Source of the DNA: Alphaproteobacteria bacterium
Lineage (GTDB): Bacteria > Pseudomonadota > Alphaproteobacteria > Micavibrionales > Micavibrionaceae
Assembly (NCBI GenBank): GCA_023140215.1
Contig: JAGLMC010000004.1
Location: 1-42,776 of the forward strand
DNA: 42,776 nucleotides
Direction of reading: 5' to 3'
The notes beneath the pieces were generated by a model. It saw nothing but the letters and a program-made list of their open reading frames with translations, was not told the origin of the DNA and ran no database searches. Each line of letters begins with the position of its first letter. The stretch's first letter is position 1. The position numbers and the translations under genes were made by a program. This document shows positions 1-42,776 of this stretch, one piece after another.

Positions 1-206
1 CTTTAGACATTGACGTAACTCTCCTGTTCTTTGCGCTGGTCGTTGATTGTGTTTAGAAAAATGACTTGCTAATGTCAATAAAATAATGCCAATAAATTTT
101 TAATATAAGAGATAAAAACACTGAAAATAAGCAGATATTGATTGACCGCGCTTGTGGTGGACTATTAGTTGCTCTTGGTATAAAATTAGCGCTAAGTAAA
201 GGCTAG
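1..206 (+). pseudogene. Decayed 3' end of a LysE/RhtB-family exporter
   Basis: Reading the frame that starts at base 3 gives a run of hydrophobic residues with a VVD motif (bases 3-53). In-frame stops follow at 54-56, 84-86 and 93-95. The same frame then continues to a TAG at 204-206. The last stretch contains IDRACGGLLVALG and ends LALSKG, which closely resembles the C-terminal signature of LysE/RhtB amino-acid exporters (RWLDR..GGLL..LG...LALS). The spacing between the VVD segment and this tail is also roughly that of the family. I read this as a nonsense-riddled remnant continuing from outside the window. It sits where lptC/lptA would be expected upstream of lptB. The assignment rests on short motifs only. 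Confidence 0.55.
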
Positions 207-224
207 AATTTTAATTGGGTAATT

Positions 225-983
225 ATGAGTATTAATCTACATCCACATATTAAAGAAGTTCCAAGAGGACTTACGGCGCAACATCTTTCCAAGAGTTATA
301 AAAAGCGTCCGGTTTTGCGTGATGTTAGTTTGTCTATTCAACGCGGTGAGGCTGTGGCTTTGCTTGGTTCTAACGGTGCCGGTAAGACAACTTGTTTTTA
401 TATTATTACAGGGCTTATCGGTTCTGATGGCGGTTATATATTGCTTGATGGGCAGGATATTACTAATTTACCTATGTATCGACGAGCTAGGCTTGGTATT
501 GGGTATTTACCGCAGGAAGCTTCAATTTTTCGTGGTTTGAATGTTGAAGATAATTTAAAAAGCGTGATTGAATCTCTTAATCTCCATCATGACGATCAAG
601 ATATGCTTCTGGAAGATTTGATGGTAGAATTTGGTATTGAGCATTTACGCAGAACGCCTTCTGTTGCTTTGTCAGGAGGAGAACGCCGTAGGGTTGAGAT
701 TGCGCGTGCGCTTGCAGCACGTCCTGATTTTATTCTGCTTGACGAACCATTGGCAGGAATTGATCCTATTGCTGTTAGTGAAATTCGTAATTTGATTTCG
801 CATTTGAAAGATCGGGGGATTGGTGTGTTGATTACAGATCATAATGTGCGGGATTGTCTTGGAATTGTTGATAGAGCTTATATCTTGCATGATGGCAGGG
901 TGTTGATGGAAGGTAATCCGGAAGAGATTGTTAATCATGAAGATGTTAGACGTGTTTATCTAGGAGAAGGCTTTAGGCTTTAG
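225..983 (+). CDS. lptB: LPS export ABC transporter ATP-binding protein LptB
   Basis: Cytoplasmic ATPase that powers the LptBFGC complex extracting lipopolysaccharide from the inner membrane and pushing it along the Lpt bridge. The 252-residue protein shows the full ABC set: Walker A GSNGAGKTT at 48-56, Q-loop Q97, signature LSGGE at 149-153, Walker B ILLDEP ending near 175 with catalytic E174, and H-loop H206. The LptB-typical stretches GIGYLPQEASIFR and TDHNVRD separate it from the related LivF/LivG proteins. Length is normal, with a short N-terminal extension. It is followed after 62 bases by rpoN, the classic proteobacterial order. The usual upstream partners lptC and lptA are not adjacent. 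The Shine-Dalgarno is weak. Confidence 0.95.
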   Translation: MSINLHPHIKEVPRGLTAQHLSKSYKKRPVLRDVSLSIQRGEAVALLGSNGAGKTTCFYIITGLIGSDGGYILLDGQDITNLPMYRRARLGIGYLPQEASIFRGLNVEDNLKSVIESLNLHHDDQDMLLEDLMVEFGIEHLRRTPSVALSGGERRRVEIARALAARPDFILLDEPLAGIDPIAVSEIRNLISHLKDRGIGVLITDHNVRDCLGIVDRAYILHDGRVLMEGNPEEIVNHEDVRRVYLGEGFRL

Positions 984-1045
984 TTGTTTGTATTTTCTAG
1001 TTTTCATTCGCTCGTAATGATAAATTTTTGTGATAGGATAAATCC

Positions 1046-2503
1046 ATGAACAAGATTTCCCAAAAACTGGATATTCGCCAGTCGCAACAACTTGTTATGA
1101 CCCCTCAACTGCAACAAGCGATTAAGCTTTTGCAACTTAGCAATATGGAACTTGCGGAGTTTGTTGAAGAAGAGATGGAGAAAAATCCTTTATTGGAAAA
1201 AGGTGAGAATAATCAGGACGCGTCAAGCGATTCTATTGACGGGTCAAATGAACTTGAAATTAAGGATGATGTAGACCGTGATTTTGAACAAGCCATTAAT
1301 AATAATACCGGAGATGATTTTGATGCCGGATCATCTATGTCAAACATTGGCTCCGGTGGGAATATAAAATTTGAAGATATTGAAAGTAGTTTTGAAAATC
1401 GTATTAGTTCTGACAAGACATTGCGTGAGCATCTTACAGAGCAGCTTTTTATTTCATGTGCAGATAGGCGAGACCGGCTGATCGGGAGTTTGCTTATTGA
1501 TCAGATTGATGATGCCGGATATTTACGTACCGATCATAGTGCACTTTCTCAACAGCTTGGTTGTTCTTTGGAGCGTATTGAAAGTTTATTGATTGTTTTA
1601 AAAGGCTTTGATCCTACCGGTATTTTTGCGAGCGATCTTGAGGAATGTCTTGCTTTGCAACTGGAAGAGCGTGGACAACTGGATGAGCCAATGAAAAAGC
1701 TTATCAAGAATTTAGCTATGTTGGGAGACCATGATTTTAAAGGTTTGGTTGAAATATGTGCGGTTAATGATACATATCTTAAGGATATGATAGGGGAAAT
1801 TCAGGCGCTTAATCCCAAACCTGCTAGTGAGTTCGATCATCTGATTGTGCAAACTGCTATTCCTGATGTGCTTATGAAACGCTTGCCAAAAAATATTGGC
1901 GGTGGATGGCGAGTGGAATTGAATACGGAAACATTACCTCGTGTATTGGTTAACAATGAGTATTACACAGAAGTTTCCGGACATGCGAATAAGAAAAAAG
2001 ATAAAGAATATCTGGCAAATCAATTAAATAATGCGAATTGGTTAGTTAAGGCTATGGATCAGCGTGCGAAAACAATCATTAAAGTTGCAGGTGAAATTGT
2101 CGAGCAACAAGATGGTTTTTTTAATTATGGTATTGAGTTTTTGCGGCCTTTAACGCTTAAAAATATTGCAGAAGAAATTGATATGCATGAAAGTACTGTA
2201 TCTCGTGTGACTACGAATAAATATATTGGTACTCCGCGTGGAATTTTTGAGCTTAAATTTTTCTTTTCAACGGCGTTGGGGGGTGATGATGGGGCTATTG
2301 CGCATTCATCAGAAGCTATAAAGGCACGTATTAAAGCTCTTATTAATGAGGAAGAACCATTTAGTGTTCTTTCTGATGATAAGATTGTTCGGATTTTACA
2401 GGAAGACGGGATTGAAATTGCTCGCCGTACTATTGCTAAATACCGTGAGGCTATGCATATTGGTTCTTCTGTGCAACGTCGCAAACAAAAAAGAAATTTA
2501 TAG
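1046..2503 (+). CDS. rpoN: RNA polymerase sigma-54 factor RpoN
   Basis: Alternative sigma factor that directs RNA polymerase to -24/-12 promoters and needs an AAA+ enhancer-binding activator. The 485-residue protein has the Gln-rich region I at the N-terminus (QSQQLVMTPQLQQAIKLLQ), an acidic linker (about 55-130), the core-binding domain, a helix-turn-helix around 374-408 (NIAEEIDMHESTVSR) and the diagnostic RpoN box ARRTIAKYR at 459-467 near the C-terminus. The start is supported by AGGAT six bases before the ATG. In many proteobacteria hpf and PTS(Ntr) genes follow rpoN; here the next gene is pheA. No sigma-54 promoter was convincingly identified in the window, so its regulon is not visible. 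Confidence 0.96.
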   Translation: MNKISQKLDIRQSQQLVMTPQLQQAIKLLQLSNMELAEFVEEEMEKNPLLEKGENNQDASSDSIDGSNELEIKDDVDRDFEQAINNNTGDDFDAGSSMSNIGSGGNIKFEDIESSFENRISSDKTLREHLTEQLFISCADRRDRLIGSLLIDQIDDAGYLRTDHSALSQQLGCSLERIESLLIVLKGFDPTGIFASDLEECLALQLEERGQLDEPMKKLIKNLAMLGDHDFKGLVEICAVNDTYLKDMIGEIQALNPKPASEFDHLIVQTAIPDVLMKRLPKNIGGGWRVELNTETLPRVLVNNEYYTEVSGHANKKKDKEYLANQLNNANWLVKAMDQRAKTIIKVAGEIVEQQDGFFNYGIEFLRPLTLKNIAEEIDMHESTVSRVTTNKYIGTPRGIFELKFFFSTALGGDDGAIAHSSEAIKARIKALINEEEPFSVLSDDKIVRILQEDGIEIARRTIAKYREAMHIGSSVQRRKQKRNL

Positions 2504-2535
2504 TTATAACTATTTGGTAAGAAGTGGATAAAGAA

Positions 2536-3405
2536 ATGTCACAAGATTATAAGAAGATTGCTTTTCAAGGTATTATAGGTGCTTATTCTGATTTAGCCTG
2601 TCGTACGGTTTTTCCAACTTTTGAGACTGTGCCTTGTAATTCCTTTGATGATGCTTTTATTTCTGTTCTTGATGGTGATTCAGATTTAGCTATGATTCCT
2701 GTTGATAATACTATTGCAGGTCGTGTGGCTGATGTTCATCATCTTATGCAAAAAGGCGATCTTTTTATTATTGGTGAGCATTTTCAACCTGTGCGTCATG
2801 CATTACTTGGTGTGAAAGGAGTTCAAAAAGAGTCTCTTAAGCATATTCATTCTCATGTTCATGCATTGCCTCAATGCCGTGAATTTATAAAAAGTCTTGG
2901 ATTACAGTCGCATGTACATGCGGATACGGCTGGAGCTGCGGAAGAAGTCGCAGAACGAGCGGATATCGAACATGCGGCTATTGCTTCTTCTTTAGCGGCA
3001 GAGATTTATAATTTGGATATTTTGGAAGAGGATATTCAAGATAAATATCATAATACGACTCGTTTTTTGATATTATCTTCTGATCCGATTATTCCTGATA
3101 TTGATGAAAATATAAACGTTTTAACCAGTTTATTATTTGAGGTGAGAAATATTCCTGCTGTTCTTTATAAAAGTCTCGGTGGTTTTGCAACCAATGGTTT
3201 AAGTTTGGCAAAGCTTGAGTCTTATGTTGATGATAAATTTCAGGCGGCACAGTTTTATTGTGATGTTGAGGGGCATATGGAAAGTGATGCTTTTGAGTTG
3301 GCTCTTGAGGAGCTTGGGTTTTATGCTAAGAACGTCAAGTTTTTAGGGACATATCCGGCGCATGATTTTCGTAAAACATATATACAGGAAGATAAAAATA
3401 TTTAG
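2536..3405 (+). CDS. pheA: Prephenate dehydratase (PheA/PheC type, with ACT domain)
   Basis: Converts prephenate to phenylpyruvate in phenylalanine synthesis. The protein carries the periplasmic-binding-like catalytic domain (IAFQGIIGAYSD at the N-terminus and the catalytic TTRF motif near 174-177) followed by a C-terminal ACT domain from about 194 to the end. In that domain NGLSLAKLES corresponds to the Phe-sensing region, so feedback inhibition by phenylalanine is expected. I chose ATG 2536 (289 residues): it has GGAT six bases upstream, the same arrangement as rpoN. An in-frame GTG at 2524 would add four residues. It is a stand-alone dehydratase with no chorismate mutase domain. It lies 32 bases after rpoN and probably shares its transcript. 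Confidence 0.93.
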   Translation: MSQDYKKIAFQGIIGAYSDLACRTVFPTFETVPCNSFDDAFISVLDGDSDLAMIPVDNTIAGRVADVHHLMQKGDLFIIGEHFQPVRHALLGVKGVQKESLKHIHSHVHALPQCREFIKSLGLQSHVHADTAGAAEEVAERADIEHAAIASSLAAEIYNLDILEEDIQDKYHNTTRFLILSSDPIIPDIDENINVLTSLLFEVRNIPAVLYKSLGGFATNGLSLAKLESYVDDKFQAAQFYCDVEGHMESDAFELALEELGFYAKNVKFLGTYPAHDFRKTYIQEDKNI

Positions 3406-3467
3406 TTCTTGCTTTTGTTACAATAGAATATGTTAGATTAGAGATAAATAGAATAGGGATTTTTGAG

Positions 3468-3806
3468 ATGCCGACACACGCTGAACTTGCAGGAAAACTT
3501 TTAGTTGATGCCGCAGATTTTTTTAAGACTCTGGGTGAGCAAAATGAAGATATCAAAGAAGAAATGCATGAAAATGCTAGTGTTTTTGAGCAGATGTCTA
3601 ATTTTATAACGGCTCAACCGGGCGGTTCTCTTGATGATAAGCCGCATAGTGAGCTTGCAGGGCAATTATTAAAAGATGCCGCAGATTTTTTTAAAACTCT
3701 GGGTGAGCAAAATGAACCTATTAAAGAGCAAATGGATGAGAATGCTAAGATTTATGAACAAATCAGCTCTTTGGTCATGCAGGATCCTCTTGGTATTTTA
3801 GATTAA
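3468..3806 (+). CDS. Small protein with an internal tandem duplication, unknown function
   Basis: The 112-residue product is built from two near-identical copies of a roughly 45-residue helical unit, at about 3-47 and 58-103. Both contain ELAG.LL.DAADFFKTLG followed by EQNE.IKE.M.ENA..(F/Y)EQ. The linker is Gly/Pro/Asp-rich. There is no signal peptide, membrane segment or catalytic motif. The protein is acidic and probably all-helical, which suggests a binding or structural role. The start is supported by AGGGA eight bases before the ATG. It follows pheA by 62 bases and precedes ftsK by 136. I do not recognise a named family. The DNA of the two repeats is also similar over the DAADFFKTLGEQNE segment, so the duplication may be fairly recent or under strong constraint. 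Confidence 0.75.
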   Translation: MPTHAELAGKLLVDAADFFKTLGEQNEDIKEEMHENASVFEQMSNFITAQPGGSLDDKPHSELAGQLLKDAADFFKTLGEQNEPIKEQMDENAKIYEQISSLVMQDPLGILD

Positions 3807-3942
3807 AGTCTGATTTTTAATTTTTTCTTGAAGCATTTCTTGTTTTTATGATCGTAGATGTTGTATTCTGGTTTGGTAGTTACTTTAAAGGTGGTTCTAT
3901 TTTGTAATAGCAGCTTTTCATTCCGTAATTTTTAAGCTTGAT

Positions 3943-6447
3943 ATGGCACGTATGCGTTCAATTAAACGCCCTATGCGGCGAATCCAAAAGAAAAATTTTA
4001 TGCTTTCTTTCTTGCCTGAGAGTGTGCAGGCCTTTTTGGCACGCAGACTTGTTGATATTTTTGCATTTATTTTGTCTATTGCCGGTTTTTTTATCCTTAT
4101 AGCTTTAAGTAGTTATTATCATATGGATCCGTCATGGAATACAGCAAGTGTTGATGGGGGTGTGGTTTTAAACTGGGCAGGGTCTCATGGAGCATGGGTA
4201 GCAGATTTATTTCTTCAAACTCTTGGTATTGGTGGATTTATTCTGTCTTTTGGTTTGTTGATTTGGGGTTTTCGTTGTTTTAAACGACATATTCTCACTC
4301 CATTTTGGTTACGTCTTATTAGTTTGCTAGTAGCTTCTGTTTGTCTTTCTATTGCTTTTGCACAGATTCCATCCGGTGGGTGGACTGTTCATCCATATCT
4401 GGGAAGTAGTGCCGGAACGCTTTTACTTGAACGTTTAAATGTTTTTTCACCTGTATTGGGAACAGTTGGAGTTCCTGTAATATCAGGCATTTTTGCTTTT
4501 TTAGCATTTTTGTATGCCGTTGCTATTACTCAGAAAGAAATAACTTTTGTTTTTAATAAAGTTAAAATACTTATATTTAGCGTTTTTGTTTTTGGATATA
4601 GCCTTTATCGCGCTTTTAGTGATTGGTTGGCTCATTACAATGATCCTGATTATAAAGTCGCACCTCTTGATTTATTCAAAAAAATTCGTGAGGCTGCCGG
4701 AATACAGGCATTGCAAGCTTTACAAAAAACCTCTTCAGCAAAGGATTCGTCTGTATCACCAGTGTCAGTAGAAAAAACAGTGCAATCTTCTTCTGTATTA
4801 TCTGTGAAAGCTCCTGAAAAACAGGCAGAAGCTATTCCGGTAGTTAAGTCGGTATATGGAAATAAAGCTGCTCAATCAAAGTCTTCCGCGCAACAAAAGT
4901 TTAATCTTTATGAGGGAGAATGGAGTTTACCGTCTCTTGATCTTTTGCAATGTGTGCCTAATGATTTACCACAGAATCATGCAAGTGAAGTTGCTTTGCG
5001 TAAGAATGCCGAGCTTTTACAAAATGTTTTGGCTGATTTTAATATTGAGGGTGAGATTACTTCTATTCATCCGGGCCCCGTTGTTACGCTTTATGAGCTT
5101 GAGCCTGCGCCTGGTACGAAATCATCTCGTGTAATTTCTCTATCCGATGATATTGCCCGTTCAATGTCTGTTGTTTCTGTGCGTATTGCAGTAGTGCCGG
5201 GGCGTAATGTTATTGGAGTTGAATTACCAAATCAGAATCGTCAAACAGTTTATATGCATGATTTGTTATCTTCGCGGTTATTTGAGAAAACAAGGGCAAA
5301 ATTGCCGATTATCTTGGGTAAGGATATTGTAGGTCAGCCTATATTGGCAGATCTGTCAAAAATGCCACATTTGCTGGTAGCGGGAACTACGGGTTCCGGT
5401 AAGTCTGTGGCTGTTAATACGATGATTTTATCTTTGCTTTTTCGTTTGCCACCAGAGAAATGCCGTTTTATTATGATTGATCCAAAAATGCTGGAGCTAT
5501 CTGCATATGATGATATTCCTCATCTTCTTTCTCCTGTTGTTACTGAGCCGGGTAAGGCTATTGTTGCTCTTAAATGGGCGGTACAGGAAATGGAGGAGCG
5601 CTATAGATCAATGTCTAAGCTGGGCGTTAGAAATATTGAAGGATATAATAATCGTCTTAAAGAAGCTCGTGATAATGATGAAACTATTATACGTAAAGTT
5701 CAAACAGGTTTTGATACAAAAACAGGTGTTCCTGTTTTTGAAGATCAAGCTATTGATTTAACTGAGCTTCCTTATATTGTTGTTGTTGTTGATGAATTTG
5801 CTGATTTGATGTTAGTTGCTGGTAAGGATGTTGAAAATGCAATTCAACGTCTTGCTCAAATGGCACGTGCTGCCGGTATTCATTTGATTATGGCTACGCA
5901 ACGTCCTTCTGTTGATGTGATTACAGGTGTAATTAAGGCAAACTTTCCGACGAGGATCAGCTTTTCCGTAACTTCAAAAATTGATAGCCGTACTATTCTT
6001 GGTGAAGGCGGAGCTGAGCAGCTTCTCGGAATGGGTGATATGCTTTATATGGCTCCGGGCGGGCGGGTTACTCGCGTTCATGGCCCCTTTGTTTCAGATA
6101 GAGATGTTGAAAAGATAGCTTCTTTTCTTCGTTCACAAGGCAAGCCTTCTTATCTTGATAATATTACTGATGGCAGCGGTGATTTTGGCGATAATGAAGT
6201 TATGAATGCTATGTTTGGCGGGCAGTCTTCTGATAGCTCAAATTCAGTTGATGAGCTTTATGATCGTGCTGTAGCACTTGTTGCGCGTGAGGGGAAAGCA
6301 TCAACCAGTTTTGTTCAGCGTCATTTGCAAATTGGTTATAACCGTGCTGCACGTATTGTTGAGGAAATGGAAAAACAGGGTATTATTAGTTCTGCCACCT
6401 CGACTGGAAAACGTGAAGTGCTTATCCGTGATTTTAGTGATGTTTAA
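3943..6447 (+). CDS. ftsK: DNA translocase FtsK
   Basis: Septal DNA pump that moves chromosome ends and activates XerCD recombination at dif during division. The 834-residue protein has hydrophobic segments near 37-57, 89-111, 122-140, 172-196 and 206-224. A variable Ser/Lys/Gln-rich linker spans about 255-315. The RecA-like motor follows: Walker A GTTGSGKS at 481-488, the MIDPKMLELSAYD segment, Walker B VVVVDEFADL with D617/E618, and MATQRPSVDVITG. The C-terminal gamma winged helix lies at about 765-830 (ASTSFVQRHLQIGYNRAARIVEEME) and would read KOPS sequences. The linker is much shorter than in E. coli FtsK, as is usual in alphaproteobacteria. The start at 3943 has no strong Shine-Dalgarno, and a second in-frame ATG lies nine bases on. 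Confidence 0.96.
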   Translation: MARMRSIKRPMRRIQKKNFMLSFLPESVQAFLARRLVDIFAFILSIAGFFILIALSSYYHMDPSWNTASVDGGVVLNWAGSHGAWVADLFLQTLGIGGFILSFGLLIWGFRCFKRHILTPFWLRLISLLVASVCLSIAFAQIPSGGWTVHPYLGSSAGTLLLERLNVFSPVLGTVGVPVISGIFAFLAFLYAVAITQKEITFVFNKVKILIFSVFVFGYSLYRAFSDWLAHYNDPDYKVAPLDLFKKIREAAGIQALQALQKTSSAKDSSVSPVSVEKTVQSSSVLSVKAPEKQAEAIPVVKSVYGNKAAQSKSSAQQKFNLYEGEWSLPSLDLLQCVPNDLPQNHASEVALRKNAELLQNVLADFNIEGEITSIHPGPVVTLYELEPAPGTKSSRVISLSDDIARSMSVVSVRIAVVPGRNVIGVELPNQNRQTVYMHDLLSSRLFEKTRAKLPIILGKDIVGQPILADLSKMPHLLVAGTTGSGKSVAVNTMILSLLFRLPPEKCRFIMIDPKMLELSAYDDIPHLLSPVVTEPGKAIVALKWAVQEMEERYRSMSKLGVRNIEGYNNRLKEARDNDETIIRKVQTGFDTKTGVPVFEDQAIDLTELPYIVVVVDEFADLMLVAGKDVENAIQRLAQMARAAGIHLIMATQRPSVDVITGVIKANFPTRISFSVTSKIDSRTILGEGGAEQLLGMGDMLYMAPGGRVTRVHGPFVSDRDVEKIASFLRSQGKPSYLDNITDGSGDFGDNEVMNAMFGGQSSDSSNSVDELYDRAVALVAREGKASTSFVQRHLQIGYNRAARIVEEMEKQGIISSATSTGKREVLIRDFSDV

Positions 6448-6536
6448 ATAGCTTATCAAAAAACTGGATTTGAAGCGCTAAAGTCTTTACATATATATAA
6501 TTGTTACTATGTCATAATAAAAAGAGATTTACTTTA

Positions 6537-7157
6537 ATGAGAGTTATAATAGTTTTTTTGATTGTTTTGTTTTTATCTAATCCCGTTTTAGCTGCTAATA
6601 AAAGCGTGAAGGATATTCCAGCAGAAGCGGCGCGTATTGAGAAATATCTTAATGGACTGGAATCAGCACAGGCGCGGTTTGTTCAAACTACGCATGATGG
6701 TACTCAGCTAGTTGGTACATTTTATCTTCAACGTCCCGGTAAGTTACGTTTTGAATATGACCCACCAATTGAGGATTTTGTTGTTGCGGATGGTTTTTTC
6801 ATCTATTTTTATGATTCCCAGCTTGAAGAACAAACAAATGCTCCTATTGGACAAACGCTTGCTGATTTTCTTTTGCGCGCAAATATAGAGTTAAGTGATG
6901 ATATTGGTATAGAAGATATTCGCCGTGGTGGTGATTTCTTACAAGTTGAGCTTGTGCAAGCAGCAGATCCGGAAGCCGGATCTTTGACGCTTGGTTTTTC
7001 TGAAAATCCTATGACGCTCAAAAAATGGCGGATTGTTGATGCTCAAGGGCTTATTACTGAAATTGAGCTTTTTTATTTGAAAACGGATATAATACATCCT
7101 CGTAATCTTTTTGGATATATTGATCCGAAAAGAGGGCAGCCGCATTATAATGAGTGA
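6537..7157 (+). CDS. lolA: Outer-membrane lipoprotein carrier protein LolA
   Basis: Periplasmic chaperone that carries lipoproteins from LolCDE to the outer membrane. From ATG 6537 the protein (206 residues) begins with a textbook signal peptide: MR, a hydrophobic core, then PVLA with predicted cleavage after residue 19. An in-frame TTG at 6501 would place 12 extra polar residues before the signal and is not used here. The body has LolA-type segments: ARFVQTTHDG, GTFYLQRPGKLRFEYDPP and a C-terminal region of beta strands. It lies directly downstream of ftsK, as in many proteobacteria. Its last eight bases overlap the recR start, suggesting translational coupling. Confidence 0.88.
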   Translation: MRVIIVFLIVLFLSNPVLAANKSVKDIPAEAARIEKYLNGLESAQARFVQTTHDGTQLVGTFYLQRPGKLRFEYDPPIEDFVVADGFFIYFYDSQLEEQTNAPIGQTLADFLLRANIELSDDIGIEDIRRGGDFLQVELVQAADPEAGSLTLGFSENPMTLKKWRIVDAQGLITEIELFYLKTDIIHPRNLFGYIDPKRGQPHYNE

Positions 7158-7737
7158 AAGCTCACTGCATCATCTTATTAAAATGTTTTCCGGATTGCCC
7201 GGACTTGGTAATAGATCTGCGCGTCGTATTGCTCTTCATCTTTTGAATAAACGTGAGAATGTAATGTTGCCTTTGGCGCATGTTTTGCAGGATGCTGCGG
7301 AAAATATTAAGGCTTGTGAGATATGTGGAAATTTGGATATGAACACTCCTTGCGGTATTTGTGTAGATAGTCGCAGACAACAGAATGTGTTGTGCGTTGT
7401 TGCGCAAGTTAGTGATCTTTGGGCTATCGAGCGTACCGGTTCATTCAATGGTGTATATCATGTGTTAAACGGTTTGCTTTGTGCGCTAGATGGTATTGGC
7501 CCTCAGGATTTGCGTATTTCACAATTAGTGGATCGAGCTAATAGCGGAGTTTTTGAGGAAATTATTCTTGCACTAAGTGCTACAGTTGATGGTCAATCTA
7601 CTGTGCATTATATTGCAGATCAACTAGATACAACATCTATAAAGATTTCACGTCTAGCGCATGGTGTTCCCGTCGGCGGTGAACTTGATTATCTTGATGA
7701 CGGTACTATTGTAACTGCTTTAAAATTACGGAAGTAA
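7150..7737 (+). CDS. recR: Recombination mediator protein RecR
   Basis: Partner of RecO/RecF in loading RecA at single-strand gaps. The 195-residue protein has an N-terminal helix-hairpin-helix (LPGLGNRSARRIALHLL), a four-cysteine zinc finger (C56, C59, C68, C71) and a Toprim domain (VLCVVAQVSDLWAIERTG onward). ATG 7150 is chosen because it fits the family N-terminus; an in-frame ATG at 7111 lies inside lolA and adds 13 unconserved residues. The start overlaps the lolA stop. recR usually follows dnaX-ybaB, so this position is unusual. The stop codon lies within the left flanking direct repeat (GGAAGTAAAA) of the inverted-repeat element that follows. An insertion there would have left the gene intact. 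Confidence 0.93.
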   Translation: MSESSLHHLIKMFSGLPGLGNRSARRIALHLLNKRENVMLPLAHVLQDAAENIKACEICGNLDMNTPCGICVDSRRQQNVLCVVAQVSDLWAIERTGSFNGVYHVLNGLLCALDGIGPQDLRISQLVDRANSGVFEEIILALSATVDGQSTVHYIADQLDTTSIKISRLAHGVPVGGELDYLDDGTIVTALKLRK

Positions 7738-7739
7738 AA

Positions 7740-7845
7740 TTATAGCGACTTGCATTTATCCTTGCACGTTGTTACTCGTCACTTACTTAGTATTACTAAG
7801 CTTCGTTCCTTGTGCCTAGTGCAAAAATAAAGCCAAATCACTATA
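7740..7845. mobile_element. 106-bp MITE-like element with 27-bp terminal inverted repeats
   Basis: The left arm 7741-7767 and the reverse complement of the right arm 7819-7845 match at 21 of 27 positions without gaps. Both begin TATAG and end TTGCAC. Four of the six mismatches are transitions. The centre holds a further palindrome, CTTAGTATTACTAAG at 7786-7800. Identical 10-bp direct repeats GGAAGTAAAA flank the element at 7730-7739 and 7846-7855, as a target-site duplication would. There is no room for a transposase. Together these point to a small non-autonomous element, or a structured repeat that spread by insertion. The left repeat covers the recR stop codon. The family is not one I can name. 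Confidence 0.65.
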
Positions 7846-7855
7846 GGAAGTAAAA

Positions 7856-7871
7856 CAATGTGTCCCCGTTT
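7856..7871 (-). repeat. Short repeat AAACGGGGACAYATTG, copy 1
   Basis: On the minus strand this reads AAACGGGGACACATTG. A second copy with one transition (AAACGGGGACATATTG) lies at 36793-36808 on the plus strand. Both are intergenic. This copy directly abuts the right direct repeat of the element at 7740-7845, near the 3' end of serA. GGGGACA-type motifs are often parts of REP-like palindromes, which is an inference here. Confidence 0.4.
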
Positions 7872-7884
7872 AATATGTTTAATT

Positions 7885-9462
7885 TTAAAAGCTCAAACGT
7901 TTTATATTTTGAATTTGAGGCAAGTTTGCGATCGTATCTAATAATTCATCTGATAATGGTTCATCAAGATTAACCAGACATATTGCGTTATCCTCTCCCT
8001 CTTTTTTGCCAAGCCGGAAATCAGAAATATTTTGATTGGCTTTTCCAAGAATTGTTCCAACATGACCAATGAGTCCCGGAGTATCATCATTACGAATAAA
8101 GAGCATATGCTGTGAAATGGCTGCTTCAATCGGCACACTTTCAATATTTACTATACGAGGTTCTTTCCCTGTAAAGAGCGTTCCTGTTACGTTACGAATG
8201 CGGTCTTGCGTTGTTACCTTAACATCAATCATTGAGCGCCAATTAGTAGTTGAGCCGGTGTAGCTTTGTAATATTTCAATTCCACGGCTTTCCGCTACTT
8301 TCATTGCATTTACCATGTTGACGCTGTCAGTTTGTGAGCCAAGAAGATGTGCAATAAGCACAGAGGTTAGTGGATCTGTATTGATTTTTGTAACCGTACC
8401 GGCATAAGAAATTTCAATCTTTTTAATTGCACTTGTTGTGATTTGTCCTGCAAAACCACCTAATTGTTCGGCTAGTTTAAGATACGGTTTTAAACGCGGA
8501 GCTTCTTCCGCAGAAATTGACGGCATATTTAAGGCGTTTGTAATAGCACCATTTATCAGATAATCAGCCATTTGTTCAGCTACTTGAAGCGCAACATTTA
8601 CCTGAGCCTCTGTTGTTGCAGCTCCTAAATGTGGCGTGCATACAACATTTTCATATCCGAATAATGCATTTTCTTTTGCCGGTTCAATCTCGAATACATC
8701 AAGAGCAGCTCCGGCAACTTTACCGGAATCGAGCGCATCTTTAAGATCTGCTTCAATAATAATTCCACCACGAGCACAGTTAATAATCCGCACTCCATCT
8801 TTCATTTTGGCAATGGTGTCTTTATTAATAAGGCCTGCCGTATGCTCATTTTTTGGTACATGAATTGTAATGAAATCAGATTTTTCAAATAATTCTTCCA
8901 ATTCAACTTTTTCAACACCTATTTCAATAGCGCGTTCTTTTGTTAGGAAAGGATCGTAAGCTATGACATGCATTTTTAAACCAATAGCGCGATCAGCTAC
9001 AATAGAACCGATGTTACCGCATCCAATAATACCGAGAGTTTTACTATAAAGCTCTGTGCCCATAAATTTTTTCTTTTCCCATTTTCCAGCATGCGTAGAG
9101 GAGTTGGCTTGTGGGATTTGTCTGGCTAATGCAAACATCATTGCAATGGCGTGTTCTGCTGTTGTAATTGAATTTCCAAAAGGCGTATTCATAACAACTA
9201 TTCCGGCTTCGGTTGCATTTGGAATATCAACATTATCAACGCCGATTCCGGCACGACCAATTACTTTGAGCTTTTTTGCAGCTTTTATCATTTCTGGAGT
9301 TACTGTAGTTGCGCTGCGAATCGCAAGACCATCATACTCACTAATAATTTTAAGTTGTTCTTCGGGGGAAAGTCCGAGCTTGAAATCAACTTCAATGCCT
9401 TTTTTTTCAAAAATTTCAACAGCAAGGGAATCCAGCTTATCGCTGATCAAGACTTTAATCAT
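7885..9462 (-). CDS. serA: D-3-phosphoglycerate dehydrogenase SerA
   Basis: Oxidises 3-phosphoglycerate to 3-phosphohydroxypyruvate with NAD+, the first step of serine synthesis. The 525-residue protein is the long form. It has the split substrate domain, a Rossmann domain with GCGNIG at 147-152, and catalytic R231 (CARGG), E260 and H278 (TPHLGAAT). An intervening ASB domain follows, and then a C-terminal ACT domain from about 453 to 525 that would bind serine for feedback control. AGGAG nine bases before ATG supports the start. serC, its frequent neighbour, is absent. The gene is transcribed toward recR, and the small inverted-repeat element lies between their 3' ends. Confidence 0.96.
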   Translation of the reverse strand: MIKVLISDKLDSLAVEIFEKKGIEVDFKLGLSPEEQLKIISEYDGLAIRSATTVTPEMIKAAKKLKVIGRAGIGVDNVDIPNATEAGIVVMNTPFGNSITTAEHAIAMMFALARQIPQANSSTHAGKWEKKKFMGTELYSKTLGIIGCGNIGSIVADRAIGLKMHVIAYDPFLTKERAIEIGVEKVELEELFEKSDFITIHVPKNEHTAGLINKDTIAKMKDGVRIINCARGGIIIEADLKDALDSGKVAGAALDVFEIEPAKENALFGYENVVCTPHLGAATTEAQVNVALQVAEQMADYLINGAITNALNMPSISAEEAPRLKPYLKLAEQLGGFAGQITTSAIKKIEISYAGTVTKINTDPLTSVLIAHLLGSQTDSVNMVNAMKVAESRGIEILQSYTGSTTNWRSMIDVKVTTQDRIRNVTGTLFTGKEPRIVNIESVPIEAAISQHMLFIRNDDTPGLIGHVGTILGKANQNISDFRLGKKEGEDNAICLVNLDEPLSDELLDTIANLPQIQNIKRLSF

Positions 9463-9575
9463 AATTTTAACTCCTAGTTTTGTCTTGTTTAGGAAAAACA
9501 GGAATCCTTAATATTACTGAATGCTTGTGAAGTAAAGAATAAAATTTCTATATAGTCATTGGAGCCGGTATAAAT

Positions 9576-10061
9576 TTAATCTTCAGCTTTCGGTTGCTTT
9601 TTGTTTGGTTCTACATCAATGGCCTTGGAATTTTTATTGGTATTTTGTGTTGTTTTTATTTCAATTTTCTGTGCAACGGATTCCGGAATTGTTCGAATAA
9701 GCTCAATATGTAGTAATCCATTATCTAGCCCTGCTCCTTGTACTTCCATTCCATCAGCTAGCATAAAAGCGCGTTGAAATTGTCTGGCTGCAATTCCACG
9801 ATGTAGATAAATACGCTGTGTATCTTCTATTTGTTTTCCTCGAATAGTGAGTTGATTTTGCTCAATTTCAACATCAAGCTCATCCATAGAAAAACCTGCA
9901 ACAGCTAGTGTTATTCTAAGTGCATCTTCAGAAAGTTGTTCTATATTGTAAGGAGGATATCCTTCTGCCGTTGCTTTCCGCATTCGGTTAACAGTTTCTT
10001 CAAATTGATCGAAGCCTAAAAATAGTGGATTATCAAATAGTGCCAATCGTCCAGAACTCAT
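9576..10061 (-). CDS. Small heat-shock protein, Hsp20/IbpA type
   Basis: ATP-independent holdase that binds unfolding proteins for later rescue by DnaK/ClpB. The 161-residue protein has the alphaproteobacterial IbpA layout: N-terminal NPLFLGFDQFEETV, GYPPYNIE at the start of the alpha-crystallin domain (about 36-128), and the conserved HRGIAARQFQRAF and GLLHIELIR strands. The tail is Lys/Asn-rich and I see no clear I-x-I motif in it. AAGGAGGAG forms a very strong Shine-Dalgarno before the ATG. A sigma-32-like promoter lies about 155 bases upstream, and a hairpin can mask the Shine-Dalgarno (see separate entries), so heat control at two levels is likely. Confidence 0.93.
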   Translation of the reverse strand: MSSGRLALFDNPLFLGFDQFEETVNRMRKATAEGYPPYNIEQLSEDALRITLAVAGFSMDELDVEIEQNQLTIRGKQIEDTQRIYLHRGIAARQFQRAFMLADGMEVQGAGLDNGLLHIELIRTIPESVAQKIEIKTTQNTNKNSKAIDVEPNKKQPKAED

Positions 10062-10210
10062 AATAACTCCTCCTTATTGAGCAAGATTTAGCGAGTAATA
10101 ACAGTTGTAAAAACAATTATGGCCTGCTTATGCAGCACCATGTCAGAGTCATTTAAGCTTATTTTATGATTTTTTTTGTTACTTGTATAAAAATAAAGCT
10201 GTATGGCTCT
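10062..10210 (-). promoter_or_regulatory. Leader of the Hsp20 gene, ROSE-like RNA thermometer candidate
   Basis: The transcript from the promoter at 10217-10245 would have a leader of about 150 bases. It can form several hairpins: a long A/U-rich one (10156-10200), CTGC-ATAA-GCAG (10124-10135), TTGT/ACAA (10105-10116), and a last one at 10067-10085. In that last hairpin CUUGCUC pairs with GAGGAG of the Shine-Dalgarno around a six-base loop and leaves one G bulged. A UUGCU motif pairing imperfectly with the Shine-Dalgarno in the last of several hairpins is the known design of ROSE thermometers, which control small heat-shock genes in alphaproteobacteria. The pairings were worked out by eye. 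Confidence 0.5.
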
Positions 10211-10216
10211 ATTGTT

Positions 10217-10245
10217 ATATAGTGTTTTGTGTAGATTATATCAAG
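10217..10245 (-). promoter_or_regulatory. Sigma-32-type heat-shock promoter of the Hsp20 gene
   Basis: On the minus strand CTTGAT (10245-10240) is followed after exactly 17 bases by CTATAT (10222-10217). The groES upstream region has CTTGAA-N17-CTATAC, the same elements at the same spacing. CTTG plus a C-rich/TAT -10 fits the alphaproteobacterial RpoH consensus as I know it. Confidence 0.6.
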
Positions 10246-10302
10246 TTATAGTCGATTCTTAACTTTTTGTAATAGGTGTAGACTTTAAGGATAGTTGTGG
10301 AA

Positions 10303-10548
10303 ATGTGTTTGGCAGTACCGGGGAAAATTATAAGTATTGAGGGGGAATCGTTCGAGCGTGTCGGACGTATAGAATTTGGGCAGATTGTGAAGGAAGCTTT
10401 TCTAGCTCTTGTTCCAGAAGCGGAAAAAGGTAATTATATTCTTGTTCATGCTGGAGTTGGAATTAAAATTATCAATGAGGAAGAAGCCATGAAGACATTT
10501 GAATATCTGGATGAGATTGGTGAAATAGAAGAACAATTCAAGAGTTGA
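10303..10548 (+). CDS. hypC: Hydrogenase maturation chaperone HypC
   Basis: Small chaperone that works with HypD to assemble the Fe(CN)2CO group and deliver it to the [NiFe]-hydrogenase large subunit. The product begins MCLAVPGK, the HypC signature. Its Cys2 must be near the N-terminus, which is why ATG 10303 (81 residues) is chosen over the in-frame GTG at 10297. [10 protein letters not shown] matches the conserved second motif. AAGGA lies 11 bases upstream. It is the first gene of hypC-hypD-hypE: the stop is one base from the hypD start, so the genes are almost certainly co-transcribed and translationally coupled. Confidence 0.95.
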
Positions 10549-10549
10549 A

Positions 10550-11638
10550 ATGAAATATGTTGATGAATTTCGTGATCCTGATGCTGCGCGGGAATGTGCA
10601 AGGAAGATAGCTGACATAACCACTCAGGAATGGACTATTATGGAGGTTTGCGGTGGGCAAACACATACTATTGTTCGTTTTGGTTTACAGGAAATTTTAC
10701 CGGATAAGATAAATGTTGTACATGGCCCCGGCTGTCCTGTTTGTGTTACACCTTTGGAACAGCTTGATAAAGCAATGGAAATTGCTGCACGTTCCGATGT
10801 TATATTTTGTTCTTTTGGTGATATGTTGCGTGTTCCCGGTTCGGAAGAAGATCTTCGAGGAGTAAAGGCCGGTGGTGGAGATGTGCGGATTGTTTATTCA
10901 CCTCTTGATGCAGTTAAAATCGCAAAAGATAATCCTGATAAACAGGTGGTTTTTTTTGCGGTAGGATTTGAAACAACAGCGCCGGTAAATGCGATGGCGG
11001 TATTTCAGGCTGAACAATATGGCTTGAATAATTTTTTTGTGCTGGTTTCACATGTTCTTGTTCCTCCGGCTATTGAGGCTATTTTATCTTCACCGGAAAA
11101 TAGGGTGCAGGGTTTTCTTGCAGCAGGTCATGTCTGCGCTATAATGGGTTATGAGGAATATTTCCCGCTTGCTGAAAAATATAAAACACCGATAGTTGTT
11201 ACAGGGTTTGAACCTCTTGATATACTTCATGGGGTTTATATGTGTATTAAGCAGCTTGAAGAAGGCAGGTTTGAGGTTGAAAATCAGTATTCCAGAGTTG
11301 TTGATGTTGCAGGAAATCTCGAAGCACAGAATCTTATTCAAAAGATATTTAAGATAGCACCGCGTAAATGGCGCGGTATAGGTGATATTCCTCAAAGTGG
11401 CCTTGTTCTTTCTGATGAATACGAGAGATTTAATGCTGAAACTCGATTTGGTGTGACTCAAACGCAGGTGCAAGAGCCGGAAGAGTGCATTAGCGGACTT
11501 ATTTTGCAAGGGTTGAAAAGGCCAAATGAATGTCCGGCTTTTGGCACAATCTGTACTCCTGAAAAACCATTGGGAGCAACAATGGTTTCCGGAGAGGGTG
11601 CTTGTTCGGCTTATTATAAATATAAAAGGGATGTATAA
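10550..11638 (+). CDS. hypD: Hydrogenase maturation protein HypD
   Basis: [4Fe-4S] scaffold on which CO and cyanide are attached to iron for the [NiFe] site, in complex with HypC and HypE. The 362-residue protein has CGGQTHT with C34, GPGCPVC with C62 and C65, and C-terminal cysteines for the Fe-S cluster ([26 protein letters not shown]). The length is normal for the family. It starts one base after hypC ends and stops two bases before hypE begins. All key cysteines are present, so the protein should be active. Confidence 0.97.
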
Positions 11639-11640
11639 TA

Positions 11641-12693
11641 ATGTCTGGATTTTCCTGTCCTATTCCATTTTCGCTTTCTGATTATCCTCATGTTCTTATG
11701 GCTCATGGAAGTGGTGGCGCTATTATGCAGCGCTTGATTGAAGAGCTTTTTTTGAAGACTTTCAATGATGGACAAGATGTAAATGAAGCTCATGATAGTG
11801 CTGTTTTGGATGTTCCAAAAGAAAGAATTGCAATGTCGAGTGATTCGTTTGTAATTCAGCCCCTTATATTTCCCGGTGGAGATATTGGCTCTCTTTCTGT
11901 TCACGGCACTGTAAATGATCTTGCAATGAGCGGGGCTAGGCCATGTTACCTCAGTTCTTCATTTATTTTGGAAGAGGGGCTTCCAATGGAAGTTCTTGTG
12001 CAAATTGTGCATTCTATGAAAAAAGCGGCTGATGCTGCCGGAGTGAAAATTGTTACCGGTGATACAAAGGTTGTGGAGCGCGGTCATGGTGATGGTATCT
12101 ATATAAATACTACCGGCATAGGATTAGTAAAAGAAGGCGTTAATATCTCTCCGAAGTATGTTCGAGAAGGTGATCTGGTGTTGATTAATGGTGATTTGGG
12201 AAGGCACGGAATGGCCATTATGTCTGTAAGAGAAAGTCTTTCTTTTGAGAGTCCCATAAAAAGTGATAGCACATCTCTTGTGTCGCCTGTCATGGAAATG
12301 ATTGAGGAAAATCTTGATATAAGCTGTATGAGGGATGCTACCCGCGGAGGGTTGGCCGCTGTTTTAAATGAGATTGCTGTTGGCTCAGGTCTTGAGATTC
12401 ACATTGATGAAGCAAAAATTCCAATCAATGAAGCTGTTAGCGGAGCTTGTGAAATTCTTGGATTTGATCCGCTTCATGTTGCTAATGAAGGCCGGTTTGC
12501 TATCTTTATTGCAGAAAAGGATGCCGGTAGAGCGTTGGAAATTTTGTCTAGCTATAAGGAAGATGGGGCAATGCCTTCACAAATTGGAAAAGTAGTAAAT
12601 GGAAAGTCGGGTATGGTTGTTCTTAATACTGCTATAGGTACAAAAAGAATTTTGGATATGCCCGGTGGAGAATTGCTTCCGCGTATATGTTAG
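11641..12693 (+). CDS. hypE: Hydrogenase maturation protein HypE
   Basis: Dehydrates the carbamoylated C-terminal cysteine to a thiocyanate, the source of cyanide ligands for [NiFe] hydrogenase. The 350-residue protein is a PurM-like ATPase with HGSGG near the N-terminus, SSDSFVIQPL, and DATRGGLAAVLNEIA. It ends in the exact PRIC tail, with the cysteine as last residue. HypF, which supplies the carbamoyl group, and HypA/HypB for nickel insertion are not in the window, nor are hydrogenase subunits. They must lie elsewhere if the pathway works. The hypCDE block is tightly packed (gaps of one and two bases). Confidence 0.97.
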   Translation: MSGFSCPIPFSLSDYPHVLMAHGSGGAIMQRLIEELFLKTFNDGQDVNEAHDSAVLDVPKERIAMSSDSFVIQPLIFPGGDIGSLSVHGTVNDLAMSGARPCYLSSSFILEEGLPMEVLVQIVHSMKKAADAAGVKIVTGDTKVVERGHGDGIYINTTGIGLVKEGVNISPKYVREGDLVLINGDLGRHGMAIMSVRESLSFESPIKSDSTSLVSPVMEMIEENLDISCMRDATRGGLAAVLNEIAVGSGLEIHIDEAKIPINEAVSGACEILGFDPLHVANEGRFAIFIAEKDAGRALEILSSYKEDGAMPSQIGKVVNGKSGMVVLNTAIGTKRILDMPGGELLPRIC

Positions 12694-12724
12694 TTATTAT
12701 TGTTATTTGGAGAAATTAGAGATT

Positions 12725-14086
12725 ATGAAACGTAAATATTTTGGAACAGATGGAATACGTGGGCGCGCTAATAGATTTCCGATGACTGCGGAGGTAGCGT
12801 TAAAAGTTGCAATGGCAACGGCAAGTGTTTTGCGTTCCGGTCGTGATGGTGCATATACAAATCGAGTTGTGATTGGCAAGGATACACGGCTTTCCGGTTA
12901 TATGCTGGAGGAAGCTATGTGCGCAGGGTTTGTTTCTATGGGCATGAATGCTTTGCTGACAGGGCCTATTCCAACTCCTGCTATAGCTATGTTAACTCGT
13001 CGTTTACGTGCTGATGTTGGAGTGATGATTTCCGCCTCCCATAATTCTTTTCAGGATAATGGTATTAAATTGTTTGGTGCTGACGGGTTTAAGCTCGTTG
13101 ATGATATTGAACTAAAAATAGAAGTAAAGCTTGAGGGTGATCCGGATGTTGAATTGGCTGCTCCTGAAGAGCTTGGTAAGGCAAAACGCATTGATGATGC
13201 ACTTGGGCGGTATGGTGAGTATATAAAAGGTATTATGCCGCGTGGACAGAGCCTTGAAGGGTTGAAGGTTGTTGTAGATTGTGCTCATGGCGCTGCGTAT
13301 AAGATTGCTCCTCAGGTTTTATGGGAGTTGGAGGCTGAAGTTATCTCTATTGGTGTTGAGCCAAATGGCAGGAATATCAATGACGGTTATGGTGCGATGG
13401 CTACTGAAAACCTTGAAAAAGCTGTTTTAGAGCATGGTGCTGATATTGGTCTTGCTCTTGATGGTGATGCTGACAGGCTTATTGTTGTTGATGAAAAAGG
13501 ACAGAAAGTTGATGGAGATCAACTTATGGCAGCGTTGGTGCTGTCTATGAAAAGTGATAAAACTCTAGAGAAAAATACATTGGTTTCAACTGTTATGTCA
13601 AACTTGGGTTTGGAAAGATTTTTGCAAACTCATGGATTAAATCTTGTGAGGACTCAAGTCGGGGATCGTTATGTGGTCGAGACTATGCGCTCTGAAGGAT
13701 ATAATATTGGAGGGGAGCAATCCGGTCATATTGTGTTGTCTGATTATAGTACAACCGGTGACGGGTTGTTGGCTGCGTTGCAGGTGCTTTCTTTGCTAAA
13801 GCGTTCAGGACAGCCTGCAAGCAAGGCTTTGAGTTTGTTTACACCTTTTCCGCAGGTATTGCGTAATGTGAAATATAAGCAAGGTTTTCCTTTGGATGAT
13901 ATACAGGTGCAGGATGTTATTAAAAAAGCGCAAAAGATGCTGTCTAATGACGGGAGAGTGCTTGTTCGCGCATCAGGCACTGAGCCGGTTATTCGTGTAA
14001 TGGTAGAAGGCTGCGATCAGGACATTGTTGAAAATTTAGTGAGTGAATTGTGTGAAATCATTGAAAAAGTAGCTTATTCAGCTTAG
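12725..14086 (+). CDS. glmM: Phosphoglucosamine mutase GlmM
   Basis: Interconverts glucosamine-6-phosphate and glucosamine-1-phosphate on the route to UDP-GlcNAc for peptidoglycan and LPS. From ATG 12725 the protein has 453 residues and begins KYFGTDGIRGRAN, the family N-terminus. The phosphoserine loop is ISASHN with S105, the metal loop is DGDADR, and the C-terminal phosphate-binding segment is RASGTEPVIRVM. A longer frame opening inside hypE adds 20 residues that do not belong. Only 31 bases separate it from hypE, so it may be read from the hyp transcript. Here glmM is not next to folP/ftsH. Confidence 0.96.
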   Translation: MKRKYFGTDGIRGRANRFPMTAEVALKVAMATASVLRSGRDGAYTNRVVIGKDTRLSGYMLEEAMCAGFVSMGMNALLTGPIPTPAIAMLTRRLRADVGVMISASHNSFQDNGIKLFGADGFKLVDDIELKIEVKLEGDPDVELAAPEELGKAKRIDDALGRYGEYIKGIMPRGQSLEGLKVVVDCAHGAAYKIAPQVLWELEAEVISIGVEPNGRNINDGYGAMATENLEKAVLEHGADIGLALDGDADRLIVVDEKGQKVDGDQLMAALVLSMKSDKTLEKNTLVSTVMSNLGLERFLQTHGLNLVRTQVGDRYVVETMRSEGYNIGGEQSGHIVLSDYSTTGDGLLAALQVLSLLKRSGQPASKALSLFTPFPQVLRNVKYKQGFPLDDIQVQDVIKKAQKMLSNDGRVLVRASGTEPVIRVMVEGCDQDIVENLVSELCEIIEKVAYSA

Positions 14087-14115
14087 TCTGTTTTTGTGGT
14101 TTTAAAGGAGTGTTT

Positions 14116-14928
14116 ATGGTTTATCAGGTTCTTTGTATAGGTCATTCTGATTCATGTGCCGGTACTGGTATTCAGGCTGATATTAAGACGGTTCAGGCTT
14201 TTGGTGGTTATGCATCAACTATCGTTACGGCTGTTTCCGTGCAAAATACTCAAGAGGTTTATGCAATACACATTATTCCTCCTATGATGGTGTACGATCA
14301 GATTCATAAGGTTATGGATGATCTTAAGCCTAAAGTAATCAAGGTTGGCATGCTTGGTAATGAAGATATAATTAATATGCTTGGTGATATGCTTGATGAA
14401 GAAGATAAGGACTATAACAGCATTAAGATGATTATTGATCCTGTTATGGTGAATCATTTGGGAGTGAGTATGCTTGATAAGGATGCTCGTGATGCATTAA
14501 AGCGGCGTTTGCTTATTCATTCTGATGTTTTAACACCTAATATTGATGAGGCTATTGAACTGTCAGGGATAAAAATTCGGGATGTTGACGATATGTGTCA
14601 TGTTGCTGAGGTTCTTAGAACTTTGGGAGTAAGATCAGTTATTCTCAAGGGTGGAGCGTTGGGTGCTGATAATGTTTATGATGTTGTTTGTGATGATGAC
14701 GGTACGAAAGTTTATCAGTATGAAAGGCTTGACACACGTGCAACACATGGTTCCGGTACGACTTTGTCTGCCGGTATTGCTGTTAATATGGCGCAAGGGC
14801 TGAATGTTCGTGATTCTTTTGTACGGGCGCGTGCTTTTGTTAGTAAGGCTATGATGGCGGCTGAACCTATAGGTTCGGGGTTTGGCCCTCTGAATCATAC
14901 AGTTAAGCCGGATGATTCTTTGGAATAA
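14116..14928 (+). CDS. thiD: Hydroxymethylpyrimidine/phosphomethylpyrimidine kinase-like protein (ThiD family)
   Basis: Ribokinase-fold kinase of the ThiD/PdxK group. ThiD phosphorylates HMP and HMP-phosphate for thiamine synthesis. Family signatures are GHSDSCAGTGIQADIKT near the N-terminus (usual form SDSxGGAGIQAD), VKVGML-like KVGML, DPVMV, LTPN, and THGSGTTLSAG. The last motif normally reads THGxGCTLSA; here the catalytic cysteine position is threonine (T215, codon 14758-14760). The protein may still act as a kinase, or may prefer another pyrimidine or pyridoxal substrate. ATG 14116, five bases after AAAGGAG, is the chosen start (270 residues); GTG 14110 overlaps that Shine-Dalgarno. No other thi genes are nearby. 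It sits between glmM and purA. Confidence 0.8.
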   Translation: MVYQVLCIGHSDSCAGTGIQADIKTVQAFGGYASTIVTAVSVQNTQEVYAIHIIPPMMVYDQIHKVMDDLKPKVIKVGMLGNEDIINMLGDMLDEEDKDYNSIKMIIDPVMVNHLGVSMLDKDARDALKRRLLIHSDVLTPNIDEAIELSGIKIRDVDDMCHVAEVLRTLGVRSVILKGGALGADNVYDVVCDDDGTKVYQYERLDTRATHGSGTTLSAGIAVNMAQGLNVRDSFVRARAFVSKAMMAAEPIGSGFGPLNHTVKPDDSLE

Positions 14929-14992
14929 GAGATAATATATGTATAAATATGAAAATGGACGTGTTCAAAAAATAAACCGGAAGGATAAATAG

Positions 14993-16285
14993 ATGGCAAA
15001 TGTAGCTGTTATTGGCGCTCAATGGGGCGATGAAGGAAAAGGAAAAATTGTTGATTGGCTTTCAAGTAGGGCTGATGTTGTTGTGCGTTTTCAAGGCGGT
15101 CATAATGCCGGTCATACGTTGGTTGTTGATGGTGTGACATATAAGTTGCATTTGTTGCCTTCCGGTATTGTGCGTAAGAGTAAGGTTTCTGTTATCGGTA
15201 ATGGAGTTGTTGTTGATCCTTGGGCTTTACTTGCGGAAATTAAATCAATTCGCAATCAGGGTGTTGAAGTGACTCCGGAGAAATTGGTTCTGGCAGAAAA
15301 CGCACCGCTTATTTTGCCTATTCATAGCATTCTTGATGAGGCGATGGAGCGTGTTCGCGGTAATGATGCTATCGGTACAACAAAACGCGGTATTGGGCCG
15401 GCATACGAGGATAAGGTTGCAAGGCGCGGTATTCGTGTTTGTGATCTGGAAGAGCCTGATATGCTAAAGGAAAAACTTGAAGCTTTACTTACGCATCATA
15501 ATGCGTTGCTTAGAGGGCTTGGTGAAAAAGAAGTTAGTTGTGATGATATTTTTAATGCTCTTATGGAGATTAAAGATGAGTTGTTATCTTATAAGGGGAT
15601 TGTCTGGCGTGTGCTTGATGAGGCTCGTAAGAGTGGGAAGAAAATTTTGTTTGAGGGTGCTCAAGGAATGATGCTTGATGTCGATCACGGCACGTATCCT
15701 TTTGTAACATCTTCAAATATGCATCCAGCGCAGGCTGCGGTTGGCTCCGGTATTGGTCTGGATGCGGTTAATTACATTTTAGGAATTGCAAAAGCATATA
15801 CCACCAGAGTTGGTGAAGGGCCTTTTCCAACAGAGCTTGATGATGAAGTTGGGCAATATTTGGGTGAGAAAGGGCATGAGTTTGGCACAACAACCGGACG
15901 AAAGCGCCGTTGTGGTTGGTTTGATGCAGTGAGTGTGCGTCAGGCTGTTATTGTCGGTGGCATTACCGGCATTGCTCTTACAAAGATTGATGTTCTTGAT
16001 GGTCTGGATGAGCTGAAGATATGTGTTGGTTATGAGCTTGATGGAAAGCAAATTGATTATTTTCCTTCTTCACAGGTGAAGCAAGCGCGTGTGAAGCCGG
16101 TATATGAAACTATGGAAGGCTGGAAAGAAAGTACATGCGGTGCTAGGAGCTGGGGAGAATTACCGGCTGCTGCTGTTAAGTACGTAAAGCATCTTGAGGA
16201 ATTGATTGGAGCACCTGTTACTTTACTTTCAACCAGTCCGGAGCGTGATGATACTATACTTATGCATGACCCGTTTCTTGGATAG
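14993..16285 (+). CDS. purA: Adenylosuccinate synthetase PurA
   Basis: Joins IMP and aspartate using GTP, the first committed step to AMP. The 430-residue protein starts [18 protein letters not shown], with the phosphate loop at 7-17. It carries the family motifs [36 protein letters not shown] and the guanine-specifying TKIDVLDGL. The length is that of a complete enzyme. AAGGAT seven bases before the ATG supports the start. It is 64 bases after thiD in the same direction. No obvious terminator follows, although a 6-bp stem (CATACA/TGTATG) lies at about 16310-16331. Confidence 0.97.
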
Positions 16286-16386
16286 TTGTTTTACTTTTTT
16301 ATAAATCACGCATACAATCAGACGATGTATGTTGCTGTATCTGGGTTTTATTTTTCAGCTTGTTTGAGTTTTTAAGGTTTTTCCTG

Positions 16387-18558
16387 ATGTCTGAAACACC
16401 TCAGAAAGAAGAAGATTTGTCTAGTAAAGAGGACGATCAGGAAGTCATGCTTGATATGGCTGATGATGGTCAAGATCAAGTTGAAGTTGAAGATCAAGCT
16501 GAAGAGCAAGATCAGGAAGTATTAATTTCTGAAGAAACTGAAATAGTTTCCGGAGCTGTTAGTTTTGATAAGGATATTGATATTTTAGCACTTGATCCTC
16601 TTCCAGAGCGTGATATTGGAAGTGTGAAGGCGTATAGAGCTGTTGGGCGTAACAGGAATACTGATGATTATTTTGCTCTGGTGTGTGAACGTAGTCTTGT
16701 TCCTCGTATAAAAGCTGCTGTTGCTTATGATCGTATTGAACATTCTTCTTTAATCAAGCTTGTCGATTTTGGGGTTTTGTATTGGCCTGAGGCAAGGCAG
16801 GAACGTTATGTTTTTATATATAAAGATACTATGGGAAGTCCTCTATTAAAAAGGGGTGAGGATAATTTTCTAAAATGGAAGCAAGATGCTGTTATGGATA
16901 TCATCGTTAAACCGATGATTGGTATGTTGCAGGAGTTCAGGGATAGAGATTTTTTTCATGGTGCTATTTGTCCCGAAAATATATTTAATGCTGATAAGTT
17001 TGATAATATTAAAAGTGTTGTTCTGGGGGATTGTTTATCTGCTCCCGCATCTTATTTCCAGAGTGTTCTTTATGAAACAATAGAGCGATCATTAATTGAA
17101 CCTATTGCGCGTGGTGTTGGAACGCCTTCTGATGATTTATATGCTTTTGGCGTATCGTTGGCTGTGATTATGCGCAGTAATGATCCTTTGGAGGGGTTGG
17201 ATGATTTGGAAATTATCAAGCGGAAAATTGAGTATGGTACTTATTCTGCTATTACCGGTAAGGATCGATTTAAGGGGCTTATTCTTGAACTTTTGCGCGG
17301 TATTTTACATGATAATCCGACTCAACGATGGACTATTGATGAGGTGTTGATCTGGATGGACGGTCGCCGTCTTAGTCCAAAGCAATCTCAGAAACAGAGA
17401 AAAGCGCCCCGTCCTTTTGTGTTTATAGATCAGAAGTATTTCTTAATTCAGATTTTAGCTATGGATATTGGAAAACATCCTGATGAGACACTTAAGATTA
17501 TAGAGAATGATGAGTTGGTACAATGGCTTGAACGTTCGGTTGAAGATGAAGATGTTTCTTTGCAGGTTCAAGAAGCCAGAGAGTTTGCTAGAGAGGGTGG
17601 TGCTGTATCTGATTATCATAATCGTTTGTCTGCCGGAGTGGCTTTAGCGCTTTATCCGATGTCACCGATTTATTATAAGGGGCGGCGTTTTAATGGTGAT
17701 GGAATTGGAACATCATTGGCTGAGGCTATTGTTCTTAGGCGGGATACAAAAGTGTTTTCGGAACTTTTTAGGAATAATATTGCTATAAGGTGGTTAGCTG
17801 CAACACAAAATCCGGGTTTGGATGTATCTATTTTGCTTAATAAATTTGATGCTTGCCGTACTTTTTTGTTGCAAAACAGGGTTGGGTTTGGGGTTGAGCG
17901 GTGTTTGTATTTTTTATGTCCGGAAGCGCATTGTTTGAGTGAAAAACTGAAAAGGTATTTTGTGACGACACCTGAACAGATGATAGATGCTTTTGAGGAT
18001 ATGTGTAAGAGAGGTGAGTCTCCGGCTTTTTTTCTTGATCGTCATACTATAGCTTTTTTATCACTTAAAGATCCAAGATGTATTGATGCGTATTTATATG
18101 ATCTTGGTTCATCAGAGGAATATAGAAAGATTTTGGGTAATTTAAAAGTCTTGGCAAGAATACAAGGGCGTAGAAAATTGAAACAGTTTCCTAATATTGC
18201 CAAGGCTTTTGTTGAGATGTTACCTGTTGTTTATGATCGTTATCATGATAATAAATCCAGAGTTAAAATAGAGAAAAATGTTAATAATTGTGCTAGTTCC
18301 GGTGATTTGGTTGGTATGGCCGGTTTGTTGAATAATACAGATACGCAACAAAAGGATATTACATCTTTTAAACAAGCAATGTATGAATATTCTACTTTGA
18401 AAAAAGAGTGGAATGATTTAGAGGAACGTTTGAAGGATAAAGCAACATTTGGTTATGGGATTGGAAGTGAGATTTCTGCCATTATTTCCAGTATTTTGTC
18501 GGGAGTGATTATTTTATGTATTGCTTTTTATTTTATATTAGGACAAACAGGTTTTTAG
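16387..18558 (+). CDS. Membrane-anchored pseudokinase-like protein, unknown function
   Basis: From ATG 16387 the protein has 723 residues: a very acidic Asp/Glu/Gln-rich N-terminus (1-70), a protein-kinase-like region (about 75-330), a large unassigned region, and one C-terminal membrane helix (about 696-718) that would leave the bulk in the cytoplasm. Kinase landmarks are present but degenerate. The catalytic loop reads HGAICPEN (191-198) instead of HRDLKPEN, losing Asp and Lys. The DFG motif is DCL at 215, and the VAIK lysine is not seen. DDLYAFGVSL and NPTQRWT match subdomains IX and XI. It is likely a pseudokinase scaffold. An in-frame TTG at 16360 is less likely than this ATG, which has AAGG nine bases upstream. 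It is followed after nine bases by a small membrane protein, a probable partner. Confidence 0.75.
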   Translation: MSETPQKEEDLSSKEDDQEVMLDMADDGQDQVEVEDQAEEQDQEVLISEETEIVSGAVSFDKDIDILALDPLPERDIGSVKAYRAVGRNRNTDDYFALVCERSLVPRIKAAVAYDRIEHSSLIKLVDFGVLYWPEARQERYVFIYKDTMGSPLLKRGEDNFLKWKQDAVMDIIVKPMIGMLQEFRDRDFFHGAICPENIFNADKFDNIKSVVLGDCLSAPASYFQSVLYETIERSLIEPIARGVGTPSDDLYAFGVSLAVIMRSNDPLEGLDDLEIIKRKIEYGTYSAITGKDRFKGLILELLRGILHDNPTQRWTIDEVLIWMDGRRLSPKQSQKQRKAPRPFVFIDQKYFLIQILAMDIGKHPDETLKIIENDELVQWLERSVEDEDVSLQVQEAREFAREGGAVSDYHNRLSAGVALALYPMSPIYYKGRRFNGDGIGTSLAEAIVLRRDTKVFSELFRNNIAIRWLAATQNPGLDVSILLNKFDACRTFLLQNRVGFGVERCLYFLCPEAHCLSEKLKRYFVTTPEQMIDAFEDMCKRGESPAFFLDRHTIAFLSLKDPRCIDAYLYDLGSSEEYRKILGNLKVLARIQGRRKLKQFPNIAKAFVEMLPVVYDRYHDNKSRVKIEKNVNNCASSGDLVGMAGLLNNTDTQQKDITSFKQAMYEYSTLKKEWNDLEERLKDKATFGYGIGSEISAIISSILSGVIILCIAFYFILGQTGF

Positions 18559-18567
18559 GGACTGTAG

Positions 18568-19086
18568 ATGGCAAAAAAAAATGTAACAACCAAGGGTGTA
18601 ACTAATAAGCGAAAAGGAAAGCTTAGCAGTAAAAGGCAGATTGTTTTTATTTTCATTGTTTCGGTTGCTGTTGTTTTTCTACCAACGACTATTATTTTGA
18701 TAATTGGTTTGTTACCTTCTTTTGTTTCTGTTTTTGTTGATAAAAGTAAGAAAAAAATCACGCCCATTACTGTTGGTGCGTTAAATTTAGCTGGATGTTC
18801 ACCGTTTTTATTTGAACTTTGGGTGCAAGGTAATACGGTTGGTGATGCTATGAGAATTATTGCAGATCCTATGTCTGTTGTTGTTATGTATTCTGCTGCG
18901 GCTGTTGGATATCTTTTAGATTGGGCGGTTACCGGTATGATTTCCGGTTTTTTATATCAAAAAGGGATTGTTCGTCAGGATGTTATTGTAAATCGTCAAA
19001 ATGAACTTGTTTCTCGGTGGGGAAAAGAAGTTACAGGAGCTATAAGGCTTGATGAGTATGGGTTTGCTGTTGAAAAAGAGAGGTAA
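18568..19086 (+). CDS. Small membrane protein paired with the pseudokinase
   Basis: The 172-residue protein has a Lys/Arg/Thr-rich cytoplasmic N-terminus (1-24), a long hydrophobic stretch (25-57) and a second membrane segment (about 102-128). A moderately hydrophobic section lies between them (NLAGCSPFLFELW). The polar C-terminus includes LVSRWGKEV. No signal-peptide cleavage site or enzyme motif is evident. It begins nine bases after the stop of the pseudokinase gene, so the two are almost surely one operon. The kinase-like protein's C-terminal membrane helix could contact it. I know of no named function. The pairing is the main clue. Confidence 0.75.
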   Translation: MAKKNVTTKGVTNKRKGKLSSKRQIVFIFIVSVAVVFLPTTIILIIGLLPSFVSVFVDKSKKKITPITVGALNLAGCSPFLFELWVQGNTVGDAMRIIADPMSVVVMYSAAAVGYLLDWAVTGMISGFLYQKGIVRQDVIVNRQNELVSRWGKEVTGAIRLDEYGFAVEKER

Positions 19087-19119
19087 GAATTTTAAGTAGA
19101 AGATTTTTTATTTTTTTGC

Positions 19120-19149
19120 TTGACAAATTGGTAAAAGTATAGGAATATA
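19120..19149 (+). promoter_or_regulatory. Putative sigma-70 promoter upstream of tRNA-Ala
   Basis: A perfect -35 box TTGACA at 19120-19125 is followed after 17-18 bases by an A/T-rich -10 region (GAATATATT). The -10 match is poor, but this is the only consensus -35 between the preceding gene and the tRNA. It would give a leader of about 60-70 bases. Confidence 0.45.
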
Positions 19150-19219
19150 TTCAGTAGAGATGGCACGAATCCGTTAGGCGAAGAGTAAAAAATATATTAT
19201 AAAGTTTTTTCTATATAGA

Positions 19220-19295
19220 GGGTCCTTAGCTCAGCTGGGAGAGCGTCTCGCTGGCAGCGAGAAGGTCAGCGGTTCGATCCCGCTAGGATCCACCA
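19220..19295 (+). tRNA. tRNA-Ala, anticodon GGC
   Basis: The 76-base cloverleaf folds by eye. The acceptor stem GGGTCCT pairs with AGGATCC, the D-arm is GCTC/GAGC, and the anticodon stem TCTCG/CGAGA encloses loop CTGGCAG with anticodon GGC. The T-arm is AGCGG-TTCGATC-CCGCT, and CCA is encoded. All stems are complete, so the gene is intact. A run of eight T follows the CCA directly. It reads GCC/GCU alanine codons and stands alone between the small membrane protein and the groEL 3' region. Confidence 0.97.
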
Positions 19296-19350
19296 TTTTT
19301 TTTCGCAGTTGGCGAGCATAAGTGAGTTGGGAATATTTCTTTGTGATTTT

Positions 19351-19415
19351 GAATAAGAATCGTATAGATTCTATTCGAAATTGTACCGTGCGACTGCACG
19401 GCGGGCGTAAGCCCG
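19351..19415 (+). repeat. Cluster of three consecutive hairpins in the tRNA-groEL spacer
   Basis: Three inverted repeats follow each other. GAATAAGAATC/GATTCTATTC (19351-19376) has one bulge. CCGTGC-GACT-GCACGG (19386-19401) is perfect. CGGGC-GTAA-GCCCG (19402-19415) has a GNRA-type tetraloop. The last two overlap the start of the 61-bp dispersed repeat. The region is non-coding on both strands. Confidence 0.5.
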
Positions 19416-19456
19416 AAGCATGTCCGGCGTTTGAGGACTTGTATCAAAAATGTCAG
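19396..19456 (+). repeat. 61-bp dispersed intergenic repeat, copy A
   Basis: This sequence matches the minus strand of 24572-24632 at 54 of 61 positions without gaps. Five of the seven differences are transitions. Shared blocks include GCGTAAG, CATGTCCGG, GTTTGAGG and AAAAATGTCAG. Both copies are intergenic, and similarity fades into A/T-rich sequence after GTCAG. This is clearly a repeat family, though its function and copy number cannot be judged from one window. Confidence 0.75.
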
Positions 19457-19488
19457 ATTTTTAATTTAAATTATTAAAGTTGCAATAG

Positions 19489-19518
19489 AAAAAGGCCACC
19501 CGTTATGGATGGCCTTTT
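19489..19518 (-). terminator. Rho-independent terminator of groESL
   Basis: AAAAGGCCACCC and GGATGGCCTTTT pair around a five-base loop with one mismatch. On the minus strand the stem is followed by a T run, 23 bases past the groEL stop. It could also work on the plus strand. Confidence 0.85.
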
Positions 19519-19541
19519 AAGTATAAGAAATGGTGTAGAGC

Positions 19542-21251
<1,710 letters not shown>

Positions 21252-21266
21252 TTAGTTAAATTTTAT

Positions 21267-21292
21267 GAGATACACGCATTTGCGTGGATGTC
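21267..21292 (-). other. Hairpin in the groES-groEL spacer
   Basis: An imperfect 12-bp stem with a two-base gap, containing the perfect CACGCA/TGCGTG core at 21273-21286. There is no T run after it on the minus strand, so a terminator is unlikely. A role in mRNA processing or in setting the groES:groEL ratio is possible but only inferred. Confidence 0.4.
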
Positions 21293-21302
21293 TTTTTAGT
21301 AA

Positions 21303-21599
21303 TTAAACTATAATTCCAATTATATCGGATTCTTTCATGACCATTAATTCTTCATCATCAATGGTTATTTCTGTACCTGCCCATTTGGAAAAGATGACAC
21401 TATCGCCAGTCTTTACATCTAAGGGGCGTACATCGCCATTATCATTAACCAGCCCGTTTCCTGTGGCTACGATTTCACCTTCCATAGGTTTTTCTGCTGC
21501 TGAATCCGGAATAATAATTCCTCCGGCAGTTTTTTGGTCAGGTTCTATACGGCGAACTAATACACGATCGTGCAATGGTCTAAATTTTGTTTTTGCCAT
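21303..21599 (-). CDS. groES: Co-chaperonin GroES (Hsp10)
   Basis: Heptameric lid of the GroEL chamber. From ATG 21599 the protein has 98 residues and starts [17 protein letters not shown]. It has the mobile-loop segment [19 protein letters not shown] and a C-terminal [13 protein letters not shown], a complete standard GroES. AAGGAG eight bases before this ATG decides the start; a longer frame adds 18 residues of leader sequence. It is first in the groES-groEL operon. The leader from the putative promoter is about 200 bases. Confidence 0.98.
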
Positions 21600-21775
21600 T
21601 GTCTTTTCTCCTTTTTTATAATTGTTATTCTGAACTGACGTGAAGTATCTCAAGGCAATTATGAGATTCTTCGGTTGTGCCTCAGAATTACAATTTTGTG
21701 TTTAAACAAGCAGACTTTTCTACCCCGATTAAAGGCGGACTAAAAAGCCCCTTCACACTCAGTTTTAAAGCGCAA

Positions 21776-21802
21776 TTAACGCTCAATTTTTATGAGTGTC
21801 AT
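21776..21802. promoter_or_regulatory. CIRCE-like inverted repeat (possible HrcA operator)
   Basis: TTAACGCTC, exactly nine bases, then GAGTGTCAT: 13 of 18 positions match the CIRCE consensus TTAGCACTC-N9-GAGTGCTAA, and the spacer is exact. It begins directly downstream of the putative -10 box of the groES promoter, where an HrcA operator would block initiation. A competing inverted repeat (CACTCA near 21755 with TGAGTG here) lowers certainty. Confidence 0.45.
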
Positions 21803-21804
21803 AC

Positions 21805-21833
21805 GTATAGTGGAGTTAAGATGTTTTTTCAAG
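21805..21833 (-). promoter_or_regulatory. Sigma-32-type promoter of groES-groEL
   Basis: On the minus strand CTTGAA (21833-21828) is followed after 17 bases by CTATAC (21810-21805), the same pattern as the Hsp20 promoter. A second CTTGAA lies 12 bases further upstream (21845-21840). The spacer between groES and the divergent transporter gene holds no other strong candidate. Confidence 0.6.
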
Positions 21834-21994
21834 GGCTTTTTCAAGGGAGCAAAGTTAAACGGTTATAAATTATTATTGTAGATGTAATTGATTGAAATTT
21901 CGTGTATAGTCCCTCTGGGCTGCGTTCTGTAGTTATATGTGCTTTTTGTGCGTATTTTTTTTAAATAGATATGTGATTTTATAGGAGGTTTGTC

Positions 21995-23272
21995 GTGGGA
22001 CAAGAAAAGGGTTTACGTGGGATAATGGTTATCGTGGGGGCTTTGTTGATACAGTTGTCTCTTGGGGCTATTTATTCATGGTCGGTTTTTGCTAAGCCTT
22101 TGCAAACAGATGCAGGGTGGACTACTTCGCAAACTCAGTGGCCGTTTACTGTGGGGTTGGTAACTTTTGCTTTGGTTATGGTTTTTGCAGGGCGTAATCT
22201 TCATAAGTTTGGAGTTAGAAAACTGGCTATGGCCGGAGGTGTTTTGCTCGGTGCCGGATATGTGTTTGCCGGTTTGTCCGGCGGTGTAAGCTTTTGGCCT
22301 GTTTTAATAGGAATAGGGGTTCTTGGTGGCGCTGGAATTGGCCTTGGCTATGTTGTTCCGATAGCTGTCGGCATGCAGTGGTTTCCAGAGAAAAAGGGGC
22401 TTATAACCGGTATATCTGTTGCCGGATTTGGTCTCGGAGCTATGATCTGGGTTAAGTTGGCCGGTTCTTGGGGAAATTTAATTGTTGATTATGGTATAGG
22501 TTCAACCTTCATTATATATGGTGTGATATTTGCCTCTATGGTTCTTGTCGGCAGTTTGTGGATGAAGTTTCCTGAAGGTTTTGAGCCTCCCGTTCCCGGT
22601 TCTGCTAGTGGTTCTGGTGATTTTAACAGCAATGAAATGGTTAAAACATCTCAATATTGGTCTATTTTTTCAACATTTGCTATCGGAGCTACTGCTGGAT
22701 TGATGTGTATTGGTCTTATGAAGCAGTTTCCCAGTCAGGCACTTGAGAGTGCGGGTATTCCCAGTGATAGTGCTGATGCTATAGCTGGAACGGCTATGGT
22801 TGTATTTGCTATTGCTAATGCTATTGGACGTATTGGTTGGGGACAGATAAGCGACAAGATTGGAAAAATTTATAATAATGATTATATGGGTAGAAAATTT
22901 TCCATTGCTGTTATGATGGCTAGTCAAGGTGCTTTTGTTATTGCGTTTCCTTCTATTGCAGGCAACGAGATGCTTTTATATTTATTTGCAGCTCTTATCG
23001 GGTTTAATTTTGGCGGTAATTTTGCATTATTTCCTACTATTACGACTGATACATTCGGGTCTAAATTCTTTGGTCAAAACTATGGATATGTATTCCTTGC
23101 TTATGGCCTTGGAGGAACTATAGGCCCTATGCTTGGTGGATATTTAGGAAATATGGGTAATTTCGCACTTGCCTTTACAATCACCGGAGTTATGAGTGTT
23201 CTGGCAGCAGTTATAATCTATATGGTTAAAGTTCCTGAAAAGCAGGTTGCTGAAAAACAGGCTGTTAGTTGA
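21995..23272 (+). CDS. OFA-family MFS transporter (oxalate/formate antiporter-like)
   Basis: Inner-membrane carrier of the major facilitator superfamily, 425 residues, with about 12 hydrophobic segments. The N-terminal IQLSLGAIYSWSVFAKPLQ and the following GWTTSQTQWPFT are typical of the OFA group, which moves small carboxylates such as oxalate, formate or lactate. The substrate cannot be fixed from sequence. The central loop is short and hydrophilic. The start is GTG 21995, decided by AGGAGG six bases upstream. It diverges from groES across a 395-base spacer and converges on sucC, with an inverted repeat between them. It has no metabolic operon partner here. Confidence 0.85.
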   Translation: MGQEKGLRGIMVIVGALLIQLSLGAIYSWSVFAKPLQTDAGWTTSQTQWPFTVGLVTFALVMVFAGRNLHKFGVRKLAMAGGVLLGAGYVFAGLSGGVSFWPVLIGIGVLGGAGIGLGYVVPIAVGMQWFPEKKGLITGISVAGFGLGAMIWVKLAGSWGNLIVDYGIGSTFIIYGVIFASMVLVGSLWMKFPEGFEPPVPGSASGSGDFNSNEMVKTSQYWSIFSTFAIGATAGLMCIGLMKQFPSQALESAGIPSDSADAIAGTAMVVFAIANAIGRIGWGQISDKIGKIYNNDYMGRKFSIAVMMASQGAFVIAFPSIAGNEMLLYLFAALIGFNFGGNFALFPTITTDTFGSKFFGQNYGYVFLAYGLGGTIGPMLGGYLGNMGNFALAFTITGVMSVLAAVIIYMVKVPEKQVAEKQAVS

Positions 23273-23292
23273 TTAACTGTTAATGATTAGAT

Positions 23293-23328
23293 AGTAGCTA
23301 CTTGTTTGTGATTAAATAGGTAGCTACT
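23293..23328. terminator. Possible bidirectional terminator between transporter and sucC
   Basis: AGTAGCTAC (23293-23301) and GTAGCTACT (23320-23328) are perfect 9-bp inverted repeats with an 18-base loop, followed by a short T run on the plus strand. The right arm contains the sucC stop codon. The convergent gene ends make a terminator plausible, but the loop is long. Confidence 0.4.
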
Positions 23329-24532
23329 TTACTGCACTTTTTTGTGTAGCCGTTACAATTTTTCTGGCTGCATCATCGAGATCATTAGCTGTAATAATTG
23401 ACAAACCGGAATCTGCTATAATTTTTTTGCCTTCTTTAACATTTGTGCCTTCAAGACGCACAACAAGCGGAATATCCAGCAAAATTTCCTTTGCTGCAGC
23501 AACTATTCCTTCGGCAATTATGTCACATTTCATAATTCCACCAAAGATATTAACTAAAACACTTTTTACATTAGGATCAGATAAAATAATCTTAAACGCT
23601 ACAGTTACGCGTTCCGATGTTGCGCTACCACCAACATCCAGAAAATTCGCAGGTTCGCCTCCGTAAAGCTTAATAATATCCATCGTAGCCATAGCAAGAC
23701 CGGCACCATTAACCATACAACCAATATCACCATCAAGACGTACGTAAGACAGCTCATTATCCGTAGCAATCTTTTCATTAACATCTTCTTCGCTCTCATC
23801 CCTAAGCGCAGCAATTTCGGGATGACGAAACAATGCATTAGGATCGAAATTCATCTTTGCATCCAAAGCCATCACTTTGTTTTCTACAGTAATCAATGGA
23901 TTGATCTCTATAATAGAAGCATCAAGCTCCATATATGCTTTATATAAACAGGCAAACATATCCATAGCACTAGCCTTAACTGCGCCTTTTAATCCCAGTA
24001 CATCGGCAAGCTTTTCCGTATTAGCGTTAGTAACGCCAATTATAGGGTCAATGCTAACTTTGATGATTTTTTCCGGAGTTTTTTCGGCGACTTCTTCAAT
24101 ATCCATACCACCTTCGGTAGAAATTATAAACGTCACTTTGGATGTTGCACGATCAAGAAGCACAGAAACGTAATATTCTTTATCAATATCAACGCCATTA
24201 GTTACATAAAGACGTTGAACTTTTTTACCTTCTGCGCCTGTTTGCTTGGTAACGAGAATATTATCCATCATTGCTTCAGCTGCAATACGAACTTCATCAA
24301 CATTCTTGCAAAGACGAACACCGCCTTTATCATCAGCACTTCCCTTAAAATATCCAGCCCCACGCCCTCCGGCGTGTATTTGAGCCTTAAGTACGAATAG
24401 TGTTGTACCGTTATTTTCAAGCTCCTTAGCAGCCATAACAGCTTCCTGAACATTCATAGCTGCAATGCCTTTAGGCACAGAAACACCATATTTTTCAAGT
24501 AATTTTTTAGCTTGATATTCATGGATATTCAT
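23324..24532 (-). CDS. sucC: Succinyl-CoA synthetase beta subunit SucC
   Basis: TCA-cycle enzyme subunit that carries the ATP-grasp nucleotide site and pairs with SucD to interconvert succinyl-CoA and succinate. The 402-residue protein starts [17 protein letters not shown]. It has the glycine-rich [17 protein letters not shown] with the metal-binding acidic residues, LDVGGSA and IFGGIMKCD. The length is normal. sucD, nearly always immediately downstream, is missing here: the next gene is the convergent OFA transporter. The spacer toward rpsA contains copy B of the 61-bp repeat. The Shine-Dalgarno is weak (GAGAG about 12 bases upstream). Confidence 0.96.
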
Positions 24533-24571
24533 AAAGGATTTGCTCTCTTATAATAATTTTACATTAAAAAG

Positions 24572-24632
24572 CTGACATTTTTAATCCAAGCCCTCAAACA
24601 CCGGACATGTTTCGGACTTACGCACGCCGTGC
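24572..24632 (-). repeat. 61-bp dispersed intergenic repeat, copy B
   Basis: The minus-strand counterpart of 19396-19456 (54/61 identical). It lies between the rpsA stop and the sucC start, in the direction of transcription of both. Its first part can form a short GCAC/GTGC hairpin that differs from the hairpins of copy A, so the sequence, not one fixed fold, is what the copies share. Confidence 0.75.
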
Positions 24633-24688
24633 TCTTTTACTCTGTAATATCACAGTTCAACAAAGTTCCTGAAAAGTTGAGATTCGCT

Positions 24689-24706
24689 AAACAACTATAG
24701 TTGTTT
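24689..24706 (-). other. Palindrome just after the rpsA stop
   Basis: AAACAAC-TATA-GTTGTTT is a perfect 7-bp stem with a four-base loop, directly following the rpsA stop codon on the minus strand. No T run follows, so it may stabilise the 3' end rather than terminate. Confidence 0.35.
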
Positions 24707-26605
24707 TCATTTACTTTCTTTTTTAGCTGTAGCTTTTTTAGCAGGTTTTTTATCTTCGTCTTTTTCTTCTTCTTCTTTTGCTTTTGTTTTTGAAGCAGGT
24801 TTTTTAGCAGTTGCCTTTTTTGCTGTAGCTTTTTTCTCTGGTTTTTCTTCAGAGCTATTATCTTCAGAGTTATTGTCTTCAGATTTTTCAACGCTTGCTT
24901 CATTTTCCTTTTCCTGAAGAGCAGCGCCAAGAATATCACCAAGAGAAGCCCCACTTTCTGTTGAACCAAACTTTTTCATTGCTTGCTTGTCTTCATCAAT
25001 CTCTCTAGCCTTAATTGAAAGAGTGATTTTGCGTGTTTTCTTGTCAAGGCTTACAACTTTTGCATCAACTTTTTCACCAACAGCAAAACGATCTGTACGT
25101 TGCTCAGAGCGTTCACGGGATAGATCTGTTTTCTTGATAATTCCTGTTATATTGTTGTTTAAATTAACTTCAATGCTGGTATTTCCAATTTCTGAAACCG
25201 TACAAGTAACAATAGTACCTTTTGCCATGCCTTTTAAAGCTCCTTCAAAAGGATCACTTGTTAATTGTTTAATTCCAAGAGCAATCCGTTCTTTTTCAGG
25301 ATCTATATCAAGAATTTTGATTTTGATTATATCGCCTTTGTTATACGAGGCTAGCGCTTCTTCTGTTTCATCTTCCCATGAGATATCAGACAAATGAACC
25401 ATTCCATCAATTTCTCCCGGAAGACCAACAAAAAGCCCAAATTCAGTTTTGTTACGGACTTCTCCTTCGAGTTCTTGACTAACTTTATGAGAATCAGCAA
25501 AGCTTTGCCATGGATTTTCCTGACACTGTTTTATACCGAGGGAAATACGGCGTTTTTCTTCATCAACATCAAGAACCATTACTTTAACTTGTTCAGATGT
25601 AGAAACAATTTTACCCGGATGAATATTTTTCTTTGTCCATGACATTTCTGAAACATGCACTAAACCTTCTATACCATCTTCAAGTTCCACAAATGCTCCG
25701 TAATCGGCAATGTTTGTAACTCGACCGGTAAGGAGTGATCCTTTTACGAATGTTTCGGCTATATTTTTCCAAGGATCATCTTCCAGTTGTTTCATGCCAA
25801 GAGAAATACGTCCATTTTCTTCGTTAAAGCGTATAATTTGAACGTCAATGGTTTGGCCAATTTGTAAAGTTTCTGATGGATGATTTATACGTTTCCATGA
25901 AATATCTGTGACATGTAGCAAGCCATCAACACCGCCAAGATCAACAAAAGCACCGTAATCTGTAATATTTTTAACAATTCCCTGAAGAACTTGTCCTTCT
26001 TTGAGATTTTCAAGCAGTTCATTGCGTGCTTCTGCTCGGCTTTCTTCAAGAACAGCTCGACGAGAAACAACAATATTTCCTCTACTACGATCCATTTTCA
26101 AAATGATGAACGGTTGTGGAGTTCCCATTAATGGTGAAACATCACGTACCGGACGAATATCAACCTGTGAGCCGGGCAAGAATGCTACAGCACCACCAAG
26201 ATCAACTGTGAAACCTCCTTTAACGCGGCCAAATATAACGCCGGTTACTCGCTCGTTTTTCTCAGTAGATTTTTCAAGCTCAATCCAGACTTCTTCTCTG
26301 CGTGCTTTTTCGCGTGAGAGAACAGATTCGCCATGACGGTTTTCCATGCGTTCAACGAAAACTTCAACAGTATCACCGGTTTTAATTTCCAAGTCTTCGC
26401 CCGGTTTGGAAAATTCTTGTAGAGGAATGCGACCTTCTGATTTTAGGCCGACATCAACCAAGACAAAATCGTTATCAACATGAATAACTGTTCCGTTAAC
26501 AACATTTCCTGTAAATGTTTTTTGACCTTTGAGGGAGTCTTCCAGTAGAGATGCGAATTCTTTTGAATCTTCACGATCCTGTAATCTTGCAGATGTTCCT
26601 GCCAT
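24707..26605 (-). CDS. rpsA: 30S ribosomal protein S1
   Basis: RNA-binding ribosomal protein that helps mRNAs dock on the 30S subunit. The 632-residue protein contains six S1 (OB-fold) repeats at roughly 33-100, 117-183, 204-272, 289-357, 376-446 and 463-532. The central ones have the DYGAFVDLGG..GLLHVTD(I/M)SW pattern. It is longer than E. coli S1 (557) because of a charged low-complexity tail (571-632) of Glu/Asp followed by Lys/Ala repeats such as KKATAKK. The tail begins after the SLGDILGAALQE segment found in other alphaproteobacterial S1 proteins. It follows cmk by 114 bases, the conserved order. The Shine-Dalgarno is weak, and S1 genes are often autoregulated. Confidence 0.97.
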   Translation of the reverse strand: MAGTSARLQDREDSKEFASLLEDSLKGQKTFTGNVVNGTVIHVDNDFVLVDVGLKSEGRIPLQEFSKPGEDLEIKTGDTVEVFVERMENRHGESVLSREKARREEVWIELEKSTEKNERVTGVIFGRVKGGFTVDLGGAVAFLPGSQVDIRPVRDVSPLMGTPQPFIILKMDRSRGNIVVSRRAVLEESRAEARNELLENLKEGQVLQGIVKNITDYGAFVDLGGVDGLLHVTDISWKRINHPSETLQIGQTIDVQIIRFNEENGRISLGMKQLEDDPWKNIAETFVKGSLLTGRVTNIADYGAFVELEDGIEGLVHVSEMSWTKKNIHPGKIVSTSEQVKVMVLDVDEEKRRISLGIKQCQENPWQSFADSHKVSQELEGEVRNKTEFGLFVGLPGEIDGMVHLSDISWEDETEEALASYNKGDIIKIKILDIDPEKERIALGIKQLTSDPFEGALKGMAKGTIVTCTVSEIGNTSIEVNLNNNITGIIKKTDLSRERSEQRTDRFAVGEKVDAKVVSLDKKTRKITLSIKAREIDEDKQAMKKFGSTESGASLGDILGAALQEKENEASVEKSEDNNSEDNSSEEKPEKKATAKKATAKKPASKTKAKEEEEKDEDKKPAKKATAKKESK

Positions 26606-26719
26606 AGTTTTAGTCTTTCATTTGTTAGTGTTAAATAATGCCTCAATCACTCCATAAATTGTCAAAGCGAACGAACATTTGTTTTAATGACTATGTGAAG
26701 GGTGCAATAACAAAAGAGA

Positions 26720-27406
26720 CTATAAGGTAGAAAGCTTGCCCTCTATAATTTGTAAGGCCTTTTTTAGCATTTCATCCTGCCCTAAGTTACTTGTATCAAG
26801 TACAATGGCATCCTTGGCGGGCTTCATGGGAGCTAGTTGACGGTTGGCATCCCTAGTATCACGCGCACGCATATCCTTTAAAACGGCATCATATGTAACG
26901 TCTAAGCCTTTAGATTGCAACTCTTTTGTGCGTCTTTGTGCACGAATCTCGCTGCCGGCTGTTATAAAAAGTTTTACTGAGGCTTCAGGGCAAATAATTG
27001 TCCCTATATCTCTTCCGTCTAAAACAGCGCCGGAGTAGGCTTTCCCCGGATTTTTAGCAAAATTACGTTGAATATCTATAAGACATTTTCTAACATTGTT
27101 TTGTGAAGCTATTTTAGAAGCAGCTTCTCCAATTTCTTCTTTTCGTAGAGCCGGATTGTGCAAAATATCGGAAAGAGAGTTAGCAGAAGCAATTTTGTTT
27201 ATTAAATCTTTAGTTCCTTGAAGTGCATTTTCTTCATTTTCCGGATCATTACCGGATTGCAATATTTCATAAGCAACTGCCCGGTAAAGCGCACCTGTAT
27301 CCATATAGGCAAATCCAAGAGTTGTTGCAATTTTTTGTGATAATGTTCCCTTACCGCTAGCGGCCGTACCATCAACTGAAATAATAATGTTTTTCTTTGT
27401 ATCCAT
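26720..27406 (-). CDS. cmk: Cytidylate kinase Cmk
   Basis: Phosphorylates CMP and dCMP with ATP for nucleotide salvage. The 228-residue protein has the P-loop GTAASGKGT at 13-21, then MDTGALYRAVAY, the GRDIGT motif, the lid region (RRTKELQ) and DTRDANRQLAPMKPA near the C-terminus. The length fits the family. It lies upstream of rpsA in the same direction. aroA, which usually precedes cmk in alphaproteobacteria, is replaced by a divergent nucleotidyltransferase gene. The 136-base spacer to that gene must hold both promoters, but I see no consensus boxes. Confidence 0.96.
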   Translation of the reverse strand: MDTKKNIIISVDGTAASGKGTLSQKIATTLGFAYMDTGALYRAVAYEILQSGNDPENEENALQGTKDLINKIASANSLSDILHNPALRKEEIGEAASKIASQNNVRKCLIDIQRNFAKNPGKAYSGAVLDGRDIGTIICPEASVKLFITAGSEIRAQRRTKELQSKGLDVTYDAVLKDMRARDTRDANRQLAPMKPAKDAIVLDTSNLGQDEMLKKALQIIEGKLSTL

Positions 27407-27542
27407 TGAAAGCCTTGAAATATAAATCTCTCTATGACAAAATTGCTGAAATTTATAAATAAAAATCAGAATTATTTAATTTTAATCTACTCTATTTAAT
27501 CCATTCTATTTTAGAAGATAGCGGAACTAAATATAAATTACT

Positions 27543-28268
27543 ATGATCTCATTTAAAGCTTTTATTTTGGCTGCCGGTTTTGGAACGCGTATGCTTCCAT
27601 TAACAAATCGTATACCAAAACCGCTTGTTGAAATTGCCGGACGATCACTTATTGATCGTATCCTTGACCATTTAGAACAGGCAAATATACAAGATGTTAT
27701 GATTAACACACATCATCTTTCTGATGTCCTTACAAAACATTTGGAAGCAAGAATAGCTCCCAAAATTACATTTTCACATGAGGAAAAAATTCTGGATACA
27801 GGCGGTGGCATTAAAAGAAAACTTTCATTTTTTAATAATGATCCATTCTTTGTTATCAGTGGTGATAGTTTTTGGGAAAATGGCCGGCAAAATACTCTAA
27901 AGCACCTGTCATCATATTGGGATTCAGATAAAATGGATGTTTTGCTTTTACTTCAACCAGTCTCTTCAATGAATCTAACCAATGGTATCGGTGATTATAA
28001 TATGGATAAAGATGGACGCATCACACGTTCAAAAGATAAAACTGGAAAATATATGTTTACAAGCATACGAATTAACCATCCGCGTGCTTTTAAGAATACT
28101 CGAAAGGATATCTTTTCCTATCTTGAAATTATGGATAACGCAGAACATAATGGACGGTTATACGGTCTTGTCCATGAGGGGAAATGGTATCACATTAGTA
28201 CATTAAAAGATTTAAACGTTGTTAACAATTCAGTTAACAATGCACATGAACAAAAAGATATTAAATAA
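27543..28268 (+). CDS. Nucleotidyltransferase, MurU-like
   Basis: Sugar-1-phosphate nucleotidyltransferase of about 241 residues with AAGFGTRMLPLT at 10-21 and the substrate lysine in IPKPLVEIAGRSLI. This is the fold of MurU, which makes UDP-MurNAc from MurNAc-1-phosphate in the cell-wall recycling route. The GDSFWE segment is consistent with the active-site region. In alphaproteobacteria this gene commonly lies in tsaE-amgK-murU-addB-addA. Here addB follows after five bases, but amgK and tsaE are missing upstream, where cmk diverges. The MurU function rests on motif and context. Mannose-1-phosphate guanylyltransferase-like activity is an alternative. Confidence 0.8.
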   Translation: MISFKAFILAAGFGTRMLPLTNRIPKPLVEIAGRSLIDRILDHLEQANIQDVMINTHHLSDVLTKHLEARIAPKITFSHEEKILDTGGGIKRKLSFFNNDPFFVISGDSFWENGRQNTLKHLSSYWDSDKMDVLLLLQPVSSMNLTNGIGDYNMDKDGRITRSKDKTGKYMFTSIRINHPRAFKNTRKDIFSYLEIMDNAEHNGRLYGLVHEGKWYHISTLKDLNVVNNSVNNAHEQKDIK

Positions 28269-28273
28269 AAAAC

Positions 28274-31222
28274 ATGAATGAACATACCGCAAAGAATATC
28301 TATACAATACCAGCCGGTATGCCATTTGCCAAAGCTTTAGCCTCAAAGCTTTTAATAGATACACAAGACTATCCGGAAACACTTTCACAAATAAGAATCT
28401 TTTTACCGACACGCCGTGCTTGCCGTGTAATTCGTGAAGCTTTTCTTCAAGTTAGCAAGGGAAAGGCACTTTTATTGCCGCGTCTACAAGCTCTGGGAGA
28501 TATAGATGAAGAAGAGCTTTCACTTTCAATAGCTGGAAAAGAAGGCGTTAACACACTTTTAGATTTACCACCTGCACTTTCTCCATTACGCAGGCAATTA
28601 TTGCTTGCAAAGGTTATTGAATCTTTACCGGATTTTGCTCAAACACCTGAACATACGCTGTCATTGGCAGGGTCTTTAGGGATTCTTATGGATCAAATTT
28701 ATACAGAAAATTTAAGTATCCATAATTTAGATAAACTTGTTCCAGTTGAATTTGCTGAGCATTGGCAAATAACAATTGATTTTCTTAAAATACTGAGCGA
28801 GCACTGGCCAAAAATTCTTAAAGAGAAGAATGTTATTGATGGTGCTGACCGTCGCAATCGTCTTATTCTTGCTCTTAGCAGGCATTGGCAGAAATCACCA
28901 CCGGAATTTCCTGTAATCGCCGCAGGTTCGACAGGTTCTATTCCGGCTACTGCGCATTTATTATCCATTATAGCTTCATTACCTAACGGACAAGTCGTTT
29001 TACCCGGAGTTGATAAGAATATGGATAAAGCAAGTTGGGAAACAATAAATGCATCTCATCCACAATACGGATTTAAACATTTATGTGAATATATGAAAAT
29101 AAATATTAATGATATCAAGGAATTGCCGATAGATACCGACTGTGCGGTTTCTTTAGCTAGAAGAAAAATGGCATGTGAAATTATGCGTCCTGCAGAAACA
29201 ACTTTAAACTGGATAACACTAAGCAAACAAAGCAATATTATTCAGACATTAAAGACAGCCTCTAACGATTTAACATATATTGAATGCGATCATGAACGTG
29301 AAGAAGCTCAAACCATTGCGCTTCTTATGCGGGAAATATTAGAAGAACCGGAAAAAACTGCAGCGCTTATTACTCCTAATCGCACGTTAGCACGAAGAGT
29401 TAAAATAGCATGTCAACGCTGGGAAATACAAATTGATGATTCTGCCGGACAAGCATTAAATCAAACATCATTAGGTACATTCTTACATTTAACAGCTAAT
29501 GCTTGCATACAAGAGCTTTCTCCGACTTCTTTGTTAGCACTTCTTAAGCACAGGCTTTGCCATATAATAAAAAATAAAAAAGAAATATATGCTTTTGAAA
29601 AAACAATATTGCGTGGAAGAAAGCCGGCTCCCGGATTTAAAGGTCTATATGAAAGACTCGAGGTAAAAGAAAACAAAGAAAATTTGCAAGCCATATTGGA
29701 TACATTAGAGCCTATATTTTCTCCATTCATAAAATTAACTAATCATCATCATCATTTCAGGGATTTTCTAAAAGCACATATGGCTATGATAGAAGCTCTC
29801 TCCAATTCACAAAAACTTTGGGATAATGAAGAAGGAGAAGCAGCATCTCGATTTTTAGCAGAGCTTTGGGAACAAACAGATCTACCTGAAAATATTACCG
29901 CACGACACTATGCAGATATGCTGGAGCAATTCTTTAAGAACATTACCGTACGCCCCGCATACGGCACACATCCGCGCTTGATGATTTTAGGACAGCTAGA
30001 AGCGCGGCTGGTTGATACGGATCTTGTAATCCTTGGTGGTTTAAATGAAGGCACATGGCCACCGGACTCCGGACATGATCCGTGGATGTCCCGACAAATG
30101 CGTATGGAATTCGGTCTTCCGGACTCACAGCGCAGCATTGGTCTTGCTGCGCATGATTTTGTTCAGGCATTTTGCGCACCGCGTGTTGTACTTACAAGAT
30201 CCAAGCGTGTAGAAGGAGTGCAGAGCGTTCCTGCGCGCTGGTTACAACGTCTTGATATTGTGTTTAAAGCCGCAGGACTATCAAAAGAAGAAATAACAAC
30301 TTCCCCATATAAACACTGGGCGAGCGTGCTTGATTTACCTGAGAAACAGAGTCATTACACACGTCCGGAACCTACGCCGCCAGTTGAAAAACGCCCGCGA
30401 ACGCTTTCAGCTACGCGCATTGAAACATGGTTAAAAGACCCATATGCTATTTATGCGCGATATATTCTAAAATTAAAAAAACTGGATCCACTTGAACAAC
30501 AGCCTGACGCTGCTTTACGCGGTACAATGCTGCATGAAATTCTCGATCATTTTGTAACAGCATATCCAAAAGATATTCCTGAAAATGCAAATAGTATTTT
30601 AACCCAATATGCTCGCAATTCTCTTGAGGCTAACTATGATGATCCGGCACTCTGGAGTTTTTGGTGGCCTAGATTTTCACGATTAAGCGAATGGTACATT
30701 AATCATGAAAAACAATGGAGAGTTACAGCAAGTCCATTGCAAACAGAATCCACGGGGAAAATTGATATTCAAAGACCCGGAGGTATATTTACTATTACAG
30801 CCAAGGCAGACAGAATAGACAAGACAAGTACGGGCGTTGTTATTATTGATTATAAATCCGGTGGTACATATAGCAAAAAAGCAATTATAACCGGTGATCT
30901 ACCACAACTTCCTATTGAAGCTCTTATTGTTGCACATGGCGGATTTGCTGAAATTCCACAAAATGTTACATCTTTAGGTTACTGGATATTAACAGGCGGT
31001 TCTCCAGCAGGAAAAATCACAAGCATAAACAATGATATCGAGGACATAATAGCCTGTACAGAAAAAGGATTAAAAGCTCTGATAGATACATTTGATGATT
31101 CCGAAACACCTTATTATAGCATTCCTCGTCCGGATAAAGCTCCAAGATTTAATGATTACGAGCATCTTGCACGCGTACAGGAATGGAGTGTACTTGGTGA
31201 ATTAGATACGGAGAGTACATAA
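28274..31222 (+). CDS. addB: Double-strand break repair protein AddB
   Basis: Subunit of the AddAB helicase-nuclease that resects double-strand ends, recognises Chi-like sites and loads RecA. The 982-residue protein has an N-terminal inactivated helicase-like region (IFLPTRRACRVIREAF), middle segments LGGLNEGTWPP and RSKRVEGVQSVPARWLQRL, and a C-terminal PD-(D/E)XK nuclease domain. The nuclease domain includes ALRGTMLHEILDHF and the active-site IIDYKSG with D859 and K861. The length is standard for alphaproteobacterial AddB. The stop is two bases from the addA start, a tight operon. It probably shares a transcript with the MurU-like gene. Confidence 0.93.
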   Translation: MNEHTAKNIYTIPAGMPFAKALASKLLIDTQDYPETLSQIRIFLPTRRACRVIREAFLQVSKGKALLLPRLQALGDIDEEELSLSIAGKEGVNTLLDLPPALSPLRRQLLLAKVIESLPDFAQTPEHTLSLAGSLGILMDQIYTENLSIHNLDKLVPVEFAEHWQITIDFLKILSEHWPKILKEKNVIDGADRRNRLILALSRHWQKSPPEFPVIAAGSTGSIPATAHLLSIIASLPNGQVVLPGVDKNMDKASWETINASHPQYGFKHLCEYMKININDIKELPIDTDCAVSLARRKMACEIMRPAETTLNWITLSKQSNIIQTLKTASNDLTYIECDHEREEAQTIALLMREILEEPEKTAALITPNRTLARRVKIACQRWEIQIDDSAGQALNQTSLGTFLHLTANACIQELSPTSLLALLKHRLCHIIKNKKEIYAFEKTILRGRKPAPGFKGLYERLEVKENKENLQAILDTLEPIFSPFIKLTNHHHHFRDFLKAHMAMIEALSNSQKLWDNEEGEAASRFLAELWEQTDLPENITARHYADMLEQFFKNITVRPAYGTHPRLMILGQLEARLVDTDLVILGGLNEGTWPPDSGHDPWMSRQMRMEFGLPDSQRSIGLAAHDFVQAFCAPRVVLTRSKRVEGVQSVPARWLQRLDIVFKAAGLSKEEITTSPYKHWASVLDLPEKQSHYTRPEPTPPVEKRPRTLSATRIETWLKDPYAIYARYILKLKKLDPLEQQPDAALRGTMLHEILDHFVTAYPKDIPENANSILTQYARNSLEANYDDPALWSFWWPRFSRLSEWYINHEKQWRVTASPLQTESTGKIDIQRPGGIFTITAKADRIDKTSTGVVIIDYKSGGTYSKKAIITGDLPQLPIEALIVAHGGFAEIPQNVTSLGYWILTGGSPAGKITSINNDIEDIIACTEKGLKALIDTFDDSETPYYSIPRPDKAPRFNDYEHLARVQEWSVLGELDTEST

Positions 31223-31224
31223 AC

Positions 31225-34200
31225 ATGAAACAAACATCGTCACAAAAACAAGATAGTGAATTTTTAACAGATCTTGATCCAAATGTTAGACAACAGCAAG
31301 CTGCTGATCCTGATTGTTCTGTTTGGGTTAGTGCTTCAGCCGGAACAGGAAAAACAAAAGTTTTAACAGATAGAGTCTTACGTTTACTTTTACCCAGACA
31401 AAATGGAATGTCTGGAACAAATCCACATAAAATCTTGTGTTTAACCTTCACAAAAGCCGCAGCCAGTGAAATGGCTATCCGTATTAATAAAACTCTTGGA
31501 ATGTGGGCTGTTATCTCAAATGAAGAATTGGAAAAAGAACTTAAAGACCTTTTGGGAAAAGTTCCATCAATAAATGATATAGAAACAGCAAGACGTTTAT
31601 TTGCTGATGTTGTTGATACGCCCGGTGGATTAAAGATCATGACAATTCATTCTTTTTGTCAATCAGTTCTAAGCCGCTTTCCTCTTGAATCAGGTCTTCC
31701 TCCATATTTTTCCGTACTGGAAGATATGGAAGCAAGCACATTACTTGCTTCTGCGCGAGATCAAGTTCTTGAATCCGTAGAAAAAGAAAGTGGCTCTATA
31801 GCAAATCAAGCTCTCCACCAAATAGCCAAAACTGTTAATAGTGAGCAATTTAACGGCCTTATCAAATCTGTAACCTCAGAACGGAATCAATTAAATCGTT
31901 TGATAGATAAAACTTTTGACATTGAAGGACTGTACGTATCTATATGCGAAACATTAAATATAGAAGTCGGCATAAATGCTAAAGATGTACTCCTCGAAGC
32001 TTGTCAAAACGAAGCTTTCAATCATGCCGATCTTAAATCTGCTTGTACGTCTCTTATTGATCTTGGTTCAAAAACATATCAGGTAAATGGTGAAATTATA
32101 AATAATTGGCTTATTGCAACGCCGGAAGAACGTACTGAAAATTTCCAAGCCTATCTTTCCATTTTCTTAAAAAAACAAGATGGAGAACCAAAAGATAAAC
32201 TAGGTAGTAAAGATGTACCGGAATTTGCTGTTGAAATATTACGTCAGGAACAGATCAGACTTATAGAGTTAAAAGACAAGATTAATGCTGCGCATTGTGC
32301 AATATTTACGCGGGATATTTTACATTTAAGTCAAGCTATTATCAATAAATATCAAGCACTTAAAATAAACCGAGCCACTCTTGATTTTGATGACTTAATT
32401 CTCAAAACCAAACAACTTCTTAATACAAAGAACTTTGCAAGTTGGGTGCTTTATAAGCTGGATCAAGGTATTGAGCATATCTTGGTTGATGAAGCACAAG
32501 ATACAAATCCGGAACAATGGGAAATTATTGAAGCTCTGTGCAATGAGTTTTTTGCCGGAAAAGGACAAACTGAAAAAACGCGCTCGATCTTTACAGTTGG
32601 TGATGAAAAGCAATCAATATATAGCTTTCAACGAGCCTCCCCTAAAGAATTTAAACGAATGCGTCACTTTTTTGCTGATAAAATCATAACTGCTGATGCT
32701 TTCTGGAAGGATTTGAAGTTAAATATTTCTTTTCGTTCTACACAAGCAATTCTAAAAACTGTTGATGCTGTTTTTTCTTTACCGGCATTACAAAAAAATC
32801 TGAGCGATGAACAAATTAAGCATCATGCTTTTCGACATCGTCAAGCCGGACATGTAGAACTTTGGCCTGTATTTGAACCAAAAGAAAAAAAAGAAATTGA
32901 TCCGTGGGAATCACCGACAAAAATAATAGAATCACCTTCCGGTCAAACTATGCTAGCTGAATATATTGCAAAAACTATAAAGAACTGGATAGATAATAAA
33001 AAAATATTATCGTCAAAAAACCGTCCAATACATGCTGGTGATATTCTCATATTGGTTCGTACACGAACAACTCTTGTTAATCAAATAACTAGAGCATTAA
33101 AAAATAATAATATTCCTGTAAGCGGTGTTGATAGGATGGTTCTCGGTAATCAGCTAGTTGTGCAAGATCTTACCGCATTTGCAGAATTTACTTTACTTCC
33201 AGACGATGACTTAACTCTTGCCTGTATTTTAAAATCTCCGGTTATCGGGCTAAATGAAGAGGATATCTATAATCTTGCTATAGATCGTTCATCAACTTTG
33301 TGGAAAGCTCTGCAAAATAGTCCGCATAATAAAATAACAAACTATCTATCAAGCTTGATTCATATGGCCTCTGATATGCCGCCATATGAGTTTTTCAGCC
33401 ATATTCTCCAATTACCATGTCCAGCAGATAAAATCAGCGCCACGCGGGCAATTCGCGGGCGTTTAGGTGATGATGCGCTTGATTCTATTGATGAATTTTT
33501 AAATGCTACTCTAGCATTTGAACGTACGTATCCATCATCTTTACAAAAGTTTTTACACTGGCATTATAATAATCAAACGGAAGTTAAAAGAGAGCTGAGC
33601 GAACATAGTAAACATGTTCGTATTATGACTATACATGGAGCTAAAGGACTGCAAGCACCAATAGTCATAATGCCGGATACATTTCGTACGTTCACATCAC
33701 CGCCATCACAAAACAATAGACGCTTTATTTGGCCGGATAAATCCGGACTGAACATACCATTGTGGTCTCCACGAAAAGATTTTGATTGTGAAGTATTTAA
33801 GCAGGCGTTGGGGAAACTGGATAAGCTTCAGGAAGAAGAATATCAACGCTTACTTTATGTAGCTATGACACGAGCAGAAGATCAGCTATATGTTGCAGGC
33901 TATAAAGAACAAAAAACTCCAATTAATGATAGCTGGTATAACTACATTAAAGCCGGACTTGAAACTTTGCCAGAACATGAGCTACTGGGGGATGGGCGTA
34001 TTTGCGTTAGTAATCCGCAGACAGGTGATCCGGAAAGAAATAAAATAGTAAAAGCTTCCGGATATCAATCTGAAAAGTTACCGTTATGGGCAAATATTGC
34101 TGCGCCAAAAGAACCGCTTCCGCCGAAGCCTCTGATACCTTCAAAATCATCAGAGATAAAAACAAATAATTTCACTCGTGGAAATTTAACGCACAAATTA

Positions 34201-34635
34201 CTAGAAATACTTCCTGAAATTCCAGTAGAGAATAGAAAAAATACTGCAACAATTTTTATAAAGCGATATGGAATTGCGCTATCTGCTAACAGTCAGAATA
34301 GTATTATTAATGAAACACTTAAGATACTTGAGCATCCGGAATTTGCTCCAATTTTTGGTGTTAATTCACAAGCAGAAGTTCCGATTACAGCGATTATATC
34401 CAAACAGATTATAAGCGGGCAAATTGACAGGCTTTTAATTACAGATAAAGAAATCTGGATTATTGATTATAAAACTAATCGTTCTCCACCGGAAAAGCCT
34501 GAACATGTAGAGGATATATATATAAAACAGTTAAAAGCTTATGTAGATGTGCTGCAACAAATCTATCCACATAGAATTATACATAGTGCTTTATTATGGA
34601 CGGACTCTTTAATCTTAATGCCAATTGATGTATAG
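31225..34635 (+). CDS. addA: Double-strand break repair helicase-nuclease AddA
   Basis: UvrD-like 3'-5' helicase and nuclease subunit of AddAB. The 1136-residue protein shows Walker A ASAGTGKTK (38-46), CLTFTKAAASEMA, helicase motif II VDEAQDTN with D422/E423, GDEKQSIYSFQRA, IMTIHGAKGLQAPIVIMPD (motif V region) and LLYVAMTRAEDQLY (motif VI). The C-terminal nuclease motif IIDYKTNR has D1081 and K1083. All catalytic motifs are intact. It is the last gene of the run. No clear terminator was found in the 153 bases before acsA, and trxA, often next, is absent. Confidence 0.96.
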   Translation: MKQTSSQKQDSEFLTDLDPNVRQQQAADPDCSVWVSASAGTGKTKVLTDRVLRLLLPRQNGMSGTNPHKILCLTFTKAAASEMAIRINKTLGMWAVISNEELEKELKDLLGKVPSINDIETARRLFADVVDTPGGLKIMTIHSFCQSVLSRFPLESGLPPYFSVLEDMEASTLLASARDQVLESVEKESGSIANQALHQIAKTVNSEQFNGLIKSVTSERNQLNRLIDKTFDIEGLYVSICETLNIEVGINAKDVLLEACQNEAFNHADLKSACTSLIDLGSKTYQVNGEIINNWLIATPEERTENFQAYLSIFLKKQDGEPKDKLGSKDVPEFAVEILRQEQIRLIELKDKINAAHCAIFTRDILHLSQAIINKYQALKINRATLDFDDLILKTKQLLNTKNFASWVLYKLDQGIEHILVDEAQDTNPEQWEIIEALCNEFFAGKGQTEKTRSIFTVGDEKQSIYSFQRASPKEFKRMRHFFADKIITADAFWKDLKLNISFRSTQAILKTVDAVFSLPALQKNLSDEQIKHHAFRHRQAGHVELWPVFEPKEKKEIDPWESPTKIIESPSGQTMLAEYIAKTIKNWIDNKKILSSKNRPIHAGDILILVRTRTTLVNQITRALKNNNIPVSGVDRMVLGNQLVVQDLTAFAEFTLLPDDDLTLACILKSPVIGLNEEDIYNLAIDRSSTLWKALQNSPHNKITNYLSSLIHMASDMPPYEFFSHILQLPCPADKISATRAIRGRLGDDALDSIDEFLNATLAFERTYPSSLQKFLHWHYNNQTEVKRELSEHSKHVRIMTIHGAKGLQAPIVIMPDTFRTFTSPPSQNNRRFIWPDKSGLNIPLWSPRKDFDCEVFKQALGKLDKLQEEEYQRLLYVAMTRAEDQLYVAGYKEQKTPINDSWYNYIKAGLETLPEHELLGDGRICVSNPQTGDPERNKIVKASGYQSEKLPLWANIAAPKEPLPPKPLIPSKSSEIKTNNFTRGNLTHKLLEILPEIPVENRKNTATIFIKRYGIALSANSQNSIINETLKILEHPEFAPIFGVNSQAEVPITAIISKQIISGQIDRLLITDKEIWIIDYKTNRSPPEKPEHVEDIYIKQLKAYVDVLQQIYPHRIIHSALLWTDSLILMPIDV

Positions 34636-34788
34636 TGTGGCAGATTGAATTAAGGGCAGGTGATTGTATAATAAAATAAGTGAAAATGCCGTATGTGCGT
34701 CAATTAAAAGAAATATCCTTTTATACTTTACAATTATGAGTCGCTATGATTCCATCACATGTAAAATTAAACAACAGGAGACCTCAAT

Positions 34789-36717
34789 ATGTCAGAGGAA
34801 AAATTTGCACCATCTAGTGAAACTCTAAGTAATGCCTTGCTCTCTGAAGAGCAATACGATGAAATGTACGAACGTTCAATTAAAGATCCAGAAGGTTTTT
34901 GGATGGAAATGTCTGATCGCCTTGATTGGTTCAAAAAACCAACAATAGCAAAAAATACAGATTTTACGGGCGATGTATCTATCAAGTGGTATGAAGACGG
35001 CTCTTTAAATGCATGTTATAATTGCATTGACCGTCATTTACCTGAAAAAGAAAACACTACAGCCCTGATCTGGGAAGGCGATGAGCCAAATGTTGATAAG
35101 AAAGTAACATATGGTGAGCTTAAAGATGAAGTGAGCAAACTGGCTAATGCGCTAAAACAACTCGGTGTTAAAAAGGGTGATCGCGTAATACTTTATATGC
35201 CGATGTTATTGGAAGCATGTTATGCCATGCTTGCATGCGCTCGTATTGGTGCAATACATTCTGTCGTTTTCGGAGGGTTTTCAGCAGAAGCTCTTCGCAG
35301 CCGTATTATTGATTGTGAAGCTAAAGTTGTTCTTACATCTAATGAAGGATTACGCGGTAGTAAAAAAATTCACCTCAAAAATAATGTTGATCAGGCAGTT
35401 AAAGATACCTGCGTTGAAAAAGTCATTGTATTGAAACACACAGACTGTGAAATTGACTGGAATGATAATATAGATGTCTGGTGGCATGAGCTTATTAGTG
35501 AGCAAAGTAATGATTGTCCATGTGAAGAAATGAATGCTGAAGATCCTCTTTTCATTCTATATACATCAGGATCAACCGGAGCGCCAAAAGGAGTTCTTCA
35601 TACCACTGGTGGATATATGGTTTATGCTTCTTTGACTCATGAAATCGTATTTGATTACAAGCCGGGTGACGTGTACTGGTGTACAGCAGATGTTGGCTGG
35701 GTAACAGGGCATTCTTACATTGTATATGGTCCATTAGCTAACGGAGCTACATCATTGGTTTTCGAAGGTGTGCCAAATTATCCGGACTGGTCTCGTTTAT
35801 GGCAGGTCGTGGATAAGCATAATGTAAATATCTTCTATACAGCGCCAACAGCTATTCGCGCAATCCTGCGTGAAGGTGATGAATACGTTAAAGCAACAAG
35901 CCGTAAATCATTACGCATTTTAGCTACAGTTGGTGAGCCGATAAATCATGAAGCATGGTTATGGTATTACAATGTTGTAGGTGAAGGCAGATGCCCTATT
36001 ATTGATACATGGTGGCAAACAGAAACGGGCGGGCATATGATTACCCCATTGCCGTGTCATACGTTAAAACCGGGAGTGGCACAAAAACCATTCTTTGGAG
36101 TTCAACCGGCAATTGTTGACGGTGAAGGCAATATTATCGAAGGAGCTTGTGAAGGTAACTTTGCGATACTTGATAGCTGGCCGGGACAAATGCGTACACT
36201 TTACAAAAACCATGATCGCTTTATACAAACATACTTTACGACTTTCCCCGGAAAATATTTTACAGGTGATGGCGTGAAGCGTGATGAAGATGGTGATTAT
36301 AAAATAACAGGACGAGTTGATGATATTATCAATGTTTCCGGTCATCGCTTAGGTACTGCTGAAATTGAAAGTGCAATCAATGGTCAGGTGCTTGTTGCTG
36401 AAAGTGCTGTTGTTGGATATCCACACGAGATCAAGGGACAAGGTATCTTTGCATATATTACATTATTGGAAGGACAAAAACCTACCGATGAAGTAAAGGC
36501 TGATATCGTAAAAGTGGTACGAAGTCAAATTGGCCCTCTTGCTACGCCAGATATCATTCAGTTCACTCCAAGTCTGCCGAAAACACGTTCCGGTAAAATT
36601 ATGCGCCGTATCCTGCGTAAAATTGCCGCCAACGAGTTTGAAGAGCTTGGTGATATATCAACACTTGCAGAACCGGCAGTTGTTGAGGATTTAATTAAAA
36701 ATCGTAAAAAGGCTTAA
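34789..36717 (+). CDS. acsA: Acetyl-CoA synthetase AcsA
   Basis: Activates acetate to acetyl-CoA through acetyl-AMP. The 642-residue protein has the AMP-binding P-loop [11 protein letters not shown] from 258, [10 protein letters not shown] (A5 motif), [20 protein letters not shown] (hinge region), [12 protein letters not shown], and the C-terminal catalytic lysine K603 in TRSGKIMRR, the site normally controlled by acetylation. AGGAG eight to nine bases before ATG supports the start. It is a single-gene unit closed by a strong terminator. With sucC it suggests that acetate and TCA carbon flow are in use. Confidence 0.97.
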
Positions 36718-36752
36718 GGTTCTTAAGATATAAAATAAAGCTAAATAGATAT

Positions 36753-36784
36753 AAAAGCCCTGTTCATATGAGCGGGGCTTTTTT
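36753..36784 (+). terminator. Rho-independent terminator of acsA
   Basis: AAAAGCCC pairs with GGGCTTTT, an inner stem can extend through GTTC/GAGC, and six T follow. It lies 35 bases past the acsA stop. Confidence 0.88.
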
Positions 36785-36792
36785 AAAACGAG

Positions 36793-36823
36793 AAACGGGG
36801 ACATATTGAACTAATGTGTCCTC
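36793..36823 (+). repeat. Short repeat AAACGGGGACAYATTG, copy 2, with hairpin
   Basis: AAACGGGGACATATTG (36793-36808) matches 7856-7871 on the opposite strand with one transition. Here GGGGACA can pair with TGTGTCCTC at 36815-36823, giving a REP-like hairpin directly after the acsA terminator. The remaining spacer to sspB (to 36974) shows no gene. Confidence 0.45.
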
Positions 36824-36974
36824 ATTATTTCTTATATACCTTTTTGTCCACAGATCTAATCCTTGTACTCTTGTGTGATGCTGGATTTACATCAACTATT
36901 TATGCCATTCATGTAGATGAAGTTATTTAACCCGCGCTTGTTTCTCAAGTGTATTACCTGCCGTGTAAAAAATT

Positions 36975-37478
36975 ATGACTATAGATGAAGATGATATACT
37001 CCGTTATGACCAAATGGTTGAAACTGCTTTGCGTGGTGTTGTCCGGCAGTCCATTGAAGAGGTTATGGAGCACGGTCTTCAAGGAGAGCATCATTTCTAT
37101 ATAACTTTTTTAACAGACTATCAGGGGGTTAATATCCCTGATTATTTGAGAGATAGATATCCGGGTGAAATGACTATTGTTTTGCAATATCAGTTTTCTG
37201 ATTTAGGCGTAGATGATGAAAATATGAAAGTTACGCTCTCGTTTAATAATATTCCTGAAAAATTACAAATTCCATTAGCAGCAATTAGCATTTTTGCTGA
37301 TCCTTCGGTTAATTTTGCACTACAATTCCAGCCACTTGGTGATGATCTTGATGAAGCCGATATTATAGCGGCTCTTGAGGGTGAAGGCGATAACCCGGAC
37401 GATGACGGTTCCGGCGGTGGTAAAAGTAAGGGAATAACGGGAGAGGTAGTTTCTCTCGATCAATTTCGTAAAAAATAA
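36975..37478 (+). CDS. sspB: SspB-like ClpXP specificity adaptor
   Basis: Binds ssrA-tagged or other tagged proteins and tethers them to ClpXP for degradation. The 167-residue protein begins with a helix (DILRYDQMVETALRGVV) followed by HHFYITFLTDYQGVNIP and LRDRYPGEMTIVLQYQF, the SspB substrate-binding beta fold. A flexible Gly/Asp/Ser-rich linker (about 128-153) leads to the short C-terminal ClpX-docking tail EVVSLDQFRKK. The layout matches the alphaproteobacterial SspB form. It stands alone after acsA. I see no strong Shine-Dalgarno or promoter. Confidence 0.92.
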   Translation: MTIDEDDILRYDQMVETALRGVVRQSIEEVMEHGLQGEHHFYITFLTDYQGVNIPDYLRDRYPGEMTIVLQYQFSDLGVDDENMKVTLSFNNIPEKLQIPLAAISIFADPSVNFALQFQPLGDDLDEADIIAALEGEGDNPDDDGSGGGKSKGITGEVVSLDQFRKK

Positions 37479-37542
37479 ATGGGCTGTAGTAGTTATAGCG
37501 TGAGCATTATAAATTCTGTGTTATTGATTTAAAGATCAAATC

Positions 37543-38070
37543 TTAACTGATATATTTAAAAGCTACAGCAATAGCATTATCTGCCACATCTTTTCCCGTT
37601 TCCTCTTCAATGATAACATTAACTAAACCGCTTGCTGCACCAACAGCACCTCCAAACAATGCGCCACCTATAATTCGACCAACCGGTTTTATTTCATCGC
37701 CTGTAAGTCCTTGGTATATATGGTTAACTATTGGAATATGATGAAGCGGATTAATCATATCAATTAAATCTCCAAAGCCGAATTCATCATGTGACTCTTT
37801 TATTTTCTCAATTTGAGTTGTTTCTGTACTTTGATAAGACAATAGTATTTTTTCAAAAGAATCTTCATGTTTTTGAGATTGAATTTGCTCTAAATTTTTC
37901 TCAAGTGCCTGCTTATCACTAATAGTAATTGTTTCCCATTTAGGAACCATTCCACCCATGCGCTCATTTTTAACCATTCTGAGCACTTTTTTGGTTTTTG
38001 TGATGGCATTATTATTCTCATTGCGTTGTGTATTTAACAACGGATATTCACTATTAATCTGCTCTAACAC
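37543..38070 (-). CDS. Conserved-looking glycine-rich protein of unknown function
   Basis: The 175-residue protein has a polar, Lys/Gln-rich N-terminal half and a distinctive C-terminal half. That half contains DLIDMINPLHHIPIVNHIY, LTGDEIKP, a small-residue segment GGALFGGAVGAASGLVN (about 134-150) and EEETGKDVADNAI. The small-residue segment could be a short membrane-inserting hairpin. I recall similar sequences in other alphaproteobacteria but no assigned function. The start is GTG 38070, with AAAGG seven bases upstream. It lies head to head with the response-regulator gene (92-base spacer), so the two may share control, and tail to tail with sspB. Confidence 0.7.
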   Translation of the reverse strand: MLEQINSEYPLLNTQRNENNNAITKTKKVLRMVKNERMGGMVPKWETITISDKQALEKNLEQIQSQKHEDSFEKILLSYQSTETTQIEKIKESHDEFGFGDLIDMINPLHHIPIVNHIYQGLTGDEIKPVGRIIGGALFGGAVGAASGLVNVIIEEETGKDVADNAIAVAFKYIS

Positions 38071-38162
38071 TATTACACCTTTCTTTCCGTGTTTTTCGTT
38101 GCAAGCTTTGTGCCGGAAAGATTTATTGTATAGTTATTGCTAAACATGTTTAAACTTAAAAT

Positions 38163-38738
38163 ATGAAAAAATTAATGATTGTTGAGAAGGATAATTTTGC
38201 CGGAGTAGCTCTGGAACAGATGCTCATGAAAAAAGAGCTTAATGATTTTTGCTCGGTGGTAAATGATATTGGCTCTACAGATAATATTTATCTTTATATT
38301 AAAGATAAGCAAAATGTTTTACCTTCTGGAATTTCTATCAAACAAAGCGATCAATTTGAAAAGCCATTGCGTATTGGTGCGCTTTTAGATCGTATTTATA
38401 AATATATAAATGCTAAAAATATTCCTATACAAGATCATATATTGTTAATTGGTATTTATGAGCTTGATTCCAGACATAATACGTTGAAACATCGTCAGAC
38501 AAATGCCGTCATTCGGTTAACTGATAAAGAAACCCATATTCTTCAATATCTTGCTAATAGTGCCGGAGCTTTTGTTGAACGTCAGGCTTTACTTGATGAG
38601 GTTTGGGGATATGCACAAAATGTTGAAACTCACACATTGGAAACACATATATACAGATTAAGACAAAAAATTGAGAAAAATCCTGCAAAACCGGAGCTTC
38701 TTATTACAATTGAACGAGGTTATAAGCTCAATATATAA
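38163..38738 (+). CDS. Atypical OmpR-type response regulator with degenerate receiver
   Basis: The C-terminal half (about 95-191) is a good winged-helix DNA-binding domain: RLTDKETHILQYLA, LLDEVWGYAQNVETHTLETHIYRLRQKIE and TIERGYKL. The N-terminal half is only about 80 residues and starts like a receiver (MKKLMIVEKDN). It lacks the phospho-acceptor Asp strand and the surrounding acidic residues, although a KPLRIGALLDRI segment matches the lysine/alpha-5 region. It is therefore probably not controlled by phosphorylation, and no histidine kinase is nearby. The 191-residue length is shorter than the usual 220-240. DNA binding is likely; the target may include the divergent gene at 37543-38070. 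Confidence 0.82.
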   Translation: MKKLMIVEKDNFAGVALEQMLMKKELNDFCSVVNDIGSTDNIYLYIKDKQNVLPSGISIKQSDQFEKPLRIGALLDRIYKYINAKNIPIQDHILLIGIYELDSRHNTLKHRQTNAVIRLTDKETHILQYLANSAGAFVERQALLDEVWGYAQNVETHTLETHIYRLRQKIEKNPAKPELLITIERGYKLNI

Positions 38739-38777
38739 ATGATAGGATTAGAAAAGTTTATTCATAATTTGGATTAA

Positions 38778-39203
38778 TTAGTGAATAATGGGAGGGAAAA
38801 AATGTGTTTGTTTACTTGAACGCATAGGATTATCATATGCTGTTATAATTTCAAGAAATCCCTTTGTAGTTTCGGTAAAGTTAAAAAGTAAATTTTTCTT
38901 TTCAGGAAAAGCAATAGATAATTCTTTTAAAGTAATAGCTAATTCTTCAGTATCTCCTATAGAAAGTTCAATCATACCTTTAGAATTATCTTCAAGTTCG
39001 ACAAAGAAAAGGCAAGAAAAGGTTCCGTCTTGATATGATATTATTCCATTATATTTAATTAAAACTAGAGAATTAAGATTTTCTATTTTAAATTCTAATT
39101 CTTCATTTTTAGCACCATCAGGAGTTGCAATATCTGATTCTTTAGATTCTAATTTTTCAGATTCTAATTTTGCAAAAATTTGTCTAAGTTTTTCACTTAA
39201 CAT
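38778..39203 (-). CDS. Hypothetical protein
   Basis: The 141-residue acidic protein has an N-terminal Lys/Glu coiled-coil-like helix (1-25). It continues with a predicted alternating beta/alpha region (SLVLIKYNGIISYQDGTFSCLFFVEL, split by polar turns) and a proline-ending tail (HFFPPIIH). No signal peptide, membrane span or known motif is seen. The DNA is very A/T-rich, and the Shine-Dalgarno is poor. Its 3' end converges on the response-regulator gene with a 39-base gap. It is a likely but lineage-restricted gene; I do not recognise it. Confidence 0.55.
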   Translation of the reverse strand: MLSEKLRQIFAKLESEKLESKESDIATPDGAKNEELEFKIENLNSLVLIKYNGIISYQDGTFSCLFFVELEDNSKGMIELSIGDTEELAITLKELSIAFPEKKNLLFNFTETTKGFLEIITAYDNPMRSSKQTHFFPPIIH

Positions 39204-39315
39204 TGTTTAAATTTCTTTGGAGGTTATTTGTTATTAAACACTACATACATTGGTATTATGAAAACCGCAAGCTTTTTATTTATTTTCTGATATCGTCACT
39301 GTATTTTTAAAGTAG

Positions 39316-41079
39316 TTACATTCTGTCTGGTATTTCAATTCCCAGCAAATCAAGAACTAATTCCAACTGTTTATAGGTTAGATCACACAATGCAAGACGA
39401 CTTGCTCGTAAGTCTTTATTTTTCTCGGATAAAATATGGCAGGACGCATAAAAACTACTAAATCCTTGTGCGAGTCTAAATGCATAGTCACATAAAACAT
39501 GTGGTGTATAATTTTTAAGTGCTATTTTAAAATGATCCGGCAATTCGGAAAGTAAAAGTGCCAGCGTCCGATCTTCATCTTTAATAAGAATGTCTATTTT
39601 ATTATCAGCAATATATTTTTGAGTTTGATCTTGAGTCTGAGTTTGAACTTGAGCCTTACGCAACAATGATTTAATACGTACCGCCTGATAGAGCAAATAC
39701 GGTCCTGTTTTACCTTCAAAAGATATAAGGCGATCAAGATCAAAAATATAATTCGATTGTCGCGGATTTTGTAAATCAGCAAATTTAATGGCAGAAATTG
39801 CGATTTTATGCGCTATTGATTTATGCTCTTGCTTGTCCAAGTCTTTGGCTAAATTTGCTTCATCCAGCCTGAATTGAGCTTTCTCAATTCCCATTGAAAT
39901 TAAATCTTCCAGCTTCATTATTCCGCCTGCACGGGTTTTAAATGGCTTACCATCCATGCCATTCATAGTTCCAAAACCAGCAAAAATAAGCTCAACAGTT
40001 TCAGGTAATAATTTAGCCTTATATGCAGCACGGAAAAGTTGTTCAAAATGCAAGCTTTGTCGCTGGTCAGTGCAATATAAAATTTTAACCGGATTATGGG
40101 TTTGCATTCTATCTATTATAGTACCCATATCCGTTGTGCTATACATAACCGCACCATCGCTTTTAAGCAAAATCAAAGGCGGAATTTCTTTTTTATCACT
40201 ATTCTCTTTAATTGGAATAATAATTGCGTCATTACTTTCTTCAGCAATTTTTTTGTCTTTCAGTGTTTTAATCATTGGGGCAATTAAATCATGTACGCAA
40301 GCTTCACCCTTCCATTCATCAAAATGTACGCCAAGTAAATCAAAATTCTTTTTCATGCCTTCAATAGAAACATTAACAAACTGCTCCCATGCTTTTCTAT
40401 AAACTGCATCTCCGTTTTGAAGTTTTTTTGTAGCTAGACGCGCTTTTTCCATGCGCGTTTTATCTTCTTTACAAGCTTTAGCTGAAGCGGGATAAATTTC
40501 TTCCAAGTCTTCAGCCGTAATAAATTGTCCGATGATACCGCGCTCTTCCAGCTCGGAAAGTACCATTCCTACAGGTGTTCCCCAATCTCCAATATGCACA
40601 TCACCGATTGTATTATAACCGGCAAATGCACAAATACGGCGTAAAGAATCTCCAATAATAGAAGCACGTAAATGCCCTACATGCATGGGCTTTGCAATAT
40701 TAGGGCCTCCATAATCAAGCACAAATGTTTGCCCGTCAAAAAGCATATTTACGCCGAAACGCTTATCAAGAGTGCTACCAACAAGATATGCTGATAAATA
40801 TTCATCCGTAATATCCAGATTAATAAAGCCGGGGCCGGCGATTTCAACTTTTGAAAATTCATCACGCTTGCAAAGTATATCAATTATATTTTGTGCAATT
40901 TCACGAGGATTCTTTTTAGCACCATTGTTTTTTTTTGCTGCTGCCATAGCACCGTTACACTGAAATTGGCATAAATCCGGACGATCAGATACACGCACAG
41001 TTCCAAGCTCAACAGAGAATCCTTGTGATGTAAAAGCTTCCCCGACAATGTTTGATAATTTTTCTACAAGCGATGTCAT
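39316..41079 (-). CDS. argS: Arginyl-tRNA synthetase
   Basis: Class I synthetase that charges tRNA-Arg. The 587-residue protein has the N-terminal Add1 tRNA-recognition domain, the HIGH motif as HVGH at 133-136 in NIAKPMHVGHLRAS, and the GTMNGMDGKPFKTRAGG segment. ArgRS commonly lacks a canonical KMSKS there, so its absence is not a defect. A C-terminal DALR anticodon-binding domain (about 460-587) is present. The length is normal. It starts three bases after the elbB stop, suggesting gyrB-elbB-argS run as a co-directional group. Confidence 0.96.
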   Translation of the reverse strand: MTSLVEKLSNIVGEAFTSQGFSVELGTVRVSDRPDLCQFQCNGAMAAAKKNNGAKKNPREIAQNIIDILCKRDEFSKVEIAGPGFINLDITDEYLSAYLVGSTLDKRFGVNMLFDGQTFVLDYGGPNIAKPMHVGHLRASIIGDSLRRICAFAGYNTIGDVHIGDWGTPVGMVLSELEERGIIGQFITAEDLEEIYPASAKACKEDKTRMEKARLATKKLQNGDAVYRKAWEQFVNVSIEGMKKNFDLLGVHFDEWKGEACVHDLIAPMIKTLKDKKIAEESNDAIIIPIKENSDKKEIPPLILLKSDGAVMYSTTDMGTIIDRMQTHNPVKILYCTDQRQSLHFEQLFRAAYKAKLLPETVELIFAGFGTMNGMDGKPFKTRAGGIMKLEDLISMGIEKAQFRLDEANLAKDLDKQEHKSIAHKIAISAIKFADLQNPRQSNYIFDLDRLISFEGKTGPYLLYQAVRIKSLLRKAQVQTQTQDQTQKYIADNKIDILIKDEDRTLALLLSELPDHFKIALKNYTPHVLCDYAFRLAQGFSSFYASCHILSEKNKDLRASRLALCDLTYKQLELVLDLLGIEIPDRM

Positions 41080-41082
41080 TTT

Positions 41083-41739
41083 TTACGATAGCTCCAAAAT
41101 AGCCTTTACCAAACTATCAGTTTCTTGAGCGATATCACTAATTCGCGCATCCAGCATATAGCATGGAGAGGTAACAATTTTATTATCGCGATCAATGCAA
41201 ATTTCTCCGTGATTTGTTTTTTCATGATATGAACTAAATTTTTCAATCAGTGAAGACATTTCCTTGTTTTGGCCAATTGTTACCTTCACATTAGAAAGAA
41301 GTCTGGCAATCATCACTGGCGCAATACATAAAGCTCCGATTGGTTTTTTAACATCGTATGTGCTTTTAATTGCGCGCTCTACCAGATCATTTACTATGAA
41401 ATCCTGCCCGTCTATAGCTAAAGTAAATAATGTCTTTGCTGCACCAAATCCTCCCGGTAAGATCAGTGCATCATAATCAGCCGGATCATATTCAACTAAA
41501 GGTTTTATATCTCCCCGACAAATTCTTGCAGCCTCAACCATTACATTGCGATCTTCGTTCATTTCTTCATCAGTAATATGATTAATGACATTATGTTGCT
41601 TAATGTCAGGCGCAAAACATTGATAAAATGCATCCTGACGATCAATAGCTAATAATGTCATTACTGCTTCATGAATCTCTGAGCCATCTTTTGCTCCACA
41701 ACCGGATAAAACTACTGCAATTTTCTTTTTATTGCTCAT
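41083..41739 (-). CDS. elbB: Class-I glutamine amidotransferase-like glyoxalase ElbB
   Basis: DJ-1/PfpI-type protein of 218 residues. The N-terminus is IAVVLSGCGAKDGSEIHEAV, followed by YDALILPGGFGAAKTL, the nucleophile-elbow cysteine C138 in GALCIAPVMIA, and VTSPCYMLDA near the C-terminus. The E. coli homologue has glyoxalase activity and has been linked to isoprenoid pathways; its true role is unsettled. All family motifs are present. It lies 26 bases after gyrB and three before argS. Confidence 0.92.
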   Translation of the reverse strand: MSNKKKIAVVLSGCGAKDGSEIHEAVMTLLAIDRQDAFYQCFAPDIKQHNVINHITDEEMNEDRNVMVEAARICRGDIKPLVEYDPADYDALILPGGFGAAKTLFTLAIDGQDFIVNDLVERAIKSTYDVKKPIGALCIAPVMIARLLSNVKVTIGQNKEMSSLIEKFSSYHEKTNHGEICIDRDNKIVTSPCYMLDARISDIAQETDSLVKAILELS

Positions 41740-41765
41740 ATTTTTTCAGCTCTCTTTATTTTCTT

Positions 41766-42776
41766 TTAAGTATCTACGTCTGCTTTTAACGCATTATCTT
41801 GAATAAATTCACGGCGTGGCTCTACCACATCACCCATGAGCGTTGAGAAGATTTCATCAGCTTTCACAGCATCGGATACCTCAACTTGCAAAAGTGTACG
41901 CACATTTGGATCAAGCGTTGTTTCCCATAGTTGCTCCGGATTCATCTCACCAAGACCTTTGTAACGGGAAATTGTTAGTCCTTTGCGTCCGAGCTCCTGA
42001 ATTTTATCATAAAGCGCAGCAGGGCCATTAACTTTAGCCAATATTTTCTCACCGCTGCGAATTTCAATAGCGGTTTTGAAAACATCTGCCAGCCATTCTT
42101 TAACACCGTGAAGTCTGCGTGCATCTGCGCTACGAATTTGATCTACTGACAGGCGTACTTTTTGAGTTATTCCGCGATGTATACGTTTGAGAATATAGCC
42201 ATCTTCTTGTGTAAATGTTCCTTGCCATGTTTTAGCATTTTTTGCAGCAATTACATTCAAGCGTTGTGCTACTTTATCAGCATAATCCTGACCAAGATCG
42301 TCTTTCTCAAAAATTTCATCATCGAATGCACCGGCAATTGCAATTTGTTCAACCATACGACGGTTTCCTGCTTTGCGGGTTAAAGCATTAATTGAGCTAC
42401 GTATTTTACGAGCCTGTACTAAAAGATATCTAAAATCATTTCCGCTACGAACATCTCCTTGACCATCAACAACAATCATATCTGATACAGATGTATCAAT
42501 AAGATAATCCTCCAAAGAACGCTCATCCTTTAAATATAGTTCATTAGAATTTCCACGCTTAACTTTGAAAAGCGGGGGTTGAGCAATATATAAATAGCCA
42601 CGCTCGATAATTTCCGGCATGTAGCGGAAAAAGAATGTTAAGAGTAATGTTCTAATATGTGATCCATCCACGTCCGCATCTGTCATAATTACAATTTTGT
42701 GATATCGTGCTTTTTCAATATTAAATTATTCTGCTCCTATCGAAGTACCAAGCGCAGTTATAAGCGTTCCAATTTG
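41766..42776 (-). pseudogene. gyrB: DNA gyrase subunit B, C-terminal part, with an in-frame stop
   Basis: The 337 codons to the window edge encode the Toprim region and C-terminal domain of GyrB: QIGTLITALGTSIGAE, then a stop, then FNIEKARYHKIVIMTDADVDGSH and the rest (LKDERSLEDYLI, GEMNPEQLWETTLDP). The stop TAA at 42726-42728 falls where GyrB normally has Glu (GAEEFNIEKARYHK), so one G-to-T change from GAA explains it. The remaining 300-odd codons are open and well conserved. GyrB is essential. This is therefore a sequencing or assembly error, a recent mutation in a duplicate, or restart at the internal ATG (42686). The 5' part is outside the window. Confidence 0.85.

What the first reader, a model, noticed from the sequence alone, without database searches (positions are those of the whole stretch)
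16387..19086. Pseudokinase and small membrane protein pair of unknown function
A 723-residue protein with an acidic N-terminus, a kinase-like fold lacking the catalytic Asp and Lys (HGAICPEN), a large unassigned region and a C-terminal membrane helix is co-encoded with a two-span membrane protein nine bases downstream. I recall similar pairs in other alphaproteobacteria without a function, which would make this a conserved but undescribed membrane complex.
Basis: partly seen in the sequence, partly recalled or inferred. Interest (0 to 1): 0.6.

Follow-up and report, generated by a model that had tools for sequence, protein, structure and literature searches.

The report
Alphaproteobacterial dead-kinase membrane protein pair
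Two neighbouring genes encode a kinase-shaped protein that has lost its catalytic residues and a small membrane protein; the pair recurs in many Alphaproteobacteria, the two proteins appear to have changed together as partners do, and we found no described function.

Summary
The finding holds. K (16387-18558, 723 aa) has a protein-kinase fold at residues 54-327 (AlphaFold2 mean pLDDT 89.5; Z 22 to WNK3); none of the 69 + 76 family sequences examined keeps the catalytic Lys, HRD-Asp and DFG-Asp together. S (18568-19086, 172 aa) starts nine bases after K's stop. The window is from a Micavibrio-like alphaproteobacterium. K is in 56 of 58 genomes of its order searched and 131 of 385 of the class; S lies beside it in nearly every case seen, and two genomes that have them apart hold both. 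The commonest site is purA-K-S-rpoH. New evidence for a complex: over 176 K-S pairs, the strongest couplings (K621-S150, K667-S143, K674-S136) exceed 30 shuffled pairings, carry opposite charges, and two of them, with weaker ones, follow one antiparallel helix register. Ancestry accounts for part of the signal. The role is inferred. 124 of 131 K-bearing genomes carry a flagellar marker; in Micavibrio-like loci 46 of 59 pairs abut Tad-pilus genes. But seven K-bearing genomes lack both flagellar markers and half lack the Tad marker, so it is not an obligate part of either. I read it as an undescribed pseudokinase family with a dedicated membrane partner, probably a non-catalytic scaffold or regulator.

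The parts
16387..18558 (+). K: 723-aa pseudokinase with a C-terminal membrane helix
   Evidence: ORF; K in 56 of 58 genomes of the order, own included; model mean pLDDT 89.5, pTM 0.83
16387..16542 (+). K residues 1-52: acidic tail, low model confidence, not conserved
   Evidence: pLDDT under 50 at 1-4 and 10-52; 22 D/E, net -20 here but only 14 of 63 members <= -5
16546..17367 (+). K residues 54-327: kinase fold without catalytic residues
   Evidence: VIA-align Z 22.1 to WNK3 5o21_B, rmsd 3.0 over 254 residues; profile match to kinases E 2.6e-8
16957..16980 (+). HGAICPEN, the degenerate HRD loop (residues 191-198)
   Evidence: position 193 is not Asp in 69 of 69 and in 75 of 76 unique class sequences; Asn198 kept in 67 of 69 and 72 of 76
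17392..18438 (+). K residues 336-684: unassigned, mostly helical region with near-invariant W380, E504, Y508, C516, D551, H553, D657
   Evidence: no consistent Pfam family and no convincing solved relative by sequence; C516 in 69 of 69 and 76 of 76, D551 in 69 and 74, H553 in 66 and 70
18337..18435 (+). K helix 651-683, proposed to pack antiparallel on S
   Evidence: couplings K667-S143, K671-S140, K674-S136; opposite charges at K679-S134
18439..18540 (+). K C-terminal membrane helix 685-718
   Evidence: helix in the model; mean hydropathy peak near residue 707; K694-S118 covariation
18568..19086 (+). S: 172-aa membrane protein, proposed partner of K
   Evidence: ORF; S in 55 of 58 genomes of the order, own included; model mean pLDDT 91.9, helices 21-36, 38-47, 49-57, 64-87, 91-99, 101-151
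18868..19020 (+). S long helix 101-151: third hydrophobic segment running on as a polar helix, proposed K-contact side
   Evidence: model; hydropathy; couplings of S118, S136, S140, S143 and S150 to K and the S134 charge table
14993..16285 (+). purA, the commonest upstream neighbour; context, not part of the pair
   Evidence: PF00709 E 9.6e-181; directly upstream in 40 of 61 Micavibrio-like and 32 of 59 class loci with a gene upstream

Best explanation
K and S are two subunits of one inner-membrane complex. K is a cytosolic protein-kinase fold that has lost catalysis, followed by a conserved helical region and a C-terminal membrane helix. S is a small membrane protein whose long helix leaves the membrane and lies antiparallel along K's last long helix, held by charge pairs. 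The kinase fold most likely serves as a non-catalytic binding or regulatory module, and S anchors or orients it. Status of the steps: kinase fold and loss of the catalytic residues, shown by prediction and alignment; conserved pairing, shown; physical contact, indicated by covariation but not shown biochemically; role as scaffold or regulator, inferred; the process served, a guess. My best guess is regulation or assembly at the envelope of motile, mostly flagellate cells (about 0.3); the complex itself about 0.85.
For: Kinase fold. Catalytic loss: no examined sequence has the triad; HRD-Asp absent in 69 of 69 and 75 of 76, DFG-Asp absent in 69 of 69 and 76 of 76, beta-3 Lys absent in 69 of 69 and 75 of 76 (the DFG position follows the titin alignment, the Lys position is my assignment). 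Pairing; S found elsewhere in G275 and G359. Contact: top inter-protein couplings z 8.1 (K621-S150), 7.9 (K667-S143), 6.6 (K674-S136) and 6.6 (K617-S112) against a highest z of 5.8 in 30 shuffled pairings, tested for K 600-723 only. K667-S143, K674-S136 and the weaker K671-S140 (5.0), K694-S118 (4.4) and K704-S106 (4.3) have residue sums of 810 to 812, one antiparallel register. A tree-aware charge test put K694-S118 first of 26452 pairs (p 2.4e-8, 11 shared changes, all compensating) and K674-S136 25th. Charge tables over 176 rows: K621 negative never faces S150 negative; K679-S134 gives minus/plus 28 and plus/minus 24 (with 16 minus/minus and 4 plus/plus). Motility: FlhA in 118 of 131 K-bearing and 103 of 254 K-lacking class genomes, FliG in 6 of the 13 without FlhA, 66 of 70 against 51 of 103 families, K-S-K-S-flhA-motA-like in one genome.
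Against: Covariation rests on 176 pairs and is partly ancestry, which pair shuffling does not keep: couplings off the register such as K617-S112 (6.6) and K384-S69 (6.5) are as strong as K674-S136; K671-S140, K694-S118 and K704-S106 are below the shuffled maximum; and the top 100 couplings are not enriched in K's membrane helix (4 seen, 3.9 expected). In the tree test K667-S143 ranks 961st, K621-S150 2076th and K622-S154 20724th, and second place (K431-S130) is off the register. K667 and K674 are Glu in only 30 of 76 class sequences each. The window itself has Ser at 694 and Ile at S134, so two of the proposed charge pairs are missing here. No complex was modelled. The flagellar link may be shared ancestry: seven K-bearing genomes lack both FlhA and FliG, 103 FlhA genomes lack K, and purA and rpoH are not motility genes. 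At several other sites neighbours are unrelated (EF-P, thiolase, a class I tRNA synthetase).
Confidence: 0.68

Rival explanations
1. K-S is an accessory part of the Tad (Flp) pilus machine.
For: In 62 loci I took as Micavibrio-like, 46 of the 59 with a gene after S have a Tad-cluster gene directly there on the same strand (clusters named by Pfam).
Against: 65 of 131 K-bearing class genomes lack the RcpC/CpaB family, and the association is weak (66 of 131 against 89 of 254, p 0.004 ignoring ancestry). In 66 other loci with a gene after S (15 Azospirillaceae-like, 51 class) none has a gene of those Tad clusters within three genes (diverged TadE/TadG could be missed by that BLAST clustering). In the window's own genome the cpa genes are on another contig.
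Confidence: 0.1
2. The conserved part of K is an enzyme: the region 500-560 with near-invariant E504, C516, D551 and H553 is an active site, regulated by the pseudokinase and S.
For: C516 in 69 of 69 and 76 of 76; D551 in 69 and 74; H553 in 66 and 70; kept in five K copies without a neighbouring S.
Against: No enzyme family or solved chain matches convincingly by sequence. The kinase C-lobe is conserved about as well (18 of 180 positions at 95% or more against 8 of 100). I had no coordinates to see whether these residues meet; they may be structural.
Confidence: 0.15
3. K-S serves a housekeeping or stress function tied to its purA-rpoH position.
For: A sigma-factor gene taken as rpoH lies within three genes after S in 31 of 51 class loci, and purA directly upstream in 32 of 59 (for the name); K is found in several genomes of 1.4 to 2 Mb.
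Against: Neighbours are mixed biosynthetic genes, rpoH is on the opposite strand, the pair is elsewhere in many loci, and K was not found in 254 of 385 class genomes.
Confidence: 0.2
4. K is an active but atypical kinase or transferase.
For: WNK kinases, which place the catalytic Lys elsewhere (recalled), are the best fold matches, although rows within 1 Z of them are tied; Asn198 is retained in 67 of 69.
Against: HRD-Asp and DFG-Asp are both gone in all but one of 145 sequences, and that one lacks the DFG-Asp.
Confidence: 0.05

Closest known systems
GLW pseudokinases (described in PMC12599244; section 9 read)
   Different: K has HGA/HRA-type residues in place of HRD, not GLW, and no LLLL/W in place of the beta-3 Lys; K has about 350 further residues before the membrane helix and a partner S
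EssB/YukC (type VII secretion pseudokinase of Firmicutes; passages of PMC12599244 seen)
   Same: Membrane-bound pseudokinase with degraded catalytic motifs acting as a non-catalytic part of a membrane machine
   Different: K's membrane helix is at its very C-terminus with no domain beyond it; full-length K was met only in Alphaproteobacteria in our samples
Bacterial Hanks-type kinases (M. tuberculosis PknA, S. aureus PknB/Stk1)
   Same: Kinase fold (Z 20.5 to 21.1)
   Different: Catalytic residues lost in K; the extracytoplasmic sensor domains of those kinases (recalled) have no counterpart in K
TYK2/JAK JH2 pseudokinase domains
   Same: Fold, Z about 21
   Different: Different architecture; a fold match only

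Membership tests
Protein kinase fold superfamily (Hanks type) | Bilobal kinase fold and profile homology | tested here: met
Active Ser/Thr protein kinase | Beta-3 Lys, HRD Asp, DFG Asp | tested here: not met
   No triad in 69 + 76 sequences; one class sequence keeps HRD-Asp (L168), another a Lys at position 99 (L222)
GLW pseudokinase family | GLW in place of HRD | tested here: not met
   H191 in 65 of 69 and 69 of 76; 192 mostly G or R, 193 mostly A, S or N
GLW pseudokinase family | LLLL/W replacing the beta-3 Lys | tested here: not met
   Positions 97-100 read A, L/I, V/I, C in most of 69 members
EssB/YukC | Domain beyond the single membrane helix (recalled) | tested here: not met
   K ends five residues after its membrane helix
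EssB/YukC | Type VII secretion locus | tested here: inconclusive
   Not seen among the neighbours that were annotated; no genome-wide search was made
ActPs1-3, CP1, DYD and DLHK pseudokinase families | Taxa, motifs and domains given in PMC12599244 | not tested
   No profiles at hand. As described, CP1 and DLHK lack membrane segments, DLHK keeps the HRD-Asp, and DYD is from actinobacteria and firmicutes; ActPs2 and ActPs3 sections not read
LanL, class IV lanthionine synthetase (NF038150) | Curated score cut-off 650 bits | tested here: not met
   17.8 bits
MAD6 defence kinase (NF047741) | Curated score cut-off 460 bits | tested here: not met
   16.1 bits
Tad pilus machine | Presence tied to Tad genes | tested here: not met
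   65 of 131 K-bearing genomes have no RcpC match
Flagellar machine | Presence tied to flagellar genes | tested here: not met
   124 of 131 have FlhA or FliG, but seven have neither
Any family for S | Match to a curated model or solved fold | tested here: inconclusive
   No Pfam or NCBIfam family for the window's S; scattered weak NCBIfam matches among 71 members; no PDB fold match at E <= 0.001

The most novel reading that the evidence does not exclude
K-S is an undescribed inner-membrane complex of Alphaproteobacteria in which a dead kinase, locked to a dedicated membrane partner by an antiparallel charged helix pair, controls assembly or activity of surface organelles (flagellum, Tad pilus) from the cytosolic face, possibly through a new functional site around C516, D551 and H553.
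Probability: 0.25. Interest if true: 0.75.

Novelty: new variant of a known kind. Interest (0 to 1): 0.52.

Why it matters
A 2025 review (PMC12599244; abstract, passages and three sections seen) calls bacterial pseudokinases largely unexplored and lists seven families; the nearest in outline, GLW, does not fit. K-S would be a pseudokinase family with an identifiable membrane partner and a predicted interface down to residue pairs, present in 131 of 385 sampled alphaproteobacterial genomes and in named Azospirillum strains. That makes a non-catalytic kinase function testable by charge-swap genetics. Two Azospirillum records name K a serine/threonine protein kinase, which is probably misleading.

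Tried and rejected
Tad-pilus membership: suggested by Micavibrio-like neighbourhoods, rejected as general. Internal repeat in the C-terminal region (335-425 against 420-520): hhalign probability 12.9% (one search printed nothing), not claimed. FlhF as a marker of polar flagella: the model matched all 80 genomes tried and all 14 controls, only 2 of 80 over the cut-off, inconclusive. S-less K copies as a test of the interface: three second copies carry R667 and Q674, but Glu at these positions is also lost in many S-paired members, so I do not count it as evidence. Fold search with S found nothing at E <= 0.001. The structure tool gave no coordinates, so distances among C516, D551 and H553 were not measured. 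Phages: no match. Plasmids: five Azospirillum records and one partial Paraburkholderia match over a quarter of the query. Phylum sample: 8 of 249 genomes matched at E <= 1e-10, six full-length and all in this class, two only over 148-313 and 163-420 of the profile. First genome-contig scan: 13 stretches, none confirmed; the second confirmed 252 and kept 80. Dropped before counting: G121 and G286, weak partial K matches (133 to 131). Alignments A3 and A4 hold the window plus 68 and 70 of the 80 loci kept. Family-level FlhA counts ignore ancestry among families. Paper searches that listed nothing on the pair: (listings and abstract beginnings only); PMC12599244 was seen as outline, passages and sections 9, 10 and 12.
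Full report
What is there. The window is contig C51 of an alphaproteobacterial genome; the nearest named records are Micavibrio sp. and unnamed Alphaproteobacteria MAGs, so I call it Micavibrio-like (the order name Micavibrionales is recalled). K runs 16387-18558 and S 18568-19086, nine bases apart. Upstream are a phosphomannomutase-family gene, a phosphomethylpyrimidine-kinase gene and purA; downstream the cpn60 and cpn10 genes on the opposite strand.

K is a pseudokinase. The window protein alone barely registers in Pfam (E 0.0038), but 59 of 69 family members match the kinase model at E<=0.1, and the family profile matches solved kinases at E 2.6e-8. AlphaFold2 with 69 sequences gave mean pLDDT 89.5 and pTM 0.83; residues 54-327 superpose on WNK3 at Z 22.1, and TYK2/JAK pseudokinase domains and PknA follow at about 21, nearly tied. 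The HRD Asp is absent in 69 of 69 aligned members and 75 of 76 unique class sequences, the DFG Asp in 69 of 69 and 76 of 76, the beta-3 Lys in 69 of 69 and 75 of 76. The alignment to titin kinase places G214 as the DFG glycine; the Lys position is my assignment.

The rest of K. Residues 1-52 have low model confidence; the strong acidity here is not shared by the family. Residues 336-684 are mostly helical and match no consistent Pfam family or convincing solved chain by sequence. They hold near-invariant residues, among them W380, Y508, C516, D551, H553 and D657, although the kinase C-lobe has the highest mean conservation of the stretches compared. The last helix, 685-718, is a membrane segment.

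S. The model (mean pLDDT 91.9) has helices 21-36, 38-47, 49-57, 64-87, 91-99 and a 51-residue helix 101-151. Family hydropathy shows three hydrophobic stretches, around 24-50, 72-84 and 102-126. The positive N-terminus (net +7.4) suggests N-in; a kinked or re-entrant first segment followed by two spans fits the charges best, which is inference. No family or fold was found.

Distribution and pairing. Of 58 genomes of the order (its own included) 56 have K and 55 have S; of the 54 with both, 53 have them adjacent and on one strand by their coordinates. In the class, 131 of 385 genomes have K after dropping two weak partial matches. S follows 83 of 90 class K genes, some counted twice. Of the seven misses one runs into a contig end, two rows are one gene (G275), three are second K copies whose genomes have S beside the other K (G373, G153, G192), and one is G359; G275 and G359 hold S elsewhere. 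Full-length K was met only in Alphaproteobacteria in a sample of 249 genomes of the phylum. Two genomes have the whole pair in tandem (G409, G190), and a third, of G409's family, has two K copies 0.7 kb apart (G332).

Neighbourhood. I fetched 60 class loci from 58 of the 131 K-bearing genomes, chosen by me for spread and contig length. purA is directly upstream in 32 of the 59 with a gene there, and the gene taken as rpoH lies within three genes after S in 31 of 51. A common order is c17-serA-hisZ-purA-K-S, then rpoH and a pseudouridine synthase on the other strand; c17 had no Pfam match, but a phosphoserine transaminase (serC) is named two genes before hisZ in one Azospirillum record, with rpoH so named after S. 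In 62 loci I took as Micavibrio-like, 46 of the 59 with a gene after S have a Tad gene directly there. In G190 the order is K-S-K-S-flhA-motA/exbB family-sigma-54 activator. In L193 GGDEF/EAL genes flank the pair, and related clusters lie beside it in Niveispirillum and AAP38 loci. Elsewhere neighbours are unrelated.

A physical complex. From 176 unique pairs, mean-field coupling analysis gave inter-protein peaks at K621-S150 (z 8.1), K667-S143 (7.9), K674-S136 (6.6) and K617-S112 (6.6), against a highest z of 5.8 in 30 shuffled pairings (K 600-723 only). K667-S143 and K674-S136, with the weaker K671-S140 (5.0), K694-S118 (4.4) and K704-S106 (4.3), share residue sums of 810 to 812: one antiparallel register running from cytosol into membrane, consistent with the two helices of the separate models. 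K621-S150 is a separate contact. A tree-aware test of charge changes put K694-S118 first of 26452 pairs, with 11 shared changes, all compensating; K674-S136 ranked 25th. The charge tables fit: K621 is negative with S150 positive in 72 of 176 rows and neutral with S150 negative in 65, never negative with negative; K679-S134 splits 28 to 24 between the two polarities, with 20 like-charged rows. The window has D621-R150, E667-R143 and E674-R136, but Ser694 with Asp118 and Glu679 with Ile134.

Limits of that evidence. Shuffling pairs does not keep shared ancestry. Off-register couplings such as K617-S112 and K384-S69 are as strong as K674-S136, and the top 100 couplings are not enriched in K's membrane helix (4 seen, 3.9 expected). 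In the tree test K667-S143 ranks 961st (9 shared of 36 and 40 changes), K621-S150 2076th (3 shared of 11 and 25) and K622-S154 20724th; second place, K431-S130, is off the register. Glu at 667 and at 674 is present in only 30 of 76 class sequences each.

Function. FlhA is in 118 of 131 K-bearing and 103 of 254 K-lacking class genomes. Six of the 13 exceptions have FliG, so 124 of 131 carry a flagellar marker; seven do not, three of them in one family (f88). By family, 66 of 70 with K include an FlhA genome against 51 of 103 without. Ancestry is not controlled. The Tad marker RcpC is in 66 of 131 against 89 of 254. I therefore regard K-S as neither a flagellar nor a Tad part, but as a membrane complex found mostly in flagellate lineages, most likely a scaffold or regulator.

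Known relatives. PMC12599244 lists seven bacterial pseudokinase families; GLW is nearest in outline but its defining motifs are not met, and the others were not tested with profiles. EssB/YukC works in a comparable non-catalytic way but differs in architecture. Two Azospirillum records call K a serine/threonine protein kinase and S hypothetical. My searches listed no paper on the pair; preprints and most subscription papers were not searchable.

Verdict. Real, conserved, probably a complex, function open. Interest 0.52.

Noticed in passing
L207 (G409), L223 (G190); G332 by coordinates: Tandem duplication of the whole K-S unit in two families (G409, G190); G332, of G409's family, has two K copies 0.7 kb apart, the gap not read.
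   Followed up: partly
L229, L231, L251: Second K copies without S, beside a divergent glyoxalase-family gene (Pfam checked in L231 only); they keep C516, D551 and H553.
   Followed up: partly
L191 (G000:C29:1-10987): The window genome's cpaA to cpaF genes lie on another contig; no gene of the TadE/TadG clusters was seen on it by BLAST clustering.
   Followed up: partly
window 10550-12690: A HypD gene and an AIR-synthase-family gene that may be hypE (hydrogenase maturation).
   Followed up: no
L159:5911-9543: Two ORFs after S (472 and 734 aa; the first overlaps the end of S) with no Pfam match at E 0.01.
   Followed up: no
L220, L228: A GGDEF-domain protein (Pfam checked in L228; same BLAST cluster in L220) divergently transcribed from K in two relatives with small genomes.
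   Followed up: no
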